In this document: positions 1-64,000 of the stretch, in pieces | Position numbering within the stretch: the stretch's first letter is position 1 | How the letters are laid out: each line of letters opens with the position of its first letter | Source of the DNA: Laspinema olomoucense D3b | Lineage (GTDB): Bacteria > Cyanobacteriota > Cyanobacteriia > Cyanobacteriales > Laspinemataceae | Reading direction: 5' to 3' | Assembly: GCF_025370785.1 (NCBI RefSeq) | Contig: NZ_JAMXFA010000015.1 | Span: 53,945 to 117,944 of the forward strand | Length of the DNA stretch: 64,000 nucleotides | The notes under the pieces: generated by a model | What the model saw: the letters and a program-made list of their open reading frames with translations, nothing else | What the model was told of the DNA's origin: nothing | Databases searched by the model: none | Program-made: the position numbers and the translations under genes

Positions 1-1228
1 GGGAAATCGATGCCAAAGTATGATAGCGATATTCGCTTTCTCGTAGGGCAGCTTCGGCTCGTTTTCGCTCGCGAATATCCTGCGCTAAACAGACGATCGC
101 CTGAATAGGACCCCCTTCTTCTCGCATCACAGAGGCGGAAAAATACACCGGAATAGTCTCCCCATTTTTACTTACAAACTCCACTTCTTTCCGACCAATT
201 AAGCTATTGGCTATTCCAGCTTGAGTTGCTAATTCATCATAGGTAATCTGGTCTTTTAATAGGTTACTAATAGATACTCCTAACAGTTCTTTATCTTCTT
301 CATAGCCTAGTAAAAACAAAGTAGCAAAATTAAAATCGCGAATTGTTCCGTCTGGGTTTAAGACAATTAAAGCATCAATCAGGGATTTAAAAATATTATC
401 AACATAATGCTTGGAGACCGTTTTTTTAGTGAGTTCCTCTGCCATGCTATTGAAGGCATCGGCTAAAATGCCAATTTCGCTGCTACTGTTGATACGAACG
501 CGCACATCTAACTTGCCTTGTCCGATGGCGATCGCTGCATTTTTGAGTTTAATAATCGGTTTAGCAATATTTTCCGCCAGCAGCAGTCCCAAGCTAAGGG
601 CTAAAAGGCCAATTAAAATAATTAAAATTAGGTTAATTAAGTTGGTTTCATTGGTTTGATTTATAATAGATTTTTTTTCTTGTTGCAGCTCATAAATAGA
701 TTGAGAAGTTTGCTGGTTTATTTTTTTAACAAAAATATCCTCTATTTCTTCCAAGTCTTGATAAATCGTAGAAATAGGAAAATCGGTATTTTGAGATTTT
801 AATTTAATAATTTCTTGAGCAATTCGGTCAACCTCTTGGGTAAGTTGCCGCACCTCTTCTAAAAACTCGCGCTCCTCTCCGCTGTCCGGGGTTAGCTGGT
901 CTAATTGAGCGAGCCAGGTTTGGAGAGTTTCATAGGCTTCTTTATATTCCGTTGATTCTCCCTCTACGAAACTAGGGGGATTGTTCCGCTTTTCGCCCAA
1001 CTCCTCTAATTCTGATTGGAATAAAGCGTATGAGGTGACTTCAGTTATCATCCGCAAAGAAGTTATTTTGATTTCCTCTAGGGCAACAAGTCTAGGGACT
1101 TTATGGGTAGAAATTACCTCGATCCTTTTGCTGATGTTTTGGTTTGAACTGACATGAATAATGCCCAGGAGACCAACAACGGCTGTTAACCCCAAAAAAC
1201 TGGAAACCAATTTTGTTTGTAACTTCAT
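1..1228 (-). CDS. Membrane sensor protein with HAMP and PAS domains (C-terminus beyond window)
   Basis: The frame is open from an ATG at 1228 to the left edge, giving 409 complete codons. There is an N-terminal membrane segment (about 8-24), a roughly 160-residue extracytoplasmic helical region, a second membrane segment (about 190-210, rich in I and L), then a HAMP linker (IAKPIIKLKNAA). A PAS domain follows (IFKSLIDALIVLNPDGTI), with its PAC tail and the usual coiled link (DIRERKRAEAALRESEYRY) into a second PAS domain at the edge. This is the layout of a sensor histidine kinase or a GGDEF/EAL protein; the output domain is not in the window, so the enzyme class cannot be given. The helical input region resembles a four-helix-bundle chemoreceptor type. 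No SD is obvious. Confidence 0.8.
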   Translation of the reverse strand, partial: MKLQTKLVSSFLGLTAVVGLLGIIHVSSNQNISKRIEVISTHKVPRLVALEEIKITSLRMITEVTSYALFQSELEELGEKRNNPPSFVEGESTEYKEAYETLQTWLAQLDQLTPDSGEEREFLEEVRQLTQEVDRIAQEIIKLKSQNTDFPISTIYQDLEEIEDIFVKKINQQTSQSIYELQQEKKSIINQTNETNLINLILIILIGLLALSLGLLLAENIAKPIIKLKNAAIAIGQGKLDVRVRINSSSEIGILADAFNSMAEELTKKTVSKHYVDNIFKSLIDALIVLNPDGTIRDFNFATLFLLGYEEDKELLGVSISNLLKDQITYDELATQAGIANSLIGRKEVEFVSKNGETIPVYFSASVMREEGGPIQAIVCLAQDIRERKRAEAALRESEYRYHTLASIS

Positions 1229-1605
1229 CTTTTTTTGAACGAGAAATAAAAATAGAGGGAAATATACGAACCCTTAATCTAGAAATTAGGGCGAGGAATG
1301 AATGGACCTAAGTGGGGTCATGAATCGAGCCGATCGAGGCAGGCGATCGCTGCGGGACCTCCCCCAGTAGACTTACCGGCAAGGCACTTTTAGAGATCAA
1401 CCCAGGTATCGCAGAACCCAGATACAGCTTGGCGATCGCCTCTCCTCTCCCTTGGTTTTGATGCCGAAGAACTCCTCCCTCCATTCAGGAGAACCCCCTG
1501 GGAACCTGAAAACGGGTTCATTCACACTCCCTGACTCAGAAGGGGAGAGGCGGTTGGTGCTACCCTATTCTAAGAGTTCCCGTTTGACCTGTTGGTTTGA
1601 CTAGA
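1229..1605. other. Intergenic region, no gene seen
   Basis: This 377-base spacer separates two divergent genes and should hold both promoters. It contains HIP1 sites and GC-rich text, but no open frame with coding character and no strong hairpin. No clear sigma-70 pair was found. Confidence 0.5.
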
Positions 1606-2400
1606 ATGTTTTTATTTATTTCCAAGCTGCTTCCCGTCTTCATTTACCCCCTCGGACTCAGTTGCTTATTGATGTTGGTTGCATTAGTAACCTTATGGAG
1701 ACGTCCGAAATGGGCATCGGTGCCGATCGCCTCCGCATTGGTAATATTGCTCCTAAGCAGTAATGGATGGGTTGCCAACGGCATCGCGCAATCCCTGGAA
1801 TGGCAGAATTTACCCTCGGGAGAACTCCCCAATGCAGCAGCAATTGTTGTATTAGGCGGCGGCATCAAACCCGCGATTTACCCCCGTCCCAGCGTCGATG
1901 TCAGTGAAGCGGGCGATCGCGTCCTTTATGGGGCCCAACTCTACAAGCAGGGAAAAGCACCTCTAGTCATTCTCTCCGGGGGCCGCATTGAATGGAAAGG
2001 CGGAGGACCCCCAGAAGCAGACGATATGGCTCAAATTGTAGCAGCAACCGGAGTCCCAAACTCAGCGATTCTCCTGGAACCCAATTCCCTGAATACATAC
2101 CAGAATGCGGTGGAAGTCCGGAAACTCCTAGAAGCCAAAAATATTGAAAAGCGCGTATTACTCGTCACCTCCGCCACCCATATGCCGCGATCGCTGCGCA
2201 TCTTCAAACGTCAAGGCATCGATGCCATTCCTGCACCCACGGATTTCCTCGTCTCGCAACAGGAACTCGACGAACTCTCCGAATCCTGGCAATCCGTGAC
2301 CCTGAACATTCTCCCCGATGCCTATCGCCTCCAACAAACGACCCAATCTCTCAAAGAATATATTGGCACAATCATCTATCGCCTCAGAGGTTGGCTGTAA
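1606..2400 (+). CDS. YdcF/ElyC-like DUF218 membrane protein
   Basis: The product is about 264 residues. Two hydrophobic segments (about 5-27 and 36-52) precede a periplasmic DUF218 domain. Family signatures are AAIVVLGGG (about 78-86), VILSGG (about 123-128) and SLNTYQNA (about 164-171), followed by VLLVTSATHMPRS. Relatives such as ElyC and SanA act in envelope and peptidoglycan-precursor homeostasis, but the exact reaction is not settled, so only an envelope role is inferred. The frame also has a TTG three codons upstream at 1597; the ATG at 1606 is preferred because it begins directly with the hydrophobic segment. Neither start has a good SD. It is transcribed away from the sensor gene on its left. 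Confidence 0.85.
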   Translation: MFLFISKLLPVFIYPLGLSCLLMLVALVTLWRRPKWASVPIASALVILLLSSNGWVANGIAQSLEWQNLPSGELPNAAAIVVLGGGIKPAIYPRPSVDVSEAGDRVLYGAQLYKQGKAPLVILSGGRIEWKGGGPPEADDMAQIVAATGVPNSAILLEPNSLNTYQNAVEVRKLLEAKNIEKRVLLVTSATHMPRSLRIFKRQGIDAIPAPTDFLVSQQELDELSESWQSVTLNILPDAYRLQQTTQSLKEYIGTIIYRLRGWL

Positions 2401-2762
2401 GGCGGGCAATTCTCCCGATTTGCGGAAATTGGCCCCCCTGCTGGTCCTCAGAGGCAGATGCTAGAATCAAAAGGAATTGTCCTAGAGCATCGGTACAATT
2501 TTAGAGTCCAGGGACAAAAAACTGAGTTTCTAGCCCAAAATCAGTTATGAATTGCCAAAAATTTTGTACAGAAACCCGGTTTCTAACCCAGGAAGTACCG
2601 ACGCCCTAGAGCATCGGGATTGAGCTTAGAAAGCGGGTTGTTTTATAAAATTCAGGCATTTTTTGTAGCCCCGTCGAACAGAAATTTCGTTTTTAGTCCC
2701 TGGGATTAAATATTAACCCAAAAGCCCTGGGGCGATAAAAAAAGATTTAGGTAATAATAATT
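2401..2762. other. Intergenic region with palindromic repeats
   Basis: No gene is seen in 362 bases. It carries one perfect copy of the dispersed palindrome AGAAACCCGGTTTCT at 2570-2584 and degenerate relatives around 2525 and 2628, with the phrase 'cgccctagagcatcgg' occurring near two of them. Confidence 0.6.
2570..2584. repeat. Dispersed palindrome AGAAACCCGGTTTCT
   Basis: This is a perfect 15-base palindrome (odd centre). The same element recurs at 27536, 27588, 32929 and, in degenerate form, 7835, 17289, 31047, 34204 and 37313, always between genes and often within the larger context CCAGGGACAAGAAACC...GGTTTCTAACCC. Confidence 0.8.
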
Positions 2763-2990
2763 ATGATGCTTCCCAACGAGTTTCCCCAAATTGCGCCCAT
2801 TCCCCAAGATGTGGCGGAAAATTTAGAATCGGCGCAAGTCACTCGCCAATTTTATCACGAACTAGAATATCGTCAAGCCTTTGACGGGTATTGCCAATGG
2901 TACTACCAAACCGCAGAATGTCACCGCAAAGAGTTGCAAAAAATGCGGGGTGATATTAATATTCTAGGCTGGTTTACCCGCCGAAAATAA
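2763..2990 (+). CDS. Hypothetical cyanobacterial small protein
   Basis: A 75-residue soluble protein, rich in Q, Y and E, with no signal peptide or membrane segment. No domain was recognised. The mid-protein stretch with YHELEYRQAFDGYCQWYYQT and the closing WFTRRK look like coding sequence rather than noise, and no competing frame exists here. The start could be either of the adjacent ATG codons (2763 or 2766). There is no strong SD; the leader is AT-rich. A long hairpin follows the stop. Function is unknown; a regulatory or assembly role would be a guess. Confidence 0.55.
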   Translation: MMLPNEFPQIAPIPQDVAENLESAQVTRQFYHELEYRQAFDGYCQWYYQTAECHRKELQKMRGDINILGWFTRRK

Positions 2991-3005
2991 CAGGGAAACG
3001 GTTAA

Positions 3006-3037
3006 ATTAGCAATTAGCGGTCTTGCTAATTGCTAAT
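3006..3037. terminator. Perfect hairpin between convergent genes
   Basis: The arms ATTAGCAATTAGC (3006-3018) and GCTAATTGCTAAT (3025-3037) are perfectly complementary around the 6-base loop GGTCTT. It lies between a plus-strand gene ending at 2990 and a minus-strand gene ending at 3073, so it could stop transcription from both sides. There is no T-run, so intrinsic termination is only inferred. Confidence 0.5.
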
Positions 3038-3072
3038 CAGTCAGCGGAGTTTACACCGAGTTAGTTGAGCTT

Positions 3073-3297
3073 TTATTCAAGGGCTTCTATCTCATCTTCG
3101 CGGAAATGGGCTTTAAACTTTTTGTCAAATTGAACGTAGACAGGCAGGTTAGCACTAACGGGTCTCCCCTGCCATTCGGTAACAATGCCTATGACTTCGC
3201 CTTCGTGACCCTGGACATCATAGGGTTGATTGCGATGTTCTGGACTGTGGTAAACGATAACCGACTTTGTGATGCGGACGCGATCGCCAACTTTCAT
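3073..3297 (-). CDS. ftrV: Ferredoxin-thioredoxin reductase variable chain
   Basis: A 74-residue SH3-like beta-barrel protein, the usual length for the variable (alpha) subunit of ferredoxin-thioredoxin reductase in cyanobacteria. The sequence reads like the family from end to end: MKVGDRVRI, then VVYHSPEHRN-type text, GHEGEVIGIVTEWQGRPVSAN, and FDKKFKAHFREDEIE. It forms the heterodimer that passes electrons from photosynthetic ferredoxin to thioredoxin. The catalytic Fe4S4 subunit (FtrC) is not in this window. The ATG start fits the family exactly. It is monocistronic here, convergent with the small gene to its left. Confidence 0.93.
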   Translation of the reverse strand: MKVGDRVRITKSVIVYHSPEHRNQPYDVQGHEGEVIGIVTEWQGRPVSANLPVYVQFDKKFKAHFREDEIEALE

Positions 3298-3436
3298 AGA
3301 GCTCTCAAATTCTAGTGTTCTCTTCTCTTACCGACTGCAAAGTGCAGGGTTTCAGTATCTTATCAAACAGCGTTTCCCTTTGGTCCTTGGTCTTATGTCG
3401 TTGGTCGTTGGTCTTATGTCATTGGAGATGGGGGGT

Positions 3437-5353
3437 TTATTCTTGTTGTTGGAAGATTCTTTCGCGCAGTTGGGTGAGTCCTCCTGAGTCGATTTGCCAC
3501 CAGGCGGCAAAACCTACGGCGGCGCTAATGAGGGTGACGCCAACTAGGAGGGCGATGGTTTGGGGGAGAGTTAAGCCGGTGCGATCGCCCTTGGATTGGC
3601 GGCGACGACCCGGGGATGGGTCTTCCTCTTCATAAAGGAGGGCTTTGGACGCATCGGAAAGCTCATCCTCAGATAATCCCGTAGGGGGGAGTTGATTGGG
3701 GTCGAACAGGACCAGTTTTTCTGGGGAAATGCGGCAATAGGAGAGCACCACCGAAACGTTATCGTGACCGTTCTTTTCATTGGCGAGGTCCACCCACCAT
3801 TGGGCCGCTGTTTCTACGGAAATTGCCCCGCTAAACAGATCCTGGGCGCACTCAAACCAAAATTGCTCCACGCGATCATTATCGCTCAATCCGTCTGAAC
3901 ACAGGAGCAGCAACCCATCTTCTTCCAGTAGAAACCGCTGAATCTGGGGGCGCAGTAAGTCCCCTTCTCGGGTTCCTAGGGCTTGGGTGAGCGCCCCACC
4001 ATCTCGGCGGCGGATGGCTTGGGAATAAGGGGCGCGACCGAGGCGGACCTCTCGGGAGGCGACGTCATCATCTACGGTAAGTTGTTGGCAATAGTTGGGA
4101 GTAATCCAGTAGGCGCGACTGTCGCCAATATGAATAACATAGAGTTCATGGGCGTTGGCAAATTCTTGACCACTGGGGGTGGTGACTTTTTGGGGCAGTT
4201 GCAGGGTCATGACTAGGGTGGTCCCCATGCGCTGTCGCAGAGCCCGTCCTTGTTTGTCATTTTGGGCGGCGATCGTGTTGTTGACGACGCGCAGAATAGC
4301 TTCTAATTGTTCGCTGACGACTTCAGGCATGGCGAGGCCCGGTTCTTCAGCGATTTCCCGCATGAGGGCTTGAATGGGCAGTTTGAGGGCTTGGACGGCC
4401 AGTTGACTGGCGACTTCCCCGCCTTCATGTCCTCCGACGCCATCGCAGACAATGGCTAAATGATTAAGCAGGGGATGGGTATGGGGTTTATCGATTTGGG
4501 CGATGTCGTTGAGGGTGGGGTAGCAGGAATCTTCGTTATGGTGGCGATTGGGTCCTGAGTCGCTGACTCCGGCGACGCGCACACGCAGGGGTAATTGGGC
4601 AGTGAGTTCGAGGAGGAGTTGGTTGACTTGAGGGGCGACTGCCTGTATTTCGGCATTGGGACGGCGCATTTGTTTGCCAATCTCTTGGAGGCGATCGCCC
4701 ACTGGGGCAGCCACTTTTCCCGCCCAAGTTAACCAGTGATATCCTAAATCTTGTAAATCCGGTTGGGTAATTAAACTGGCATCGCCATAAAGTTCGCGTA
4801 ACCAGACGCGCGAACCCTGGACCCGGATATTATCGGCTTTGAGTAAACTGGAGGCGACGCCCAATTCTCGTAAGGGTGTCCAGAGTTGCAGAATTTGCCA
4901 TAACCAATAGACTTGGCGGACTGGGGGAGTTTGGGACCAGAGTTCCAACATTCCCGGATAGAGGGTGGCGGTTTTGCTATCAATGGGGACATTCTCCAGT
5001 AATAACAAATTGGCGGCGTTGGGTCCTTCCCCGAGGGGACAAAACCCATAGACCTCGGGAATATGAAGGCGATGGGGATATAATTTAAGGTAGCTCAGAA
5101 TCGCCTCGGGTAATGTCTCTGGAACGAAAGGGGCCAAGGCGGGTTGAGTATCGAGCCAAATTTGGGGACTGACTACGCGGTAGCGATCGCCGATGATCTC
5201 GCCGATGGGATACCGGGCTGCTGCGGAACCCACCGCCCACAAGTAGCGATACAGCAAGGGGGTTTGACAAGCATCACAGAACCGATTTCCTACGGGGTTT
5301 TCGGGCTGGGTACAGGTTGGATTTGGACAATAGAGTGGCTCAGAACTGCTCAT
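3437..5353 (-). CDS. PP2C-type Ser/Thr phosphatase with N-terminal zinc ribbon, pseudokinase-like region and C-terminal membrane anchor
   Basis: About 638 residues. The N-terminus has a four-Cys ribbon (CPNPTC...FCDAC). Residues about 45-255 resemble a protein-kinase fold but lack HRD and DFG motifs. The PP2C domain (about 262-520) carries the metal-binding signatures NEDS, CDGVGGHEGGE, HIGDSRAY, CSDGLSDN and NGHDNVSV. A single hydrophobic segment near the C-terminus (about 600-622) is followed by a short tail, so the phosphatase is probably cytoplasmic and tethered. Its substrates are presumably Ser/Thr-phosphorylated proteins. The start at ATG 5353 is preferred over the upstream TTG at 5368. 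It is divergent from the NfeD/stomatin pair. Confidence 0.88.
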   Translation of the reverse strand: MSSSEPLYCPNPTCTQPENPVGNRFCDACQTPLLYRYLWAVGSAAARYPIGEIIGDRYRVVSPQIWLDTQPALAPFVPETLPEAILSYLKLYPHRLHIPEVYGFCPLGEGPNAANLLLLENVPIDSKTATLYPGMLELWSQTPPVRQVYWLWQILQLWTPLRELGVASSLLKADNIRVQGSRVWLRELYGDASLITQPDLQDLGYHWLTWAGKVAAPVGDRLQEIGKQMRRPNAEIQAVAPQVNQLLLELTAQLPLRVRVAGVSDSGPNRHHNEDSCYPTLNDIAQIDKPHTHPLLNHLAIVCDGVGGHEGGEVASQLAVQALKLPIQALMREIAEEPGLAMPEVVSEQLEAILRVVNNTIAAQNDKQGRALRQRMGTTLVMTLQLPQKVTTPSGQEFANAHELYVIHIGDSRAYWITPNYCQQLTVDDDVASREVRLGRAPYSQAIRRRDGGALTQALGTREGDLLRPQIQRFLLEEDGLLLLCSDGLSDNDRVEQFWFECAQDLFSGAISVETAAQWWVDLANEKNGHDNVSVVLSYCRISPEKLVLFDPNQLPPTGLSEDELSDASKALLYEEEDPSPGRRRQSKGDRTGLTLPQTIALLVGVTLISAAVGFAAWWQIDSGGLTQLRERIFQQQE

Positions 5354-5628
5354 AATCTCTGCGTGCAATGACAGTATGAAAAGAAGTCGATCGTTCCTGG
5401 CGATCGGTCCAAAGCCAGCCTACACTGGTTGTAGCTACTCCAAACAGCCTCGACAGTTACAGTGCCGCCAGTCGGGGAACGCCAATGGCGAGATTGATGG
5501 GATTGGATGGACCAAGGGTCCTGGATTGGCGAGGAAGACGCCATTCATTTTATCCCGAACCCCGTCAAATCGGCGATCGCGACCGGAACACAATCTCGTA
5601 ATCTATCTTAACCTTGGAAGAAGACGCT

Positions 5629-6102
5629 ATGGCACTTGACCCCATCTCTGCCATTCTCCTGTTTTTCAGCCAGCTTAATCCGGCGGTTTTATGGTTAGCA
5701 GTTGGCATCATTCTCTGTGGGATGGAACTGGTTCTCCCCACTGCCTTTGTGGAGTTTTTGCCCGGAGTCAGCGCCTTAATTGTGGCGGGACTCTCTTTAT
5801 TTATCCCGAATTTTTTCATTCAGGTGGTGTTATGGGTGGGACTCTCTGCTGCCTTTATTGTGCTGTCTAGGCGGTTTTTGTCCCAGCAAAAAATTCCCCG
5901 GTCCCTCGCGGAGGCACAGGAGGCGCAAACCTTAACCGCAATTCCTCCAGGAGAGGCGGGACGGGTGATCTACGATGGGAACTCGTGGCGGGCTAAATGT
6001 TCAGATCCCGAACAGGCGATCGCCCCCCATCAACCTGTGTTCGTTGTCGGACGCCAAGGGAATACTTTGATTGTCATTCCGGAGCATCTTTTACAGTCAT
6101 AA
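5629..6102 (+). CDS. NfeD family membrane protein
   Basis: About 157 residues: three hydrophobic segments (about 18-95) followed by a C-terminal OB-fold domain (about 105-157) with the pattern GEAGRVIYDGNSWRAKC...VVGRQGNTLIVIP typical of NfeD proteins. These pair with stomatin/SPFH proteins in membrane organisation and quality control, and the SPFH partner follows directly. The ATG at 5629 is chosen because GGAAGAAG lies 6 bases upstream; a TTG at 5614 is less likely. This is the short NfeD form without the serine-protease domain. Confidence 0.88.
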   Translation: MALDPISAILLFFSQLNPAVLWLAVGIILCGMELVLPTAFVEFLPGVSALIVAGLSLFIPNFFIQVVLWVGLSAAFIVLSRRFLSQQKIPRSLAEAQEAQTLTAIPPGEAGRVIYDGNSWRAKCSDPEQAIAPHQPVFVVGRQGNTLIVIPEHLLQS

Positions 6103-6256
6103 ATTCAGCGCAAAGGCACAGGCTGAGATTTTCAATTTAACCTGTAGCAATCCGTCCGCACTATTTAGAGGAGAGTGCTTGATTTTATCTTTAATTTTGC
6201 CCCTTGTTTGATGTTTTAAATTTGAGCCAGCTTCAACTTTAACTAGGAGGTTTACG

Positions 6257-7210
6257 GTGGAACAATTCATCTTTATTATATTTTTGGCCCTCGGGGGTTC
6301 TGCCCTAGCGGGTAGCGTCAAAATTATCAATCAAGGAAATGAAGCCTTGGTTGAAACCTTGGGGAAATATAACGGCAGAAAACTAGAACCGGGACTACGA
6401 TTACTCACCCCATTTCTGGACAAAATCGTTTACAAAGGAACGATTCGGGAAAAAGTATTAGACATTCCACCGCAACAATGTATTACTCGGGATAATGTTT
6501 CGATTAGTGTCGATGCGGTGGTTTACTGGCGGATTATGGACATGGAAAAAGCCTACTATAAAGTAGAAAATCTCCAGTCTGCAATGGTCAACCTAGTTTT
6601 AACTCAAATTCGGGCAGAAATGGGTAAACTAGAACTCGATGAAACCTTTACCGCCCGGTCCGAAATTAACGAGATTTTATTGCGAGAATTGGATATTTCG
6701 ACAGACCCTTGGGGGGTGAAAGTCACCCGGGTAGAATTGCGGGATATCGTCCCCTCCAAAGCGGTGCAAGAGTCGATGGAGTTGCAAATGGCAGCGGAAC
6801 GTCGTAAACGGGCCGCAATTTTAACTTCTGAAGGGGAAAAGGATGCATCGGTTAATAATGCCCGAGGCAAGGCAGAGGCGCACGTTTTAGATGCGGAAGC
6901 TCGTCAAAAAGCAGTCATTCTCGATGCAGAAGCGCAACAAAAAACAATTGTTTTGAAAGCTCAAGCGGTACGCCAAGAGCAAGTTTTGAAAGCTCAAGCA
7001 ACCGCAGAAGCCCTGCAAATTATTGCAAAAACCCTCAAAACTGACCCAGATGCCCGGGAAGCTTTACAGTTTTTAGTCGCTCAACAATATATGGAAATGG
7101 GGTTAAAAATTGGGGCGAGTGACAGCAGTAAAGTGATGTTTATGGACCCGCGCACCATTCCTGCCACTTTGGAAGGAATGCGATCGATTGTTAGCGAACA
7201 AGAACGGTAA
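6257..7210 (+). CDS. Stomatin/prohibitin-like SPFH domain protein
   Basis: A 317-residue slipin. It has one N-terminal membrane segment (about 3-20), an SPFH domain (about 25-190; [43 protein letters not shown]), then a long Ala/Glu/Lys-rich coiled coil (about 175-255) and a conserved tail. Such proteins form ring-like oligomers that scaffold membrane microdomains. It starts with GTG at 6257, strongly supported by AGGAGGT 6 bases upstream. The NfeD gene 155 bases before it is its usual partner, and the two probably form an operon. Confidence 0.92.
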
Positions 7211-7236
7211 GGTTAGAGGGAATAGTTTTGAAAAAT

Positions 7237-7306
7237 AACCCCTGAAGGGGTTACTACGAACAAAGAAGTTAAATTTACAATGTTTGTAGTAACCCCTTCA
7301 GGGGTT
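7237..7306. terminator. Long inverted repeat downstream of the stomatin gene
   Basis: Perfect 21-base arms at 7237-7257 and 7286-7306, each itself containing the small hairpin CCCCTTCAGGGG or its complement, flank a 28-base spacer. The right arm is followed by TTTTCC. It sits between the convergent stomatin and Fur genes and likely ends transcription. The right arm belongs to the GTAGTAAC...CTTCAG repeat type also seen at 21443. Confidence 0.6.
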
Positions 7307-7323
7307 TTCCCCAAGAATTTAAC

Positions 7324-7725
7324 TTAAACTCCGCCATTTTGTTGCAATACATGACACTTAGTGCACAGACCAAAAAACTCTAAGGTGTGGTAAAATATCT
7401 TAAATCGGTGAGCCTTTTGTAGTTCCACTTCTAACTGATGAACCGGACATTCATCGAGGGGAATTGATATCCCACATTGTAAACAAGTCAGGTGGTGCCG
7501 GTCCTGCTTTAGGCAGCTATAAAGGGACTCTCCATTTGCCAAGGTCCGCACCTGGACCACCCCTTCCAACTTCAACGCTTCCAAGGCGCGATAGACGGTG
7601 GCAAGACTAACGCTTTGGTTGCGATGGCGCAACTCAACATAAATATCCTGCGCTGAAATGGAATCGTTGAGGGTTTTGAGGAAATTGAGAATGCGTTCTT
7701 GAGACCGGGTGCGTTTGACTGTCAT
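7324..7725 (-). CDS. zur: Fur family regulator, probably zinc uptake regulator Zur (FurB)
   Basis: A 133-residue repressor. The winged helix (about 8-80) contains LATVYRALEALKLEGVV, the DNA-recognition helix of Fur proteins. The dimerisation domain carries two CxxC pairs (C81/C84 and C121/C124) for a structural zinc, HHLTC and the phrase YHTLEFFGLCTKC. The SISAQDIYVELR and IPLDECPVHQLE text is closest to cyanobacterial FurB/Zur as I remember it, rather than FurA or PerR. This assignment is inference, because Fur paralogues are hard to separate by eye. It would control zinc-uptake and zinc-sparing genes; none is adjacent. The ATG at 7725 fits family length. Confidence 0.85.
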   Translation of the reverse strand: MTVKRTRSQERILNFLKTLNDSISAQDIYVELRHRNQSVSLATVYRALEALKLEGVVQVRTLANGESLYSCLKQDRHHLTCLQCGISIPLDECPVHQLEVELQKAHRFKIFYHTLEFFGLCTKCHVLQQNGGV

Positions 7726-8004
7726 GATTAGATTAACATCGGTATGGGTTCGTCTGGTCTACATTTCTGAAGTTAGACGAGGTTGAGGGTTTATCCAAGC
7801 TTAGGATGCCGGTTCACAATGAGATAGAGAGGACAGGAAACCAGGTTTTTGGACCAGATTTGTTGCTAATGAGCAGAGATTTTCTAAAAAACCCGGGTTT
7901 GTAACCTGTACTATACTGACGTCCTCGGGTGTCAGTTTGGGGATTAAAATAAAAGATGCTGTGGCATCTAATGGCATTATCACCAGAAGTTAGGGCGGAT
8001 TGTT

Positions 8005-8289
8005 GTGACTTTAAAGAAATATCAGGCTCATATCTATGTTACTCTGCGGCCTTCAGTTTTGGATCCGGCAGGAACTGCTGTGGAGTCGGGACTGCAAAAA
8101 ATGGGCGATCGCAATGTGGAAGGGGTCCGCATTGGCAAATATGTGGAATTGACGATTACTTCGGAATCCCCTGAAGCAGCAACGAAGCAACTCGATCGCA
8201 TCTGTGACCAACTTTTAGCCAATCCGGTGATTGAAAACTATCGGTTTGAGTTAGTGGAAGTAGCAACCATGATGAAGGCGGGGGCATAA
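8005..8289 (+). CDS. purS: Phosphoribosylformylglycinamidine synthase subunit PurS
   Basis: A 94-residue protein in the normal size range. The text [22 protein letters not shown] and [12 protein letters not shown] is diagnostic of PurS, the small dimeric subunit that bridges PurQ and PurL in FGAM synthase (purine biosynthesis step 4). The start is GTG at 8005; no in-frame ATG gives a sensible length. It is followed after 4 bases by purQ, so the two are translationally coupled. purL is not in the window, as is common in cyanobacteria. Confidence 0.93.
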
Positions 8290-8293
8290 TACG

Positions 8294-8995
8294 GTGAAAT
8301 TTGGAGTTGTAGTGTTTCCGGGTTCAAATTGCGATCGCGATGTGGCGTATGTCACCCAAGGATTACTCCACTGTCCCACCCGGTTAATCTGGCATCAGGA
8401 AACAGATATTTCAGATTTGGACGTGGTGGTGTTACCCGGAGGGTTCAGCTATGGGGATTATTTGCGCTGTGGGGCGATCGCGCAATTTTCCCCCGTCATG
8501 CCGGAAATCATCAAACACGCCGAACAGGGTAAATTAGTCCTGGGAATTTGTAATGGGTTCCAAGTCTTAACCGAAGCGGGACTACTCCCGGGGGCCTTAA
8601 TTAGAAATCGCGACTTGCACTTTATCTGCGATCGCGTCCCGATGAAGGTGGAAAATACCCGTCTGCCTTGGACTTCTCAATACCAATCCGGGGAAATCAT
8701 CAACCTGCCGATCGCCCACGGGGAGGGCCGCTACTATGCCGATGCGGATACCCTCGCCCAACTGGAAGACAATGGACAGGTGGTATTTCGCTATTGCAGT
8801 CCCCAAGGGGAAAGTAACCCGGAGAGTAATCCCAATGGGTCCTTAAATCAGATTGCCGGAATCTGTAATTCCCGAGGGAATGTCCTGGGGATGATGCCTC
8901 ATCCTGAACGGGCATCGGACCCCATTTTAGGCGATACCGATGGCATGAAATTGTTTGAAAGTGTGTTATCTGCTGCGATCGCTGGAGTCCGATAA
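8294..8995 (+). CDS. purQ: Phosphoribosylformylglycinamidine synthase subunit PurQ
   Basis: A 233-residue class I glutamine amidotransferase. It begins [15 protein letters not shown], has the oxyanion region [19 protein letters not shown], the nucleophile C86 in LGICNGFQ, and His/Glu in MMPHPERA near the C-terminus. It supplies ammonia from glutamine to PurL in the ATP-dependent conversion of FGAR to FGAM. The start is GTG at 8294, just after purS. A poorly conserved insert around 175-190 ([13 protein letters not shown]) lies in a loop. Confidence 0.95.
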
Positions 8996-9492
8996 CGCTT
9001 TGGAGTGAACTAAGGGGTTCTCCGAGCCCTCCCCTGTGTCTTGGGGAGGGTTGGGTGGGGTCTAGCCATTCAGCAACCCAACGACCTTTGATACCCGGAT
9101 TGGCTTGAAATCCTCATGGGGTAAAGGATTAAACCTTTGAAAATTCCGGGGGACTGGACCCCACCCTAACCCTCCCCAAGAATCAGGGGAGGGAACCGGA
9201 AGTGTCTTAAAATTAGAGACTCGATTTTTGTCACTTGGATCTCAATCCTATACTGATGCTTTCAATTAGAATAACAATTCCCCGAATCGTACCAATGGAA
9301 ATGGGATCTCAATTGCGATAAGCTAGGATTGAATTTCCCTCAGACAGGAATGGGGAAGGGGGTGCATTTGGACCGGGCGAAAAAATAGGATTGTAAACGT
9401 CATTTTTACGGGAAACCGCATTCACAACAGATTAAATCGTGAAACAAATCCAGGGAAACCCAGTTGTTCAGACGAAAGAATGGAGGGAGAAC
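8996..9492. other. Intergenic region with a large imperfect inverted repeat
   Basis: No gene in about 500 bases. The inverted copies of the C-rich repeat at 9027-9062 and 9157-9193 frame a 94-base AT-richer core. The rest, from 9240 to 9430, leads into the TPR gene and shows nothing definite. Confidence 0.6.
9027..9193. repeat. Inverted pair of the GACCCCACCCTAACCCTCCCC repeat (MITE-like)
   Basis: The 36-base left arm (9027-9062) is the reverse complement of the 37-base right arm (9157-9193) apart from one missing base and two mismatches. Single relatives occur at 30823-30870 and 48429-48474, always followed by a G-rich complement and then ACCGGAAG or ACCGGAGG. It looks like a non-coding mobile or REP-type element. 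Confidence 0.7.
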
Positions 9493-10554
9493 GTGAGGTC
9501 ACCTAAATTAATGGGATGGCTGTTAGGGTTGTGTGTGATGATAACACCTCAGTTAGCTGTGGGACAATCTATTGAAGAACTCTCGCAACAAGGCAATACT
9601 GCATTTACGGCGGGAAACTATGCCCAAGCGGAACAGATTTGGCGTCAGGTTGTCCAAAATGATGCGAATAATCCAGCAGCCCATGTCTGGTTAGGGTTAT
9701 CTTTATTTTATCAGGATAAGGTGGATGAGGCGATCGCGCAATATCAACAAGCGTTGGCATTGGACCCGAATAATGCGAGTGCGTATAATAATTTGGGGAA
9801 TGCCCTCACCGATCGCCAAAAACCGGAGGAGGCGATCGCCGCCTATCAGCAAGCGTTACGCCTGAATCCAGATCAAGGGCAGACTTATTTTAATCTAGGG
9901 GTTGCCCTAACTGCGGTGAAGCGAGGGGATGAGGCAATTGCGGCGTATCGTCGCGCAGTCGCACTTGATCCCAATGATGCAGAAGCGCACGTAAAAATTG
10001 CGAATTTGCTGGTTCGGCAGAATAAGTTAGACGAGGCAGTCGCTGCGTATCGGATGGCGATCGGACTCAATGCCAATGATGCGCAGGCATATCTGAATTT
10101 AGGGTTAGCGTTAGCGAGTCAGGATAAAGTAGAGGAGGCAGTCGCCGCCTATCGCCAAGCGTTAGATATCAATCCCAATCTCGCCGAAGTGCATAATAAT
10201 TTGGGCGTGATGTTGCGACGACAGAATAAGTTAGAGGAAGCGATTGCAGCGTATGAACGAGCGATCGCCATCTCACCGAATCTAGCTACAGCGTATAATG
10301 GGTTAGCTGGAGTATATCGCGAACAGGGCAACCTAGACGAGGCAATTGCCACTTATCGCCGTGCTTTAGCCTTACCGGATCGACCCGCAAATCCAGCCAG
10401 TGCGCATACTTTGGCGCATAATGGATTGGGACTAACTCTGCAAGAACAAGGCAACCTTGCGGAGGCGATCGAGCAATTCCAACGGGCGATCGAACTCTCC
10501 CCCAATTACGCCCCCGCGCAATACAATCTCACTCAAGCCCAACAAGCAAATTAA
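9493..10554 (+). CDS. Secreted or membrane-associated TPR repeat protein
   Basis: About 353 residues. A signal peptide (MRSPKLMGWLLGLCVMITP, cleavage near AVGQS) precedes about nine tetratricopeptide repeats, each with the W/Y-x-G...A...Y...AL-x-L-P-N pattern, for example DEAIAQYQQALALDPNNASA. TPR arrays mediate protein-protein contacts; no enzymatic domain is attached. The GTG at 9493 is chosen because GGAGGGAG lies just upstream and it begins a textbook signal peptide; the frame is open to another GTG at 9439. A good terminator follows. The repeats are highly alike, so annotation of a specific function is not possible. Confidence 0.85.
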   Translation: MRSPKLMGWLLGLCVMITPQLAVGQSIEELSQQGNTAFTAGNYAQAEQIWRQVVQNDANNPAAHVWLGLSLFYQDKVDEAIAQYQQALALDPNNASAYNNLGNALTDRQKPEEAIAAYQQALRLNPDQGQTYFNLGVALTAVKRGDEAIAAYRRAVALDPNDAEAHVKIANLLVRQNKLDEAVAAYRMAIGLNANDAQAYLNLGLALASQDKVEEAVAAYRQALDINPNLAEVHNNLGVMLRRQNKLEEAIAAYERAIAISPNLATAYNGLAGVYREQGNLDEAIATYRRALALPDRPANPASAHTLAHNGLGLTLQEQGNLAEAIEQFQRAIELSPNYAPAQYNLTQAQQAN

Positions 10555-10563
10555 TTCACCCTA

Positions 10564-10589
10564 GGGACGCGGCATTCCCGCGTCCTTTT
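10564..10589 (+). terminator. Intrinsic terminator after the TPR gene
   Basis: GGACGCGG and CCGCGTCC form an 8-bp GC-rich stem with a 5-base loop, directly followed by TTTT. It begins about 10 bases after the stop of the TPR gene. Confidence 0.8.
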
Positions 10590-10715
10590 GAACAGGTGAG
10601 ATTTCCCTACTTTAATTAAAATTGGTCAACCTTCCCTGATGAGGGGAAGCTATCTTATCAAGTCCGGTTAATTTTATCAGAATTCCTGGCGGTGGTGTTT
10701 TCCGGACTTGAATTT

Positions 10716-11471
10716 TTAGGCGATCGCATCCTGAATCGGCACGACTTTCCGAGTTCCTGCTGCCTTCACCAACGCCTGAAAAATCCGCTGATGAGAAATA
10801 TCCTCCGGGGACAATTCAGGATGCCACTGGACGGCGATCGCAAAGGAACAGTGCTGATGTTCCACTGCCTCAATCACATAATCCCCCACCGACTCCGCCA
10901 CCACCCGCCAACCCGGGGCTAAATTTCTCACTGCTTGATGATGCCAGGATACCACCTCAATCTCGGATTTCCCAATAATTGCACCGAAGCGACTGCTTGA
11001 GAGAATTTTCACGGGATGCTTTGCGGGATAAAGATGCCCCGGTGCCGGGACTAAGCGATGTTGAACCTCCATCCCGTACTCATCGGGAACATGAGTCACC
11101 AAAGTTCCCCCACAGGCAACGATCGCCACCTCCATGCCGCGACAAATCCCCAAAAACGGCACATCTTTTTCCAAGCACAACCGCGCTAATGTGAGTTCAA
11201 ATTCATCCCGTTCTGAGTCAATATTATAAATACAAGGATGAGACGAACCCTGATAGGCACTCGGGTCAATATCCCCACCCCCCGATAAAATTAATCCGTC
11301 TATCCGTTCCAAAACTTCAGCGGGATTGGGTTCTCCCGGTGGCAGGAGTACCGGCATTCCACCTGCCGCGCGGACTGCATCAACGTAAGTCGCAGCGAGG
11401 GAAAAAGCGCTGGTCCCGTTTCTGCCATAAGTGCTAATGCCAATTAGAGGTGCTTTCAGAGATTTAGTCAT
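10716..11471 (-). CDS. Peptidase C26 family gamma-glutamyl hydrolase (class I glutamine amidotransferase-like)
   Basis: 251 residues. The fold is shown by PLIGISTYG at the start, DGLILSGGGDIDP (about 57-70), the nucleophile C110 in FLGICRGME, and the His/Glu of VQWHPE near residue 217. Relatives include PuuD (gamma-glutamyl-GABA hydrolase) and other gamma-glutamyl hydrolases, so cleavage of a gamma-glutamyl amide is inferred; the substrate is not visible. The ATG at 11471 fits. It is convergent with the TPR gene and stands alone, with no putrescine-utilisation genes around it. Confidence 0.88.
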   Translation of the reverse strand: MTKSLKAPLIGISTYGRNGTSAFSLAATYVDAVRAAGGMPVLLPPGEPNPAEVLERIDGLILSGGGDIDPSAYQGSSHPCIYNIDSERDEFELTLARLCLEKDVPFLGICRGMEVAIVACGGTLVTHVPDEYGMEVQHRLVPAPGHLYPAKHPVKILSSSRFGAIIGKSEIEVVSWHHQAVRNLAPGWRVVAESVGDYVIEAVEHQHCSFAIAVQWHPELSPEDISHQRIFQALVKAAGTRKVVPIQDAIA

Positions 11472-11871
11472 AACAGGAAAGTAGCAACGTAGGAGGGTAG
11501 GAAAGATTCTCCTTTTATCTTCAACGTTTTAAGTAAAAAAGCAGTATAAAAAATTGCAGTTTAATTAAATAGGATAGAGCGTCCATTCTCGCCCTCGCGG
11601 CCCTCTTGCCACTCCTTAAAATCCGGTTAATCTCCTATTTTCAACCCAGGGGTTGAGGAGAGACATTGATTTAAGGGTCGTAGGCGAGAAGATCAACCGG
11701 CGATAGTTGATTCGTCTCTTCTTGTAGTGTACCCAGGAAAAAGCAAGCGATCGCCATCATGCAGAAAAAAATCAAATCCCCTTGATGGGCTTCTTTGCAT
11801 TGGCATTGAACCAGCAATTTTAATGTTAAAATTGCTATGATATCGCCTTGCCCACTCCGTTGAAGTAGAGA
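11472..11871. other. Divergent intergenic region with a perfect palindrome
   Basis: There is no gene. The region is AT-rich near 11520-11580. The only clear structure is the 24-base palindrome at 11813-11836, close to the start of the DUF4336 gene. Confidence 0.6.
11813..11836 (+). promoter_or_regulatory. Perfect palindrome, candidate operator
   Basis: AGCAATTTTAA-TG-TTAAAATTGCT has 11-base perfect arms around two bases. It ends in TGCTATGATAT, where TATGAT could be a -10 element, 35-40 bases before the next gene. This is the layout expected of a repressor site over a promoter. No matching regulator was identified. Confidence 0.45.
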
Positions 11872-13260
11872 TTGTCTGAAGTGCCAGCATCTTGCTTGCG
11901 GTGGAGTTTTTCCCTGGGTACAGCCAGTTTTGCAGCAGGTTTGGTAAACTTAAAAGAGGCGATCGCCTTGCTCATCTGGTACCGTCAACCTCTAGGGATA
12001 ACAACACAGAAAACAGTGGAAAGCGTAACCGATTCAGCACCCCTTAGTCCTAGTCTGCATCCCAGGGACCTGTCATGGCCGTTTTGGTGGGCGATGCCAC
12101 TGTACCCTTATGGCAGAAGACGCACCCTCTGTCAAGAAGTGGTCAAAGATACCCTCTGGACTTTTGAGCAGATTCAAGGCATTCTTTATGTCGTGGTTCC
12201 CATTCGCATGACGGTGGTCAAATTGGAACGGGGGGGATTATTGGTTTATGCACCCATCGCCCCCACTCCGGAATGTGTGAGGCAAGTTCAGGCATTAGAG
12301 TTTCAACATGGTCCGGTTAAATATATTATCCTGCCCACGGTTTCCGGACTGGAACATAAGGTATTTGTCGGTCCATTTGCGCGGCGGTTTCCCCTGGCGC
12401 AAGTGTTTGTAGCGCCGTCTCAGTGGAGTTTTCCCCTCAATTTGCCCTTGAGTTGGTTAGGGTTACCGCAACGACGCACCCAAGTGTTACCCCATGATAG
12501 TAGCAAAGTCCCCTTTGCTGATGAATTTGATTATGAAATTCTGGGTCCGATTGATTTAGGATTGGGACGATTTGGGGAAGTAGCCTTTTTCCACCGATCA
12601 TCGCGATCGCTATTAGTCACCGATTCTGTTGTTTCTATCCCCGAAGAACCCCCGGCAGTCGTGCAACTTGACCCTTATCCCCTGCTGTTTCATGCCCGGG
12701 ATAATGCTGCCGATGTGCGACAAGATACTCCCGCTAATCGTCGCCAAGGATGGCAGCGTATATGTCTATTTGCATTTTACTTCCAGCCTAGCACATTAAA
12801 TACCCTGAAACTCAGACAAGCGTTTCAGATGGCGCGACAGGTTAGCGATCGCTCCAAAAAAGCCTATTTTGGCATCTTCCCTTTCGACTGGCAACCGGAC
12901 TGGAAACAATCTTTTGACCTCCTGCGCGCCGATGGGCGACTCTTTGTCGCCCCGATCCTCCAAACCTTGATTCTCAACCGTGCCCCCCAAGAAACTCTCA
13001 CTTGGGCCGATACCGTTGCCCGCTGGCAGTTTGAACGAATTGTTCCCTGTCACTTAGACTCGCCCATTGCCGTCGGTCCCCAAGAGTTTCGGCAGGCATT
13101 TAATTTTTTGGAACAGCCGTCCGAGGGAAGTAACGACAGAATGGGCGAGAATTCATCTTTGAGCGATCGCGACTTTGCCACCTTGCGAACCATCGAGGAA
13201 CTCCTCGATCACTGGCGAATTACACCCCCTCGTCAGCAGAATCCCTCTATTCAAAGCTGA
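11872..13260 (+). CDS. DUF4336 domain protein (metallo-beta-lactamase-like fold)
   Basis: 462 residues as drawn. The conserved part begins near residue 60 (DLSWPFWWAMPLYPYGRRRT) and runs through MTVVKLERGGLLVYAPIAPT, ILPTVSGLEHKVFVGPF, FFHRSSRSLLVTDSVV and the closing IVPCHLDSPIAVG. DUF4336 proteins have a reduced metallo-beta-lactamase fold, usually without the full HxHxDH site, and I see no such motif here. Function is unknown. The start is uncertain: TTG 11872 or GTG 11881 are both possible, and the first 55 residues look poorly conserved. No partner gene is evident. Confidence 0.8.
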   Translation: MSEVPASCLRWSFSLGTASFAAGLVNLKEAIALLIWYRQPLGITTQKTVESVTDSAPLSPSLHPRDLSWPFWWAMPLYPYGRRRTLCQEVVKDTLWTFEQIQGILYVVVPIRMTVVKLERGGLLVYAPIAPTPECVRQVQALEFQHGPVKYIILPTVSGLEHKVFVGPFARRFPLAQVFVAPSQWSFPLNLPLSWLGLPQRRTQVLPHDSSKVPFADEFDYEILGPIDLGLGRFGEVAFFHRSSRSLLVTDSVVSIPEEPPAVVQLDPYPLLFHARDNAADVRQDTPANRRQGWQRICLFAFYFQPSTLNTLKLRQAFQMARQVSDRSKKAYFGIFPFDWQPDWKQSFDLLRADGRLFVAPILQTLILNRAPQETLTWADTVARWQFERIVPCHLDSPIAVGPQEFRQAFNFLEQPSEGSNDRMGENSSLSDRDFATLRTIEELLDHWRITPPRQQNPSIQS

Positions 13261-13438
13261 AATGGCCAGCCGTCCCTGTCATCTATCTCAAGAGAGAGTT
13301 CCCCTAAAGCGCCGGAATTCTTAAGGTGCGATCGCCAAAAAATCTGCTTCTGACCCTATGGATCAAAAAACTTCATGAAGAATTGTAAAATTTTTAATAC
13401 ACTTTAGAGGGACAACAAAACAGCCAGAGGACCGTCTC

Positions 13439-14242
13439 ATGCTAGAGTTATATCAATTTGAACTGTCGCAATACAGCGAGAAAGTCAGGCTCATCCTGGA
13501 TTACAAAGGATTAGAGTACCGCAAAGTGGAAGTCACCCCAGGGGTCGGGCAAATCGAAGTTTACCAACTTTCCGGGCAATCCCAAGTCCCCATTCTCAAA
13601 GATGGGAGTACCGTGATTGCCGATTCCACCAAAATCGCCAAATATTTAGACGAAAAATATCCCGATCGCCCCATTATTCCCACCGATCCCAAAGCACGAG
13701 GATTGTGCCTGATGATGGAAGAATGGGCAGACGAATCCATTGGCACCAAAAGCCGAGTCGTCCTCTTCCAAGGAATCAGTCAGGATCAAAGTTTCCGCAG
13801 TGCCCTGCTGCCATCGAGTACCCCCGATTTCCTCAGAAATCTGATTGAAGCAGTGCCATCGGACCTCCTCCGAACCCTCGGTTCCGGTCTCGGGGCCTCC
13901 TCTGATGCGGTAAAATCCGCTCAAGACGCTATCAAGCAGGATTTAGAAGCCCTCTGCCTGATTTTGGAAGATCGTCCCTATTTAACCGGCAATCAGCCCA
14001 CCCTGGCCGATTTAGCCGTGGCTGGATTATCCCTCCTACTCAAATTCCCTGCCGGACCTTATCTGGATATTCCGGAAAAATTGCGAGGCAAAGGCGTGAT
14101 GGGAATTGCAGACAATCCCCTGTATGAACCCTTTTTCACCTGGCGCGATCGCCTTTACGCGGAATTCCGCAAACCCTTACCCTACGCCCCGGCTACTCCT
14201 ATTGGTACAGGTCAAAAACCCACCTCCATTGAGATAGAATAA
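13439..14242 (+). CDS. Glutathione S-transferase family protein
   Basis: 267 residues. The N-terminal thioredoxin-like domain (1-78) has LYQFELSQYSEKVRLILDYKGLEY, the cis-Pro site QVPILKDG (about 50-57) and ADSTKIAKYLDEKYP. The C-terminal helical domain contains LTGNQPTLADLAVAGL, the N-capping motif of GSTs. It would conjugate or reduce substrates with glutathione; specificity cannot be told. The S-Q-Y-S of the active-site helix suggests a Ser-type enzyme. ATG 13439 follows AGAGGACC. A strong terminator follows the gene, so it is probably monocistronic. Confidence 0.9.
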   Translation: MLELYQFELSQYSEKVRLILDYKGLEYRKVEVTPGVGQIEVYQLSGQSQVPILKDGSTVIADSTKIAKYLDEKYPDRPIIPTDPKARGLCLMMEEWADESIGTKSRVVLFQGISQDQSFRSALLPSSTPDFLRNLIEAVPSDLLRTLGSGLGASSDAVKSAQDAIKQDLEALCLILEDRPYLTGNQPTLADLAVAGLSLLLKFPAGPYLDIPEKLRGKGVMGIADNPLYEPFFTWRDRLYAEFRKPLPYAPATPIGTGQKPTSIEIE

Positions 14243-14257
14243 GCCATAACTCGGCTC

Positions 14258-14297
14258 AAAAAAGTATGTATGCTTTCAAAGCATACATACTTTTTTT
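14258..14297 (+). terminator. Intrinsic terminator after the GST gene
   Basis: AAAAAAGTATGTATGC (14258-14273) pairs perfectly with GCATACATACTTTTTT (14281-14296) over a 7-base loop, with the T-run built into the arm. It starts 16 bases after the stop codon. Confidence 0.9.
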
Positions 14298-14452
14298 GTG
14301 GCTTTTTAGGGGAGGCTCCATAAATTCTGTGCTATTTTTTTTTAAGGATGAACCATAAACTAACCTTGACGAGACTAAATAATGTAGAATTTTTCATCAA
14401 GGTGTTGAAATAGCAGCATTTCCTTTCCCTTTCCCTTTATAAAAATTGCCTT

Positions 14453-16189
14453 ATGAATCCCGATCGCCCACTAGGTTCTGTTATCCAAGGTTCTCTGAGT
14501 AAAGGTTTAGAAGTCAAATTACATCCCGATGTCTCCGTCGAAGAGATGCGAGTCGGAAAATTTTTAGTCGTCCGAGGCGTGCGATCGCATTTCTTCTGTT
14601 TACTCACCGATGTCTGTTTAGGAACCACCAACGACCGCATTTCCATGAATCCTCCCCACCCGGAAGATACCTTCATGCAGGAAGTGCTTGCAGGCAGCAG
14701 CACCTATGGAAAAATTGAACTCTCCCCCATGTTAATGCTCACCCCAGAAGCAGACGAAGGGGGATGGAGTCCTAATTCCCTGCTTAAAACCTCCGCCAAT
14801 AACGGACTTAAAACCAACGGATTGGCCTCTTATCAAGCCAATACCACCGGAGAAATGCAGTTAAGGCCGGTTAAAACCATTCCCAGTCACTTTTCCCAAG
14901 TTCACGACGCCAGCGAGAGGGATTTCCGCCTTGTTTTTGGCTGGGAAGATGACCCCCATCGCCGCAACTTTGCGATCGGTCAACCCCTAGATATGGAAGT
15001 TCCCGTTTGCATCGACCTCGATCGCTTTGTCGAACGCAGTAACGGCGTTTTTGGCAAATCCGGAACCGGCAAATCTTTCCTCACCCGCCTCCTCCTCTCC
15101 GGCATCATCCGCAAACAAGCTGCCGTGAATCTCATCTTTGATATGCACTCGGAATATGGCTGGGAAGCTGCCACAGAAGGCAAAAAATTCAGTACCGTCA
15201 AAGGCTTAAGGCAACTGTTTCCCAACGAAGTCGAAGTTTATACCCTTGACCCCGAATCCACCCGTAGACGAGGTGTCCGCGATGCTCAAGAATTGTATCT
15301 CGCCTATGACCAAATCGAAGTCGAAGATATCCGGTTAGTCTCACGAGAGTTAAATCTATCCGAAGCCAGTATCGAAAATGCGATTATTCTGCGCAATGAA
15401 TTTGGCACCACTTGGATTACCCAACTCCTAGCCATGAGCAATGAAGACATCCAAATGTTTTGCGATGAAAAGCGCGGGAATAAAGCCTCAATTATGGCAT
15501 TACAGCGCAAACTCGGACTGTTAGACGAACTCAAATATATTCGGAATAGCTGCCCCCAAAATTACGTTAAGCAGATTTTGGACAAACTGAATGCCGGTAA
15601 ACATTTAGTCATTGAGTTTGGGTCACAGTCGAATATGCTGTCTTATATGTTGGTGACAAATGTCCTGAGTCGGCGGATTCATCGTGCTTATGTGGAAAAA
15701 TCCGAGATTTTTTTACAAACCAAAAACCCCAGCGATCGGCCCCGACAATTAGTAATTACCATCGAAGAAGCCCACCGTTTCCTCGATAGCGCCACCGTTC
15801 GCCAAACCATCTTCGGCACGATCGCCCGCGAAATGCGGAAATACTTTGTCACCCTCCTCGTAGTGGATCAACGGCCCTCGGGAATTGATAACGAAGTCAT
15901 GTCCCAAATCGGCACCCGCATCACCGCCTTACTCAATGATGAAAAAGACATTGATGCCATTTTCACCGGCGTTTCTGGGGGACAAAATTTAAAATCCGTT
16001 CTCTCCAAGCTAGATTCCAAGCAACAAGCCCTCGTCCTCGGTCATGCCGTTCCCATGCCCGTCGTCGTCCAAACTCGTGCTTATGATGCCAAATTCTATC
16101 AAGAAGTCGGCGATATGGATTGGGAAGGCATGGAAACCGACTTACTATTAACTGCTGCCGAATCAGCTAAATTGGATTTAGGGTTTTAG
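14453..16189 (+). CDS. HerA-type ATPase (DUF87), DNA translocase-like
   Basis: 578 residues. An N-terminal HAS-barrel-like region (about 1-150) is followed by a hexameric FtsK/HerA ATPase core: Walker A GKSGTGKS (201-208), the HSEYGWE segment after FDM, Walker B VITIEEAHR (about 440) and VVDQRPSGID with its arginine, then QALVLGHAVPMPVVVQ, typical of HerA. HerA proteins pump DNA, often with a NurA nuclease. No NurA, Sir2 or other effector lies beside it, so a housekeeping repair role is more likely than defence. ATG 14453 is plausible; the SD is weak. Confidence 0.88.
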   Translation: MNPDRPLGSVIQGSLSKGLEVKLHPDVSVEEMRVGKFLVVRGVRSHFFCLLTDVCLGTTNDRISMNPPHPEDTFMQEVLAGSSTYGKIELSPMLMLTPEADEGGWSPNSLLKTSANNGLKTNGLASYQANTTGEMQLRPVKTIPSHFSQVHDASERDFRLVFGWEDDPHRRNFAIGQPLDMEVPVCIDLDRFVERSNGVFGKSGTGKSFLTRLLLSGIIRKQAAVNLIFDMHSEYGWEAATEGKKFSTVKGLRQLFPNEVEVYTLDPESTRRRGVRDAQELYLAYDQIEVEDIRLVSRELNLSEASIENAIILRNEFGTTWITQLLAMSNEDIQMFCDEKRGNKASIMALQRKLGLLDELKYIRNSCPQNYVKQILDKLNAGKHLVIEFGSQSNMLSYMLVTNVLSRRIHRAYVEKSEIFLQTKNPSDRPRQLVITIEEAHRFLDSATVRQTIFGTIAREMRKYFVTLLVVDQRPSGIDNEVMSQIGTRITALLNDEKDIDAIFTGVSGGQNLKSVLSKLDSKQQALVLGHAVPMPVVVQTRAYDAKFYQEVGDMDWEGMETDLLLTAAESAKLDLGF

Positions 16190-16486
16190 CACCCCAAGGG
16201 TTGAAAATTCAAGTCGTGAGGATCTGGAGTTTTTTCACTCCCTTTGGTCTTGCATCTACTGTACCGATGATTTATCCCTGTTCTGTCAAACCCGCTTGAA
16301 AGCCTGATCCCTCGTTGCCTGAAACGACGCTAAATCGTTCAAATCCGACGAGAGAGCTTTCCTATGTTGTCATTGACAAAAACCCAAGCGATGGGTTAAA
16401 CTTGATTAAACTGAGATATTGCACCTGACGCAAGCATCCACAGATTAATCAATTATTTTTAAAATTTCTACTTATATAGAAATTTT
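16190..16486. other. Intergenic region, nothing definite
   Basis: About 300 bases between the HerA gene and the DUF4160 gene. The end is very AT-rich (16445-16486) and could hold the promoter of the two-gene module; no hairpin or other signal was found. Confidence 0.5.
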
Positions 16487-16753
16487 ATGCCCAAAATCTT
16501 CACGGATTCGCAACAGAATCTGAATGTCTATATTTACACCAACGATCACGATCCAGCCCATGTTCATGTTTTTCTCGGTACAAAACGTGAGCGTAAACCG
16601 GATATTAAAATTGCGATTGGCTCTGAAACTGAGCGACCGAGGATTATCATGAAACATCCAAGTATTGCTAATAAAGATGCAGTCGCTGCATTAAAGCTTG
16701 TGGCAAAACATCAAGAGCAGTTTTTAGAGGAGTGGTATAAATATCATGACTAA
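16487..16753 (+). CDS. DUF4160 domain protein (possible toxin-antitoxin component)
   Basis: 88 residues. The family phrase YTNDHDPAHVHVFLG is conserved, followed by a short sheet region and a helical tail (AVAALKLVAKHQEQFLEEW). DUF4160 genes are typically paired with a DUF2442 gene, exactly as here, and have been proposed as toxin-antitoxin-like modules; biochemical proof is not known to me. The start is ATG 16487. The stop overlaps the next gene by 8 bases. Confidence 0.82.
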   Translation: MPKIFTDSQQNLNVYIYTNDHDPAHVHVFLGTKRERKPDIKIAIGSETERPRIIMKHPSIANKDAVAALKLVAKHQEQFLEEWYKYHD

Positions 16754-17216
16754 ACCTTGGACAAAACAGTGGGAGTTTGATTTCACCGAAGAAGCCTTAG
16801 CTGAGGAATTAAAACACGCTGAAAATGCCGCGCTCGCCGCTGCGGAAAAGGGTCCTTGTGCTGAGAAAGTCTCCTACAATGTTGAAGAACATTTAATCAC
16901 AATTCATCTGACCAATGGCGCGACTTTCTCCTTTCCCCCTGATTTAGCTCAAGGCTTAAGGGGAGCCAACCCAGAGCAACTCAGGGATGTTTGGCTGGAT
17001 GCTGATGGCTTAAGCGTACATTGGGAAAGCCTTGATGCTGATTTTAGCGTCTTAGGACTATTACATGGCATTTTTGGCACCCGAAAATGGATGTCTGAAT
17101 TAGGACGCCAAGGCGGAAAAATATCAACCGAAGCCAAACGGGAAGCAGCCCGTAAAAATGGGAAAAAAGGGGGACGACCTAAAGGTTCTAAATCATCCGC
17201 ATCTCCTTCGTCCTAG
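16746..17216 (+). CDS. DUF2442 domain protein with basic tail
   Basis: 156 residues. The DUF2442 core (about 38-115) shows VEEHLITIHLTNGATFSFP, WLDADGLSVHWESLDADFSVLGLL and GIFGTRKWMSELGRQGG. The last 40 residues (about 117-156) are very basic and low in complexity (KNGKKGGRPKGSKSS), suitable for nucleic-acid contact. It overlaps the DUF4160 gene by 8 bases and is certainly co-translated with it. It may be the antitoxin or regulator half of the pair; that is inference from context. Confidence 0.82.
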   Translation: MTKPWTKQWEFDFTEEALAEELKHAENAALAAAEKGPCAEKVSYNVEEHLITIHLTNGATFSFPPDLAQGLRGANPEQLRDVWLDADGLSVHWESLDADFSVLGLLHGIFGTRKWMSELGRQGGKISTEAKREAARKNGKKGGRPKGSKSSASPSS

Positions 17217-17835
17217 GATATTAAGCCGAGCGGAAGTAAGGGAGCCAGATTAATTCCTTAGCCCTACAGCATCGCTTTGGTATGGGTTAGAAAGCGGGTT
17301 TCTTGTCCTATGGATTGAATCACTGTACCGCTGCACTAGGGGCCACTTAACCTATAAATGTTGTGCATTGAATCGCCGAGGGGATGACCCCCATTGGCAA
17401 ACGCCCGATCGCCAGGATCTGTTAAGTTTTGCGATCGCTGGGCTGTAAGTTCTGGACTCTGGGCTCGATCCGGTCTACACTGATTCTTATAAGTTTGCTT
17501 GTCACTCCTCAATTTCACCGCTGTATTTAAAACAGTCAAACCGGGCATTTTTGTCGTGTTTTGGCAATCCTAACTCAATTAGAACTGTCCAATCAATCAG
17601 TTACGGCGATTTCACCCGGTTTAGAATGACTCATCTTCCTACAGAGGGATAGGCACTGGCCTGCTGCCTGTTTAGTATGGAAATTAAGGCGATCCCGAAG
17701 ATTGTAAACAATTATAAACCAATTCGGTAATCCAGGAATGGGGTGCTGGATCTACTCAGTAGGAAATATCAATTCTTTTCTTTTCTCAAAAAAAATCATC
17801 GATTTAAAATTTCAGTATTTAGGGGGAAATGTAGG
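17217..17835. other. Intergenic region with one degenerate palindromic repeat
   Basis: No convincing gene in about 620 bases. A copy of the dispersed repeat, in the opposite orientation, lies at 17285-17309 (GTTAGAAAGCGGGTTTCTTG). The rest shows no coding frame; a short minus-strand open frame at 17336-17548 has no family likeness. Confidence 0.5.
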
Positions 17836-18462
17836 GTGCTTAATAAAATTTTTGGCTCGACTATTTCAGAAACTCAGCAGAACCCATCGACCCAAACCCT
17901 AGGGGTTCAATGCCTATCTGCATTGAATATGTGGGCTGCTGGCAGCGTTTGTACGTTAGTGGCTACAGCTTATTCCCTCTTTGGCGGAGGAAATCTTGCT
18001 GCAGTAGCCAACCCGGTAGCAGTGACAGAACAATCCGGTCCTTCTGCTACTTGGGTTGCGGATGCGGCGACGGTGACGAGAACCCACAATTTACCCGATG
18101 GGGTTTATCTCTATGGTGAATCCTCTGAACCGGACCAACTGGGACGAGCTTATCTGATTTTTGAGGTGCGTTCTGCTCAACTGATTGGTGCATTTTATAT
18201 GCCCAGTTCATCCTTTGATTGCTTATACGGTACGGTGGAACCGCAACAGTTAGCCCTGACGATTGTGGATACTTACGAGAATAGTGAGTATTCTTACGCA
18301 GTGGGAATTGAACATTCTCCGATCGCCTCTGCTCAGAATCCAGCCCGAGATAATATCGTGCGCTTAGAAGGATTGCAATCTATCTCCACGGTTAGCGAGA
18401 ATGATCAGCGGATTTTGAATGTCTGCAAAGAAAATTATCAGGAAAAAGTTTGGCCCCAATAA
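17836..18462 (+). CDS. Conserved cyanobacterial hypothetical protein
   Basis: About 208 residues from GTG 17836. A hydrophobic stretch (about 32-52, MWAAGSVCTLVATAYSLFGGG) suggests a membrane anchor or signal, and the rest looks extracytoplasmic. The conserved core is DGVYLYGES...LGRAYLIFEVRSAQLIGAFYMP followed by SFDCLYGTVE. I recognise this as a recurrent cyanobacterial protein of unknown function. The frame stays open to another GTG at 17743, but the extra 31 residues look non-conserved. A closing cysteine (NVCKENYQ) is notable. No operon partners. Confidence 0.72.
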   Translation: MLNKIFGSTISETQQNPSTQTLGVQCLSALNMWAAGSVCTLVATAYSLFGGGNLAAVANPVAVTEQSGPSATWVADAATVTRTHNLPDGVYLYGESSEPDQLGRAYLIFEVRSAQLIGAFYMPSSSFDCLYGTVEPQQLALTIVDTYENSEYSYAVGIEHSPIASAQNPARDNIVRLEGLQSISTVSENDQRILNVCKENYQEKVWPQ

Positions 18463-18474
18463 TCTTCGGGAAGC

Positions 18475-18501
18475 AAAAAAACTGACACCCGATGGGGTGT
18501 C
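18475..18501 (-). terminator. Intrinsic terminator for cobO
   Basis: On the minus strand GACACCCC...GGGTGTC forms a 7-bp stem with a 4-base loop, followed by a T-run (18481-18475, with CAGTTTTTTT). It lies about 80 bases after the cobO stop and also just after the plus-strand hypothetical gene, between converging transcripts. Confidence 0.75.
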
Positions 18502-18582
18502 GTTACCGGAACTATGCTCTGCCTCCAGGCACAACCGTTCAAATAGCGGTTTCAAAGCCCGCTGGGTTGGATTATCGTGGGA

Positions 18583-19260
18583 TTAATATTCAATCCCCGG
18601 TTGAGCTTTAACGCCTTGTTCCCGGAACGGATGCTTGATGAGAGTCATTTCGGTTACTAAGTCAGCGCGTTCGATCAGGGGTGCCGGTGCGCCTCTGCCG
18701 GTGAGGATAACATGAGACTCGTGGGGTTTTTGCTCTAAACCGGCGAGAACCTCCTCCACAGGCAGATAACCCAGCTTAAGTGCGACATTAATTTCATCCA
18801 GCAGCACCAGTTTATAGTCTGGGTTGGTGATAAAACTTAAGGCTTTTTCCCAAGCTTGACGGGCTTTTTGAATGTCCCGATCGCGGTCCTGGGTTTCCCA
18901 GGTGAATCCTTCCCCCATCGCGTGGAATTCCAGGAGATCGCTAAAGTGGCTTAAAATTTCCTTTTCTGCCGGTTCCCAAGCGCCCTTGATAAACTGAACG
19001 ATCGCCACCCGGAATCCATGTCCGAGGGATCTCAACACCATCCCTAACGCCGCAGTGGTTTTTCCCTTGCCATTCCCGGTATTGACCACAATTAATCCCT
19101 TCTCAACCGACGCCAGGGCCACCCGTTGTTCTTGGACCTCCTTGCGGCGCTGCATCTTTTGTTGATACTGACTGTCACTCAACGAAGAGGAGAGGCGATC
19201 GCCCCGAGTCTCTCCCCCGGCTAAATTTTCCCCAGGCACTAAATTAGCTTTGGTTTCCAT
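18583..19260 (-). CDS. cobO: Cob(I)yrinic acid a,c-diamide adenosyltransferase
   Basis: 225 residues. After a variable 50-residue N-terminus, the CobO/BtuR/CobA core has GLIVVNTGNGKGKTTAALG (Walker A about 62-69), VAIVQFIKG, the ATP/corrinoid region WEKALSFI, VLLDEINVALKLGYL and ILTGRGAP. It adds the adenosyl group to the cobalt of corrinoids in coenzyme B12 synthesis. The end EQGVKAQPGIEY is the standard C-terminus. It stands alone; cbiD occurs 22 kb away. No cobalamin riboswitch was seen upstream. Confidence 0.94.
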   Translation of the reverse strand: METKANLVPGENLAGGETRGDRLSSSLSDSQYQQKMQRRKEVQEQRVALASVEKGLIVVNTGNGKGKTTAALGMVLRSLGHGFRVAIVQFIKGAWEPAEKEILSHFSDLLEFHAMGEGFTWETQDRDRDIQKARQAWEKALSFITNPDYKLVLLDEINVALKLGYLPVEEVLAGLEQKPHESHVILTGRGAPAPLIERADLVTEMTLIKHPFREQGVKAQPGIEY

Positions 19261-19667
19261 TGCTCATTGCTCCCTTGACTACCCCTCTTGCAGACTTGAG
19301 GAAACTCCCTCACCGGGTTACTCACCCGGACCCACGCTCCTCATTCATTAAAATGATGCAAGAAGTTTAATCTCTAGGGTAGATCCCTATGGGGAGATTT
19401 CATCGGAAGATTTCTAGTTGAAGCCCCTGATCTAAGGGCTCCACTGTATCATTCTCGGATTTCTGAGGTGGAAACATGGAGAAATGACGTTGAGTTTTTC
19501 TAAGATTAAGAATAGGTTAAAGGATGTAACTTAAAAAATAAACAGGTTAAACGGGGCTCAGAGGTTTAGACCTCTATCCCAGGATAACCCCTCACCAACG
19601 GCCCAGAAGAACACCCACCTGGATCCGCTTGGGTCAAAGCTGCTAATTGTTGATTCCGGAGGAAGCT
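19261..19667. other. Divergent intergenic region, nothing definite
   Basis: About 400 bases between cobO and the small plus-strand gene. It should contain two promoters. No repeat, riboswitch-like fold or coding frame was recognised. Confidence 0.5.
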
Positions 19668-19913
19668 ATGACAGACAAATCGGATTTTCTCTATCCGCGC
19701 AGTCGATACTATGGTAAGTTTTCGCCTGAAAACTTGGCCTTTGATGCAAATTTACAGGAATTTGCTCAAAAAGTGAACTACATCTGTGGTTTGGAAACCG
19801 GCGGCAAAATCTCCCCGGATCAAGCCTACGAAGACATTAAGGGCCTCTGGAAACAGCTTAAAAAATCCAAAAAAGAGCTAGGGATCGGAGAACCCCCGAT
19901 CCAACCGGAGTAA
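19668..19913 (+). CDS. Small conserved cyanobacterial protein (DUF7219-like)
   Basis: 81 residues. The text SDFLYPRSRYYGKFSPENLAF, FAQKVNYICGLETGGKISP and YEDIKGLWKQLKKSKKELGI is a well-conserved small cyanobacterial family, with helical character and no membrane segment. Function unknown. ATG 19668 is chosen because GGAGGAAG lies 6 bases upstream; the frame extends to a TTG at 19647. Confidence 0.8.
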   Translation: MTDKSDFLYPRSRYYGKFSPENLAFDANLQEFAQKVNYICGLETGGKISPDQAYEDIKGLWKQLKKSKKELGIGEPPIQPE

Positions 19914-20085
19914 GACTGCCTGAGTGAAACAGAGGAATTGAGAATTAAATGTTAAAGAGTTAAAAAGTATTAATGATTAACAATTAATTCTTGATTCAGG
20001 TTTCCCTGACCCTGACTTGGGCAGGCATGGAGTCCCCAAACCCGATAAACTGACTTCATCCGTTTGAAGGGGTGATTGATTGTCC

Positions 20086-21336
20086 ATGTTGCCGGTTAAA
20101 CAAGCAGAAGAAGTCATCTTAGGGTTAGTGCAACCGATGGATCTGGTTCAGGATCAGGAACAGGTTGAGTTGTTATCCGCCCGGGGGCGAGTGTTGGCAG
20201 AATCCGTGGTGGGAACCTTAGATTTTCCCCACTGGGATAACTCCGCAATGGATGGATATGCAGTGCGCTACGAAGATGTCGCGGAAGTTCGTGGCGATCG
20301 CCCCATCCAATTGGAAATCATCGAAGAAATTCCTGCCGGGAAACCCCCCCAGAAAACCATTAACAAGGGACAAGCAGCCCGAATTTTCACCGGGTCCATG
20401 ATGCCACCGGGTGCGGATACGGTGACAATTCAGGAAGACACCCAGCGGAAAGGCGATCGCGTGGAAATCTTATCTGCCCCCTCGCAACGGGGAGAATGGG
20501 TGCGCTATCAGGGTTCCTTTTACCAATCGGGAACTCCCCTCCTATCCCCAGGAATCGTCTTGAGTGCGCCAGATATTGCGGTTCTTGCCACGGCACAGAT
20601 TACCCAAGTGCCGGTGTATCGCCGTTGTCAAATCGCTATCTTATCCACAGGGGATGAGTTAGTTGCTCCAGGCCAACCCTTAAAACCGGGACAACTGGTA
20701 GACTCCAATCAATATGCTTTAGCCGCTGCTGTCAGTGCCGCCGGGGGGGAACCCTTGTTGATGGGAATTGTGGGAGATCAACCCGAGGCACTGCAAAAGG
20801 CGATCGCCCATGCCTTAACGGTTGCCGATATTGTCCTGTCTACCGGCGGCGTCTCCGTTGGCGACTATGATTACGTCGAACAAATTCTTACCCAATTAAA
20901 GGGAACAATCCACATCAAAAAGGTGGGGATTAGACCGGGGAAACCCTTAACTGTTGCCAGTTTCCCTCGGGAAGAGTCTACCCACTCAGTCCTTTATTTT
21001 GGTTTGCCGGGAAATCCCGTTTCCGCCTTAGTCACCTTTTGGCGCTTCGTACAACCGGCTATGCGGAAATTCGCGGGATGGAAGCAGGGATGGGAACCTC
21101 AGTTTTTAACAGCGCGATCGCAGCAAGAATTACGCGGAGGAGGACCCCGAGAAATCTATCTCTGGGGGAAAATCCACTGCATCGATGGCATTTACGAATT
21201 TGAACCCGCAGGCGGCAGTCACAGTTCAGGAAATTTGATTAATCTAGCCCAAACTACGGCCCTAGCGGTGATTCCGGTAGGAGTCACCACCATAGCACCC
21301 GGTGACTCTATCCAAGTTCTACCTATCAACAGTTAA
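20086..21336 (+). CDS. moeA: Molybdopterin molybdenumtransferase
   Basis: 416 residues, full family length. Domain order is that of MoeA: the N-terminal region with HWDNSAMDGYAVR, the IFTGSMMPPGADTVTIQED segment, the MogA-like domain (ILSTGDELV, GQLVDSN, TGGVSVGDYD, GKPLTVA, GLPGNPVSALVTF) and a C-terminal beta domain. It inserts molybdate into adenylylated molybdopterin to form Moco. ATG 20086 is preferred to the TTG at 20080. No other molybdopterin gene is in the window. Confidence 0.95.
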   Translation: MLPVKQAEEVILGLVQPMDLVQDQEQVELLSARGRVLAESVVGTLDFPHWDNSAMDGYAVRYEDVAEVRGDRPIQLEIIEEIPAGKPPQKTINKGQAARIFTGSMMPPGADTVTIQEDTQRKGDRVEILSAPSQRGEWVRYQGSFYQSGTPLLSPGIVLSAPDIAVLATAQITQVPVYRRCQIAILSTGDELVAPGQPLKPGQLVDSNQYALAAAVSAAGGEPLLMGIVGDQPEALQKAIAHALTVADIVLSTGGVSVGDYDYVEQILTQLKGTIHIKKVGIRPGKPLTVASFPREESTHSVLYFGLPGNPVSALVTFWRFVQPAMRKFAGWKQGWEPQFLTARSQQELRGGGPREIYLWGKIHCIDGIYEFEPAGGSHSSGNLINLAQTTALAVIPVGVTTIAPGDSIQVLPINS

Positions 21337-21384
21337 GGCGGTTTGGGACAGACAACAGGCGGGGGTTCCAACCCCCTGATCATA

Positions 21385-21463
21385 GCTAAAGTCGGTTAAA
21401 ACCGACTTTAGCAACAACCTGTATTTGTTCGCTCTATTGTTCGTAGTAACGACTTCAGTCGTT
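21385..21463. repeat. Cluster of small palindromes between moeA and its neighbour
   Basis: GCTAAAGTCGGTT-AA-AACCGACTTTAGC (21385-21412) is perfect. The GTAGTAAC-type hairpin follows at 21443-21463 with AACGACT/AGTCGTT arms. Just before, GGGGGTT and AACCCCC flank two bases near 21361. The genes on both sides converge, so the cluster could also act as terminator. Confidence 0.65.
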
Positions 21464-21490
21464 CCCTCCCCCATAAAAAAACCGATCGCC

Positions 21491-22273
21491 CTATTCCTCG
21501 TATTCATAAACCCGAGGGCGTACTTTAACCGAAGTGCGCTTTTTCAAAGGGACTGCTAGAGGTTCCATTCCCACGCCTAGCTGTTTACCCGGTTCAATCG
21601 CTTGGAGTCCATCGAGAACCGCATCACGAACCAGGGGTTCAGTTTCCCGGGACAACAGCAGGCGAAAATAGTCAGCGATCGCCCGTCGTTCAGCAAGGGG
21701 GGTCATGGGTAGGGATTTAGTAATTTGTCGAACCGCAATCAGACGCTTGAGGGGGTCCGAATCGGTCAAATTCATCACCCTGGCATTGAGGTGAGTTGTC
21801 TGCGAACTCACTTGACGATTTAGCGCTTGCCAAACCAGTAATATTAAAGTTGCGAAGGTCATGATTCCCTGGGCGATCGCCGCTGTTGCTAACCAGGGAC
21901 TGGGGGATTCCAGCCAGATCGAGACTGCCATGTAACTTCCTAGGGTGGCAAGTCCTCCTGTCCCCACAGCGATCGCCACCTGACGGTTTGCACCGCCAAG
22001 AGACTGATTCAAGCGCGATCGCACCTGATGCCAGTTCCATCCTTGGATCATGTAAGTCGCCAACATCACCAGGACCCCGGCCCCTGTTGCGACTAAGAGT
22101 TTCCAGTTCCAAATCAGCAAGGCGATCGTCACCGTCCCCCCCAACAGCCAAGTGCCGTTTAAGCGGATTCGCATCGGTGCGCCAGTTTTGTCAACAAAGC
22201 CCTGCTTCAGTAGAGGGGATGCCCTCCATAACTCGTTGACCCGTTGTTGCCACTGCGATAACCCCTTTGCCAC
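21491..22273 (-). CDS. Conserved membrane protein of unknown function
   Basis: 260 residues starting at GTG 22273. Hydrophobic segments lie at about 42-70 (two), 98-118 and 124-148, so four membrane helices are likely. The C-terminal cytoplasmic part has a helical region of ADP-like repeats (LKRLIAVRQITKSLPMTPLAERRAIADYFRLLLSRETEPLVRDAVLDGL) reminiscent of HEAT repeats, then an acidic tail. I do not recognise a function. It ends close to the palindrome cluster downstream of moeA. Confidence 0.7.
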   Translation of the reverse strand: MAKGLSQWQQRVNELWRASPLLKQGFVDKTGAPMRIRLNGTWLLGGTVTIALLIWNWKLLVATGAGVLVMLATYMIQGWNWHQVRSRLNQSLGGANRQVAIAVGTGGLATLGSYMAVSIWLESPSPWLATAAIAQGIMTFATLILLVWQALNRQVSSQTTHLNARVMNLTDSDPLKRLIAVRQITKSLPMTPLAERRAIADYFRLLLSRETEPLVRDAVLDGLQAIEPGKQLGVGMEPLAVPLKKRTSVKVRPRVYEYEE

Positions 22274-22530
22274 GTTATTTTACCTATTTCGTCTGAGTCA
22301 CAGAAACAAGATGGATATAGTTTACGCTCATACGGCATTTCTGGGAATATCTTTGGATAGAGATTGGGGAAATTGGGGAGATTGGGGGGATTTAATCCGA
22401 CAGAGGAAAAGAAGCAGGACGGGTTTTCGTCTGACCCAATGCTGCAAGAGGCGATCGAGTCTTAGATTGTAGCGAGGTTCACAGAACCCGTGAGTTGCCA
22501 GTTTGAGGAGCAACCCGCCCCCTAATTGCT

Positions 22531-23367
22531 TCAATTGCCTAAACGTTGCAAAGACTGGTACATTGCTTTAAAAAGGGGGCAGATTTCTTGCACTCTTTGA
22601 CCGGATATTTTTTCCAAAATTTCTGATGAATGTCGCGCTTTATTATAGCGAGAGGGTTGTTGAGCCTCTTGAGAAATCTGGGCTTGACTTGAGGCTTCGA
22701 CAATTTGTTCCGAGAGCTTTACTTGACAGACTCCAGTTTCAGGATTAAATCCGCCATACAGTTCCGGATTTTCAAAATCTAACTGAGCAACGTCTCGCAA
22801 CCATTGCTTCATCCGAATCCATTGGTGTTGAGGAAAATCTCGGTGCTGACAGTTTCCCCAGTCGGCAATAATCCAAGACTCTATTTCTGGAGATGCAAAT
22901 CCTACAATAATTTGGGGGTTAAATTGCACTTCATCTAATCGATTTTTCATCCGCTCGTCCAACGGTTCTTTAGCCTGAATCAGACTCTGGGTGACTTGTT
23001 GAATATAATTATTTTGGATATGATGAAATCCTGGGGATTCTATATCATTACAGACTAACCCGTGCCATCGGCGGCAATCTAAATCATCAATGACGAGAAT
23101 GGCGTCACATAAGCTATTCTTGAGCAATCGCTCTTCCAGCGATTTACGAGTTAAGAGAAACGATAGGCGTTCCGAGATAGCTCTGAGCAAATCACTTCCT
23201 GTGGTTGACCGGACTATAGGAACAGCACGATTAGGTTTTCCAATGGGTTTGTGAGCGAGTTGAGGAAGTTGCCGCTCAAAATGATAGTCAGGAAATTCCT
23301 TTTGCAAAAGTTTGACTAAGCCGCTATACTCCGGTGGTCCGCCTCCAGCAAACAACCAAATTACCAC
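22531..23367 (-). CDS. TOPRIM-like (DUF4276-type) partner of an AAA ATPase
   Basis: 278 residues. The N-terminal part reads as a TOPRIM-like nuclease fold: a beta strand into FAGGGPPEYSGL (E13), and ILVIDDLD (D94, D95, D97) in the position of the DxD motif. Residues about 145-175 (IIVGFASPEIESWIIADW) match the DUF4276 C-terminal region with a conserved ESW. It overlaps the ATPase gene by 7 bases and starts with GTG 23367, so it is co-translated. ATPase/TOPRIM pairs are found in anti-phage systems (OLD, Gabija, PARIS). Nuclease activity is inferred only. Confidence 0.75.
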   Translation of the reverse strand: MVIWLFAGGGPPEYSGLVKLLQKEFPDYHFERQLPQLAHKPIGKPNRAVPIVRSTTGSDLLRAISERLSFLLTRKSLEERLLKNSLCDAILVIDDLDCRRWHGLVCNDIESPGFHHIQNNYIQQVTQSLIQAKEPLDERMKNRLDEVQFNPQIIVGFASPEIESWIIADWGNCQHRDFPQHQWIRMKQWLRDVAQLDFENPELYGGFNPETGVCQVKLSEQIVEASSQAQISQEAQQPSRYNKARHSSEILEKISGQRVQEICPLFKAMYQSLQRLGN

Positions 23368-24641
23368 GGCCAGCCTCCAATGCTAGGATCCCCTACTCGA
23401 TACAAATCACCTAACTCCCATCCTTCTTGCAAACGGGCTTTGAATTGCTCTTCTTGAATGCGATCCAGGGAGACCAATCCATCCGCCCTTAAGTTAAGAG
23501 AGATTACACAGTCAGAACGATCTGTAAAACAGTCTAATAAATCTGGACTATGAGTGGAAACAATTACTTTAGTTCGTTGAGCGGCATAGTGAATCCATCC
23601 TGCCAAGATTTTCATCCAAGCTACATGAATCCCCAATTCAGGTTCATCAATGACCAGTAGGGAGGGAAGTTTCGGTGACAATAAAATGACAGCCCAGCAT
23701 AACATCCGCACGGAACCATCGGACATATCTCTGAGAGTCAAGCCCTTGCCTATCCCCTGGACCGACCACTCAATGGTTAGATTCAAAAGCCCTGCTCGCG
23801 TCGCACGAATGCGTCGCGTCATTGGAAATAATTGCTTGACTGCCTCGTTAAAGCGCTCCTCAAAATCAACACTGTCATTAGAAAGTTGCTCTAACACTGC
23901 CGCGAGATTTTCGCCGCTTTCTGATAAGTAAGTATTCAAAGAACCTGAACTTACCTTGGGTTCAGCGTTACGAATTTTTTGGGAATTCATGTGGTTGGCA
24001 TTATAGAAACGCCACCCTTTAATTTCGTCGAGTAAGTGTTGACGGACTGCATAGATACTTGATTTGAGAAGTAGCTCCCGCACTTCTTCGTCTTTTTGAA
24101 TGCGCTCATCGATACTCAAGAGTCCAAGGGAATCAACGGGAATATCAGAAATTCGTTGAAACCTCTGACTGCCATCGGGTTGTAAAATGGAAAGAACACC
24201 AGATCCGATGCTATGATCATGAAATTTATAGTAATAAAAAGGCTGATCCTCATCACCTCTTACAGGTGAATAGAGAAAATCTTCAGAAAGTTCTATCCGA
24301 TTGCTGGATTGACTTACAAATAATTTAATATCTAAATGAATAGGCTGATTTCGGGTTTCTTCAATTCCAGTGAACTTGTATTTTACACTAACTTCTGAGG
24401 GTCGCTCTCTATTAAAATAAAGCAGATGAGAACCCCCTAAATAGTCACAAGCATATTCCAAACCTTTTATATCTTCCGAGTTTTGAAAAACCGAGAGATG
24501 GATGAGATTTAATAGACCCACTAAATTACTCTTTCCTGAACCGTTTGGACCCACCAATATATTGAGCGGCTTGAGTTCTAAGGGAGTGGAGTAAAAATTT
24601 AAGTTTTTATAGTCTTTTGCCCAAATTGAGAGAAGAGACAT
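23361..24641 (-). CDS. AAA family ATPase (OLD/ABC-type, AAA_21-like)
   Basis: 426 residues. ABC-type ATPase head: Walker A VGPNGSGKSNL (31-39), a Q-loop region in the insert, the signature LRDMSDGSVR (about 303-312), Walker B LLVIDEPELGIH (about 328-339) and the H-loop STHSPDLLD (362-370). The central 60-270 region is a variable insertion with coiled segments. This is the OLD/RloA style of ATPase, which senses or gates an associated nuclease. The partner gene overlaps at 23361-23367. It has a somewhat lower GC than neighbours, consistent with an acquired module. Confidence 0.85.
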   Translation of the reverse strand: MSLLSIWAKDYKNLNFYSTPLELKPLNILVGPNGSGKSNLVGLLNLIHLSVFQNSEDIKGLEYACDYLGGSHLLYFNRERPSEVSVKYKFTGIEETRNQPIHLDIKLFVSQSSNRIELSEDFLYSPVRGDEDQPFYYYKFHDHSIGSGVLSILQPDGSQRFQRISDIPVDSLGLLSIDERIQKDEEVRELLLKSSIYAVRQHLLDEIKGWRFYNANHMNSQKIRNAEPKVSSGSLNTYLSESGENLAAVLEQLSNDSVDFEERFNEAVKQLFPMTRRIRATRAGLLNLTIEWSVQGIGKGLTLRDMSDGSVRMLCWAVILLSPKLPSLLVIDEPELGIHVAWMKILAGWIHYAAQRTKVIVSTHSPDLLDCFTDRSDCVISLNLRADGLVSLDRIQEEQFKARLQEGWELGDLYRVGDPSIGGWPW

Positions 24642-25262
24642 GAAATAATTTCATCCTTTTAGAAAAGTCTGGCAGCATCGAATTTTGGGGTTCCTGGGAG
24701 AACCGGAATATCCAAGTAGGATTACCTGAGGAACGCTGATATAGAGTAATTGCCAGATGAGAGCAGACATATTATATCCTTAAAAAGGATATAGTTTTGG
24801 ATTTTTACCATAGTACCCCAAAAGGTGACAAGTCACCAGATTGAGCTTTACCTGGGCTATTTCTGGGACGCGGTTGCTGAGATAGTGATGAGGTTCCCAT
24901 AGCCGCTTTGTCCTCGGGATGTTACACAAACCGGCTGTCCGGATTCCCCTGAGTCGGCGATCCTCTCCCCGGTTTCGGAAAGGATGGGCCTCACGCCAGT
25001 CCAAGAGGGGTTATCGATGGTCTGTCGCTACAAAATACACCGATTCGGGGCGTTGAGTAGAGGAGGAATTGGTTAAGATTTAAAAATCTAACTTCTATTC
25101 AGGGAAGGTTAACAATTAAACTCTCCCGAATAGATGGCTCAGTTTCAAGAGTATCATGCCAATGGGTTGGTTGGGTTAACGCCTGATAATTCGGGTTAAA
25201 AAACCGGGTCAAACTCAGAATAAAAGGGGCTAACCGACTCCAATTGAGAGGATTTTTCCCGA
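24642..25262. other. Intergenic region upstream of the ATPase pair
   Basis: There is no convincing gene in about 620 bases. A hairpin TATATCCTT-AAA-AAGGATATA (24773-24793) is followed by GTTTTGG. A 74-codon minus-strand open frame (24780-25004) is judged noise. The rest shows nothing definite. Confidence 0.5.
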
Positions 25263-25865
25263 CTAAACAGCAAAGGAAAATTCCGCTAAGGTGAGATGAC
25301 CATCGAAGGCATAAAAGGTAACCCGATGAATGTTAGGAACATTGATGATGAGTTCAGCATTCGGGGGAATTAACGAGGGGGAACCGGCTAAATTTGGTCC
25401 GAGGGTTTCGACTTCGGCAATTTGTTCGCCTTTTTCATTGTAAGCGCAAAGAACAGTGCGGCGGGAACTGGTGACGAGGCTATTTACCAGGTGAACGGGT
25501 TGGAGGAAGGAGACTTCGATCGCCCCGCTTTTGGGTGCACCCATGATGACAATCCGGCCTGATTTGCTGGGAAAAGCCGGGTTAGAAGGGGCCAGCGCGA
25601 TCGCATTGCTGAAAATGACTCCTTGGTGCTCAAATTGCCGTTCTACGACTTCAAAGCAATTTAAGGCTTCTAAATCTAAAATGATGCGCCCCAGTTCCGG
25701 TTCAACTAGACTCAACTCTACTGTTCCTGACTCTAACTTATCGGGAAAGGAGGTCAAGGTGGAAACTTTATTCAACTCGATCGCCGAGTCATGATTCCTC
25801 TTTTTCGGGATATCACGGCTATAGGAATTAAATTGCTCTACCATCACTGCACGTTGACGCATCAT
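25263..25865 (-). CDS. Conserved hypothetical protein, beta-sandwich-like
   Basis: 200 residues. No signal peptide. The second half alternates beta-rich stretches: EHQGVIFSNAIALAPSNPAFP, GRIVIMGAPKSGAIEVSFLQPV, LVTSSRRTVLCAYNEKGEQIAEVET, NIHRVTFYAFDGHLTLAEFSF. This pattern is common in cyanobacterial and actinobacterial proteins with a jelly-roll or carbohydrate-binding-like fold, often exported; here the first 40 residues are not hydrophobic. Function unknown. The start is one of two adjacent ATG codons (25865 or 25862) after GTGATAAG. Confidence 0.65.
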   Translation of the reverse strand: MMRQRAVMVEQFNSYSRDIPKKRNHDSAIELNKVSTLTSFPDKLESGTVELSLVEPELGRIILDLEALNCFEVVERQFEHQGVIFSNAIALAPSNPAFPSKSGRIVIMGAPKSGAIEVSFLQPVHLVNSLVTSSRRTVLCAYNEKGEQIAEVETLGPNLAGSPSLIPPNAELIINVPNIHRVTFYAFDGHLTLAEFSFAV

Positions 25866-26577
25866 CTTATCACTCCCTATTAAAGTTACTTCTGGCTACT
25901 TCAGATGAACCCACCCTTGAGTGTTTGAACCCTAATCGGGAGATCGCCATCGTTTCCGCTGCGATCGTCGAACCCAATTAAGACATATCCCTGCAGTGAC
26001 GCCCTTGCATCCCTTCACAAGGGACTCCATCACCCGTTGGGTTGCCACCAGGACTTTTCCCCTGTGGGGATTTGCCCGGTTGGTAAAGATGTTCACCCCA
26101 GAAATATTCTTTCGGGAAAAAATTAACCCTAATTTCCCAAACCGATCGCATGAGCTAAAACTACACCCTATATCCGTCTTGACTGGATAGCCCCATCCAG
26201 CCCTCGGTCATCAGAAGATTGGGTTACCGACAGTCCCGAGCAAGCATGAGGGGTGACACCCCACACCGTAAATTATGTATGATTGCGGCGATTTTAACAG
26301 CGCCCTGGGAAAATTATATTCAGAACTCAAACATCAACCAAATCCTTGCATGACAGGCGTTTTCACCCGATATAGCCGGACTCTAGCGGATCCGGAGCTT
26401 TATGGAAACTTTATAAAATTAGATTAGGCTTGATAAATCCTTTGCATTTGAAACCCGTTTTCAGAAAGATAGCCCAGGAGGGAGGGCCTAACTTAGTCAG
26501 GCGCGATCGCCTGGGGACGGTGGAGATTGTACAGTCCCAATGGAAGAATCATCATCTCGATATGAGGAGGTAAATTG
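25866..26577. other. Long intergenic region, nothing definite
   Basis: About 710 bases separate a minus-strand gene from the plus-strand hydrolase. I see no repeat family member, tRNA or coherent frame. A 64-codon open frame (25996-26190) lacks any family likeness. Small RNAs or leader sequences cannot be excluded. Confidence 0.5.
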
Positions 26578-27510
26578 ATGTTTATACCCCCCGGTTTTGA
26601 CCAGGGTTCAATTGTGACCTCCCTGGGTCGCATGGTTTACTATACCAACCGCCCGGAGTTTTGGCAGGGTGGACCCGGTGAAAGTGGCGATCGCCCCAAC
26701 CAACCCACATTACTCTTCCTGCACGGATTTGGTGGGGGGTCCTCTGCTTATGAGTGGTCCAAAGTTTATCCTGCCTTTGCCCCAGACTACCGGATCCTCG
26801 CCCCAGACTTAATCGGATGGGGACGTTCGGAACATCCTGAACGCAATTATCAAATTGAAGACTATCTGAGTACCCTCACCGAATTTATCCAACAGACTTG
26901 TCCCGAACCTGTAGTGGCGATCGCCTCTTCCCTAACCGCTGCCTTCACCATTCGAGTGGCGATCGCCCATCCCGAGTTCTTTAAAAGCCTAATTTTAACC
27001 ACCCCCTCGGGACTCTCCGACTTTGGGGAAAATTACAGCAACAGCTTTTTCGCCCAACTGGTGAAAACGCCCTTTCTAGACCAACTGTTGTATCGGACGG
27101 GAATCGCCACCGAAACTGGAATTCGCGGGTTCCTGCAAAGCCGACAATTTGCCAATTCCGACTTAATTTATCCCGAAATCGTCCAAGCGTACCTACAGTC
27201 AGCCCTAGAACCTAATGGCGAATATGCGGCCCTCTCCTTCGTGCGTGGGGACCTCTGCTTTGATTTATCCCGGGATATCCCCCAACTGACCACCCCCACC
27301 GCCTTTATTTGGGGACGCCAGTCCCAATTTACCGGACCCGAGCTCGGCAAGCGTCTCGCCAGTCTCAATCCCTCGGCAATCCGCGAGTTCATCCAGCTTG
27401 AAATGGTGGGATTAACGCCCCAATTAGAAGTTCCTGCGGTTACCATCGGTCTCATCCGCAGATTGCTGTTAGAACTAATTGAGCGATCGCCAGAATCTGC
27501 CCGGACTTAA
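26578..27510 (+). CDS. Alpha/beta hydrolase fold protein
   Basis: 310 residues. The oxyanion-hole phrase LLFLHGFGGGSSAYEWSKV, the strand-helix PDLIGWGRSEHP and the cap region follow the alpha/beta hydrolase plan. The nucleophile elbow reads VAIASSLTAAF, a departure from GxSxG (A-x-S-x-T), and no clear catalytic His motif is seen at the C-terminus, so it may be a weak or altered hydrolase. This variant is common in cyanobacteria. The ATG at 26578 follows AGGAGG at 7 bases; a TTG immediately before is less likely. Confidence 0.85.
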   Translation: MFIPPGFDQGSIVTSLGRMVYYTNRPEFWQGGPGESGDRPNQPTLLFLHGFGGGSSAYEWSKVYPAFAPDYRILAPDLIGWGRSEHPERNYQIEDYLSTLTEFIQQTCPEPVVAIASSLTAAFTIRVAIAHPEFFKSLILTTPSGLSDFGENYSNSFFAQLVKTPFLDQLLYRTGIATETGIRGFLQSRQFANSDLIYPEIVQAYLQSALEPNGEYAALSFVRGDLCFDLSRDIPQLTTPTAFIWGRQSQFTGPELGKRLASLNPSAIREFIQLEMVGLTPQLEVPAVTIGLIRRLLLELIERSPESART

Positions 27511-27535
27511 GACATCAGTTTGAGGTCCCCAAACA

Positions 27536-27602
27536 AGAAACCGGGTTTCTGACCCCGATTTTTGACAGATTGTCAAAAATGGGGTGAAGAAACCCGGTTT
27601 CT
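27536..27602. terminator. 67-base compound hairpin between convergent genes
   Basis: Two copies of the AGAAACC[C/G]GGTTTCT palindrome (27536-27550 and 27588-27602) flank CCCC...GGGG and the inner inverted repeat ATTTTTGACA-GAT-TGTCAAAAAT (27558-27580). The whole can fold into one long hairpin. It lies between the hydrolase gene and the DUF4330 gene, which converge, so it probably ends both transcripts. CCTTTTT follows on the plus strand. Confidence 0.7.
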
Positions 27603-27631
27603 AACCTTTTTAAAATTGAGGCGATCGCAGC

Positions 27632-28162
27632 TTATGGAATCCGCACGTCAATCACACTGGCATTAAAGTTATAAGTGGTGCCTTCTAGTTCCATCGGCGT
27701 GCCGATTTTGACTTTGCTATTGCCTAGAACTGGACCATCCTCGGTAATTTTGGCATTTCCCGCCACGGTCATCAGCAAATTAGCGCTAAACGACTCTTCC
27801 TGCCTCGGGTCTGGTAATGCCTTAACGGAACCATCAGGTTGAGGAACCGCTAGGGTTCGGGTGAGAAGCTGTACCGATTTGACGTCAACCTGACCATAAG
27901 GCTGATTGCGGATAATCACATTCGTTTTACCCTTTTCTTGAAATTCCCGAAGCAGGGCTTCCGGGTCCCGCACACTCAGTCCCCGAACAATCAAATCAAC
28001 TTCAACAGGTTTCGTGGTTACCCCACCAATTTGGGCAACGGAACCGGAAGTACCGGGAAAGAAAAAGATGCCGATGACAACCAGGAGAATGACCAAGGCA
28101 GCACCCAGGTCAAGAATGCTGATTTTGCCAAATAAGCGGCCTTGGCGATCCAAAATCTTCAT
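27632..28162 (-). CDS. DUF4330 domain membrane-anchored protein
   Basis: 176 residues. An N-terminal stretch KILDRQGRLFGKISILDLGAA leads into one membrane segment (about 17-36), then an extracytoplasmic beta-rich domain (about 50-176; VDLIVRGLSVRDPEAL, LEGTTYNFNASVIDVRI). This architecture defines DUF4330, a cyanobacterial family of unknown role. ATG 28162 gives the standard start. No operon partner is evident. Confidence 0.85.
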   Translation of the reverse strand: MKILDRQGRLFGKISILDLGAALVILLVVIGIFFFPGTSGSVAQIGGVTTKPVEVDLIVRGLSVRDPEALLREFQEKGKTNVIIRNQPYGQVDVKSVQLLTRTLAVPQPDGSVKALPDPRQEESFSANLLMTVAGNAKITEDGPVLGNSKVKIGTPMELEGTTYNFNASVIDVRIP

Positions 28163-28518
28163 AAAATCAAGTCGTCCTACTTTAGCGAGACAGAACTGAG
28201 GGCTGAACTATTTTCCCTTTTCAACGGTTTGAGCCATCCTTCCGAATCCACTGGACAGAAAGATGGGGATAGGTGGATATCTGCTGTCAGATTATCATAA
28301 GAGTTAGAAGTCTATAACAGTTTTAAATAGCTTATGGAATGGGTTTTAGGTTGAAACCCTTGTAGGGTGAGCATCTGGCTCGCTTAATTTGTTACAACTA
28401 ATTTGGGATTGCTAGAGGCGCGATCGCCTAGAATCTTTTACCCCCCGGATCATCAAAACAGGGCACAGGTAAGGGTTAAATTTCACCAGCTAGGGCGCAG
28501 GTTCTGCGCCCTTGGGGA
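28163..28518. other. Intergenic region with a short GC-rich hairpin
   Basis: No gene. GGGCGCAG-GTT-CTGCGCCC (28493-28511) is a perfect 8-bp hairpin, just beyond the stop of the small minus-strand gene. The rest shows nothing definite. Confidence 0.5.
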
Positions 28519-28815
28519 TTACGGGCGACAAGTAGCCCTAGGGAAGTGGACAATGGAGATAGCACTTAAATCGGTGGTATCTCGGCGATCGCCCTGGAGT
28601 TGGTCTGGCAGTCCAAACATTCCCGCCAGGGTAGTCTTGGCGCTATTTTTGGCGGCAGTGAGGATAGATTCAGCGAGTTTGTCCCGCGCCGAATTGGGAA
28701 TAGATTGATTCGGACTGGCGGTGGAACAACCGGCTGGATCTAACGGTTGCATGAGGACTGGTAGCGAAAAAAAGAATAAAAATAGGCTAACCCTGCCTAA
28801 AAACTGGAGGTGCAT
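28519..28815 (-). CDS. Possible small exported protein
   Basis: 98 residues from ATG 28815, with GGAG about 9 bases upstream. The N-terminus (MHLQFLGRVSLFLFFFSLPVLMQ) is a clear signal sequence, and the mature part starts near AGCSTAS, which is close to but not a standard lipobox. The remainder has no recognised domain and its end (HFPRATCRP) looks unusual. A hairpin follows the stop. I give it moderate-low confidence because no family likeness was recognised. Confidence 0.4.
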   Translation of the reverse strand: MHLQFLGRVSLFLFFFSLPVLMQPLDPAGCSTASPNQSIPNSARDKLAESILTAAKNSAKTTLAGMFGLPDQLQGDRRDTTDLSAISIVHFPRATCRP

Positions 28816-28997
28816 CCCTGTTCTCCTAACTCGTTGGGTAGGCATGAACGCTATACGGATCCTCCTCTACAAAGTCGGGATTAATACAGGGAAATTTTTA
28901 GGCAGGGCGATCGCCTTTTGCGGCTCGTTGTTTTCCCCAGTTCAGGGATATCCATTGCCATGAATCGGCGTTGGAGTTGCAGCAGTAAACCTAGCTT

Positions 28998-29432
28998 TTA
29001 AATCGCTTGAACTAACACTTGAGCTCCTTCTATTTTGACTAAATACGGCGGGAGATTTTCTTGAGCTGGACCTTTGATCACCGTGCCATCGGGAGAATAT
29101 TCGGCCCCATGACAGGGACAGATGTATTTGCGTTCGGCGGCATTCCAATCTACCAGACAGCGGTTATGAGTACAAGTCGGATTCACGGCATAAAGGAGTT
29201 CAGAATCTTCAGGATTGCGCGTTACCGAAATGGCTCCATTTTTAAAGTTTTCATTCAGAATTTGACCCTCTGCCTCTAATTGCGAGACTGTCCCGACTGC
29301 TTCAAAGCTATCTGGGGTATTGGGTACTTCTGCTGTAGATTCTCCTGCAGGGGTACAGGCAGCGATCGCCATTGGCAAAAAGCTGGCAAGCCCACCAACA
29401 CCCACCCAGCTTAAAAACTCTCGACGCTTCAT
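28998..29432 (-). CDS. Rieske [2Fe-2S] lipoprotein, Tat-exported
   Basis: 144 residues. KRREFLSWVGVGG is a twin-arginine signal leading to AIAAC, so the protein is probably a lipoprotein at C26. The Rieske fold (about 42-144) has the cluster ligands in CTHNRC (C87, H89) and CPCHG (C105, H108), with C92 and C107 for the disulfide. The loop residues N-R replace the usual L-G of cytochrome b6f PetC. It is not PetC (no transmembrane anchor, short). A role as periplasmic or thylakoid-lumen electron carrier is inferred. The ATG at 29432 is secure. Confidence 0.9.
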   Translation of the reverse strand: MKRREFLSWVGVGGLASFLPMAIAACTPAGESTAEVPNTPDSFEAVGTVSQLEAEGQILNENFKNGAISVTRNPEDSELLYAVNPTCTHNRCLVDWNAAERKYICPCHGAEYSPDGTVIKGPAQENLPPYLVKIEGAQVLVQAI

Positions 29433-29604
29433 AGGCTTAACTCTTGAAGAGATAAAGAATATTTCTATAATAGACCTCTTGACAAAATCTACCCAGGTCC
29501 TCGCTTTCTAAAAGAGGGTTTTGGGGATCACGATTTCTGGCGATCGCTTTTGTCTAGCCGACTTGATATGATTTGACTATTCTGGCGCTTTGGGGGGGAC
29601 AGTC

Positions 29605-30813
29605 ATGGAACGCTTAATTTCTCTGTTGGGATTAATTACATTTGTGGGGATCGCTTATGCTTTTTCGGTCAACCGCCAAGCCATCCGATGGCGAACGGTC
29701 CTCTGGGGAATTGGGTTGCAACTGTTCTTTGCTCTGTTTATTCTCAGGACGAGTCCCGGTTTCGTCTTATTTAAGTTTTTAGGCGATCGAGTCAATAACT
29801 TTCTGAATTTTGCCGATGTGGGAGCTATTTTTGTCTTTGGCGAAAACTTCAAAGAACACTTTTTTGCCTTCAAAATTTTGCCCACCATCATCTTTTTTTC
29901 CGCCTGCATTAACCTGCTCTATCACTACAGAATTTTACAGCGGGTCGTCGAGGGTATTGCTTGGGTGATGATGCGAACTATGAAAACTTCCGGGGCCGAA
30001 TCCCTCTCCTCTGCGGCGAATATTTTTGTGGGACAAGTTGAAGCCCCGCTGCTGATTAAACCCTATATTGCTGCTATGACAAATTCCGAACTTCATGCGG
30101 TGATGACTGGAGGATTTGCGAGCATTGCCGGAGGTGTATTAGCGGCCTATATTTCCTTTGGAATTCCGGTGGAACATTTGTTGTCGGCGTCGGTGATGTC
30201 TGCACCGGCATCTTTGGCGGTTTCTAAGTTATTGTATCCGGAAACTGAAAAATCTTCTCCTGTAGGGGAAATAGAAGTTGACAGAAAAAGTCCTTATGTC
30301 AATGCCATTGATGCCCTAACTTCCGGGGCAATAGAAGGGTTACAATTAGCGTTAAATGTAGCAGCAATGTTGATTGCTTTTTTGGGATTGGTCGCTTTAT
30401 TAAATGCAGTATTGGGATGGATGGGTAGTTGGGTGGGAATTCCTTCCCTGTCTTTTGAGTTGATTTTATCCTATTTAATGGCTCCGGTGGCTTGGTTGAT
30501 GGGAGTTCCTTGGGCCGATGCGGAAGCGGTGGGAATGCTGCTAGGGAAAAAAACAATTTTAAATGAGTTTATTGCTTATTTAGATTTAAAAAAATTGATT
30601 GAAACTCAGGCAATTTTCCCGCGTTCCGTGGTGATTGCAACTTATGCGTTATGTGGATTTTCTAACTTGGGGTCGATCGCCATTCAAATTGGTGGCATCA
30701 GCGCGATCGCACCCAATCGTCAAGGGGATTTAGCTCGATTAGGAGTAAGGGCCATGTTCGCCGGTTCCATCTCCTGTTTTATGACGGCTTGCATTGCCGG
30801 ATTGTTGATATAA
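29605..30813 (+). CDS. Concentrative nucleoside transporter (CNT/NupC family)
   Basis: 402 residues with about ten hydrophobic segments. Family text includes AIRWRTVLWGIGLQLFFALF, SAANIFVGQVEAPLLIKPYI (the nucleoside-binding motif region), MTGGFASIAGGVLAAYI, GKKTILNEFIAYLDL and ALCGFSNLGSIAIQIGG. It would import nucleosides with cations across the inner membrane. ATG 29605 is preferred to TTG 29590, with GGGGGGA upstream. The gene stands alone and a repeat of the C-rich family follows. Confidence 0.92.
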   Translation: MERLISLLGLITFVGIAYAFSVNRQAIRWRTVLWGIGLQLFFALFILRTSPGFVLFKFLGDRVNNFLNFADVGAIFVFGENFKEHFFAFKILPTIIFFSACINLLYHYRILQRVVEGIAWVMMRTMKTSGAESLSSAANIFVGQVEAPLLIKPYIAAMTNSELHAVMTGGFASIAGGVLAAYISFGIPVEHLLSASVMSAPASLAVSKLLYPETEKSSPVGEIEVDRKSPYVNAIDALTSGAIEGLQLALNVAAMLIAFLGLVALLNAVLGWMGSWVGIPSLSFELILSYLMAPVAWLMGVPWADAEAVGMLLGKKTILNEFIAYLDLKKLIETQAIFPRSVVIATYALCGFSNLGSIAIQIGGISAIAPNRQGDLARLGVRAMFAGSISCFMTACIAGLLI

Positions 30814-31208
30814 GTCCCCGGTGGACCCCACCCTAACCCTCCCCTTGCAAAGGGGCGGGAACCGGAAGTGCGGTTAATTTAGTGAGGCAAATGACCCGGA
30901 ACGTAAGAAAGCTACTCTTGTAAGGGGTCACGGCGGGGGTGAAACGGGAAGGAATGGAAGGCAGGGGAGTGCAGGAGGAATCAAACCCAATTCGATTTAC
31001 AATGAGGGGGACTGGGGCATCGGTACAGGAGGTGATTCCCAGGACCAGAAACCGGGTGTTTTGCCTAAATTGGGGCAGATCCCACAGAAACTTTGTGAAA
31101 AAACCCGGCTTGTCTTGCCATGACTGTCCCGATCGCCTAGACAGAAGAACCCGTGATTCTGTCGAACCCTGAAGCGTAAACACAAACCCGTTGACAATTG
31201 AAAGATTA
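30814..31208. other. Intergenic region with two repeat families
   Basis: No gene is seen. A C-rich repeat lies at 30823-30870 and a degenerate palindrome pair at 31047-31110. A 143-codon minus-strand open frame covers this stretch but consists largely of repeat sequence and runs into the DUF1995 gene, so it is rejected. Confidence 0.55.
30823..30870. repeat. C-rich dispersed repeat copy
   Basis: GGACCCCACCCTAACCCTCC followed by CCTTGCAAAGGGGCGGGAACCGGAAGTG. The CCCCTTGCAAAGGGG part is a small hairpin. It matches the copies at 9157 and 48429. Confidence 0.7.
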
Positions 31209-31952
31209 ATGCCTGAACTACCCAAAGATTTAGATGAGGCGATCGCCCAAGCGAAAACAGCCACGAAAGCTGCCCTAGAGGATGGATACCGGCTGGTGCA
31301 AGTCGAAATCGGGATTCCGGAACTGAAAGTTCAACCGATCGCCGAAGAATTTCTCCCCATATTTGAGGACTTGTTTGGCGATCGCTTTAAAGTGTACTTT
31401 CCCGATGCTGGGGCCGCTGCCTTAGCCCGTCGTGATTGGGGAGAAAGACCCTATATCATTCGCGGATTGAGTGAACCCAAAGGTCAAATGCAACCGGAAG
31501 ACGAAGGATTTCTCTTTGTGGAACCTTCGGCGGTGGAAGTCAATACCCTGGAGAAAATGTGCGAACAAGCAGGCGATCGCCCGACGGTGATCCTGCTGCC
31601 GAAGTTGGAAAATGTCGCAATTATTGGCATTGGTTTAGCCGGAAGACAACTTAGAGAACGATTTCTCTCCACCATTGAATCCTGCTACTACATCCAACCC
31701 AGCGAAGGATACGCTGTCTTTCGCTGCTATCCCAGTCCCTGGCAAGTCTGGCTGGAAAACGGCGACACCTACGAACTCATTTCCGAAACGGCTACTAAAC
31801 CCGTGGGTGACGACTTAGAACGGTTAATTACTCAAGCTACCAGTCCGGCTGAAAAATCGCCGGAGGAAGACACCCACAAGCCTTTAGCTGCACCGAAAAA
31901 ACCCGGCTTAATGACAAATATGAAGCGCTTTTTACGGGCATTAAGTCAATAA
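31209..31952 (+). CDS. DUF1995 family protein
   Basis: 247 residues. The text LPKDLDEAIAQAKTATKAALEDGYRLVQVEI, KVYFPDAGAAALARRDWG and WQVWLENGDTYELISE is characteristic of DUF1995, shared by cyanobacteria and plant chloroplasts (the LPA3 group is linked to photosystem II assembly). A photosystem-related role is inferred from that only. The C-terminal 50 residues are low-complexity and end with a basic amphipathic helix (MTNMKRFLRALSQ). The ATG at 31209 is used; TTG 31191 is unlikely. Confidence 0.82.
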   Translation: MPELPKDLDEAIAQAKTATKAALEDGYRLVQVEIGIPELKVQPIAEEFLPIFEDLFGDRFKVYFPDAGAAALARRDWGERPYIIRGLSEPKGQMQPEDEGFLFVEPSAVEVNTLEKMCEQAGDRPTVILLPKLENVAIIGIGLAGRQLRERFLSTIESCYYIQPSEGYAVFRCYPSPWQVWLENGDTYELISETATKPVGDDLERLITQATSPAEKSPEEDTHKPLAAPKKPGLMTNMKRFLRALSQ

Positions 31953-32075
31953 TCGGGGAATAATAGGAACATGACTCCAGTGCGTCCGAGTCTTAATTTA
32001 TAGATAGGGACGGACTGGCGTCGTTTTATTTACCCTACAGCAGGAATAGCCCAGCTTGTTTACCCAGGCAACTCC

Positions 32076-32834
32076 ATGAGCAAAATTAACTACCGACGCA
32101 TTGCGATCGGGGATGTCCACGGTCATTATGACGCACTCGTGAAACTCCTAGAGGCGATCGCCCCCACCGCAGACGATCGCCTCTACTTCCTCGGCGACTT
32201 AATCGATCGCGGTCCCGATAGTGCCTCCGTGGTTAAATTAGTCCGGGACAATAAATTTACCTGCCTCCTAGGTAACCACGAACATCTTCTCATCAACGCC
32301 TGTGGTAACGGCAAAGTCAATCAAGCCGCACTCCAAGCTTGGCGCTACAGTGGTGGACAAAATACCTTAACCAGCTATCCCAAACTCTACTCCCATCCCA
32401 GCGAAGCACTGTTAGAGGATGTCGCCTGGATGCAGACTCTCCCCCTCTATATGGATTTGGATGACGCCTGGTTAGTTCATGCAGGAGTTCATCCCGATCT
32501 TCCCCTACAGGATCAAGGTGCCGAAGACTTTTGCTGGATTCGCGCACCCTTCCACAATATCCGCAAGCCCTACTTTCCCAATAAACTCATCGTAGTCGGC
32601 CATACTATCACCTTTACCTTTAAAGGGATCAAACCCGGACAACTCGCCAAAGGGAACGGTTGGCTTGATATTGACACTGGGGCTTATCACCCCTTGAGTG
32701 GCTGGTTATCCGCCTTCGACCTCACCCACCGTCAAGTTTACCAAGTTAACCTGTTCAAAGGCAAAGTGCGAAAACTGCCTCTACAAGATGCGGTAGTTTC
32801 CATTCACCCCAAGCAAGGGGCTATTTGTCCCTAA
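32076..32834 (+). CDS. PPP-type metallophosphoesterase (Ser/Thr protein phosphatase family)
   Basis: 252 residues. All metal-binding signatures are present: IAIGDVHGHYDAL (about 10-22), YFLGDLIDRGPDS (about 37-49), LLGNHEHLL (about 64-72), VHAGVHPD and VVGHT. This bacterial PPP group includes PrpA/PrpB and diadenosine-tetraphosphate hydrolases; the substrate (phosphoprotein or Ap4A) cannot be told. The protein is soluble. ATG 32076 fits. It follows the DUF1995 gene by 120 bases and may share its transcript. Confidence 0.9.
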   Translation: MSKINYRRIAIGDVHGHYDALVKLLEAIAPTADDRLYFLGDLIDRGPDSASVVKLVRDNKFTCLLGNHEHLLINACGNGKVNQAALQAWRYSGGQNTLTSYPKLYSHPSEALLEDVAWMQTLPLYMDLDDAWLVHAGVHPDLPLQDQGAEDFCWIRAPFHNIRKPYFPNKLIVVGHTITFTFKGIKPGQLAKGNGWLDIDTGAYHPLSGWLSAFDLTHRQVYQVNLFKGKVRKLPLQDAVVSIHPKQGAICP

Positions 32835-32928
32835 TCTTCACCCTTTGATCCCTTTGCGTCTTAAAATAAATGAACCGATGAAGGGATGCCCCCATTAGGA
32901 CTTTGTAAGGTTTTAGCCCCCAAGGACA

Positions 32929-32943
32929 AGAAACCCGGTTTCT
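32929..32943. repeat. Dispersed palindrome AGAAACCCGGTTTCT
   Basis: A perfect copy, with left flank CAAGGACA and right flank AGCCC as at other sites, followed by 'accaacgccctag', which also follows the copy at 2570. Confidence 0.75.
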
Positions 32944-33013
32944 AGCCCGTCTGTACCAACGCCCTAGGCGGGTTACTCCTCTTTAGTTCTCCCATCCATT
33001 CATCGATGCTGTA

Positions 33014-34006
33014 ATGGACTCTCGATTTTCCGATAACATGACGCAACCCAGTATCTATTTTGTCTGCTACCCAGACACCAACGTACCGATTGGCGGGGTA
33101 AAAATGCTCTATCGTCACGTTGATGTTTTAAATAAAAATGGATTTTCCGCTTTTATCATGCATGATGATGAAGGCTTTCGCTGCGATTGGTTTGAAAATA
33201 AAACCCAAATCGCTTATCTTTCCAACATCAAACTTAAAGCTGATGATTTTTTCGTAATGCCAGAAACGGCAACGCCCAAAAGTGGCAACCTCTTACCGGG
33301 CATCCGCAAAGTGATTTACAATCAAGGATGCTATAATACCTTTTATGAATATTCTTTCGACAAACATCAATTAGAAACACCCTATCGCTCTCAAGACGTG
33401 GTTGCAGTCCTCGTCGCCTCGGAAAATAGTTTGAATTATTTAAACTATGTCTTTCCCCAAACCCGACTCTTTCGGATTCATCATTCTATCGATGCGGACC
33501 TGTTTTACTATCATCCTGTTAAAAAGAAACAAATTTGCTGGATGGACCGAAAAATGCAGCGAGATGCTCAACAGGTCATTAATATCTTAAAATTTAGAAA
33601 TGCTTTAAATGGATTTGAGCTAATCCCCATCGAAAATAAACCTCAAAAAGAAGTGGCCCAAATTTTTAGAGAGTCTTTAATGTTTTTGAGCTTTTGTTAT
33701 GCCGAGGGCTTTTCTTTACCTCCCGCTGAAGCAATGGCTTCGGGCTGTTTAGCAGTCGGATATCATGGATGGGGTGGGAAGGAGTATTTTTTACAGGATT
33801 TTGCGTTTCCTGTAGAAAGTGGAGATATCCTTGGATTTGCTCACCGGGTGGAAAAGCTAATTGCGACTTATAATACTCAACCCCAACTTTTAATGGAAAA
33901 GCATAAAAAAGCAGCGGATTTTATCAAACAAAATTATTCGGCAGAACAAGAAGAACGGGATATCGTTACGGCTTGGCGGGAGATTATTAAACTCCACAAA
34001 GGATAA
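33014..34006 (+). CDS. Glycosyltransferase, family 4-like
   Basis: 330 residues. The N-terminal domain opens with YFVCYPDTNVPIGGVKMLYRH, including the glycine-rich acceptor loop. The C-terminal GT-B domain has FLSFCYAEGFSLPPAEAMASGCLAVGYHGWGGKEY, the E(x7)E signature of GT4 enzymes, and a helical end. It would transfer a sugar from a nucleotide donor onto a polysaccharide or lipid. Its AT content is visibly higher than that of the neighbours (many AAA and TTT codons), suggesting acquisition. There is no polysaccharide cluster around it. A start at ATG 33038 is also possible. Confidence 0.82.
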   Translation: MDSRFSDNMTQPSIYFVCYPDTNVPIGGVKMLYRHVDVLNKNGFSAFIMHDDEGFRCDWFENKTQIAYLSNIKLKADDFFVMPETATPKSGNLLPGIRKVIYNQGCYNTFYEYSFDKHQLETPYRSQDVVAVLVASENSLNYLNYVFPQTRLFRIHHSIDADLFYYHPVKKKQICWMDRKMQRDAQQVINILKFRNALNGFELIPIENKPQKEVAQIFRESLMFLSFCYAEGFSLPPAEAMASGCLAVGYHGWGGKEYFLQDFAFPVESGDILGFAHRVEKLIATYNTQPQLLMEKHKKAADFIKQNYSAEQEERDIVTAWREIIKLHKG

Positions 34007-34203
34007 GCTGTTGGGCATTTACATGGGGTACTCTCAACGAGCAAGCTGACCGTGAGCCTCTATCCTGGAAAGCGTCGTTTTTTGCTGCAATAAATTATTC
34101 TAATTTTGGGTGTTCAAATACCTGTTAATTTAGAGGAGATTGATGAAATAAAGGGAAAACCCTACGGGCTTAATCAATTTTTTTCAAGGATTTTTTTAGA
34201 AAA

Positions 34204-34225
34204 AACCGGGTTGCAAAACCCGGTT
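34204..34225 (-). terminator. Intrinsic terminator for the M48 protease gene
   Basis: AACCGGGTT and AACCCGGTT form a 9-bp stem with a 4-base loop. On the minus strand it is followed by TTTTCT and lies 32 bases after the stop of the protease gene. The stem is related to the dispersed AACCCGGTT palindrome. Confidence 0.75.
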
Positions 34226-34256
34226 AATCTGAATTGAAAAATAAATAATTGGGTGA

Positions 34257-35105
34257 TTAGAGCAGCGGACGGATTCTTTCTCGATAGGCTGCTCCATCTA
34301 ACCCCATTCCTTGATTAGCTTGAGCTGCAGGAATCATTTGTTCGAGTGCTGCAATGCGATCGCTACTGGCGGGGTGGGTACTTAAAAAGGTCGGTGGAGA
34401 GGGTTTGTCGAGGAGTTTTTCAAAAAATTGAACCAGACCCAGAGGTGAGTAACCTGTGTTCAAAAGAATAGCTAAGGCCCCGCGATCGGCCTCATATTCA
34501 TGTTGGCGACTCCGGGGTAAACGGAGGGCTAATTCTACCCCAAGTTGGACCGCAATATTGCTATCCACACCGGCAGCACCTGCTAACCCTCGGGCGATGA
34601 TTACTTCACGCATTTGCCGGATGGAATGTTTGGAGACAATATGGCCGATTTCATGACTCATCACCCCCGCTAATTGAGCTTCATTGTCCATAGCTTGGAG
34701 GAGACCTGTGGTAACATAAACAAAACCGCCCATTGTGGCAAAAGCATTAATGCTGTCATCCTCCACAACCTGGAAGGTATAGGGAAGGTTTGGGCGATCG
34801 CTTTGAGCCACTAACCGATCGCCTACCTCGGTCACGTAGTTATTAATTTGAGTATTTCCATACCGCCTAAATTGACGACTGAGAATTTGTTGGTTGATTT
34901 GTTGCCCCAGGGCAACTTCCTGGGCATCGGACATGGTACTGAGTTGGAGCACCTCAAGTCCTGGCCCAATTAACCTCCGGACGCTAAATGCGGAGCTAGG
35001 ATAGGAGGAACTGACAACTAAGGCGATCGCCATAATTGCAGAAATGAGCGGGTAAATCCAGCGACGATTAACTCGATGAGAAAGCCAAGCGTAAGGGTTG
35101 AACAT
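34257..35105 (-). CDS. M48 family zinc metalloprotease
   Basis: 282 residues. A hydrophobic N-terminal segment (about 17-37) acts as signal or anchor. The peptidase M48 core contains INAFATMGGFVYVTTGLL, the zinc motif HEIGH (151-155), a third ligand in HEYEADRGAL, and THPASSDRIAALE at the end. Related periplasmic enzymes (BepA/LoiP type) degrade or assist misfolded envelope proteins. The start at ATG 35105 is preferred to TTG 35120. An intrinsic terminator follows. Confidence 0.9.
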   Translation of the reverse strand: MFNPYAWLSHRVNRRWIYPLISAIMAIALVVSSSYPSSAFSVRRLIGPGLEVLQLSTMSDAQEVALGQQINQQILSRQFRRYGNTQINNYVTEVGDRLVAQSDRPNLPYTFQVVEDDSINAFATMGGFVYVTTGLLQAMDNEAQLAGVMSHEIGHIVSKHSIRQMREVIIARGLAGAAGVDSNIAVQLGVELALRLPRSRQHEYEADRGALAILLNTGYSPLGLVQFFEKLLDKPSPPTFLSTHPASSDRIAALEQMIPAAQANQGMGLDGAAYRERIRPLL

Positions 35106-35570
35106 ACTAAATGTGAGCAATGATGGAACAAATAAGACTGATATTTAATTGAGCTAAGGTATTTTAACCCCGATCGCAATGCTCCCCGCAGTGAGATATC
35201 CCCTTGTCTGCTCCTCTCAGCAATTCATATACTGCCCTGTATGCAGATGGGGTTACATCTTAAAAGATCCGGCGTAAGTCCTGTCTCATCTATTTTTCAA
35301 CTCAACCAAAGACCCTGATATTTTCAGGACTCCGGGACGGTTTAAGTCGGGTTGATTCAGTCTACTTCCAGCATAAGCGATCGCCTCCCTCCTCATCCCG
35401 ATGACGAATCTGGACAGAGGCAGGTTGCCATTCACAATCCTTCAGAATCCTCGTAGGGGGTTTGTAGAACGTCCGGGTAGGGTTCAGCTCAAAAGGACGG
35501 TGACTCGGAATAGGGCCATAGCTAGGTACTCAGAGGTTCCAGGAGTAGAAAAAATAGCGATCGCTCGGGA
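35106..35570. other. Intergenic region, nothing definite
   Basis: About 450 bases with no coding frame and no clear repeat. It must contain the promoter of the protease gene. Confidence 0.5.
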
Positions 35571-35858
35571 TTAACAGGGTTCTTCAAAAGCTCCAACAGG
35601 TTGGACTAATAGGGTAATACAGTGAATGCCGACAATGCGCACAGGTTCTCCGGGTCCGATGACAATTTCAAGCTCGCACCGGGCGGGCCAATAACTGCCT
35701 CTAAAATGGACTCTCCCAGCTATATAGGGGCCTCTAATCATCTCATCCACAATGCCAATTTCTCCGGGCCTGCCGAGAGTATATTTTAAGTTGGGGTCTT
35801 GATATTCTTTGAGTTTCGAGGGATGGGGAGGAAACAGTTTGTTTAAAAAACGGAACAT
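35571..35858 (-). CDS. Short NfeD-like OB-fold protein
   Basis: 95 residues with no membrane segment. Residues about 32-92 read GRPGEIGIVDEM...GRVHFRGSYWPARCELEIVIGPGEPVRIVGIHCITLLVQP, which is the C-terminal OB-fold of NfeD proteins standing alone. Such soluble mini-NfeD proteins are frequent in cyanobacteria. Function is unknown; it may bind SPFH proteins such as that encoded at 6257. The ATG start is natural. Confidence 0.78.
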   Translation of the reverse strand: MFRFLNKLFPPHPSKLKEYQDPNLKYTLGRPGEIGIVDEMIRGPYIAGRVHFRGSYWPARCELEIVIGPGEPVRIVGIHCITLLVQPVGAFEEPC

Positions 35859-36060
35859 GGGATTTCGGTTGAACGCGACAATCCCACCCTAAAATGCTTG
35901 CTAATTTCTTGGGGATACTCCCGTGTCACTCTGTGAAGTGGTAGCTGGACCCGGGTGTTTGGGGGGCGATCGCACCCAGTTTAATCCCAAATTCATGTAG
36001 ATCCTTAGAAATCCCGTAGTACATTTCCCTAACTGCCACATTGCACAGAAGGCGATCGCA

Positions 36061-36270
36061 CTATTGCTCCTTAACACATCCTTCAATATTGCGGACCGAT
36101 GGACTCGACTGCGGGTCAATCACTGGACAATCATCCTTGACCTGCCCAAATCGCTCCAGAGTGTAATGAAGGACAATCACCCAAAATAAAATCACAAATG
36201 CTACCAAACCCAACTGTTCAGGAGAGATAAATCGTCGCAGAGGTTCTGATTGTAGCTTCTTGTCGTCCAT
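36061..36270 (-). CDS. Small single-span membrane protein
   Basis: 69 residues. The strongest evidence is the SD: AGGAGG 4 bases before the ATG at 36270. A basic N-terminus (MDDKKLQSEPLRRF) precedes one membrane helix (about 20-40, LGLVAFVILFWVIVLHYTL), so N-in topology is expected, and the C-terminal half has two cysteines (C48 and C65). No family was recognised. Confidence 0.6.
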   Translation of the reverse strand: MDDKKLQSEPLRRFISPEQLGLVAFVILFWVIVLHYTLERFGQVKDDCPVIDPQSSPSVRNIEGCVKEQ

Positions 36271-36683
36271 AAGACCTCCTAGTTTGGGTCATCTGCGATC
36301 GCCCTGCACCTGTTGGATTCATCCCAGGGGAATAGAGCGTTCAATGGAAATCGAACGCTTTAGTTAAAAATTGCCCTCTTCAATATTTTATGCTAATTTT
36401 CCAAGTTTGGGGTATCAAAGTCGTTTCCTTGACCCACTAAAATTTAACCAGTTTTTCACAGTGAATGCGCCCGGATATAGGGGATGGCTTCAGCGTTTAA
36501 ATCCTAGAATAGATGAGGCGTTCCCCTTACAGGGCTTGGCCTGAAACCAAATCGATGAGACCGGGTTGAAACCCGTTGGTCAAAATTGCCATCTCCAAGA
36601 AGCGATCGGGCCTCGATCTAGAAATAACAGCGTATAAAATAACCTGAAGCGTTCCCCATTCGCCAATTTTCATCAGCTTCCCG
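36271..36683. other. Intergenic region, nothing definite
   Basis: About 410 bases, AT-rich, at the left end of the decayed segment. No coding frame and no strong hairpin were recognised. Confidence 0.45.
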
Positions 36684-36899
36684 TCACTGCACTTGATTGT
36701 GGAGGGATGGCGTTTTTAATGAAGAGACTAATCCCGGATTAGAAACATCTTCCCCGGTAATGTGGGGAAGTCGCTTACTTTGCCCCTTAAGTTGACTGAA
36801 AATCTGGGACCAATTTAAGGTGATAACTCTAGGCAATAATACACAAAACGTCGCATTAAATAAGGTCAAAAGGATAAATTCAAACCAGTTTGATAGCAC
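36684..36899 (-). CDS. Possible small membrane protein
   Basis: 71 residues from GTG 36899 with AAGGAG 9-10 bases upstream. The N-terminal half (LSNWFEFILLTLFNATFCVLL) is a membrane segment with the WFEF/LLTLFN pattern; the rest is polar. The SD and hydrophobic start support translation; no family was recognised and the 3' half may be degenerate. Confidence 0.4.
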   Translation of the reverse strand: MLSNWFEFILLTLFNATFCVLLPRVITLNWSQIFSQLKGQSKRLPHITGEDVSNPGLVSSLKTPSLHNQVQ

Positions 36900-37371
36900 C
36901 GTAACACTCTCCTTGCTGAAGCTGATTAGATAGTGAGTTTAATTATAAACGCCAGCTCAAGCGAAAGTGTAAAATTTGATCACTTTCCATAATGAGAATT
37001 TCTTCTAGTTCCTATAAACGATTCTCAAGATAAGATTGATTACACAAGTGGGCTTTCGCTCTGAGCAAGTTTCTATAGACAGCAAGCGTTTCAGGGTTTT
37101 TATGATTTTTTTGTCCTCTTGGGTTATAATCTAAATTGGAAGTTCCGTGCCTTCTTTAACGAATGTCTGCCTCTGAGTAGAGAGGGAAAAGAGGAGTCTG
37201 TCTCACTCATCAAAAAACCTTTCACATTAAGTATAACATAACCGAAAGATTCTGGCCTTTGCTTTCTTTATGTGAGTTAGCTCAGTAATACAGGATTAGA
37301 TCCCAGGGACAAGGAACCGGGTTTTTGACCCAGATGGGGAGTTAGATGGCAAAGTATGATGAAAAATCCGG
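36900..37371. other. Intergenic region in a decayed, AT-rich segment
   Basis: No gene. TGAGAAT (36993) and ATTCTCA (37021) form a spaced inverted repeat. A degenerate repeat copy (AAGGAACCGGGTTTTTG) lies at 37311-37327. TTATAATC at 37123 could be a -10 element. Confidence 0.45.
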
Positions 37372-37578
37372 TTATTTAACCCAATCCTTTACGCAGTGCT
37401 CCCTTGAACTCTTGTTAAATACCTCCAGGAACTGATGACAGACCTTCGCACACCTTTGACAAGGTGGGTTGTAATGTCTCACACATTGTTCCCAACAAGC
37501 TGCGCTGAGGCCCATGCAGGCGCGAGAGCCTTGTGCAATAAAGTGAGGATATGAGTCATCAAACTGGCAATACTCCAG
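37372..37578 (-). pseudogene. Cys-rich DUF326-like copper-binding bundle, probably truncated
   Basis: About 69 residues from ATG 37578. Seven cysteines follow the style of DUF326/Csp four-helix copper proteins: CQFDDSYPHFIAQGSRAC, then AACWEQCVRHY, CQRCAKVCHQFLE and HC. The family is normally 100-110 residues, and the first helix with its Cys pairs is missing here; the frame upstream runs only to a TTG at 37614. It lies beside a broken transposase in an AT-rich segment. I call it a remnant, but a short functional version is possible. Confidence 0.4.
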
Positions 37579-37925
37579 CATATTTAAGAGCAATCGGGGA
37601 ATAAGTGAGCGCAATCGGGCCTATTTCTAATACATTCCTCGGCCCACGGCTCACATCAGCTTGCACATAAGCCAACCAAACTTAATAGTTAGGCAATTCT
37701 TGGGGTATGGGTCGTCCTAAATATGTAATGACACTCATAAATTGCTGATAAAAACTCAGCAGTTTTGTAAAAGACAAGAGTAAAAACAATCTTTTTTAAT
37801 AACCTAAGCTTAGTAAAATTCTTTAAAAGAATATTATTGCCCAAGGTAAAATGTTAAATTAAAGTCACGAATTTTAGAGGAATTAAGACCTAAAAAAATT
37901 GATAAATTCTCAACCCGCCCCAAAA

Positions 37926-38649
37926 TTTAATGACATTGAAGACTCTAACCCAGTCTGTCTTAAATGGGACTCTCATAACATCCATAAAAATGGTCATATT
38001 CATAATGGCAACCCAAACAATGTAAAGATAGCGGGCGACAGTTTGTAGAGGGAAACACCAAAAAATATATTCCTAATTCCCTCCAAACTCTGGTTAATAA
38101 ACTCTTACTTGAGAGAATATCTTTGGCTGGTATATGTAGAACTCTTGAAATTTCAGGAACTTAGCTTCAAGAATACGTGAATACCAAGTATGGCAAGGTT
38201 TCTCGACCACTTAAAGTATCAGCTAAAACCCCATGAAACGCCAGTAATATGATGAAATTGGGTCTGATTTTCAAAACAAAGAAAATCAACAATGGGTTTG
38301 GCTTACTCTAGATTTAAAAGCCCGAGAAATTGTTGGATGTTATGTAAAAGATCGCAGTGAAAACTCAGCACAAAAATTATGGGAGTCCTTACCCCCTGTT
38401 TATCGCCAATGTGGTGTTGGTTATACCTATTTTTGGCAAGGATATGAATGTGTATTGCCTAAAAAACGACATAAAGCTGTGAGCAAACGTAGCGGTAAAA
38501 CTAGCCATATTGAACGCTTTAATAATACCTTGAGACAGCGAACTTCGCGGCTTGTTAGAAAACCTTTATCTTTTTCTAACAAATTAGAAAATCATATTGG
38601 AGCTTTATGGTATTTTATTCATGATTATAACGAATCATTACATATTTAG
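37926..38649 (+). pseudogene. IS1 family transposase, broken by frameshifts and a stop
   Basis: Three consecutive pieces in different frames together match an IS1 transposase. First, a zinc-finger-like start (DSHNIHKNGHIHNG, near 37968-38009). Second, RQFVEG through NKLLLERISLAGICRTLE to a TAG at 38162 where Trp is expected, continuing LQEYVNTKY. Third, from about 38251, DEIGSDF...WVWLTLDLKAREIVGCYV to the C-terminus (HIERFNNTLRQRTSRLVRK, ENHIGALWYFIHDYNE). The second catalytic Asp is replaced by Tyr (GYTYFW). It is inactive. Terminal inverted repeats were not located. Confidence 0.85.
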
Positions 38650-38799
38650 GACTACCCCCTAGAACTACCGTATGACGAAACGGGGGAACATTATGCCACT
38701 TTTTTGCCTGCGGAAGTATCTGGGGAATATAAGGTGGCAATTCTCACCGATATTCAGGGGAAAAAAGTTAATGGGCGGTTTACGTTCAATCGGGAGTAG
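38650..38799 (+). pseudogene. 3' fragment of an unidentified gene
   Basis: Directly after the transposase stop, in the same frame, 49 sense codons run to a TAG at 38797. The peptide (LPYDETGEHYATFLPAEVSG ... ILTDIQGKKVNGRFTFNRE) looks like a beta-rich C-terminal domain. It has no start of its own, so it is probably the tail of a gene cut by the IS insertion or by deletion. I cannot name the family. Confidence 0.4.
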
Positions 38800-39114
38800 G
38801 GGTGATCGGGCACCCGACGGGGAGATGTTACGGTTGACTGGAAATTAAATTAGACTAAATCCGGTTGTCTCCAGTCCGTTTTCTCTCGAATTTCCTCCCC
38901 ACCCGTGAGGGTGCAGGTTAAAGCAAATAAAAAAGCTCAGATATTGAATATCTGAGCTTTTTTGGTTTAAGCTATCAGACGAAAAGGTTTCGTCTTATGG
39001 GTTTCCAGAAAAAAACTCTCCGATTGTGAGTATAGGATACAGGTACTGAAGGTTTCACTGCCTCTATCCTTATCGTTCCGGAGGTTTCATCGTTTGGAGT
39101 TCCACTAATCTAGC
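38800..39114. other. 3' region of the RNA-binding protein gene
   Basis: No gene in 315 bases. It holds the strong terminator at 38929-38963; the stretch 38964-39114 is presumably a 3' UTR of about 150 bases. Confidence 0.6.
38929..38963 (-). terminator. Strong bidirectional intrinsic terminator
   Basis: AAAAAAGCTCAGATATT and AATATCTGAGCTTTTTT are perfect 17-base arms around one base, with T-runs on both strands. It is the likely end of the minus-strand RNA-binding protein transcript. Confidence 0.9.
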
Positions 39115-39435
39115 TTAGTAGCCTTTCGAGAAGTTGTTGCGACGACCACCGCGACCACCGCCGCCACCGCCGCCCCCAAAGGAGCCTCGGTCTTCACGGG
39201 GTTTGGCCTTGTTAACTTTCATATCGCGGCCCATCCACTCAGCCCCATCAAGGGCTTCAATGGCAGCGGTTTCTTCAGTTTCAGTGGCCATTTCCACAAA
39301 GGCAAAGCCGCGCACGCGACCTGTTTCCCGGTCGGTGGGCAGATTCACGCGCTTAACAGAGCCGTATTCTGCAAATACGGCGCTCAGATCTTCTTGGGTA
39401 ACTTCATAAGAAAGATTACCAACGTAAATAGACAT
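39115..39435 (-). CDS. RRM-type glycine-rich RNA-binding protein
   Basis: 106 residues. A single RRM (1-80) has RNP2 IYVGNL (3-8) and RNP1 RGFAFVEM (42-49), followed by a glycine-rich tail (GGGGGGGGRGGRRNN). This is the cyanobacterial Rbp type; several members are cold-induced and act in mRNA localisation or stability. The Gly-rich tail distinguishes it from the tailless RbpD kind. ATG 39435 is secure. Long untranslated stretches flank the gene, as known for cold-regulated rbp genes. Confidence 0.93.
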   Translation of the reverse strand: MSIYVGNLSYEVTQEDLSAVFAEYGSVKRVNLPTDRETGRVRGFAFVEMATETEETAAIEALDGAEWMGRDMKVNKAKPREDRGSFGGGGGGGGRGGRRNNFSKGY

Positions 39436-40426
39436 GGACTAACTCCAAAATTCAACGGATGTAGAGGTCAAGTTTTCGGAGAGAAGCCTGTCCAGACGAA
39501 AGGGAGAAATACCTATCAATACTCGAAACAAACACTGCAACCGAATTTCAATCTCATCCATAAGAATAACACAGTTTTTTGAGTTTGGGTAAAGCTATCG
39601 GTAGTTTTTGCTAAAATTGGCTGAAACCCTTTACCCGGGGTATTTTATACTATAAAAATTCCCTGACGATCGCCTCCTTTTTGGGGGCAAATGTCGCCGC
39701 ATCAATCCCTCACCCCTCAACATCCCAGAAGGGTTCTTGAGTCATTTTAGGAATCTCTTACCCCTGAACCCTGAGCAAGTGACGATGGAAAATGCTGGCA
39801 ACAGGACAGGGGGAGACCTGTAGATCGGCGGCCCTTTGAACTTTACAACTGTGCGATCGCCTCTCTAGGGAGGTGGGTCAATTCATGTCCTGCCCTTCAT
39901 CATTAGGATCTAGTCCCAAGGCAGTCGATAGGGTGGGCTTTCCCAAGCAATACCCAGCGGGCCCCTTTTTCGGTGCAACTGTTTTCTGTTTTCGATGTTG
40001 GTTCTATATATATAGCGTAGCGGGGACATCTTCTATGCACTCTATGATCAAATGCATCTCGATAGGTATAAATCTATAGAGATGCATTCGCGACCGGATC
40101 AGCGCTGAGCCTCTTTTTTTTAGGGCTAAAAAATTTCTACCCAACGCCCTTGACATTTATCCCACCTTTATGATTTTTTATGACTCCCTCGGGAGGAGCC
40201 GTCCGGGTTAACCCTTCATGTCCCGGACCGGGTGAGTGCAAATTTTCTGCAAAAATCTGGCCCAAACCTGCCTATAATCAAGAGTAGAGCGGTATGGACA
40301 ATGGGGGGCTTCCAATTTCGAGACCCCGGAATTACTTCGGTAAATTTTACGATTAAAGTTTTACCAACCACAGAAAAATATGGTATTCTGGCTAACATCA
40401 TCTTAAAAACGTCTCCCAAAAGAAAG
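39436..40426. other. Long intergenic region, possible 5' leaders and a hairpin
   Basis: About 990 bases. The first part is probably the leader and promoter of the rbp gene. A hairpin lies at 40051-40088, and TATAAT at 40273 could be a -10 element of the TPR gene. A 68-codon open frame (39873-40079) has no coding character. The frame of the TPR gene is open through 40232-40426, but that part lacks TPR or other motifs. Confidence 0.5.
40051..40088 (+). other. Isolated stem-loop
   Basis: AATGCATCTC/GAGATGCATT plus ATAG/CTAT form a 15-position stem with one mismatch and an 8-base loop. A run of eight T follows some 24 bases later (40113). Too far for a classical terminator; a small-RNA 3' end or regulatory leader is possible. 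Confidence 0.35.
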
Positions 40427-41314
40427 ATGTCAAATTTCATAACTTGTGCTAGGGGCCTAGAGGTTGAGTTTTTCTTTCGGAAAGGATTAAGCCTGAGTGA
40501 AGCGGGAAACTATACAGGAGCGATCGCCAGCTACGACAAAGCTCTCGAACTAGAACCCAATACAGATGAAATCTGGTACTGTCGCGGCAATGCGCTGTAC
40601 AACTTGGGGCGGACTAATCCTGCCATCAAAAGCTACGACATGGCGCTAGATCTAAATCCGGGCTGTTACCAGGCCCTGATCAATCGCGGCAACGCCCTGG
40701 ATGACAGCGGACGCCACCAGGAAGCCGTGGAGAGCTACGATCGCGTCTTACGGCTCAAACCCGATCATCATCGCACCTGGAATAATCGGGGCATCGCCCT
40801 CGGGAACTTAGGTAAATATGACGAAGCGATCGCCAGCTATGATCGGGCGATCGAATTCAAACCGGACTATTCCCGCGCCTGGTATCATCGAGGACTGGCC
40901 CTCAAAAGCATGGGACTGACGGAAAAAACCTTAGCCTGTTATGACAAAGCCTTGGCCTCACAACCGGACTTCTACGAAGTGTGGAACAATCGTGGGAACA
41001 CTTTATACTTGTTAAAGCGATATTCCGAAGCGATCGCCAGCTACGACAAAGCGGTACAAGCCTTCCCCAACTATCATTGGGCGTGGTACAATCGCGGTGT
41101 AGTTCTTCAAGAACTCAACCGCAATGAAGAAGCGATCGTCAGTCTAGACAAAGCTGTCAATATCAATCCCAAAAACGCCGAAGCCTGGTACTACCGTGCC
41201 TTGGCCCTAGAAGCCTTAGACTGCGCCCGTAGCGCTGCCGCCAGTTATGATAAAGCCTACGAACTCAAACCCAACCTAAACATCGACTCCTCTGTTAGCA
41301 AAAATCTCCCGTAA
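40427..41314 (+). CDS. TPR repeat protein
   Basis: About 295 residues with seven to eight tetratricopeptide repeats of the variant W-x-N/R-x-G-x-AL-x-x-L-G/N-x-x-x-x-AI-x-SYDKAL-x-x-P, for example WNNRGIALGNLGKYDEAIASYDRAIEFKPD. No signal peptide, so it is probably cytoplasmic. The ATG at 40427 is chosen because the repeats begin 18 residues later; the frame is open to a GTG at 40232, with a TATAAT inside that stretch arguing against the longer form. Function beyond protein binding cannot be stated. It precedes cbiD by 105 bases. Confidence 0.8.
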   Translation: MSNFITCARGLEVEFFFRKGLSLSEAGNYTGAIASYDKALELEPNTDEIWYCRGNALYNLGRTNPAIKSYDMALDLNPGCYQALINRGNALDDSGRHQEAVESYDRVLRLKPDHHRTWNNRGIALGNLGKYDEAIASYDRAIEFKPDYSRAWYHRGLALKSMGLTEKTLACYDKALASQPDFYEVWNNRGNTLYLLKRYSEAIASYDKAVQAFPNYHWAWYNRGVVLQELNRNEEAIVSLDKAVNINPKNAEAWYYRALALEALDCARSAAASYDKAYELKPNLNIDSSVSKNLP

Positions 41315-41419
41315 TTCCAGAGCATTCCCAGCAGCCAACTGCGATCGGGCTTGAACAATCCCTGATCAACCCCGAATAAAACCCTCGAATCAATTCTCTC
41401 GGTCCTTGGCCCTCTTAAC

Positions 41420-42517
41420 ATGGCAAAAACCGGCTACACCCTACCCGTTTTCGCCGTGGCTGCGGCGAAAGCGGCCCTGATGGTGCTTTCTCCAGGTGCA
41501 GAGGCCCCAAAAACTGTCACCCTTGACCTGATTCCCGAATCCGGCGAGATTCCCATCCACCAAGTGGCCCCACTCGATGCCACCTGTGCCCTAGGTATCA
41601 CCCTCAGCGATCCGGGGGATAATCTCGACTTGACTCGAAATACTCCCATTTGGGCATGGGTGAAATGGACCCCCCGGCAAACCCAACCCTTAATCTTAGA
41701 AGCCGGTGAAGGATTAGGCAAAACCCTAACAGGAGAACCCGCCATTTATCACTATGCGCGGCAACTGTTTGAGCGCAATTTATTCCCCTTAATTCCCGAC
41801 GATAAAACCCTGAGTGTCTCCATCATTTTACCCGAAGGACGGCAACTCGCCAGCCGTACTTCTAACGCGGCTTTTGGTATCTTAGAGGGCCTCGCCTTAC
41901 TCGGAACCAGTGGAATTTCTCAACCCCTGTCCTCTGCGGATCATCTCGATGAATTTCGCCAAGATTTGCAGTGTAAAGTTAAAAATTCCCCTCATTTAAC
42001 GTTCTGCATTGGTAATAATGGTCTAGTGGTAGCCCAACGATTAGGAATTCCCGAATCAGCGATCGTCCAAACGGGAAACTGGATCGGGGCGCTGTTAGTT
42101 GAAGCAGGATTGCAGGGTGCAGAATCTATCCGGTTACTGGGATATCAAGGAAAACTGATTAAATTAGCCGGGGGAATTTTTAATACCTCCAGCCATATTG
42201 CGGATGGTAAATTAGAAATTATCAGTGCCGCAGTTGTTCGGGCGGGGGGAGATATGGCGACGGTAGAAGCGGTTTTAAATGCTAAAACGGCTGATGCTGC
42301 TTATTTGGAAATCAAGGAACGAGGACTGGCGGAGTTAGTTTTTAATAATTTGGCGGACAAAATTAGTCAGAATGCTAAGAATTATGTTAAAAAATATGCT
42401 GATTCCGCTTTAGAAATTGTCACGATTTTATTTGACCGGAAAGGGGAAATTATTACTCAAAACAATCCCTCTCTGGGGTTAGGGAAGGGGACTGGAAGTA
42501 GAGGGAGTGGGGGGTAA
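41420..42517 (+). CDS. cbiD: Cobalt-precorrin-5B (C1)-methyltransferase CbiD
   Basis: 365 residues, the normal size. Family landmarks: GYTLPVFAVAAAKAAL near the start, RTSNAAFGILEGLALLGTSGI (about 146-166), GNNGLVVAQ, TGNWIGALL and GKLIKLAGGIFNTSSHIADGK. CbiD methylates C-1 of the corrin ring in the anaerobic B12 route and uses SAM. ATG 41420 fits. With cobO elsewhere in the window this supports a B12-making organism, or pseudocobalamin as in most cyanobacteria. The last 15 residues (GLGKGTGSRGSGG) are low-complexity. Confidence 0.95.
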   Translation: MAKTGYTLPVFAVAAAKAALMVLSPGAEAPKTVTLDLIPESGEIPIHQVAPLDATCALGITLSDPGDNLDLTRNTPIWAWVKWTPRQTQPLILEAGEGLGKTLTGEPAIYHYARQLFERNLFPLIPDDKTLSVSIILPEGRQLASRTSNAAFGILEGLALLGTSGISQPLSSADHLDEFRQDLQCKVKNSPHLTFCIGNNGLVVAQRLGIPESAIVQTGNWIGALLVEAGLQGAESIRLLGYQGKLIKLAGGIFNTSSHIADGKLEIISAAVVRAGGDMATVEAVLNAKTADAAYLEIKERGLAELVFNNLADKISQNAKNYVKKYADSALEIVTILFDRKGEIITQNNPSLGLGKGTGSRGSGG

Positions 42518-42522
42518 AGAAC

Positions 42523-42978
42523 TTACAACCGATCGCGATCGCCCATCCTAGTTTCCCGACTTTGGGGTTCCAAGGGGGGGATCGGTTCCCGGGAAGAGTG
42601 TTGCAACAACACAAATGGAATCGTGAGAACCCCGACAATCATCACCGTTGCTGCAGTTAACCAAACCATCCAGCGACTGGGTTCATAGGCGCTAAATTCG
42701 ATTTGTTGAAAGACTCGATTGTAGCGCCAGACGGATAAGGGAATAAAAATAATTCCCATAATGACCAATGCTACACCGAGGGTTTGGGAATTCATGGCGA
42801 TCGCCGGTCCCGACTCCGGTTCACCCGTCACACTGGCTTGTAACTCTTGTAAAAATAAACCAAAACGAGCGATCGCAAATCCAAAGCCAATCATGCCAAT
42901 AGAGGTCCGCAACCAAGCTAAAAACGTGCGTTCATTCGCTTGATGTTCTCGCTGTCGGTCTATTTTGTCCTGAGTCAT
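42523..42978 (-). CDS. DUF202 (YidH) family membrane protein
   Basis: 151 residues from ATG 42978, with GGGGAG 5 bases upstream. The N-terminus DRQREHQANERTFLAWLRTSIGMIGFGFAIARFG is the DUF202 hallmark; three membrane helices follow (about 28-45, 70-90, 107-127). Family function is unknown. The frame is open another 48 codons upstream, but these overlap the yajQ end and are not conserved. It is convergent with cbiD, with 5 bases between stops. Confidence 0.88.
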   Translation of the reverse strand: MTQDKIDRQREHQANERTFLAWLRTSIGMIGFGFAIARFGLFLQELQASVTGEPESGPAIAMNSQTLGVALVIMGIIFIPLSVWRYNRVFQQIEFSAYEPSRWMVWLTAATVMIVGVLTIPFVLLQHSSREPIPPLEPQSRETRMGDRDRL

Positions 42979-43085
42979 CGCCACTCCCCTGCACTTGAAG
43001 TTCCCTTCAACAGTGCGAGTCAGATCAAATGCAAGGCGATCGCACCGTTTCTCCTGAATTTTTCGGAACTTCTCACCCCACCCTG

Positions 43086-43577
43086 TTACCGATAGTTGGT
43101 AAACTGTAAGGCTACCGGCCAATCTGCTTGTTTAATCAACTGCATCGCTTCTTGCAAGTCATCTTTCGACTTACTAGAAACCCGCACCGCATCCCCTTGA
43201 ATTGAGCCTTGAACCTTCTTCAATTCATCCCGAAGTAACTTCGTGATTTGTTTCCCCACCTCTTGGGCGATGCCTTTTTTGAGCTTAATCACCTGACGGA
43301 TTCGGTTACCACTGGCGGATTCCTCCTTGCCATAGTCGAAAATTTTTAAAGATAAATTTCGCTTGACCGCCTTTTGTTGTAGAACCGAATGCACCGCATC
43401 CAGCGTCATTTTACTATTAGTATTGATGACAATTTCATCCTCCCCCAGTTCAACCGTCGTATTGGTATCTTTGAGGTCGTAACGGCTGGTAATTTCGCGA
43501 TTTGTTTGGTCTATGGTGTTAACAAGTTCCTGCCGGTCAAAATCGCTGACAATATCAAAAGAATAGGTTGAAGCCAT
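43086..43577 (-). CDS. yajQ: YajQ family nucleotide/c-di-GMP-binding protein
   Basis: 163 residues. The complete text fits Yaj[99 protein letters not shown] and [12 protein letters not shown]. It has two ferredoxin-like RNA/nucleotide-binding halves; in some bacteria it binds cyclic di-GMP and alters transcription. Upstream of DUF202 on the same strand, 107 bases apart. Confidence 0.95.
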
Positions 43578-43901
43578 GAATAAAACGTGACTAATTATCC
43601 GTACAACTACAAATTACTAGAACATCAAACCACTCGAAGAGGGGGACAAACTGCCAGTGCCAAACATCAGCGATCGCCTCCGTTAGTTCGCCTTGCAACG
43701 TTCTTCAGGAAATTGGACGAATCGAGTAGCCTCGGGGCCATTGCCTGGGAGTCTTTAAACAATAACTGACCTAGGCAACGGCAGTTTCATCTCTTCTTCG
43801 CGGGGGGAATTTTAGAGTAAAACGGGAACAGACACAAGCGGATCCAAACGCCAAATGGGAAATCCGATCGCAGGGTCAAGCCTAGGTGAACGAGGATGCC
43901 C
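43578..43901. other. Intergenic region, nothing definite
   Basis: 324 bases between two minus-strand genes. A 60-codon plus-strand open frame has no family likeness. No hairpin terminator was found. Confidence 0.5.
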
Positions 43902-44408
43902 TTAATCAAAATAGAACAACGTCACCAGTCGGCGTTGTTCCTCCGCATCCTGACAAGTTTGCAGCAGCGTGTGGCTATCATGGAATGCAAAGCAGATTAA
44001 CTGCTGACAGCGAGAGACAATTTCCAAATTGCACAAAGCACTGGCTTCGGCTAAGGATAAATGGTCATTCGCCGGATTTTCCACCAAGTGGATCACCTTT
44101 TCGAGTTGCTCGCGCGACTCGCGGGGTTGACGATCCAGGCTTTGGGGCAGAATCACCGTCAGCATATTGGGATCTGCCTTCATCGCGCCTTTAATCGCAG
44201 CAGAATTGGTGCCGGTGGCACCGGAAGTCAGAATTCGATTCCCTTCCAAGACCAAAGCATAGGTCATCCGCTCAATCAGAGCTTGATGGGTAATCGGAAC
44301 GTGACGGGAACCCAAGAGGGAAATCCGTTTAGAACCCGTTTGCTGGATCGAGGCCAGTTCCTGTGCCAGAGTATCGATCCCGGGTGATGTGTCTATTGAT
44401 TGACTCAA
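43902..44408 (-). CDS. DprA-like (DNA recombination-mediator protein A) Rossmann-fold protein
   Basis: 168 residues. The Rossmann-type core has RISLLGSRHVPITHQ, ILTSGATGTNSAAIKGA and LTVILPQSL, as in DprA/LOG-like proteins, but without the C-terminal winged helix or the SAM domain of canonical DprA. Cyanobacterial databases carry this short family under the DNA recombination-mediator name; the activity is not established. The start is TTG 44408, the only option giving the complete first strand. Convergence with nothing; the carotenoid oxygenase gene diverges from it. Confidence 0.75.
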   Translation of the reverse strand: MSQSIDTSPGIDTLAQELASIQQTGSKRISLLGSRHVPITHQALIERMTYALVLEGNRILTSGATGTNSAAIKGAMKADPNMLTVILPQSLDRQPRESREQLEKVIHLVENPANDHLSLAEASALCNLEIVSRCQQLICFAFHDSHTLLQTCQDAEEQRRLVTLFYFD

Positions 44409-44488
44409 AGACGGTAAGAAATAACTAGAACAACGCAGTTATTTTAGCAAAGATAAGACCAAGTACGATAAATAGATTGAAAATAGCC

Positions 44489-45928
44489 ATGAAAAGTATT
44501 AGTAAACCGGAAATCCGAGAGAAAAGTTGGACAAGGGCGATCGCCACCCCCGCCCAAGAATTTCCCCTAACTCCCCTCAAAATCATCGCCGGAAACCTCC
44601 CCCCCGGATTGCGCGGAACCCTGTACCGCAATGGTCCAGGGCGTCTGACCCGAGGGGAAACCCGCGTCGGACATTGGTTTGATGGGGATGGAGCAATTTT
44701 AGGCGTTCACTTTACCGGCACAGACAGCCGCGCCCTTTACCGCTACGTCCAAACCGCCGGATATCAAGCCGAAGAAGCCGAGGACCGCCTGCAATTTGCC
44801 GGATATGGCACTCTTCCCCCAGGACCCTTATGGAAACGATTTGGCAAGGGGGTCAAAAATGCCGCCAATACTTCCGTAATTGCCTTACCCGATAAGCTGT
44901 TAGCCCTTTGGGAAGGGGGACATCCCCACGGATTAGATTTAGAAACCCTAGAAACCTTCGGACTAGACAACTTAGAGGGACTGGAACGCGACTGGCCCTA
45001 TTCCGCCCACCCCAAACGCGACCCCCAAACCGGGGAAATCTATAACTTCGGCGTCTCCCCGGGAAAAACCGCCCAACTGCACGTTTACCGCAGCAACAAC
45101 CAGGGGCAAATCCAACAACAGGCCGCATTTGACCTAGAGGGAATGCCCCTGATTCATGATTTTGTGATGGCGGGACCCTATTTAATTTTTGTGATTCCCC
45201 CGGTACGGATGTCGGTATTACCCGTCCTGTTGCACCTGAAAAGTTTTAGCGACTCCTTAACCTGGCATCCCGAGTTAGGGACTCAAATATTAGTGATTGA
45301 CCGTTCTAGTTTAGAACTGGTGAGTCGGGGGGAAGCGGAACCCTGGTATCAGTGGCATTTTGGCAATGGTGCCGTGAATGGCAGTGGAGAGATTAGCTTA
45401 GATGTGGTGCGCTATCAGGATTTCCAGACGAATCAATATCTCAAAGAGTTTGCCACCTTGGAGACGGAGACAGCCGCCAAAGGGACCCTCTGCCGAGTCC
45501 GAGTGAATCCCAAAACAGGAAAGGTGATAGCCACAGAGACAATAATCGATCGCCACTGTGAATTCCCCTCCGTAGATTTCCGAGAAGTGGGACAGGAGTG
45601 GCGCTATACCTATTTATCCTTGCATCGAGAGGGAGTGGAGTTAGGGCGGGAACCATTAGGGGCGATCGGACGGTTCGACTATCAAACCGGCCATCTAACC
45701 GAGGCCCCTATTCCAGAGAACTGTTATCCGAGTGAACCGATTTACGCACCAGATGGCGATCGGGCAGAACAAGGGTGGGTTTTAACGGTGGTTTATGATG
45801 CGAACCAACATCAGAGTCAAGTCTGGATTTTTGATGGCGATCGGTTGGATGAGGAACCGGAATGTCGGTTAGCGTTACCGGGGGTGATTCCGTTAGGGTT
45901 TCATGGGACTTGGAATGCGGGGAGTTAG
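44489..45928 (+). CDS. Carotenoid cleavage oxygenase (RPE65/apocarotenoid oxygenase family)
   Basis: 479 residues. The four iron-binding histidines appear in conserved settings: YSAHPKRDP, LIHDFVMAGPYLIF, YQWHFGNGA and GFHGTWN at the extreme C-terminus. Other family text includes PPGLRGTLYRNGPGR, GHWFDGDGAI and NTSVIALPDKLLALWEGG. It cleaves carotenoids or apocarotenals to retinal-type products; substrate preference is unknown. ATG 44489 is used rather than TTG 44477. A strong hairpin follows the stop. Confidence 0.93.
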   Translation: MKSISKPEIREKSWTRAIATPAQEFPLTPLKIIAGNLPPGLRGTLYRNGPGRLTRGETRVGHWFDGDGAILGVHFTGTDSRALYRYVQTAGYQAEEAEDRLQFAGYGTLPPGPLWKRFGKGVKNAANTSVIALPDKLLALWEGGHPHGLDLETLETFGLDNLEGLERDWPYSAHPKRDPQTGEIYNFGVSPGKTAQLHVYRSNNQGQIQQQAAFDLEGMPLIHDFVMAGPYLIFVIPPVRMSVLPVLLHLKSFSDSLTWHPELGTQILVIDRSSLELVSRGEAEPWYQWHFGNGAVNGSGEISLDVVRYQDFQTNQYLKEFATLETETAAKGTLCRVRVNPKTGKVIATETIIDRHCEFPSVDFREVGQEWRYTYLSLHREGVELGREPLGAIGRFDYQTGHLTEAPIPENCYPSEPIYAPDGDRAEQGWVLTVVYDANQHQSQVWIFDGDRLDEEPECRLALPGVIPLGFHGTWNAGS

Positions 45929-45934
45929 CGACAA

Positions 45935-45960
45935 CCGGCGGGGGTTTGAACCCCCGCCGG
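45935..45960 (+). terminator. GC-rich hairpin after the carotenoid oxygenase gene
   Basis: CCGGCGGGGGTT and AACCCCCGCCGG are perfect 12-base arms around TG, 6 bases after the stop. A TTTTTA run comes some 25 bases later, so termination strength is uncertain. Confidence 0.65.
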
Positions 45961-46012
45961 ATCCCGCAACTTGAGGGGGCGGGTTTTTATTTTGAAAACC
46001 AGATTTCCTAGT

Positions 46013-46393
46013 TTATTCCTGTTCTTGTTCTTCTTCTATCCACCATCGAAATAATGTAGGTTCTTCCTCGTTGTTAACAGTCACCAGAATTAAACTTTCA
46101 CCATAAGCATTCACAAACGAAGCCCGACAAAACCCCATCCCAGTTCCCGAACAGTCCTCAAATTCAGGATAGTCTAACTCATTTACCAGTCGCTCTAACG
46201 CCCCCGATAATAAATCGTTTGAGTTGGCATTTCGGTAATTAATCTGCCATCCCTCGTCTAAAACAAATTCTCTTGCTTCGCTGTAAGGCATAGACTGACT
46301 CAAATCCGTAGGGACTTCTTGTGTGACTCCATTCAAGGGCAGAAACACAATATTTAGAGCCAGTGCAATTCCTGAAAAAAGCGCGTGACGCAT
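46013..46393 (-). CDS. Exported hypothetical protein
   Basis: 126 residues. A signal peptide (about 1-24) is followed by a conserved short domain: PYSEAREFVLDEGWQINY, then ELDYPEFEDCSGTGMGFCRASFVNAYGESLILVTVN. The two cysteines in DCSGTGMGFC probably form a disulfide in the periplasm. This is a recurring cyanobacterial exported family without known function. ATG 46393 with AAGGAAAG upstream is convincing. The C-terminus is acidic (WWIEEEQEQE). Confidence 0.72.
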   Translation of the reverse strand: MRHALFSGIALALNIVFLPLNGVTQEVPTDLSQSMPYSEAREFVLDEGWQINYRNANSNDLLSGALERLVNELDYPEFEDCSGTGMGFCRASFVNAYGESLILVTVNNEEEPTLFRWWIEEEQEQE

Positions 46394-46572
46394 GATATTA
46401 CTTTCCTTTTACTGGACAACATGACAAAAGAAATTCTCCCTCTGCTAATCGTGGAAGGCGCAAAAATATGCGCCCTAGAGCTTCAAAAGGAGAATTTATT
46501 AGGGTTTCGGTTAACGGTTACTGCTGAATCTTTTTCTAAACTAAAACCCTACAATTGATTGATTCGCTTTAG

Positions 46573-46634
46573 ATTAGCCCGCGCAGGCGGGCTTTGTCCG
46601 TATAGACCCACCCTTCAGGGTGCGGTTAATTTTT
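46573..46634. repeat. Solo copy of the right-end array element
   Basis: AGCCCGCGCAGGCGGGCT, then TTGTCCGTATAGACC and CACCCTTCAGGGTG. It is the reverse complement of the unit tandemly repeated from 63761. It abuts the stop codon of the gene at 46633 and could serve as its terminator. Confidence 0.75.
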
Positions 46635-47736
46635 ACCGCCCAGAAAGTACAGGTTCTAAACCTAAAATAGACAGCAAACGGTCTACATCAAAATGCTCTG
46701 ACATGAGTTTTCGCATAAATTCCACTTTAATGGGTTCATGTAAACGAACTTGACCGAAGGTTTCATCGATAATTTCTACGGTTTTCAGCGTATCCAAATC
46801 AACGGATAAAACCGGAACCTCGACCTCTTCAGCGCGATTCAGAATCATCTGACTCGGTGGCATATGTCCGGTGAGAATCAGGCATTGGGTTGAGGTTTCC
46901 AGGGCCGCCAGTTGCAGTTCTGAGCGATCGCCTCCGGTAATCACTGCCATGTTTTGAGCTTGGGAGAAATACTTTAAAGCCGAGTTAACATTCATCGCCC
47001 CAATTTTCAGTGTTTCCACCATCAAATCTAGGCGATCGGGACGACAGAGCACCTCCGCATTCAGCCGTTGCACCAACTCTCGAACGCTGACACTACGAAG
47101 CAGATTGCTTCTTGGCAGCAACCCAAAGACGCGAATCCCCTGTTCTTCCAAAAACGGACGCAGAATCGTCGAGGCACTGGTCCAGGTTTCTTCCGGGATA
47201 TCCGTGAGGACCACCCCCAGGAGGCGATCGCCCAAGCGGTCCTGAACCGATAGCAGTTCCCCCACATCTAACATCGAGTGGAAGCGCGCCACCAACAACA
47301 CCGAAGCATCAATCCGAGTGGCAACTTTAGGCACCGACAAATTAAATAACCGGCCTTGATCTAAAGTCCCAGCCCCCTCTAAAATCGTTAAATCTCCCCC
47401 GAGTTGTTCCAACGAATTCACCAGACTCTCAGAGTAGTCCGTTTGTCCGATTCCTTGCAGACGTTTCTCCAGGGTCGGTCCATCTAAAAACAGCAGCGTC
47501 TCCCCTAGTCGGTTATCCGGCAGATTCAAAGTTTTAGCTAAAAATCGATGATCCTCGTCTATCCCATCATTATCTGATTCACTAAAACAGGTTCCCAGCG
47601 GTTTAGAATATGCAATGTCCAGCCCCTTGGCTTGGAATTGCTGCACCATGCCCAGGATAATCGAGGATTTACCGCTATAAGGCCGAGTTGATCCGATCGC
47701 GAGATATTTAGATGTTGGTTTGGCAGATGTTGGCAC
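46633..47736 (-). CDS. BioD-like P-loop/DRTGG domain protein (phosphotransacetylase N-terminal family)
   Basis: 367 residues. The N-terminal dethiobiotin-synthetase-like P-loop domain has AIGSTRPYSGKSSIILGM (Walker A) and LTILEGAGTLDQG. The C-terminal DRTGG domain (about 215-330) has NVNSALKYFSQAQNMAVITGGDRSELQLAALE. The pair equals the regulatory N-terminal half of long Pta, but the acetyltransferase domain is absent. In cyanobacteria this stand-alone protein is widespread and its role is unclear. GTG 47736 with GGAG upstream. Confidence 0.85.
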   Translation of the reverse strand: MPTSAKPTSKYLAIGSTRPYSGKSSIILGMVQQFQAKGLDIAYSKPLGTCFSESDNDGIDEDHRFLAKTLNLPDNRLGETLLFLDGPTLEKRLQGIGQTDYSESLVNSLEQLGGDLTILEGAGTLDQGRLFNLSVPKVATRIDASVLLVARFHSMLDVGELLSVQDRLGDRLLGVVLTDIPEETWTSASTILRPFLEEQGIRVFGLLPRSNLLRSVSVRELVQRLNAEVLCRPDRLDLMVETLKIGAMNVNSALKYFSQAQNMAVITGGDRSELQLAALETSTQCLILTGHMPPSQMILNRAEEVEVPVLSVDLDTLKTVEIIDETFGQVRLHEPIKVEFMRKLMSEHFDVDRLLSILGLEPVLSGR

Positions 47737-47832
47737 GCACTCACTCCCTATTCTCTTGTGTGGACAGTCTGGTTTGGGTCGTCAGAGTTAGGTCTTATCC
47801 CAAATCCAGTTGTAAAAAGTCAGTTTTCTCTC

Positions 47833-47889
47833 TTAGCCTGCGTAGGCAGGCTTCGTCCGCAAACGCCCCACCCTTCAGGGTGTGGGTCT
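47833..47889. repeat. Solo copy of the array element
   Basis: AGCCTGCGTAGGCAGGCT, then TTCGTCCGC and CCCACCCTTCAGGGTGTGGG, same orientation as the copy at 46573. One stem pair differs with compensation (C-G to T-A) relative to 46573. Confidence 0.7.
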
Positions 47890-47915
47890 TAGCTGGCTAA
47901 TCGTTAGTCTTTATT

Positions 47916-48374
47916 CTAGTCATCTAGTAACAGCAACTTCCGATAGAACCCTTTAGAAAAATCCACCAAGTGGTGTCGCTTATGGCTGATAATCACATCG
48001 ATTAAGTGGTCAATAAACTCAAAATTTGCCATCGTCACCTCGTAGCTGAGGTCAGCATTCCCATCAAATTGGATGCGACACCGGGTGAGGTCAGCAGGGA
48101 GAGAGGAAACGTGCCAGCTTGCTACAAATGGAATGTTTTCACCCCCCTCTATTTTCCGCTCACCCTCCAAATTCCCTTGACGATAAAGGCTAATCGCTCT
48201 CGGTAACACCGCTCGTTTATTGCCTTGGTAGTAAGGGATATAGACCCCTATTTCCCGATTATCAGCAGGCTGAAGTTGATCGAGGTTATTACCCATGCTC
48301 GCTGCTCCTTCTAGTCCAGTATCAATAAAAAGTGTAGTGGAGAAGGGGGTGGGGAATTGAATTCTTCCGGTCAT
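47916..48374 (-). CDS. Conserved hypothetical protein
   Basis: About 152 residues from ATG 48374, with GAGGATAGGGG upstream. Soluble and beta-rich: ATTLFIDTG-like text (FSTTLFIDTGLEGAASMGNN), PADNREIGVYIPYYQ, and VTMANFEFIDHLIDVIISHKRHHLVDFSKGFYRKLL. Not recognised as a known domain. The frame continues upstream into a C-rich repeat, which is unlikely to be coding. It lies upstream of the BioD/DRTGG gene on the same strand with a repeat between them. Confidence 0.62.
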   Translation of the reverse strand: MTGRIQFPTPFSTTLFIDTGLEGAASMGNNLDQLQPADNREIGVYIPYYQGNKRAVLPRAISLYRQGNLEGERKIEGGENIPFVASWHVSSLPADLTRCRIQFDGNADLSYEVTMANFEFIDHLIDVIISHKRHHLVDFSKGFYRKLLLLDD

Positions 48375-48428
48375 GATTCCCCTATCCTCGTCAATTGGGG
48401 CAATTTTTATTGAGTTGCTATTAGGGGG

Positions 48429-48551
48429 GGACCCCACCCTAACCCTCCCCTTGCTAAGGGGAGGGGACCGGAGGTAGTTTTTAAAGGTTGGTTTTCGCTC
48501 CCTTGCTGAGGGGAAGGGAGCGGAGGTGGTTTTTAAAGGTTGGTTTTCGCT
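48429..48551. repeat. C-rich repeat followed by a 30-base direct repeat
   Basis: GGACCCCACCCTAACCCTCC... matches the copies at 9157 and 30823. Its 3' part GGAGGTAGTTTTTAAAGG continuing to TTTTCGCT is repeated 52 bases later with one change, so the end of the element is duplicated in tandem. Confidence 0.7.
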
Positions 48552-48555
48552 TCTG

Positions 48556-48631
48556 TAGCCTGCGTAGGCAGGCTACCCTTCACCGAAGCCGCTAGCGCGT
48601 CTACGTCTGTGTAGCGCCACCCTTGAGGGTG
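48556..48631. repeat. Expanded copy of the array element
   Basis: AGCCTGCGTAGGCAGGCT is followed by an insert with CGCTAGCGCG and then CCACCCTTGAGGGTG. Same orientation as 46573 and 47833, but with a longer middle. Confidence 0.6.
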
Positions 48632-48928
48632 TCGGCTTTCCTAGTTCCCAGAAGACCGAATCCGGCTCAATTGCAGCAACGAGTTAGAAAAATAACAATC
48701 AAGGATACAATAAAACAACATTAAGGTTTCTCTAAGCTCCCAGTAATCCAGTTTCGACTTGCTGTTAAGCGGTAGAGACCGGATCCCTAGGATTCCCCGA
48801 GGGAATAGCAGTCCGGGGGCGATCGCCTGCTCGTCCTGACTGGCATTTCCCACTGAATCCCTGTCATGTCCTGGGGTCTAGGGGCTGAGAAACCACTAAA
48901 CCTGTATTACTTTTTACCTAAGTAAACT

Positions 48929-50350
48929 ATGCCAGCGAATTCCTGGCCCGAAAACAATTCCTTCGAGGAATTCGAGCCTCTTCATTTGATTTTGTCTGCT
49001 TTTGGAGATTCTGATCAGGTCGAAGACTTGAACTATCCGGGGTATCTGGGTCGCCGACTCAAAGCCGCAGTATTGCTATTGGGGATTACTATTCTCACCC
49101 TCGTCCTGCATTTCCTCTCTTGGGGATATTGGCTGGTATTGGGTTTTACGGCAATCTTAGCACTCCATGCGATTCGGATTGTCCGGGCGAAAGCATTCCC
49201 GACCCCACAACCCCTGGACCCGGAAGACCAGGAACACTGGCCCCAAGTTTCCTTACTGGTAGCGGCTAAAAACGAAGAAGCCGTGATTAGTAAGCTGATT
49301 GATGTGCTGTGCAATCTGGATTATCCGCGCGATCGCTATGAAGTCTGGGCGATCGACGATAACAGCAGCGATCGCACCCCGGAGGTGTTACAGCAACTTG
49401 CTGAAAAATATGACAACCTCAATATTTTTCGACGTTCTGCCGATGCTACAGGGGGAAAATCTGGGGCACTCAATCAAGTTATTCCCCTGACTGACGGAGA
49501 ATTTATCGGGGTCTTTGATGCCGATGCTCAAGTCTCCCCGGACTTCCTGCAACGGGTCCTCCCCACCTTCAATCCGCCCCAAGTGGGGGCCGTGCAGATG
49601 CGGAAGGCGATCGCCAATCCTGGAGTCAATTTTTGGACTAAGGGACAGGTGGCAGAAATGGCCTTAGATACCTATTTCCAACAGCAACGCATCGCCGTCG
49701 GTGGCATTGGGGAACTGCGCGGGAACGGTCAATTTATCCGGCGTCAAGCCCTCGATCGCTGTGGCGGATTCAACGAAGAAACCATCACCGATGACCTGGA
49801 TTTGACCCTGCGCCTGCATCTGGACCGTTGGGATGTCCAATTTATCAGCGTCCCTGTCCAAGAAGAGGGCGTCACTCGTCCCCTGGCCCTCTGGCATCAA
49901 CGGAATCGCTGGGGAGAAGGAGGATATCAGCGGTATTTAGACTATTGGCGGCTAATTTTCAGCGATCGCCTTCCCGGGTCCAAATCCTGGGATATGTTTG
50001 CCTTTTGGATTATCCAATATTTCCTCCCCGCAGCAGCCATCCCCGATTTAATCCTGGCGATCGCCTTCAAACATTTCCCCATTTACAGCCCCTTAACCAC
50101 CCTTGCCATGAGTCTTTCCTTGGTGGGAATCTTTACAGGGCTCCGGCGCATTGACCGCCAAACTGTTCAAACCGCCAAAACTCGCCCTACCTCCCCCCTC
50201 CAGACCCTCATCCAAACCGTGCGCGGTATCATTTACCTCCTGCACTGGGTAGTGGTGATTTCTAGCATCACCCTGCGGATTTCGGTCCGTCCCAAACAGC
50301 TCAAATGGGTGAAAACCGTTCATCAAGGCACCAGCGAATTACCTGCATAA
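48929..50350 (+). CDS. mgdA: Processive family 2 glycosyltransferase, probable monoglucosyldiacylglycerol synthase
   Basis: 473 residues. Two membrane helices (about 46-85), a cytosolic GT2 domain with AAKNEEAVI, DDNSSDRT (143-150), DAD (197-199), TDD (287-289) and QRNRW (324-328), then three to four C-terminal membrane helices. This layout, opening and length fit the cyanobacterial enzyme that makes glucosyldiacylglycerol, the precursor of galactolipids of thylakoids. The gene name is my best guess; a cellulose-synthase-like enzyme remains possible. ATG 48929 is good. A hairpin terminator follows. Confidence 0.75.
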   Translation: MPANSWPENNSFEEFEPLHLILSAFGDSDQVEDLNYPGYLGRRLKAAVLLLGITILTLVLHFLSWGYWLVLGFTAILALHAIRIVRAKAFPTPQPLDPEDQEHWPQVSLLVAAKNEEAVISKLIDVLCNLDYPRDRYEVWAIDDNSSDRTPEVLQQLAEKYDNLNIFRRSADATGGKSGALNQVIPLTDGEFIGVFDADAQVSPDFLQRVLPTFNPPQVGAVQMRKAIANPGVNFWTKGQVAEMALDTYFQQQRIAVGGIGELRGNGQFIRRQALDRCGGFNEETITDDLDLTLRLHLDRWDVQFISVPVQEEGVTRPLALWHQRNRWGEGGYQRYLDYWRLIFSDRLPGSKSWDMFAFWIIQYFLPAAAIPDLILAIAFKHFPIYSPLTTLAMSLSLVGIFTGLRRIDRQTVQTAKTRPTSPLQTLIQTVRGIIYLLHWVVVISSITLRISVRPKQLKWVKTVHQGTSELPA

Positions 50351-50367
50351 TTCTCCCGCCTGACTAT

Positions 50368-50393
50368 TAGGGGCGATTCCCGAATCGCCCCTA
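50368..50393. terminator. Perfect hairpin between convergent genes
   Basis: TAGGGGCGATTC and GAATCGCCCCTA pair perfectly around CC. It lies 18 bases after the GT2 stop and 43 bases before the dnaX stop, and is followed by AATTGTG without a T-run. Confidence 0.65.
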
Positions 50394-50435
50394 AATTGTG
50401 CGCTTGCTGGAAAAAGAGGCGTAAATCCAGTCGTC

Positions 50436-53400
50436 TCAAAAATCCAACCCCCCAAAGGGATCATCCTCTACATCCACATCATGGGGACTCTCTACAAATC
50501 CCCCCATTTCCTCCTCAGAACTGGGAGTTTGCACATCCCAGGTGTGGCTAAATTCTGCCTCAATTGCCCGACCCGGACGCACAGCCTCTGGGTCATCGGG
50601 AAGGCTGATTAAGGTCCCATTAAAATGGTTACTAAATCGTTGAGCCGCCCGCATGACCTCATCATCATTAGACTCTTCACCCCGGGGGATATCCCGTCTC
50701 CCTGGCGCTCCAACGGACAGCGGAGGGCGGTTTTCCGGCGCACTACCCGTTTCAAATTGGGGGTTTTGAGGGGGGGATTGATAGGGGGAGTTTTCGCGAT
50801 TTACCGGGCTTTGTGGCGTCGAATTCACCTGTCCATTGCCCGCAGGAGTAGCCGGGGGTTCCATCCGGGTGGAGGGGGTTTCGGAATGGCTAGGGGCGAT
50901 CGCCCCAGAAGCCGGAGGAGGTCCGTCCCCAGACACCTGTATCACCACCTTGACTCGGATATTAAACGCCTTAAAAAAGGCTGCTTCCACCTCCGACACC
51001 TTACTTTGCGCCATCTTAAACAGGTTCGGTGAGCGAATGGCAATCTGAGCTTGATGGTTACTGAAGCCAATCAGCCGTCCATGTTGCTGCAACAGCGCTT
51101 TGCAGCTCAAAGACAGGTATTCCACCAAAGTTTGCCAAGTTTGTTCCAGATTGCCACTCGGTTCTAAAGCCGATGGTTCCGGGTTCCCAGACCCCTGAAT
51201 CGATGGCGATGGCGGGGGAGAGGCAGGGCGATTTTCCTCGGGAGAGACTGCGCCAACGTTCCTCCCCTCGTTCCTCCCCTGTACTGGGGGAGACTGAGGG
51301 ACATTCTCAACAGAGGGAGGACGTGCAGAGGTTCTCCCCGGTGATGCCGCATTCCCAGCGCCTTGACTGGATGTTTCTTGCCGTCCCTGAGTTGGTGTAA
51401 TTAAAGCCGAGGGTAATAATCCCAACAGAGTTACTTCTAACCATAAACGAGGCTGAGTGGTATTTTTAATTTGGGCCTCGCTGCTGCGTAAATGTTGTTG
51501 TCCAGCTAAAATAGTCGGCATTTTCCATTGTTGAGCCACTGCACATAACTGTTCCCAAGTCGGAGGGGTAACGGCGACTAAATCCGGGCGATGGGGTGCC
51601 GTGTGAGCAATTAATAAATCCCGATAAAACCCGGCCAAATTTTGTAAAACAATCAGGGGTTCTCGACCCCGATTCATCAATTCTCGTGCTTTATCCAGGA
51701 CTTGTTCTGCATTATTTGCAGCGATCGCCTCTAACAACTGAATCAAATCTCGCTCCGGGACCGACCCCACCAAATCCCAAACCCGCTCTACGGTAACCTG
51801 TTCTTCCAATAACGAAAGCTGATCCAGCAGACTTTCTGCATCCCTGAGTCCCCCCTGAGCAATTTGAGCCACAGTCAAAACCGCTTCATCGCTGATATTA
51901 ATAGTTTCATTGCCTGCAATATGCTTCAAATGCTGAACCATTGAAGCTACAGGAATCCGGCGAAAATCAAATCGCTGACAGCGAGAAATAATCGTCGGTA
52001 AAACTCTTTGGGGGTCGGTTGTGGCTAAGACAAACACCACGCGATCGGGTGGTTCTTCTAAAGTTTTGAGCAATGAATTAAAAGCAGCCGTACTCAACAT
52101 ATGGCAATTATGAACTAACAGTCCATTTGCCACAAAGTTATGATGAGTTTCTACTTCAATATCGTAAACTTTAGCTGGAGATGCCATTTCGACTGATTCG
52201 ACCTTCTCCAAACTTGTAATCCATTGATGGGATTGAATAGCTTTGGAGTTCGTCCACGAACTTTCGGGTGGTATCTGCGTTGAGTTTAATGTAAGGGTAT
52301 GTTTTACTTCCATCATCTTTTCTGGAAGTGTAAAACATGATTTTGGCTGGATATCCGCAGTCTTTAAGCCAATCGGCAATGAGTTGATTTTCTTCGACAG
52401 AGTATCCTTCTGTATGCAGTTGAATGGATGGGCTGCCTTGAGAAATACTGAGGGATCCATCATCCATATAGAACCAAGCCAACCCTTCTGGTGTAATTTG
52501 CTTGAGCCACTCATTAGAAACCCGCTTTTTTCTACCTTGGGGTCTAACTGATTCAAAAACTGCTGGGAGTTGGGGATGACAACGGGTCTGGCAACAGACG
52601 GAGAGATATCCATATCCTTGGTTGGGTGCCATTCGGATTTGGGGTTGCAGTGCTGCAAGACGGGAGGCTTTGTATTCCATCCATTCTCGTTGAGGTTCTC
52701 CATGAGTCCAAGACAATCTAGGAAATCGACTGTATTGGTTGGGGTAGGTAATGCAGCCATCTCCAAGCAAGGTTCCGTAGATAAGCCCCAGTGTGTCGGC
52801 TGACAGAAGTTCGGCATTAGCCAAAAACTTTTCCGTTCTTTTATCCCACTGCCCATGTCCTTTTTTGTATGGATGTCTCTTCCAGTGGGAATTGATTCCG
52901 ACAACAGTTGAGGGAGTTTTGCGAGTAAGCAGGTAGTTAGGAATATCGAGTTGTTCTCCACAGCCGCAGGCACAGAATGGTCTACAGTATTCCAGTTCTG
53001 CGAGCTTATCTGCCAAGGTTGCGAGCTTGTAATGGTTTTGCTTAGTTGGATGCTTTTCCCAGTAGCGTTGGACGTATTCCACGCTGGTTTTTTTGGCCAG
53101 ATTTGGTATTTCCAATTTTTCCCCGCATCCACAGGCACACAGGGGTCTAAGTTCTTCCAACGCTGCGAGTTTGCTATTCCAAGGGGTGGATTTACAGCGG
53201 GGGTGATGGTTCTTTTTGTAGGTGTATTGATTCCAGTATTTTTGGATAGTGTCAATACTGGCATTATTTTTGAGGTAAGACTCTGGAACTGTAAGTCTGG
53301 CTCCACAGCCACAGGCACAAAGGGGCCAGATAGATTCAAGCTGGGTGAGGGTACTTTCGCGGCGATCGCGCTGTTTAAAGTTTTCTGGCTCAGGGAAGGC

Positions 53401-54596
53401 GCAAGAATGTTCATTCCCGGTTTCACTTTCCCGGCAGCTATCCAGCCGTTTTCGGTCCGAATCAGATGGTTGGCGGTGCATCGGATTTCTCGATTACCTG
53501 TTTTAATAATCAGTGTTTGTCGTTCTCCCCGTTCTAGCCAGCGGAGGACTTTTTTCCATTCCCAGTTCCCGTTCGATTCGTTATAACTGAGAACCTGTTG
53601 GTTTTGCAGAGAAGGGTCATCAATTCTCATCAACCCCTCAGCAGTTTGCACCAGGGTATCACCCGTTAAACATTCATCAATAATGTAAACTTTTTGGCGA
53701 CATTGTACGGGGGCAAATTGCGCGCGTTCAATGAGTTCACGGATGTTATCAACCCCGGTATTGCTGGCGGCGTCAATCTCAATGGTGTCTAACGAAGTGC
53801 CTCTGGCAATGGTGCGACAGACTTCGCATTCACCGCAGGGGGTCTCGGTGGGACCGTTGGAGTTGAGGCAGTTGAGGGATTTGGCGAGAATCCGGGCGCT
53901 GGACGTCTTGCCGGTGCCTCTGGGTCCAGTAAATAAATAGGCGGGTGCGATTCTGTTTTGGCGAATCGCATTGGTTAGGGTGGTGGCGATCGCCTCTTGT
54001 CCCACCAAATCCGCAAAGGTTTGGGGGCGATATTTGTGATGTAGCGGTTCGTATGGCATGGATGGGGCGAAAACTTTTTGATTACCTGTTAAACTTTTGC
54101 TGTAGGATTCCTGACTAAGCTCTCCAGAATCCCCTTCAAGTGGGGGGTCAAAAATTTTTGTACTACTCTGATTCTTTTTTCCCTTGGCATAAGCCTTCGC
54201 TAGCCTGTCAGCCCGCTCATTTTCTGGATGTCCAGCATGAGCTTTGATATGCTCCCAAGTGACGTGATTTCCCGTAATTTTTTCCAATTCTTCCCACAAT
54301 TCTTGATTCGCTACTGGTTTTCCATCTCCAGTTTTCCATCCTCTTCTTTTCCAACCGGGTAACCATTCAGTTATGCCTTTAAGGAGGTAGTCACTATCTG
54401 TTTGGATATGGACTGGTTTAGTAGTCGATAGGTGGCGCAATCCTTCGATAGCTGCCATTAATTCCATACGATTAGAAGTAGTCTGAGGATCGTGACCCCC
54501 AATTTCTTCTACTGTGCCGTCACGAATAATAATTGCAGCCCAGCCCCCAGGCCCTGGATTACCCATACATGAGCCATCAGTAACAATGCGAATCAT
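50436..54596 (-). CDS. dnaX: RNase HI-DnaX fusion: DNA polymerase III subunit gamma/tau with intein
   Basis: 1,386 codons. Residues 1-140 are a complete RNase HI (catalytic D7, E45, D67, D130; TDGSC, MELMAAI, TDSDY). A polar linker (141-179) leads to DnaX, whose own ATG (M180, base 54059) lacks an SD. DnaX shows HHKYRPQTF, Walker A GPRGTGKT (224-231), zinc cysteines C243/C254/C257/C260, Walker B VYIIDE (303-308) and SRCQRFDFR. The intein (309-830) splits IIDE from CHML. After splicing, about 865 residues would remain, with a Pro/Ser-rich linker and a tau-type domain (about 1143-1215). It loads the sliding clamp; the RNase domain could remove primers. Confidence 0.93.
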   Translation of the reverse strand: MIRIVTDGSCMGNPGPGGWAAIIIRDGTVEEIGGHDPQTTSNRMELMAAIEGLRHLSTTKPVHIQTDSDYLLKGITEWLPGWKRRGWKTGDGKPVANQELWEELEKITGNHVTWEHIKAHAGHPENERADRLAKAYAKGKKNQSSTKIFDPPLEGDSGELSQESYSKSLTGNQKVFAPSMPYEPLHHKYRPQTFADLVGQEAIATTLTNAIRQNRIAPAYLFTGPRGTGKTSSARILAKSLNCLNSNGPTETPCGECEVCRTIARGTSLDTIEIDAASNTGVDNIRELIERAQFAPVQCRQKVYIIDECLTGDTLVQTAEGLMRIDDPSLQNQQVLSYNESNGNWEWKKVLRWLERGERQTLIIKTGNREIRCTANHLIRTENGWIAAGKVKPGMNILAPSLSQKTLNSAIAAKVPSPSLNLSGPFVPVAVEPDLQFQSLTSKIMPVLTLSKNTGINTPTKRTITPAVNPPLGIANSQRWKNLDPCVPVDAGKNWKYQIWPKKPAWNTSNATGKSIQLSKTITSSQPWQISSQNWNTVDHSVPAAVENNSIFLTTCLLAKLPQLLSESIPTGRDIHTKKDMGSGIKERKSFWLMPNFCQPTHWGLSTEPCLEMAALPTPTNTVDFLDCLGLMENLNENGWNTKPPVLQHCNPKSEWHPTKDMDISPSVARPVVIPNSQQFLNQLDPKVEKSGFLMSGSSKLHQKGWLGSIWMMDPSVFLKAAHPFNCIQKDTLSKKINSLPIGLKTADIQPKSCFTLPEKMMEVKHTLTLNSTQIPPESSWTNSKAIQSHQWITSLEKVESVEMASPAKVYDIEVETHHNFVANGLLVHNCHMLSTAAFNSLLKTLEEPPDRVVFVLATTDPQRVLPTIISRCQRFDFRRIPVASMVQHLKHIAGNETINISDEAVLTVAQIAQGGLRDAESLLDQLSLLEEQVTVERVWDLVGSVPERDLIQLLEAIAANNAEQVLDKARELMNRGREPLIVLQNLAGFYRDLLIAHTAPHRPDLVAVTPPTWEQLCAVAQQWKMPTILAGQQHLRSSEAQIKNTTQPRLWLEVTLLGLLPSALITPTQGRQETSSQGAGNAASPGRTSARPPSVENVPQSPPVQGRNEGRNVGAVSPEENRPASPPPSPSIQGSGNPEPSALEPSGNLEQTWQTLVEYLSLSCKALLQQHGRLIGFSNHQAQIAIRSPNLFKMAQSKVSEVEAAFFKAFNIRVKVVIQVSGDGPPPASGAIAPSHSETPSTRMEPPATPAGNGQVNSTPQSPVNRENSPYQSPPQNPQFETGSAPENRPPLSVGAPGRRDIPRGEESNDDEVMRAAQRFSNHFNGTLISLPDDPEAVRPGRAIEAEFSHTWDVQTPSSEEEMGGFVESPHDVDVEDDPFGGLDF
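52171..53481 (-). CDS. LAGLIDADG homing endonuclease encoded in the -1 frame inside the dnaX intein
   Basis: 436 codons on the same strand as dnaX, entirely within the intein and one base out of phase. It has three repeated cysteine modules, each beginning CACGCG (residues 55-60, 115-120, 170-175) and followed by about 35 residues with a W-x-x-(H/Y)P or YTYKKNH-like end. A two-motif LAGLIDADG domain follows: LGLIYGTLLGDG (231-242) and GLAWFYMDDG (333-342). An in-frame TAA lies 15 bases before the ATG at 53481, so expression needs internal initiation there (only a weak GAGAAA upstream) or a -1 shift from dnaX. The ORF ends at 52171, where block F begins. Confidence 0.9.
   Translation of the reverse strand: MHRQPSDSDRKRLDSCRESETGNEHSCAFPEPENFKQRDRRESTLTQLESIWPLCACGCGARLTVPESYLKNNASIDTIQKYWNQYTYKKNHHPRCKSTPWNSKLAALEELRPLCACGCGEKLEIPNLAKKTSVEYVQRYWEKHPTKQNHYKLATLADKLAELEYCRPFCACGCGEQLDIPNYLLTRKTPSTVVGINSHWKRHPYKKGHGQWDKRTEKFLANAELLSADTLGLIYGTLLGDGCITYPNQYSRFPRLSWTHGEPQREWMEYKASRLAALQPQIRMAPNQGYGYLSVCCQTRCHPQLPAVFESVRPQGRKKRVSNEWLKQITPEGLAWFYMDDGSLSISQGSPSIQLHTEGYSVEENQLIADWLKDCGYPAKIMFYTSRKDDGSKTYPYIKLNADTTRKFVDELQSYSIPSMDYKFGEGRISRNGISS
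53373..53379 (-). promoter_or_regulatory. Candidate -1 ribosomal frameshift site T TTA AAC
   Basis: In the dnaX frame the codons are ACT TTA AAC (T406, L407, N408), which is the X XXY YYZ arrangement required for tandem -1 slippage. Shifting gives TTT AAA and then CAG, residue 37 of the endonuclease frame, ahead of all its conserved modules. Downstream, CGCG-ATCGC-CGCG could form a short stem 2-3 bases after the site. No strong internal SD lies upstream. Function is inferred. Confidence 0.5.
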
Positions 54597-55106
54597 AGGA
54601 TTTTAGACTTTCTGGGATATCTATGAACAAGAATAGGGGGGGAAGCGAACAGACTTTTTTAGACACTACAAAAGCAAGCAGGAGGGTTATCACGGTAAAG
54701 GTGTGATGGTTGCTGAGTGTTCAGGGGGCTTCCTAGGGCGCGATCGCCCCTCCAGGGTTCCCCCTTTCTACGGGTTTCCCTCTGTGGTGAAAAATTTGCA
54801 TTTTTTTACCGTAGGAAACAGGCTCCCCATCTGCAATTTAAAAGGGAAAAGCGCTAATCCCCACTCTAAAATAGAATAGCACTGGCCTATTCCCTTCCTA
54901 ACCCCATAGATAGATATCTGTCCCAAAGGACGCGGTTTAGGATTGGGCTGGAGACCCTCCCCATTGACGGGGGTAGGCTCTGGCAAGGTCGGAGGCAGGT
55001 TTGACGAACAAGAAGGCAAGACGCTGCCAGCATCGGAAAAATGCAGCAATGGGGTAGGACTCGGAATAGAAAAGAAATCCGTAGGGACAGAGGGATGGAT
55101 TTATAA
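54597..55106. other. Divergent intergenic region, nothing definite
   Basis: About 510 bases with the promoters of the rnhA-dnaX fusion gene and of a TPR gene. Two overlapping short minus-strand open frames (54768-55120) show no family likeness. No repeat was recognised. Confidence 0.5.
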
Positions 55107-56411
55107 ATGATGCAGTTCATGCAACGGGTTGTGAAAACTTTGGGCCGAATCTGGCACCAGCTTATCCACTTGTGGAAACGGTGGTTTCGCCGATCGCCGC
55201 CTCAATCGTTTCATAAAAAGTCAAACCCCAAAAGCTCAGAACGTCGAGTTCAGCAACCCACCAAACCTCTATCGGCGGCAGAGTATGAGTTTCTCTTTTC
55301 TGAATTGCTGGAGGGGGTACATCGGGGCTGGAGTCAAGCTCAGGTTACCCAATTTCTGGAGGAAATTGGGCCAGAATCGGCGGTTAATCTCAAGGATTCG
55401 CCGATTGAGAGTGCCGCTGCTGATGCTTATGTGCTCTGGTTACAGCAATTTGGCACTCGTCTGCTGAATTCCCCAGTCCCAAATCAAGAATTAGCAAGGC
55501 GGATGGTGCAGTTAGGGGAGTTAAACTGTGGCAAACTCTCAGCAGTGGCAGGGGAAATTGGTCAAACGTTGCTCGATCGCGAGGCAAATACCCCATCTCC
55601 ATCTGCACCTACACCCGCCTCACCAGTTGCCTTGGAATTTACCCTCGAACACTATTTACAACTGGGACAGATTCATCTCGATCGCCGTCAATATCCCTCG
55701 GCGCTAACCACGTTTGAGCAAGCAGCAACCCATTCCCCGAATCACCCCGAAGTGTTGTATGGATTAGGGTTGGTTTGTCATCGCATGGGACTGTATCAAG
55801 AGGCAGTCGCCCATTTGACCGAGGCATTAGCCCAAAAGCCAGGGTTTGTGGCGGCCCTGACTCAGCGGGGGTTAGGCTATAAAGGTCTCGATGATTTAGC
55901 GGCGGCAACGGCGGATTTTAAGTCGGCGGTGGGGATGAAACCGAATACGCCCGAGGAATGTTGTGCCAGAGGCAAGGCCCTGATGCAGTTAAAGCAACCA
56001 GAGGAGGCGATCGCCGCTTATGAAGAAGCCCTGACAATCAATCCCGAATCTCATCAGGGGTGGTATGACTGGGGCAATGTATTTTATGACTTGCAGCGGT
56101 ATGACGAGGCGATCGCCGCTTATGATAAAGCCCTGGACCTGCAACCGGACTATGCTGCTGCTTGGTTTAATCGGGGGGCCGCCTTGGGGAATCTGCATCG
56201 GTATGGGGACGCGCTTGCCGCCTTTGAGAAACTCCTGGAAATCCAATCCCATGACTATCATGGCTGGTTGTGTCTCGGTCAGACCCTGGAACGGTTACAT
56301 CGCATAGACGAGGCGATCGCCTCTTATGAACGAGCCTTACAACTGCGACCGGATGACCCCACCGCTTGGAGATATCGTAACGCCGCACTGCTGGACATGA
56401 AAAAAAGCTAG
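55107..56411 (+). CDS. TPR repeat protein with basic N-terminus
   Basis: 434 residues. A basic, amphipathic first 50 residues (KTLGRIWHQLIHLWKRWFRR) may bind membrane or nucleic acid. Residues about 52-155 form a helical region without a known domain, followed by a Pro/Ser/Ala linker (about 158-175) and seven TPRs (about 178-430), such as EEAIAAYEEALTINPESHQGWYDWGNV. No signal peptide. Two adjacent ATG codons (55107, 55110) may start it. No function can be given beyond scaffolding. Confidence 0.82.
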   Translation: MMQFMQRVVKTLGRIWHQLIHLWKRWFRRSPPQSFHKKSNPKSSERRVQQPTKPLSAAEYEFLFSELLEGVHRGWSQAQVTQFLEEIGPESAVNLKDSPIESAAADAYVLWLQQFGTRLLNSPVPNQELARRMVQLGELNCGKLSAVAGEIGQTLLDREANTPSPSAPTPASPVALEFTLEHYLQLGQIHLDRRQYPSALTTFEQAATHSPNHPEVLYGLGLVCHRMGLYQEAVAHLTEALAQKPGFVAALTQRGLGYKGLDDLAAATADFKSAVGMKPNTPEECCARGKALMQLKQPEEAIAAYEEALTINPESHQGWYDWGNVFYDLQRYDEAIAAYDKALDLQPDYAAAWFNRGAALGNLHRYGDALAAFEKLLEIQSHDYHGWLCLGQTLERLHRIDEAIASYERALQLRPDDPTAWRYRNAALLDMKKS

Positions 56412-56534
56412 GACGGCGACTGGCCTAACCTAGCTTTTTCCGGGATAACAGGGACCTATTATTTAACCGGACATGACCGATGAGGGCGATGCCAGGGCCG
56501 CACCCATCACCGGAGGAATCACAGTCATTCTGAT

Positions 56535-56942
56535 TTAACCCATACTCTGATTCTTATTTTCATGGGAATGGACGTGACCTGGGGGAGAATTCGGTATGCC
56601 GTGATTTTCTTGAGCATACTGTTGCCAGAGGAGAGCTAAATCCTGCGCTTGTCCCTGGAACTCCGGATGAACCTGATACATTCGTCTGGGTCTTCCCCGG
56701 CCTTCAACCTTTTTCCAGTAACCCTTAATGACTCTTTCATTTTCTAAAAATTTCAGAGCGCTGTAGAGTACCGTATCCGAAAGTCGATAGGCTGGATATT
56801 CCCGCTCTAATTGCTGAATCAGTTCTGTGCCATAAGAGTCACCCGCCAATAAAACTGAAAGAACATAACAAACCGTTAGTTCTTTATTCAGATAAATCGG
56901 CGGAGGGTTTTGAAAAAAGTCATAGATCTCTTCAAAATTCAT
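56535..56942 (-). CDS. PadR family transcriptional regulator
   Basis: 135 residues from ATG 56942. The winged helix (about 20-95) has LTVCYVLSVLLAGDSYGTELIQQLEREYPAYRLSDTVLYSALKFLENERVIKGYWKKVEGRGRPRRMYQ, in which the wing G-R-G-R-P-R-R is typical of PadR. The N-terminal MNFEEIYDFFQNPPPIYLNKEL is a cyanobacterial variant, and the tail is His- and Asn-rich. Target genes are not evident. The frame is open 153 further codons upstream, but that stretch is not protein-like, so the start shown is preferred. Confidence 0.88.
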   Translation of the reverse strand: MNFEEIYDFFQNPPPIYLNKELTVCYVLSVLLAGDSYGTELIQQLEREYPAYRLSDTVLYSALKFLENERVIKGYWKKVEGRGRPRRMYQVHPEFQGQAQDLALLWQQYAQENHGIPNSPPGHVHSHENKNQSMG

Positions 56943-58291
56943 TTGAGTTACCCGCTGAATACCCCTTAAAATACCAATTGATACAGGAATGGACGCCCTG
57001 AAAGATTGACGTTTCGTGGCTTGCCCGCTCTCTGGAGGGGTGAAAAATCTACAGTTCAAAGTCAACTCAAAGTCAACCCCGATACCGTCCCGAGCGTCGG
57101 GAAGATTTGTGATTTGTTTCCCTTCGGTAGAGATGCGTTGCTGGATGAAACTGCAAGAGAATTGGGTTTTACGGCCAGCTTGAATGAGACTTAAGCTCTT
57201 TCTAATTGCCTGCTTTAAAATCGCAGTAACGGAAGGAATTACCTCAAAATTTCCAGGAAATTTGTAGGGGAGAAAGTTTAAATAAAACTTCCATAACCAC
57301 CTAACAAAAGGAGCGTAAGACCGGCTGATTACCGCACTCCGGTTCAGGCAAATTTCCTTGAGAGTTAAGCCGGAAAATTTTCCGACTGACTCGCAAAACA
57401 CCGTCTCTCAAATTTTTTTATACAGACTCCTCCTGAGGAAATCAGCGAAAGTCAGCACCCAAATAAAATAAATACAACTTCTGTGGACTTGAACGTTGGA
57501 AGACAAGGGGTTAAAAATCATCTCCGACGGCAAGCCAGCCCTGATTTATTAGTAGTAATTTGCACCCCTGTTGAGACCCACATAGACCGAGGGATGGATG
57601 AGCAACACCTGCGATCGCTCCGGTTGGTTTGTCCTTCAGTCGGCTTAATTGACTCAGGCAGAAGACGCCTTGATTCTCTCTAACCTGAGTGCACCCTTTC
57701 TCTTAAGTAGGCCGACTATAGCAATCAATCCACAGCTCAATCAGAACCTTTTGGAGTCTTAATCTGCTTAAGCTATGGATTGGGACTCAGGGAGGGAGGG
57801 TGATGCCGTCCAACCCCGGAAGCTTGTAGAAAAGCTTGTAGTCATGAACCCTTGGGGCATTTTACCCCGATTTTCAAAGGAAAATTTGGGCTGTCAACCG
57901 CGACTGGGTGAACCCGGTTAGCGGCGATCGCCATCCTCTCCCCCGGTTCCAGTCAAGTTGGCCTAAAACTTGGCCTGAGTTGCACCCCAATTTTAAGCAC
58001 GGATTATCAGATAGTGCTGACACAAATGGCTAAAAAAACCCAGATGCTTGGACTTTCCCCAAACCAATGGGGCGATCGCCTGCCGAAAAGATGCATTCTT
58101 AATGGGCTGACGCGCATCGGCGTTTTTTTGTTCTCTATTTTTCTTTACAAGTTAATTTAAAATAAACAGGGCAAAGACAGCAATTGCACCTCAATATCAC
58201 CGGGCAACGGCAATCAGGAGGTGCGGTGGTCTATGATTGAGCTTTGAGCCGATCAATCTCAACGCTCCAAAACGGTAACTGCGTTCTCCGT
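56943..58291. other. Long intergenic region
   Basis: About 1.35 kb without a supportable gene. The 5' part is an open but non-conserved extension of the PadR frame. A direct repeat AAGCTTGTAG occurs twice at 57819-57840. ACGC-GCATCG-GCGTTTTTTT near 58110-58127 is a weak terminator-like hairpin and could mark the 3' end of an unannotated RNA. A 66-codon open frame (57483-57683) is not convincing. Confidence 0.45.
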
Positions 58292-58894
58292 ATGTCAAAT
58301 CAAACAGACTTAAAAGCACTTCCACCCCCCGTCCAGCGCGTCATCCCTGCGTTACGCAGAATCGGCTGGATCAGTTTTTGGACACAATTAGTTCTAGCAG
58401 TTGTTGCAGGACTGATTTTCTTATTTGCAATTTTGATTGAATCTCCGGCACCTCGGGAAGCGGCCAGAAGCAGTAATGTCGGCATCGGTCCGGGCATTTT
58501 TTTTGCAGTTCTGGGACTGGTTTCCCTGGGAGTGAGTATCTATTGGGCTTATCGCTATACTCGCCTGTCTCAACAGCTTAGTTCTGTAAATCCTAAGCTG
58601 CGCCCCCGCAGAGCAGATACCCTACAAATGGTGCGTCGGGGTTTAATGGTCAATTTAGCCGGGATGTCCTTTACCCTAATTGCCGCAGAAGCCATTGGCG
58701 GAATCCTCCTAGCCAAGGCTCTCCAGTACCAGGGCGGTGCCTCCCTGGTGACGGGGTTGCGCCCCCAAGATTTTATCCAAGCGTTGGATATTTTTGTGGT
58801 GTTGGCGAATACGCATACGATTGTGGCCCACTTTTTCGGGCTTCTCACGGGGCTGTGGTTGCTCAACTGGATCGATAACCAGGCTCAGGGGTAA
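58292..58894 (+). CDS. DUF3611 family membrane protein
   Basis: 200 residues with four membrane helices (about 25-50, 70-90, 120-145, 170-192). Family text: LPPPVQRVIPALRRIGWISFWTQLVLAVVAGLIFLF, RRGLMVNLAGMSFTLIAAEAIGGILLAKAL and NTHTIVAHFFGLLTGLWLLNWI. DUF3611 is restricted to cyanobacteria and plastids (a chloroplast-envelope relative exists in plants); function unknown. ATG 58292 is preferred to the TTG at 58244. Confidence 0.87.
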   Translation: MSNQTDLKALPPPVQRVIPALRRIGWISFWTQLVLAVVAGLIFLFAILIESPAPREAARSSNVGIGPGIFFAVLGLVSLGVSIYWAYRYTRLSQQLSSVNPKLRPRRADTLQMVRRGLMVNLAGMSFTLIAAEAIGGILLAKALQYQGGASLVTGLRPQDFIQALDIFVVLANTHTIVAHFFGLLTGLWLLNWIDNQAQG

Positions 58895-58943
58895 CCCTGA
58901 AACCCTCGTCCAGGGGGTGGGGTCGAGGTTTCCGCAGATTGGT

Positions 58944-59975
58944 TTACCACTCTAGTGCTTCGGGTGGGGCTATCTCGGAGACGGCACAGGCGATCGCCTG
59001 TGAGGTAATGCCCGGTGTTTGCATCGGGAGCAATCCTTGACGAGAATCCCTGGCGGGGGCGGTTAAAGTTGGTTCCAGTTCCGGCACAGATGTGGAAGCA
59101 GATTGTTCATTCATCCACCCCAGTCCCCCGATCGCCCCAGCCATGAGCGCGGTGTAGCCCACATACAAGTGCAGGGGACTGACGGAAAATTCTAGGTTAA
59201 AGTCCTGATGATGCCAGGACGGGATGGGTGCATTCTGTTTCGGGGGAACGGGTAAGAAATTCGCCATTCTCGCCCCGTCTAAGCCTAAGACATCCCCAAT
59301 TTTATGAATAAAACTCCGCACATAAACATCTTCAGGCAGCTTGGATAGACAGCCGTTCTCGATCGCTTCAATATGACGGCAAGGAACCAAGGTCTGTTTA
59401 TGCAACTCCAGTATCGATAACCCCCGATCGCAGCGTGCCGCTTGGAGTTCTTGCCCAATTTGAGTCAGGCGATCGGCCCATTGTTGTTGATGGGCGATGA
59501 TTTGAGCTTGCTGTTGAGCTTGCTGCTGTTTTTTGTGACGGTGAAAGGGGTTGATTCTAGCTTTTGGCAACAACGGAGTGGAAGTCGTCTTGGCGATCGC
59601 GGCTGGATCTGAATCGCCAAGGGATGGGGAATGGCTTTCCGGTGTTCGGATCTCCTCTAATGCCTGGGACTCTTGGCGATCGCTGGACCTTTGAGATAAA
59701 TCGAGGTCATCCACGACCAACTCAGTCTCATTTAGGGGTTCAGGTTCGTCCTGAACCGGGGAGATCCATTGCTTAAGCGTCAGCCAAATTGCTTTTTTAG
59801 CCACCGCTTGCAGCAGCATGGAGGAACCATCAGCAGACTCACCGAGTCTCTGCTTGAGGATTCCCAACGCGGTCCGGTAAACTTTTGTTCGATACAGTTC
59901 CGACTCAATTTGAGTCAGGATAGCTGTCAGTTCCTCTTGAGGAAGTGTGGCCTGGGAGATGGTTTCAAGTGCCAT
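58944..59975 (-). CDS. RodZ-like helix-turn-helix protein (HTH_25)
   Basis: 343 residues. A helical N-terminus (about 10-75), a low-complexity linker rich in Q and A (KKQQQAQQQAQ), then a RodZ-type HTH (about 168-240) with LSILELHKQTLVPCRHIEAIENGCLSKLPEDVYVRSFIHKIGDVLGLD. One membrane segment follows (about 276-293, YVGYTALMAGAIGGLGW), leaving a short outer tail, so the HTH is cytosolic and the protein anchored. RodZ organises MreB and cell shape; here the periplasmic DUF4115 domain is missing. ATG 59975 is used rather than the 37-codon extension. Confidence 0.8.
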   Translation of the reverse strand: MALETISQATLPQEELTAILTQIESELYRTKVYRTALGILKQRLGESADGSSMLLQAVAKKAIWLTLKQWISPVQDEPEPLNETELVVDDLDLSQRSSDRQESQALEEIRTPESHSPSLGDSDPAAIAKTTSTPLLPKARINPFHRHKKQQQAQQQAQIIAHQQQWADRLTQIGQELQAARCDRGLSILELHKQTLVPCRHIEAIENGCLSKLPEDVYVRSFIHKIGDVLGLDGARMANFLPVPPKQNAPIPSWHHQDFNLEFSVSPLHLYVGYTALMAGAIGGLGWMNEQSASTSVPELEPTLTAPARDSRQGLLPMQTPGITSQAIACAVSEIAPPEALEW

Positions 59976-60533
59976 GATACTCGTTAAATCGGGGGACTTC
60001 AGTGATGAGTAACTGAATGAAAGAACAGTTAACCCGCGCTCCTGTCTTGGCCCAAAATGTGGAGTTGAACCCGAAGTTAGACTCACGTCGGGCTAGACAG
60101 GTATTCCGGGAGAACCTATATCTGAGTATCTTCATTCCGGTCATTTGTACCCGTTCCGGATGGAACCTTGCCTCCCGAGGTGACAATCAGCACATGGGAA
60201 GGGCGACTGCTGCAATGGATTCCTACGGAGTGGTATCTTCGCCCTCAAAGGCTTCCCCTGAAGAAGGGTGAGTTTCTGCTTGAGGGGAGCATGATTGCTG
60301 AGTCCGAATCTGCCCCACCCGCAGGGGGCGATCGCCAAGGGTCCCACTCGAAAAAATAGAAATCGGATCAGCTCCCTCCCGTGATATTCTGGTTTTGCCC
60401 TAGGATTTGCTCTTCCTGGGCTCAGGGGAATTAAAAACCTGTACGCCTCGACCGAAATCCGGTAAGGGCGTTTTCCGGTTTTCAGATTCCGTTTTGCTCC
60501 TCGCTAGTGCTCTTTATCTTCCTATTATCTGTC
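59976..60533. other. Divergent intergenic region, nothing definite
   Basis: About 560 bases between the RodZ-like gene and the DUF3727 gene. Short open frames on both strands lack family likeness. No repeat copy was found. Confidence 0.5.
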
Positions 60534-61115
60534 ATGTCCCGATCGGAATCATCAAAAGAGAATGGGCAATCCCACACTTCATCCACAATTTTGACGGATG
60601 AGTCCGGGCGATCGCTATCTTGTTACATCGAACATTCTGTAGAAGTAAACGACAATACTTACGTTTTACTCACTCCCATTGATACGCCGGTGGAAATTTT
60701 CGCATGGCAAGCTGAGGATGAGGATGATGAACCCATTCCTATTAGTGAGGAGGAAGTGGATACCATTTTTGATACGGCTAAAGCGGTCCTCGAAGAACAA
60801 AACCTCACCCTCAAACGCAGCGCAATTACTCTGACGGTTAGTGGCGAGCTTCCGGAATTTACGGAAGAGGAAATCAGTGATGATGAGCTGGGTGAAGCTG
60901 CAGAATATGAGGAACTTCAGTGGTTAGCCAGTTTTTATCACGAAGAAGCCGAGTACGCCATCTACTCTCCTTTGGATCCCGTATTCATTTTGGCTCGCCT
61001 CAATGAAGACGGAAACCCTGAATTACTTTCTGATGAAGAGTTACAGGAACTTGAACCGATGATGTCTACTTTAGAAGGCATGATCGAAGAACGGTTGTTT
61101 GAAGAACTCGAATAA
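60534..61115 (+). CDS. DUF3727 domain protein
   Basis: 193 residues, strongly acidic. SLSCYIEHSVEVNDNTYVLLTPIDTPVEIFAWQ opens a domain shared with DUF1292-type proteins; the second half has LQWLASFYHEEAEYAIYSPLDPVFILARL and an acidic tail. In cyanobacteria it regularly precedes mltG and yqeG, as here, so a link to cell-wall metabolism is inferred. ATG 60534 is preferred to the TTG at 60507 because the extra residues are only hydrophobic noise. Confidence 0.82.
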   Translation: MSRSESSKENGQSHTSSTILTDESGRSLSCYIEHSVEVNDNTYVLLTPIDTPVEIFAWQAEDEDDEPIPISEEEVDTIFDTAKAVLEEQNLTLKRSAITLTVSGELPEFTEEEISDDELGEAAEYEELQWLASFYHEEAEYAIYSPLDPVFILARLNEDGNPELLSDEELQELEPMMSTLEGMIEERLFEELE

Positions 61116-61613
61116 GGACGAAACCCAGACTGTCCTGAGTCTGACTCAGCAACCCCATCAGATGTGGGACTGGAATCCATAGTAGAAGCCCGATCAGTCC
61201 CATTTCAATAAAATTTTTAGCGGGATCAGCAGCTAAAACTAACCTAACATCAGGGTTCGTCGGCGATCGCATTGGAACTTCTCCCCTGTAGATTTGACGG
61301 AGGAGCTCGTTCGCCGCCCGCTGGACCCTGGCGGGACCGGAAAGAGGCGACTCCCACTTTTAAGGAATCAGGCGCTTAGATCCACAAAGCAGAAGATCCC
61401 TGGCTATGAAGATTACCCTCTAGCTGTATGAGTTGTCTAAGTCCGAGGAGAACATCAGACCCAATTCGCCGTCTGATGTGGAGTCTCTCAATTCAGAGAT
61501 TAAAGACTACCCTGGAATAGATAAATGCCGCGATGAAGAACCCCTCGGGGTGATGGCGGGCGATCGCTTCTCCATCAGGGTAAGATCCCCCAAGAGCGTC
61601 GCGGCATCCCATC
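61116..61613. other. Intergenic region, nothing definite
   Basis: About 500 bases between the DUF3727 gene and mltG on the same strand. A 93-codon open frame starting TTG at 61433 runs into mltG in another frame and is rejected. No repeat or hairpin was recognised. Confidence 0.45.
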
Positions 61614-62732
61614 ATGGTTGTTACAGATCACCAGAAGATGAAAGCAGCGAGTCAACGAAAAACAAATTGGTTGTTATATGTGGCGCTTATCCTCTGCGCT
61701 GCGATCGGAATTAGTGCTTGGCAAGGTTGGCGATGGTGGCTATCGGCTAGTGCACCCGTATCCGAATCTTTACCTCGGGATTCTGTCGTCGAAGACAATC
61801 GGCTGGAAGTGGTACAAATCGACCCCGGGGAACCTGGACAACTCATCGGACTTAAACTCGAAGAACAGGGTTTAATTCGTTCGGCGAATGCTTGGAATAT
61901 GTGGACTCGGTGGTTAACTCGCCAAAACCCAGATGGGGGATACAAGGCGGGAACCTACCAAATCTCCCCTGATGAACCCATGCAGGCGATCGCCCAAAAA
62001 ATCTGGAATGGGGAAGTCATGCAGCTGAGTTTCACGGTTCCCGAGGGGTGGAATTTGCGGCAAATGGCTCAATATTTTGAGTCTCAAGGCTTTTTTACGG
62101 CTGAAGAATTTCTCAGTGCCACTCAGGACATTCCCTGGGCTGAATATCCCTGGCTTCCTAAAGATATCCCCCATTTAGAAGGCTTTTTATACCCGGATAC
62201 TTACAAGCTGCGTGCGGATAATATCACCCCGCAAGCGGTTATTCAACCTATGCTGAATCGGTTTGAACAAGTGGCTCTCCCGGTTTATCAAAACCCACAA
62301 AATCAAACTAATCTCAGTCTCAAAGAATGGGTCACCCTAGCGAGTATCGTTGAAAAAGAGTCGGTAGTTGCATCGGAACGCCATCGCATTGCTGGTGTAT
62401 TTACCAACCGCCTCAAACAGGGGATGACTCTGGGTGCTGATCCTACGGTGGAATACGGATTAAATATCAGACAAACGGAAGATAAACCCTTAACCCTGGC
62501 CCAGGTGAATACCCCTAACCCTTACAATACTTATCTCAATGCGGGTTTACCCCCGACCCCGATCGCTGCCCCTGGAGTTGCCAGTTTAGAAGCCACTTTA
62601 GCCCCAGAAGAGACGGAATATCTGTATTTTGTGGCCCTCTATGATGGTACCCATATTTTTAGTCGCACCTTAGCTGAACATGAAGCGGCTCAAGATGCCA
62701 TCTGGGATAAGCGGGACCCGACGTTACAGTAA
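61614..62732 (+). CDS. mltG: Endolytic murein transglycosylase MltG
   Basis: 372 residues. One N-terminal membrane helix (about 19-36), a LysM-like subdomain (about 64-140; GEPGQLIGLKLEEQGLIRSANAW) and the YceG domain with LEGFLYPDTYKL (188-199), the catalytic ASIVEKES (243-250), RIAGVFTNRLKQGMTLGADPTVEY and NTYLNAGLPPTPIAAPG. It cuts nascent glycan strands and so sets glycan length during wall synthesis. ATG 61614 is used, with ATG 61638 possible. It follows the DUF3727 gene and precedes yqeG, the usual cyanobacterial order. Confidence 0.94.
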   Translation: MVVTDHQKMKAASQRKTNWLLYVALILCAAIGISAWQGWRWWLSASAPVSESLPRDSVVEDNRLEVVQIDPGEPGQLIGLKLEEQGLIRSANAWNMWTRWLTRQNPDGGYKAGTYQISPDEPMQAIAQKIWNGEVMQLSFTVPEGWNLRQMAQYFESQGFFTAEEFLSATQDIPWAEYPWLPKDIPHLEGFLYPDTYKLRADNITPQAVIQPMLNRFEQVALPVYQNPQNQTNLSLKEWVTLASIVEKESVVASERHRIAGVFTNRLKQGMTLGADPTVEYGLNIRQTEDKPLTLAQVNTPNPYNTYLNAGLPPTPIAAPGVASLEATLAPEETEYLYFVALYDGTHIFSRTLAEHEAAQDAIWDKRDPTLQ

Positions 62733-63006
62733 TGAGATTCCCCCAGTAGCCTGCGCCAATGGCGACTCGGGGGATTTCTAGGAATTAAGTGCGATCGCAG
62801 TAGGCTATCCCGCCTTAGTATGTCAAAATCATCATGCGGGGAATGCAGTTTTTAGAAAGCATCCTGATGCTCCGGTGCGATCGCGCTGTCAAACCACATT
62901 GTTGGCTCACGGCAGGTTCGAGGGGTCTATCTACAATGCTGTTCAACTGTGGTTTCAGGTATTCCGCAGGACGGTGGTTAGTATTAGTCAGCGAAGGTCA
63001 ATTACT

Positions 63007-63531
63007 ATGTCTTGGGGAAAACTTTTAGAACCCGATTTATTTCTAGAGGACTCAATTTTAAGCCTGACACCAGAGATCGTCAAAGAGTACGACCTCAAGG
63101 GTCTGGTTTTGGATGTGGATGACACCCTCGTTCCTATTCGCGAAATCCAAGTTTCTGAATATCTCCGGCAGTGGGTGGAACAAATTCGCCCGGTTGCTGC
63201 CCTATGGTTGGTTAGCAATAATATCAGTGAAGCTCGCATCGGTGGCATTGCTCGCTCTTTAAATCTGCCCTACATTACGGGTGCAGCTAAACCCTCGCGC
63301 CGCAAGTTACGACAGGCGGTGACGGGGATGAATCTGCCGGTGGAAAAGGTGGCAATGGTGGGCGATCGCCTCTTTACGGATGTCCTCGCCGGTAACCGCT
63401 TGGGAATGTTTACTATTTTGGTAGAACCGATGGTAAACCCCGGGGAGATTCTGCAAACTAAGCATCCCGTGCGATCGGTGGAAGTTTGGGTATCTCAAAT
63501 CCTCGGCGCTTCCCTCGCTAAGAAGAAGTAA
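63007..63531 (+). CDS. YqeG family HAD-IIIA phosphatase
   Basis: 174 residues. HAD motifs: DVDDTLVP (36-43) with the nucleophile D36, SNN (motif II), AKPSRRKLR with the motif III lysine, and VGDRLFTDVLAGN (motif IV). YqeG-like enzymes dephosphorylate small phosphoesters; some are mitochondrial PGP phosphatases (the PTPMT1-like GEP4 group has the same fold), so phosphatidylglycerophosphate is a possible substrate. ATG 63007 with GAAGG upstream; the frame is open a further 44 codons, which are not conserved. Confidence 0.9.
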   Translation: MSWGKLLEPDLFLEDSILSLTPEIVKEYDLKGLVLDVDDTLVPIREIQVSEYLRQWVEQIRPVAALWLVSNNISEARIGGIARSLNLPYITGAAKPSRRKLRQAVTGMNLPVEKVAMVGDRLFTDVLAGNRLGMFTILVEPMVNPGEILQTKHPVRSVEVWVSQILGASLAKKK

Positions 63532-63760
63532 CAGGAACAGGTCCTTGAGCTGAACACCCCTGGAAAAAACTTAATATAGCGCTGCATATTAAAATATTGA
63601 GGCGGACGCCAAATTATCAAGCGGCATTAAAGATGAGTTTATAGGGGGCTGCCTTGAGCAAGACCCTCACCCTAACTGAGTTTGATAAAAACAAAGCGCC
63701 TGCCTTCACCGAAATGAAGGCGGCGCTTTACAATTGGATCCGGTCATCCGATGGTCACCC
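63532..63760. other. Region between yqeG and the repeat array
   Basis: No gene is supported. A short open frame (63654-63842) runs into the repeat array. The hairpin at 63693-63729 is the only structure. Confidence 0.55.
63693..63729 (-). terminator. Long hairpin, terminator-like on the minus strand
   Basis: AAAGCGCC(T)GCCTTC pairs with GAAGGCGGCGCTTT (one bulged T) over an 8-base loop. On the minus strand it is followed by GTTTTTATC, so it may end a minus-strand transcript arriving from beyond the right edge. Confidence 0.5.
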
Positions 63761-64000
63761 GGAATCCGGTTCTTATAGGTCTATAAAAACCCACACCCTC
63801 AAGGGTGGGTCTACACAGACAAAGCCCACCTGCGCGGGCTAATACGGAATCCGGTTCTGATAGGTCTATAAAAACCCACACCCTCAAGGGTGGGTCTATA
63901 CGGACAAAGCCCGCCTGCGCGGTCTAATACGGAATCCGGTTCTGATAGGTCTATAAAAACCCACACCCTCAAGGGTGGGTCTATACGGACAAAGCCCGCC
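63761..64000. repeat. 85-bp tandem repeat array, continuing off the window
   Basis: Units begin GGAATCCGGTTCT at 63761, 63846 and 63931, an exact 85-base period, and the third is cut at 64000. Each holds two hairpins (ACCCACACCCTCAAGGGTGGGT-like and AGCCCGCCTGCGCGGGCT) plus TCTATAAAAA. Unit 1 differs from units 2 and 3 at a few bases. There are no unique spacers, so it is not CRISPR. Confidence 0.92.

Follow-up and report, generated by a model that had tools for sequence, protein, structure and literature searches.

Out-of-frame ORFs for predicted homing endonucleases inside the DnaX inteins of cyanobacteria and inside inteins of phages

An intein of the textbook kind is one protein with two functions, and the bifunctional inteins carry their homing endonuclease in frame, within the spliced protein. 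Endonucleases that are translated apart from the host product are familiar from the open reading frames (ORFs) of group I introns and from free-standing LAGLIDADG genes. A 1998 article by Gorbalenya, “Non-canonical inteins,” may have noted an out-of-frame case in Synechocystis. In the available part of a paper published in 2025, that article is cited beside a remark on overlapping reading frames, and the paper itself describes the ShiLan domain, a hidden out-of-frame HNH endonuclease in phage methylases (PMC11855218). The DnaX intein of Synechocystis PCC 6803 (Ssp DnaX) is known, and its splicing domain splices (PMC3443213, PMC3620165); the available sections of these two papers do not state the frame of its endonuclease. 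Within the accessible portions of open-licence papers we found no description of an out-of-frame endonuclease inside an intein, and the corresponding portions of PMC8899391, PMC10274946, and PMC5009743 contained nothing bearing on such endonucleases.

The locus discussed here lies in a stretch of 64,000 nucleotides (nt) of the cyanobacterium Laspinema olomoucense D3b, to which we refer as the window; all features below are on its minus strand. A frame of 1386 aa with no stop (50436..54596) encodes DnaX (DNA polymerase III gamma/tau) and an upstream RNase HI domain. It contains an intein of 522 aa (52107..53672), flanked by YIIDE and CHM, a site in dnaX that we take to be the Walker B motif. 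When the dnaX frame was run against Pfam, PF14890 covered both halves of the intein, with the cut-off passed (E=2.1e-13). The N-terminal splicing half (53379..53672) includes Cys1 and a block B with TxxH and was placed by conserved residues and by a model with pLDDT mostly 87-95; the C-terminal half (52107..52229), which reads VYDIEV...HN and is followed by Cys+1, was placed by conserved residues and the model as well. C1, T66, H69, H521, and N522 are invariant in 23 aligned rows and Cys+1 is present, as in class 1 Hint splicing domains.

Between blocks B and F, and in the -1 frame relative to dnaX, there is an ORF of 436 aa (52171..53481) that begins at block B (intein nt 191, counted from 0) and has its stop directly before block F. 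A preliminary description of this DNA had reported the splicing blocks in the dnaX frame, a 436-codon LAGLIDADG ORF between blocks B and F in the -1 frame, and a dnaX frame that stays open over the stretch; both frames were confirmed. The LAGLIDADG family search that it had proposed returned LAGLIDADG_2 (PF03161) for the ORF, with the cut-off passed (E=5.9e-21). Alignment A1 located two LAGLIDADG-type motifs, LGLIYGTLLGDG (52756..52791) and GLAWFYMDDG (52456..52485). In an AlphaFold model of the endonuclease frame the mean pLDDT is 76.7 over 436 residues, with ten-residue blocks from 221 to 420 at 82-98, and the best matches of the model in the PDB are I-WcaI and I-SceI (E about 1e-10), with PI-SceI also among the matches. 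A C-terminal nuclease domain with an I-WcaI/I-SceI-like fold is thus modelled with confidence, and the ORF has the features of a LAGLIDADG homing endonuclease, namely, two motifs with acidic residues and a matching predicted fold. It lies where the endonuclease of a bifunctional intein lies, between blocks B and F, and is not in frame with the splicing domain. The N-terminal part of the endonuclease includes a stretch (52957..53319) with three CACGCG repeats, at endonuclease residues 55-60, 116-121, and 170-175; most relatives in alignment A1 have two and Pseudanabaena has one, and because the repeat number differs in this way, the overprinted stretch appears able to grow and shrink in both frames. 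PF20137 (DUF6527) matches over the same stretch (E=5.3e-7).

Several other features of the genome deserve mention. The RNase HI domain (54189-54587) shares a single open frame with DnaX, and no RNase HI match was found in the dnaX frame of a close relative (L038). When part of the DnaX C-extein was used as a query against the genome, one match was obtained besides this dnaX, a weaker one (40% over 81 residues), so no second dnaX was seen. An intein in GyrB (L228, G000:C40:26500-33000, 1722-5327, minus strand) has LAGLIDADG_3 in frame, the ordinary arrangement. The DnaE locus (L229, G000:C51:10500-18500) consists of three pieces (3-3785, 3725-4561, and 4545-6068). The first is a frame that has one in-frame intein and ends at a stop, the second a LAGLIDADG_3 ORF of 279 aa in a different frame, and the third a C-terminal DnaE piece with the C-terminal half of an intein. 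The arrangement resembles a split intein whose halves are separated by an endonuclease gene.

The out-of-frame layout is shared by every cyanobacterial DnaX intein in which we found a relative of the endonuclease. A class-wide search of 388 genomes gave relatives in 29 of them. At 28 loci, in 27 genomes including that of the window, the relative is inside a dnaX intein that occupies the same insertion site, always in the same -1 phase and with zero stops in the dnaX frame (28/28); the remaining two genomes (L033 and L035) have distant endonuclease relatives elsewhere than in a dnaX intein. A scan of named genomes with the endonuclease alignment gave 65 loci, 54 of them cyanobacterial. These 54 are all dnaX inteins, all in the same phase and all with a stop-free dnaX frame, and they overlap the 28 loci, so that the two samples are not additive; contig ends truncate the loci L044, L077, and L019. 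The most frequent intein length is 1290 nt, and several copies have stops or deletions in the endonuclease frame while the dnaX frame is still open. Since the scan selects for the endonuclease and not for its phase, in-frame copies would also have surfaced. The preliminary description had named, as evidence against its reading, raw reads with indels that put the endonuclease in frame, or relatives with a broken dnaX frame in this stretch; among the cyanobacterial loci examined, none has the endonuclease in frame and none has a broken dnaX frame there. Two metagenome gene calls, P0046 and P0052, were considered as in-frame counter-examples and rejected, because partway along each sequence the reading passes from the dnaX frame into that of the endonuclease; we took them to be gene-caller joins, apparently the product of a frameshift-tolerant caller. 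The 11 other loci, 10 from Bacillota and one from Lokiarchaeota, are without a dnaX intein. Those of Bacillota (L092-L098 and L100-L102) are distant relatives in open frames of 200-342 aa, gave no match to the halves of the DnaX intein, and look stand-alone.

Phages have inteins with the same layout. A viral scan with the endonuclease protein of the window as single query found nothing, and a scan with alignment A1 found relatives. For a second viral scan we used an alignment of the A1-scan members and relatives, and the best 80 of the 277 relatives were kept; the viral counts that follow refer to these best 80 of 277. At 32 loci, with 27 distinct endonucleases, the nuclease is enclosed by a longer ORF in a different frame; at 19 it lies in a frame that is open over at least 500 aa, and the other 29, in shorter ORFs, are unclassified. 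Of the 27 distinct endonucleases, 20 have the +1 phase and 7 the -1 phase. The host frame has no stop in any of the 27, compared with means of 2.7-23.6 stops in synonymous shuffles, which retained each endonuclease protein and its codon usage and which reached zero for two rows (L122 and L125). In the +1 class, T before AA, AG, or GA occurs in 0/1263 cases, versus 1227/3605 elsewhere. Pfam, run on 24 of the 27 host ORFs, gave an intein domain at E<=0.01 in 22, of which 11 are above the curated cut-off, and at that threshold none in L135 and L141; most of the 24 have ResIII, DEAD, or UvrD helicase domains or terminase domains, and no host family was found by Pfam in L124, L130, L135, and L187. 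Among the 19 in-frame candidates, ten were checked and 8 have an intein or Hint match; as these in-frame phage candidates also have such matches, the same endonuclease family uses three registers. One of the 27 distinct out-of-frame cases is from Xanthomonas phage FoX3, whose intein-bearing helicase (L195, NC_055837.1) carries the name “head morphogenesis” in its RefSeq record and “putative DNA helicase” in that of GenBank. A scan of plasmids gave one distant match, in an RNA ligase.

The junctions of these inteins are candidates obtained by regular expression. DE before the first Cys is seen in DnaX and in 6/7 of the -1 phage rows (L142 being without a resolved junction), and HN followed by CH is seen in DnaX and in 5/7 of them; in the +1 class 10/20 have a candidate junction with DE or EE before Cys or Ser and the others were unmatched by the pattern (all from the best 80 of 277). 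The insertion sites, where resolved, appear to lie mostly after DE or EE and to be Walker B-like. A family tree was calculated for 46 nuclease domains, including 14 of the 27 viral out-of-frame rows, the rest having been dropped by a motif filter or as identical domains. All -1 rows in the tree (16 dnaX and 6 phage) form one branch, with support of 98/88, and dnaX is a group inside it (98/92). The +1 rows occupy at least two well-supported places, among them a trio of DEAD helicases and a trio with two terminase matches, and judged by this tree the +1 phase arose separately from the -1 phase. Transfer of the -1 class between cyanobacterial dnaX and the DECH-box helicases of phages is probable, the codons of the site (DE, then CH) being alike, and a switch of host gene by way of similar insertion-site codons is plausible. 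Within the cyanobacteria, trees of the endonuclease and of DnaX were compared for 41 of 44 intact copies, those with full extein flanks, and they agree in most groups, which suggests that horizontal homing is rare or old. There is one supported conflict: L038 (Laspinema) is with L039 in the nuclease tree (100/99), and in the DnaX tree L039 is instead with Leptolyngbya L068 and two others (97/81).

We think it very probable that the middle of the intein is read twice, as a stop-free linker in the dnaX frame and as a separately translated endonuclease in the -1 frame, and we propose the following homing cycle. The long dnaX product would splice the intein out, and ribosomes would start the endonuclease at an ATG overlapping two codons of block B, those for Gly and Trp. 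As a free enzyme, the endonuclease would then cut intein-less dnaX near the Walker B codons, repair would copy the intein and endonuclease together, and the endonuclease could later be lost through deletions in multiples of three, leaving a mini-intein. Expression of the endonuclease would in this way be uncoupled from the host protein.

The proposed start is an endonuclease-frame ATG located at nt 227 or 230 of the intein, present in 53/54 named copies, where it overlaps the Gly-Trp codons of the splicing half and lies 36-39 nt further in than the ATG of the window at 53481. The window (at 53443..53445) and its 94%-identical Laspinema relative L038 have CTG there, and the ATG of the window is 36 nt upstream. 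The position of the ORF at block B, as described earlier, was confirmed, but the ATG at 53481 is probably lineage-specific. The Gly codon at the start is GGA in 52/53, compared to 127/387 in the C-extein, and the codon at the upstream Arg position is AGG or AGA in 46/54, compared to 117/769 Arg codons in the C-extein. A Shine-Dalgarno-like core (GGAG, GAGG, or AGGA) precedes the first ATG in 27/53 cyanobacterial copies and in 11/27 of the viral ones from the best 80 of 277, versus 11% of 1464 other ATGs, and a stop in the endonuclease frame is found 6-60 nt upstream of the ATG in 52/53. The conserved ATG, the choice of codons, the Shine-Dalgarno-like cores, and the upstream stop fit internal initiation. 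A search with the N-terminal splicing half gave 30 loci, of which 18 have no endonuclease match; these are mini-inteins, with an intein of 387-588 nt, all in frame. All 18 also have GGA and AGR (AGG or AGA) at the start position, so these codons are not proof of use, and, because the mini-inteins retain other endonuclease codons too, the losses may be too recent for them to serve as a control for the start codon. By eye, the two ends of the endonuclease are still recognizable in 14 of the 18 (among L198-L224), brought together by internal deletions of varying extent that keep the dnaX frame.

Programmed -1 frameshifting on dnaX, which would yield a fusion of N-extein, intein N-terminal half, and endonuclease, is an unlikely way of making the nuclease. 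It would suit a nuclease in the -1 frame, and slippery-type heptamers (X_XXY_YYZ, in the dnaX frame) are found at intein nt 165-380 in 33/54 loci, but the other 21 loci have none there, and the two commonest, AAATTTG at 305 and TTTAAAG at 353, are inside the endonuclease ORF, whose own residues may explain them. An ATG is conserved in 53/54, and slippage by -1 cannot serve the phage relatives in the +1 phase (20/27, from the best 80 of 277).

Selection on both frames was compared by dN/dS, as the preliminary description had proposed. Across 110 pairs at 80-98.5% identity among 44 intact copies of the 54 (at least 270 codons, complete intein), the endonuclease frame has a median dN/dS of 0.18 and the splicing halves one of 0.09, whereas the bases of the endonuclease, when read in the dnaX frame, give 1.18. 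The value is lower in the endonuclease frame than in the dnaX frame in 110/110 pairs, which share members and are non-independent, and it exceeds 1 in the dnaX frame in 77/110. These figures show purifying selection on the endonuclease frame and weigh against the view of the endonuclease as a dead relic whose open -1 frame was inherited by chance, which we regard as highly improbable. The splicing half of the dnaX intein is patchy, occurring in 50/388 genomes of the class at E<=4.2e-30, and only 27 of those 50 have an endonuclease or a trace of one, about half being without a detectable copy; this, and the stops in the endonuclease frame of some copies, would be expected of a relic. However, 44/54 named copies pass the filter for intactness, and in all 16 rows of alignment A1 the acidic residues of the motifs, D241, D340, and D341, are unchanged.

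The dnaX frame, for its part, is not conserved as a protein over these bases and is merely kept open, as the dN/dS values indicate, and the way in which it is kept open can be seen in the codons. In the -1 layout, each dnaX codon takes its first two bases from positions 2 and 3 of an endonuclease codon and its last base from position 1 of the codon that follows. Leu and Val codons ending in A or G occur in 0/233 cases before A, compared with 109/202 before C, and Met occurs before an A-initial codon in 0/109 (ORFs of at least 700 nt). Stop avoidance through codon choice is strict. Synonymous shuffles of the endonuclease ORF of the window, which preserved its protein and codon usage, gave a mean of 5.1 dnaX-frame stops and at least one stop in 500/500; the figure of 1 in 10^9 offered earlier for a chance opening is thus overstated for one locus. 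The claim behind it, that the second open frame is not due to chance, is carried instead by the family: 23/23 loci (those of the 28 with ORFs of at least 200 codons) are without a dnaX-frame stop where shuffle means of 3.1-7.8 are expected, although a small share of the shuffles (0.2-1.8%) was stop-free as well for 7 of these loci. In the third frame the number of stops is about equal to that in the shuffles. Both frames are constrained beyond chance, as in an overlapping gene pair, and the earlier account of a dual-coded endonuclease in a host gene that must stay readable is borne out by the phase in 54/54 loci, the dN/dS of 0.18, and the avoidance of stops through codon choice.

That the peptide in the dnaX frame is itself a selected functional domain, with the endonuclease frame secondary, is very hard to credit. 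It is never interrupted in the loci examined, but its median dN/dS is 1.18, it changes fastest at the second codon position (entropy 1.12), and it is absent from the mini-inteins. In the model of the dnaX frame, residues 1-98 and 482-522 form a splicing domain predicted with confidence, and the 383 residues between them, at pLDDT near 30, make up a middle stretch in which no Pfam family was found and which, on this prediction, is likely an unstructured linker. It had been described as a low-complexity peptide, a term that the composition, ordinary over this stretch in the 54 relatives, does not bear out. We give practically no weight to a pair of sequencing or assembly indels disguising an ordinary in-frame bifunctional intein, an error that we reject because 54/54 relatives from different assemblies, and 28/28 in the overlapping sample, show the same phase and an open dnaX frame, and the dN/dS and codon data are those of real dual coding.

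Taken with the phage cases, intein middles that are read twice probably amount to a second architecture of inteins, with two frames and two separate proteins, that has arisen repeatedly and gone largely unseen. The splicing protein would carry only a stop-free linker, and the nuclease would be dosed independently. The -1 phase would have arisen once, joining cyanobacterial DnaX to the phage DECH-box helicases, and the +1 phase two or more times elsewhere, including in DEAD helicases and terminases. Such inteins would have been largely overlooked because annotation keeps the longer frame or labels the nuclease a hypothetical protein, a blind spot seen in FoX3, whose nuclease is not annotated, and in the NCBI-named cyanobacterial copies, which are labelled hypothetical proteins. 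If we are right, the two functions share DNA and not protein, and splicing would be unaffected by the evolution, loss, or dosage of the endonuclease. The set gives about eighty natural cases of dual coding (54 cyanobacterial and 27 viral, the latter from the best 80 of 277) in which one frame is constrained only to openness, a clean model for the persistence of overlapping genes, and it suggests a route by which inteins jump between unrelated ATPases with similar insertion-site codons.

Set beside known systems, the intein of the window has, like the PI-SceI-type bifunctional inteins, Hint halves with a LAGLIDADG endonuclease between blocks B and F, but the endonuclease is in another frame and would be excluded from the intein protein unless a frameshift occurred. 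It shares its host protein with the Ssp DnaX intein; splicing is known for the Synechocystis copy, according to the available part of PMC3443213, and is predicted here. With intron ORFs and free-standing LAGLIDADG genes it would share the separate translation of the endonuclease, but intron ORFs need no second open frame, unlike an overprinted intein, whose host frame must remain open for protein splicing. ShiLan, as presented in the accessible part of its description (PMC11855218), is alike in having an endonuclease out of frame in an insertion with the host frame open, and separate translation from a GTG inside the insertion was proposed there. It differs in that it is an HNH endonuclease without a splicing domain, found mainly in phages, in an insertion thought to be retained in the host protein (PMC11855218), whereas the locus of the window has LAGLIDADG_2 together with PF14890.
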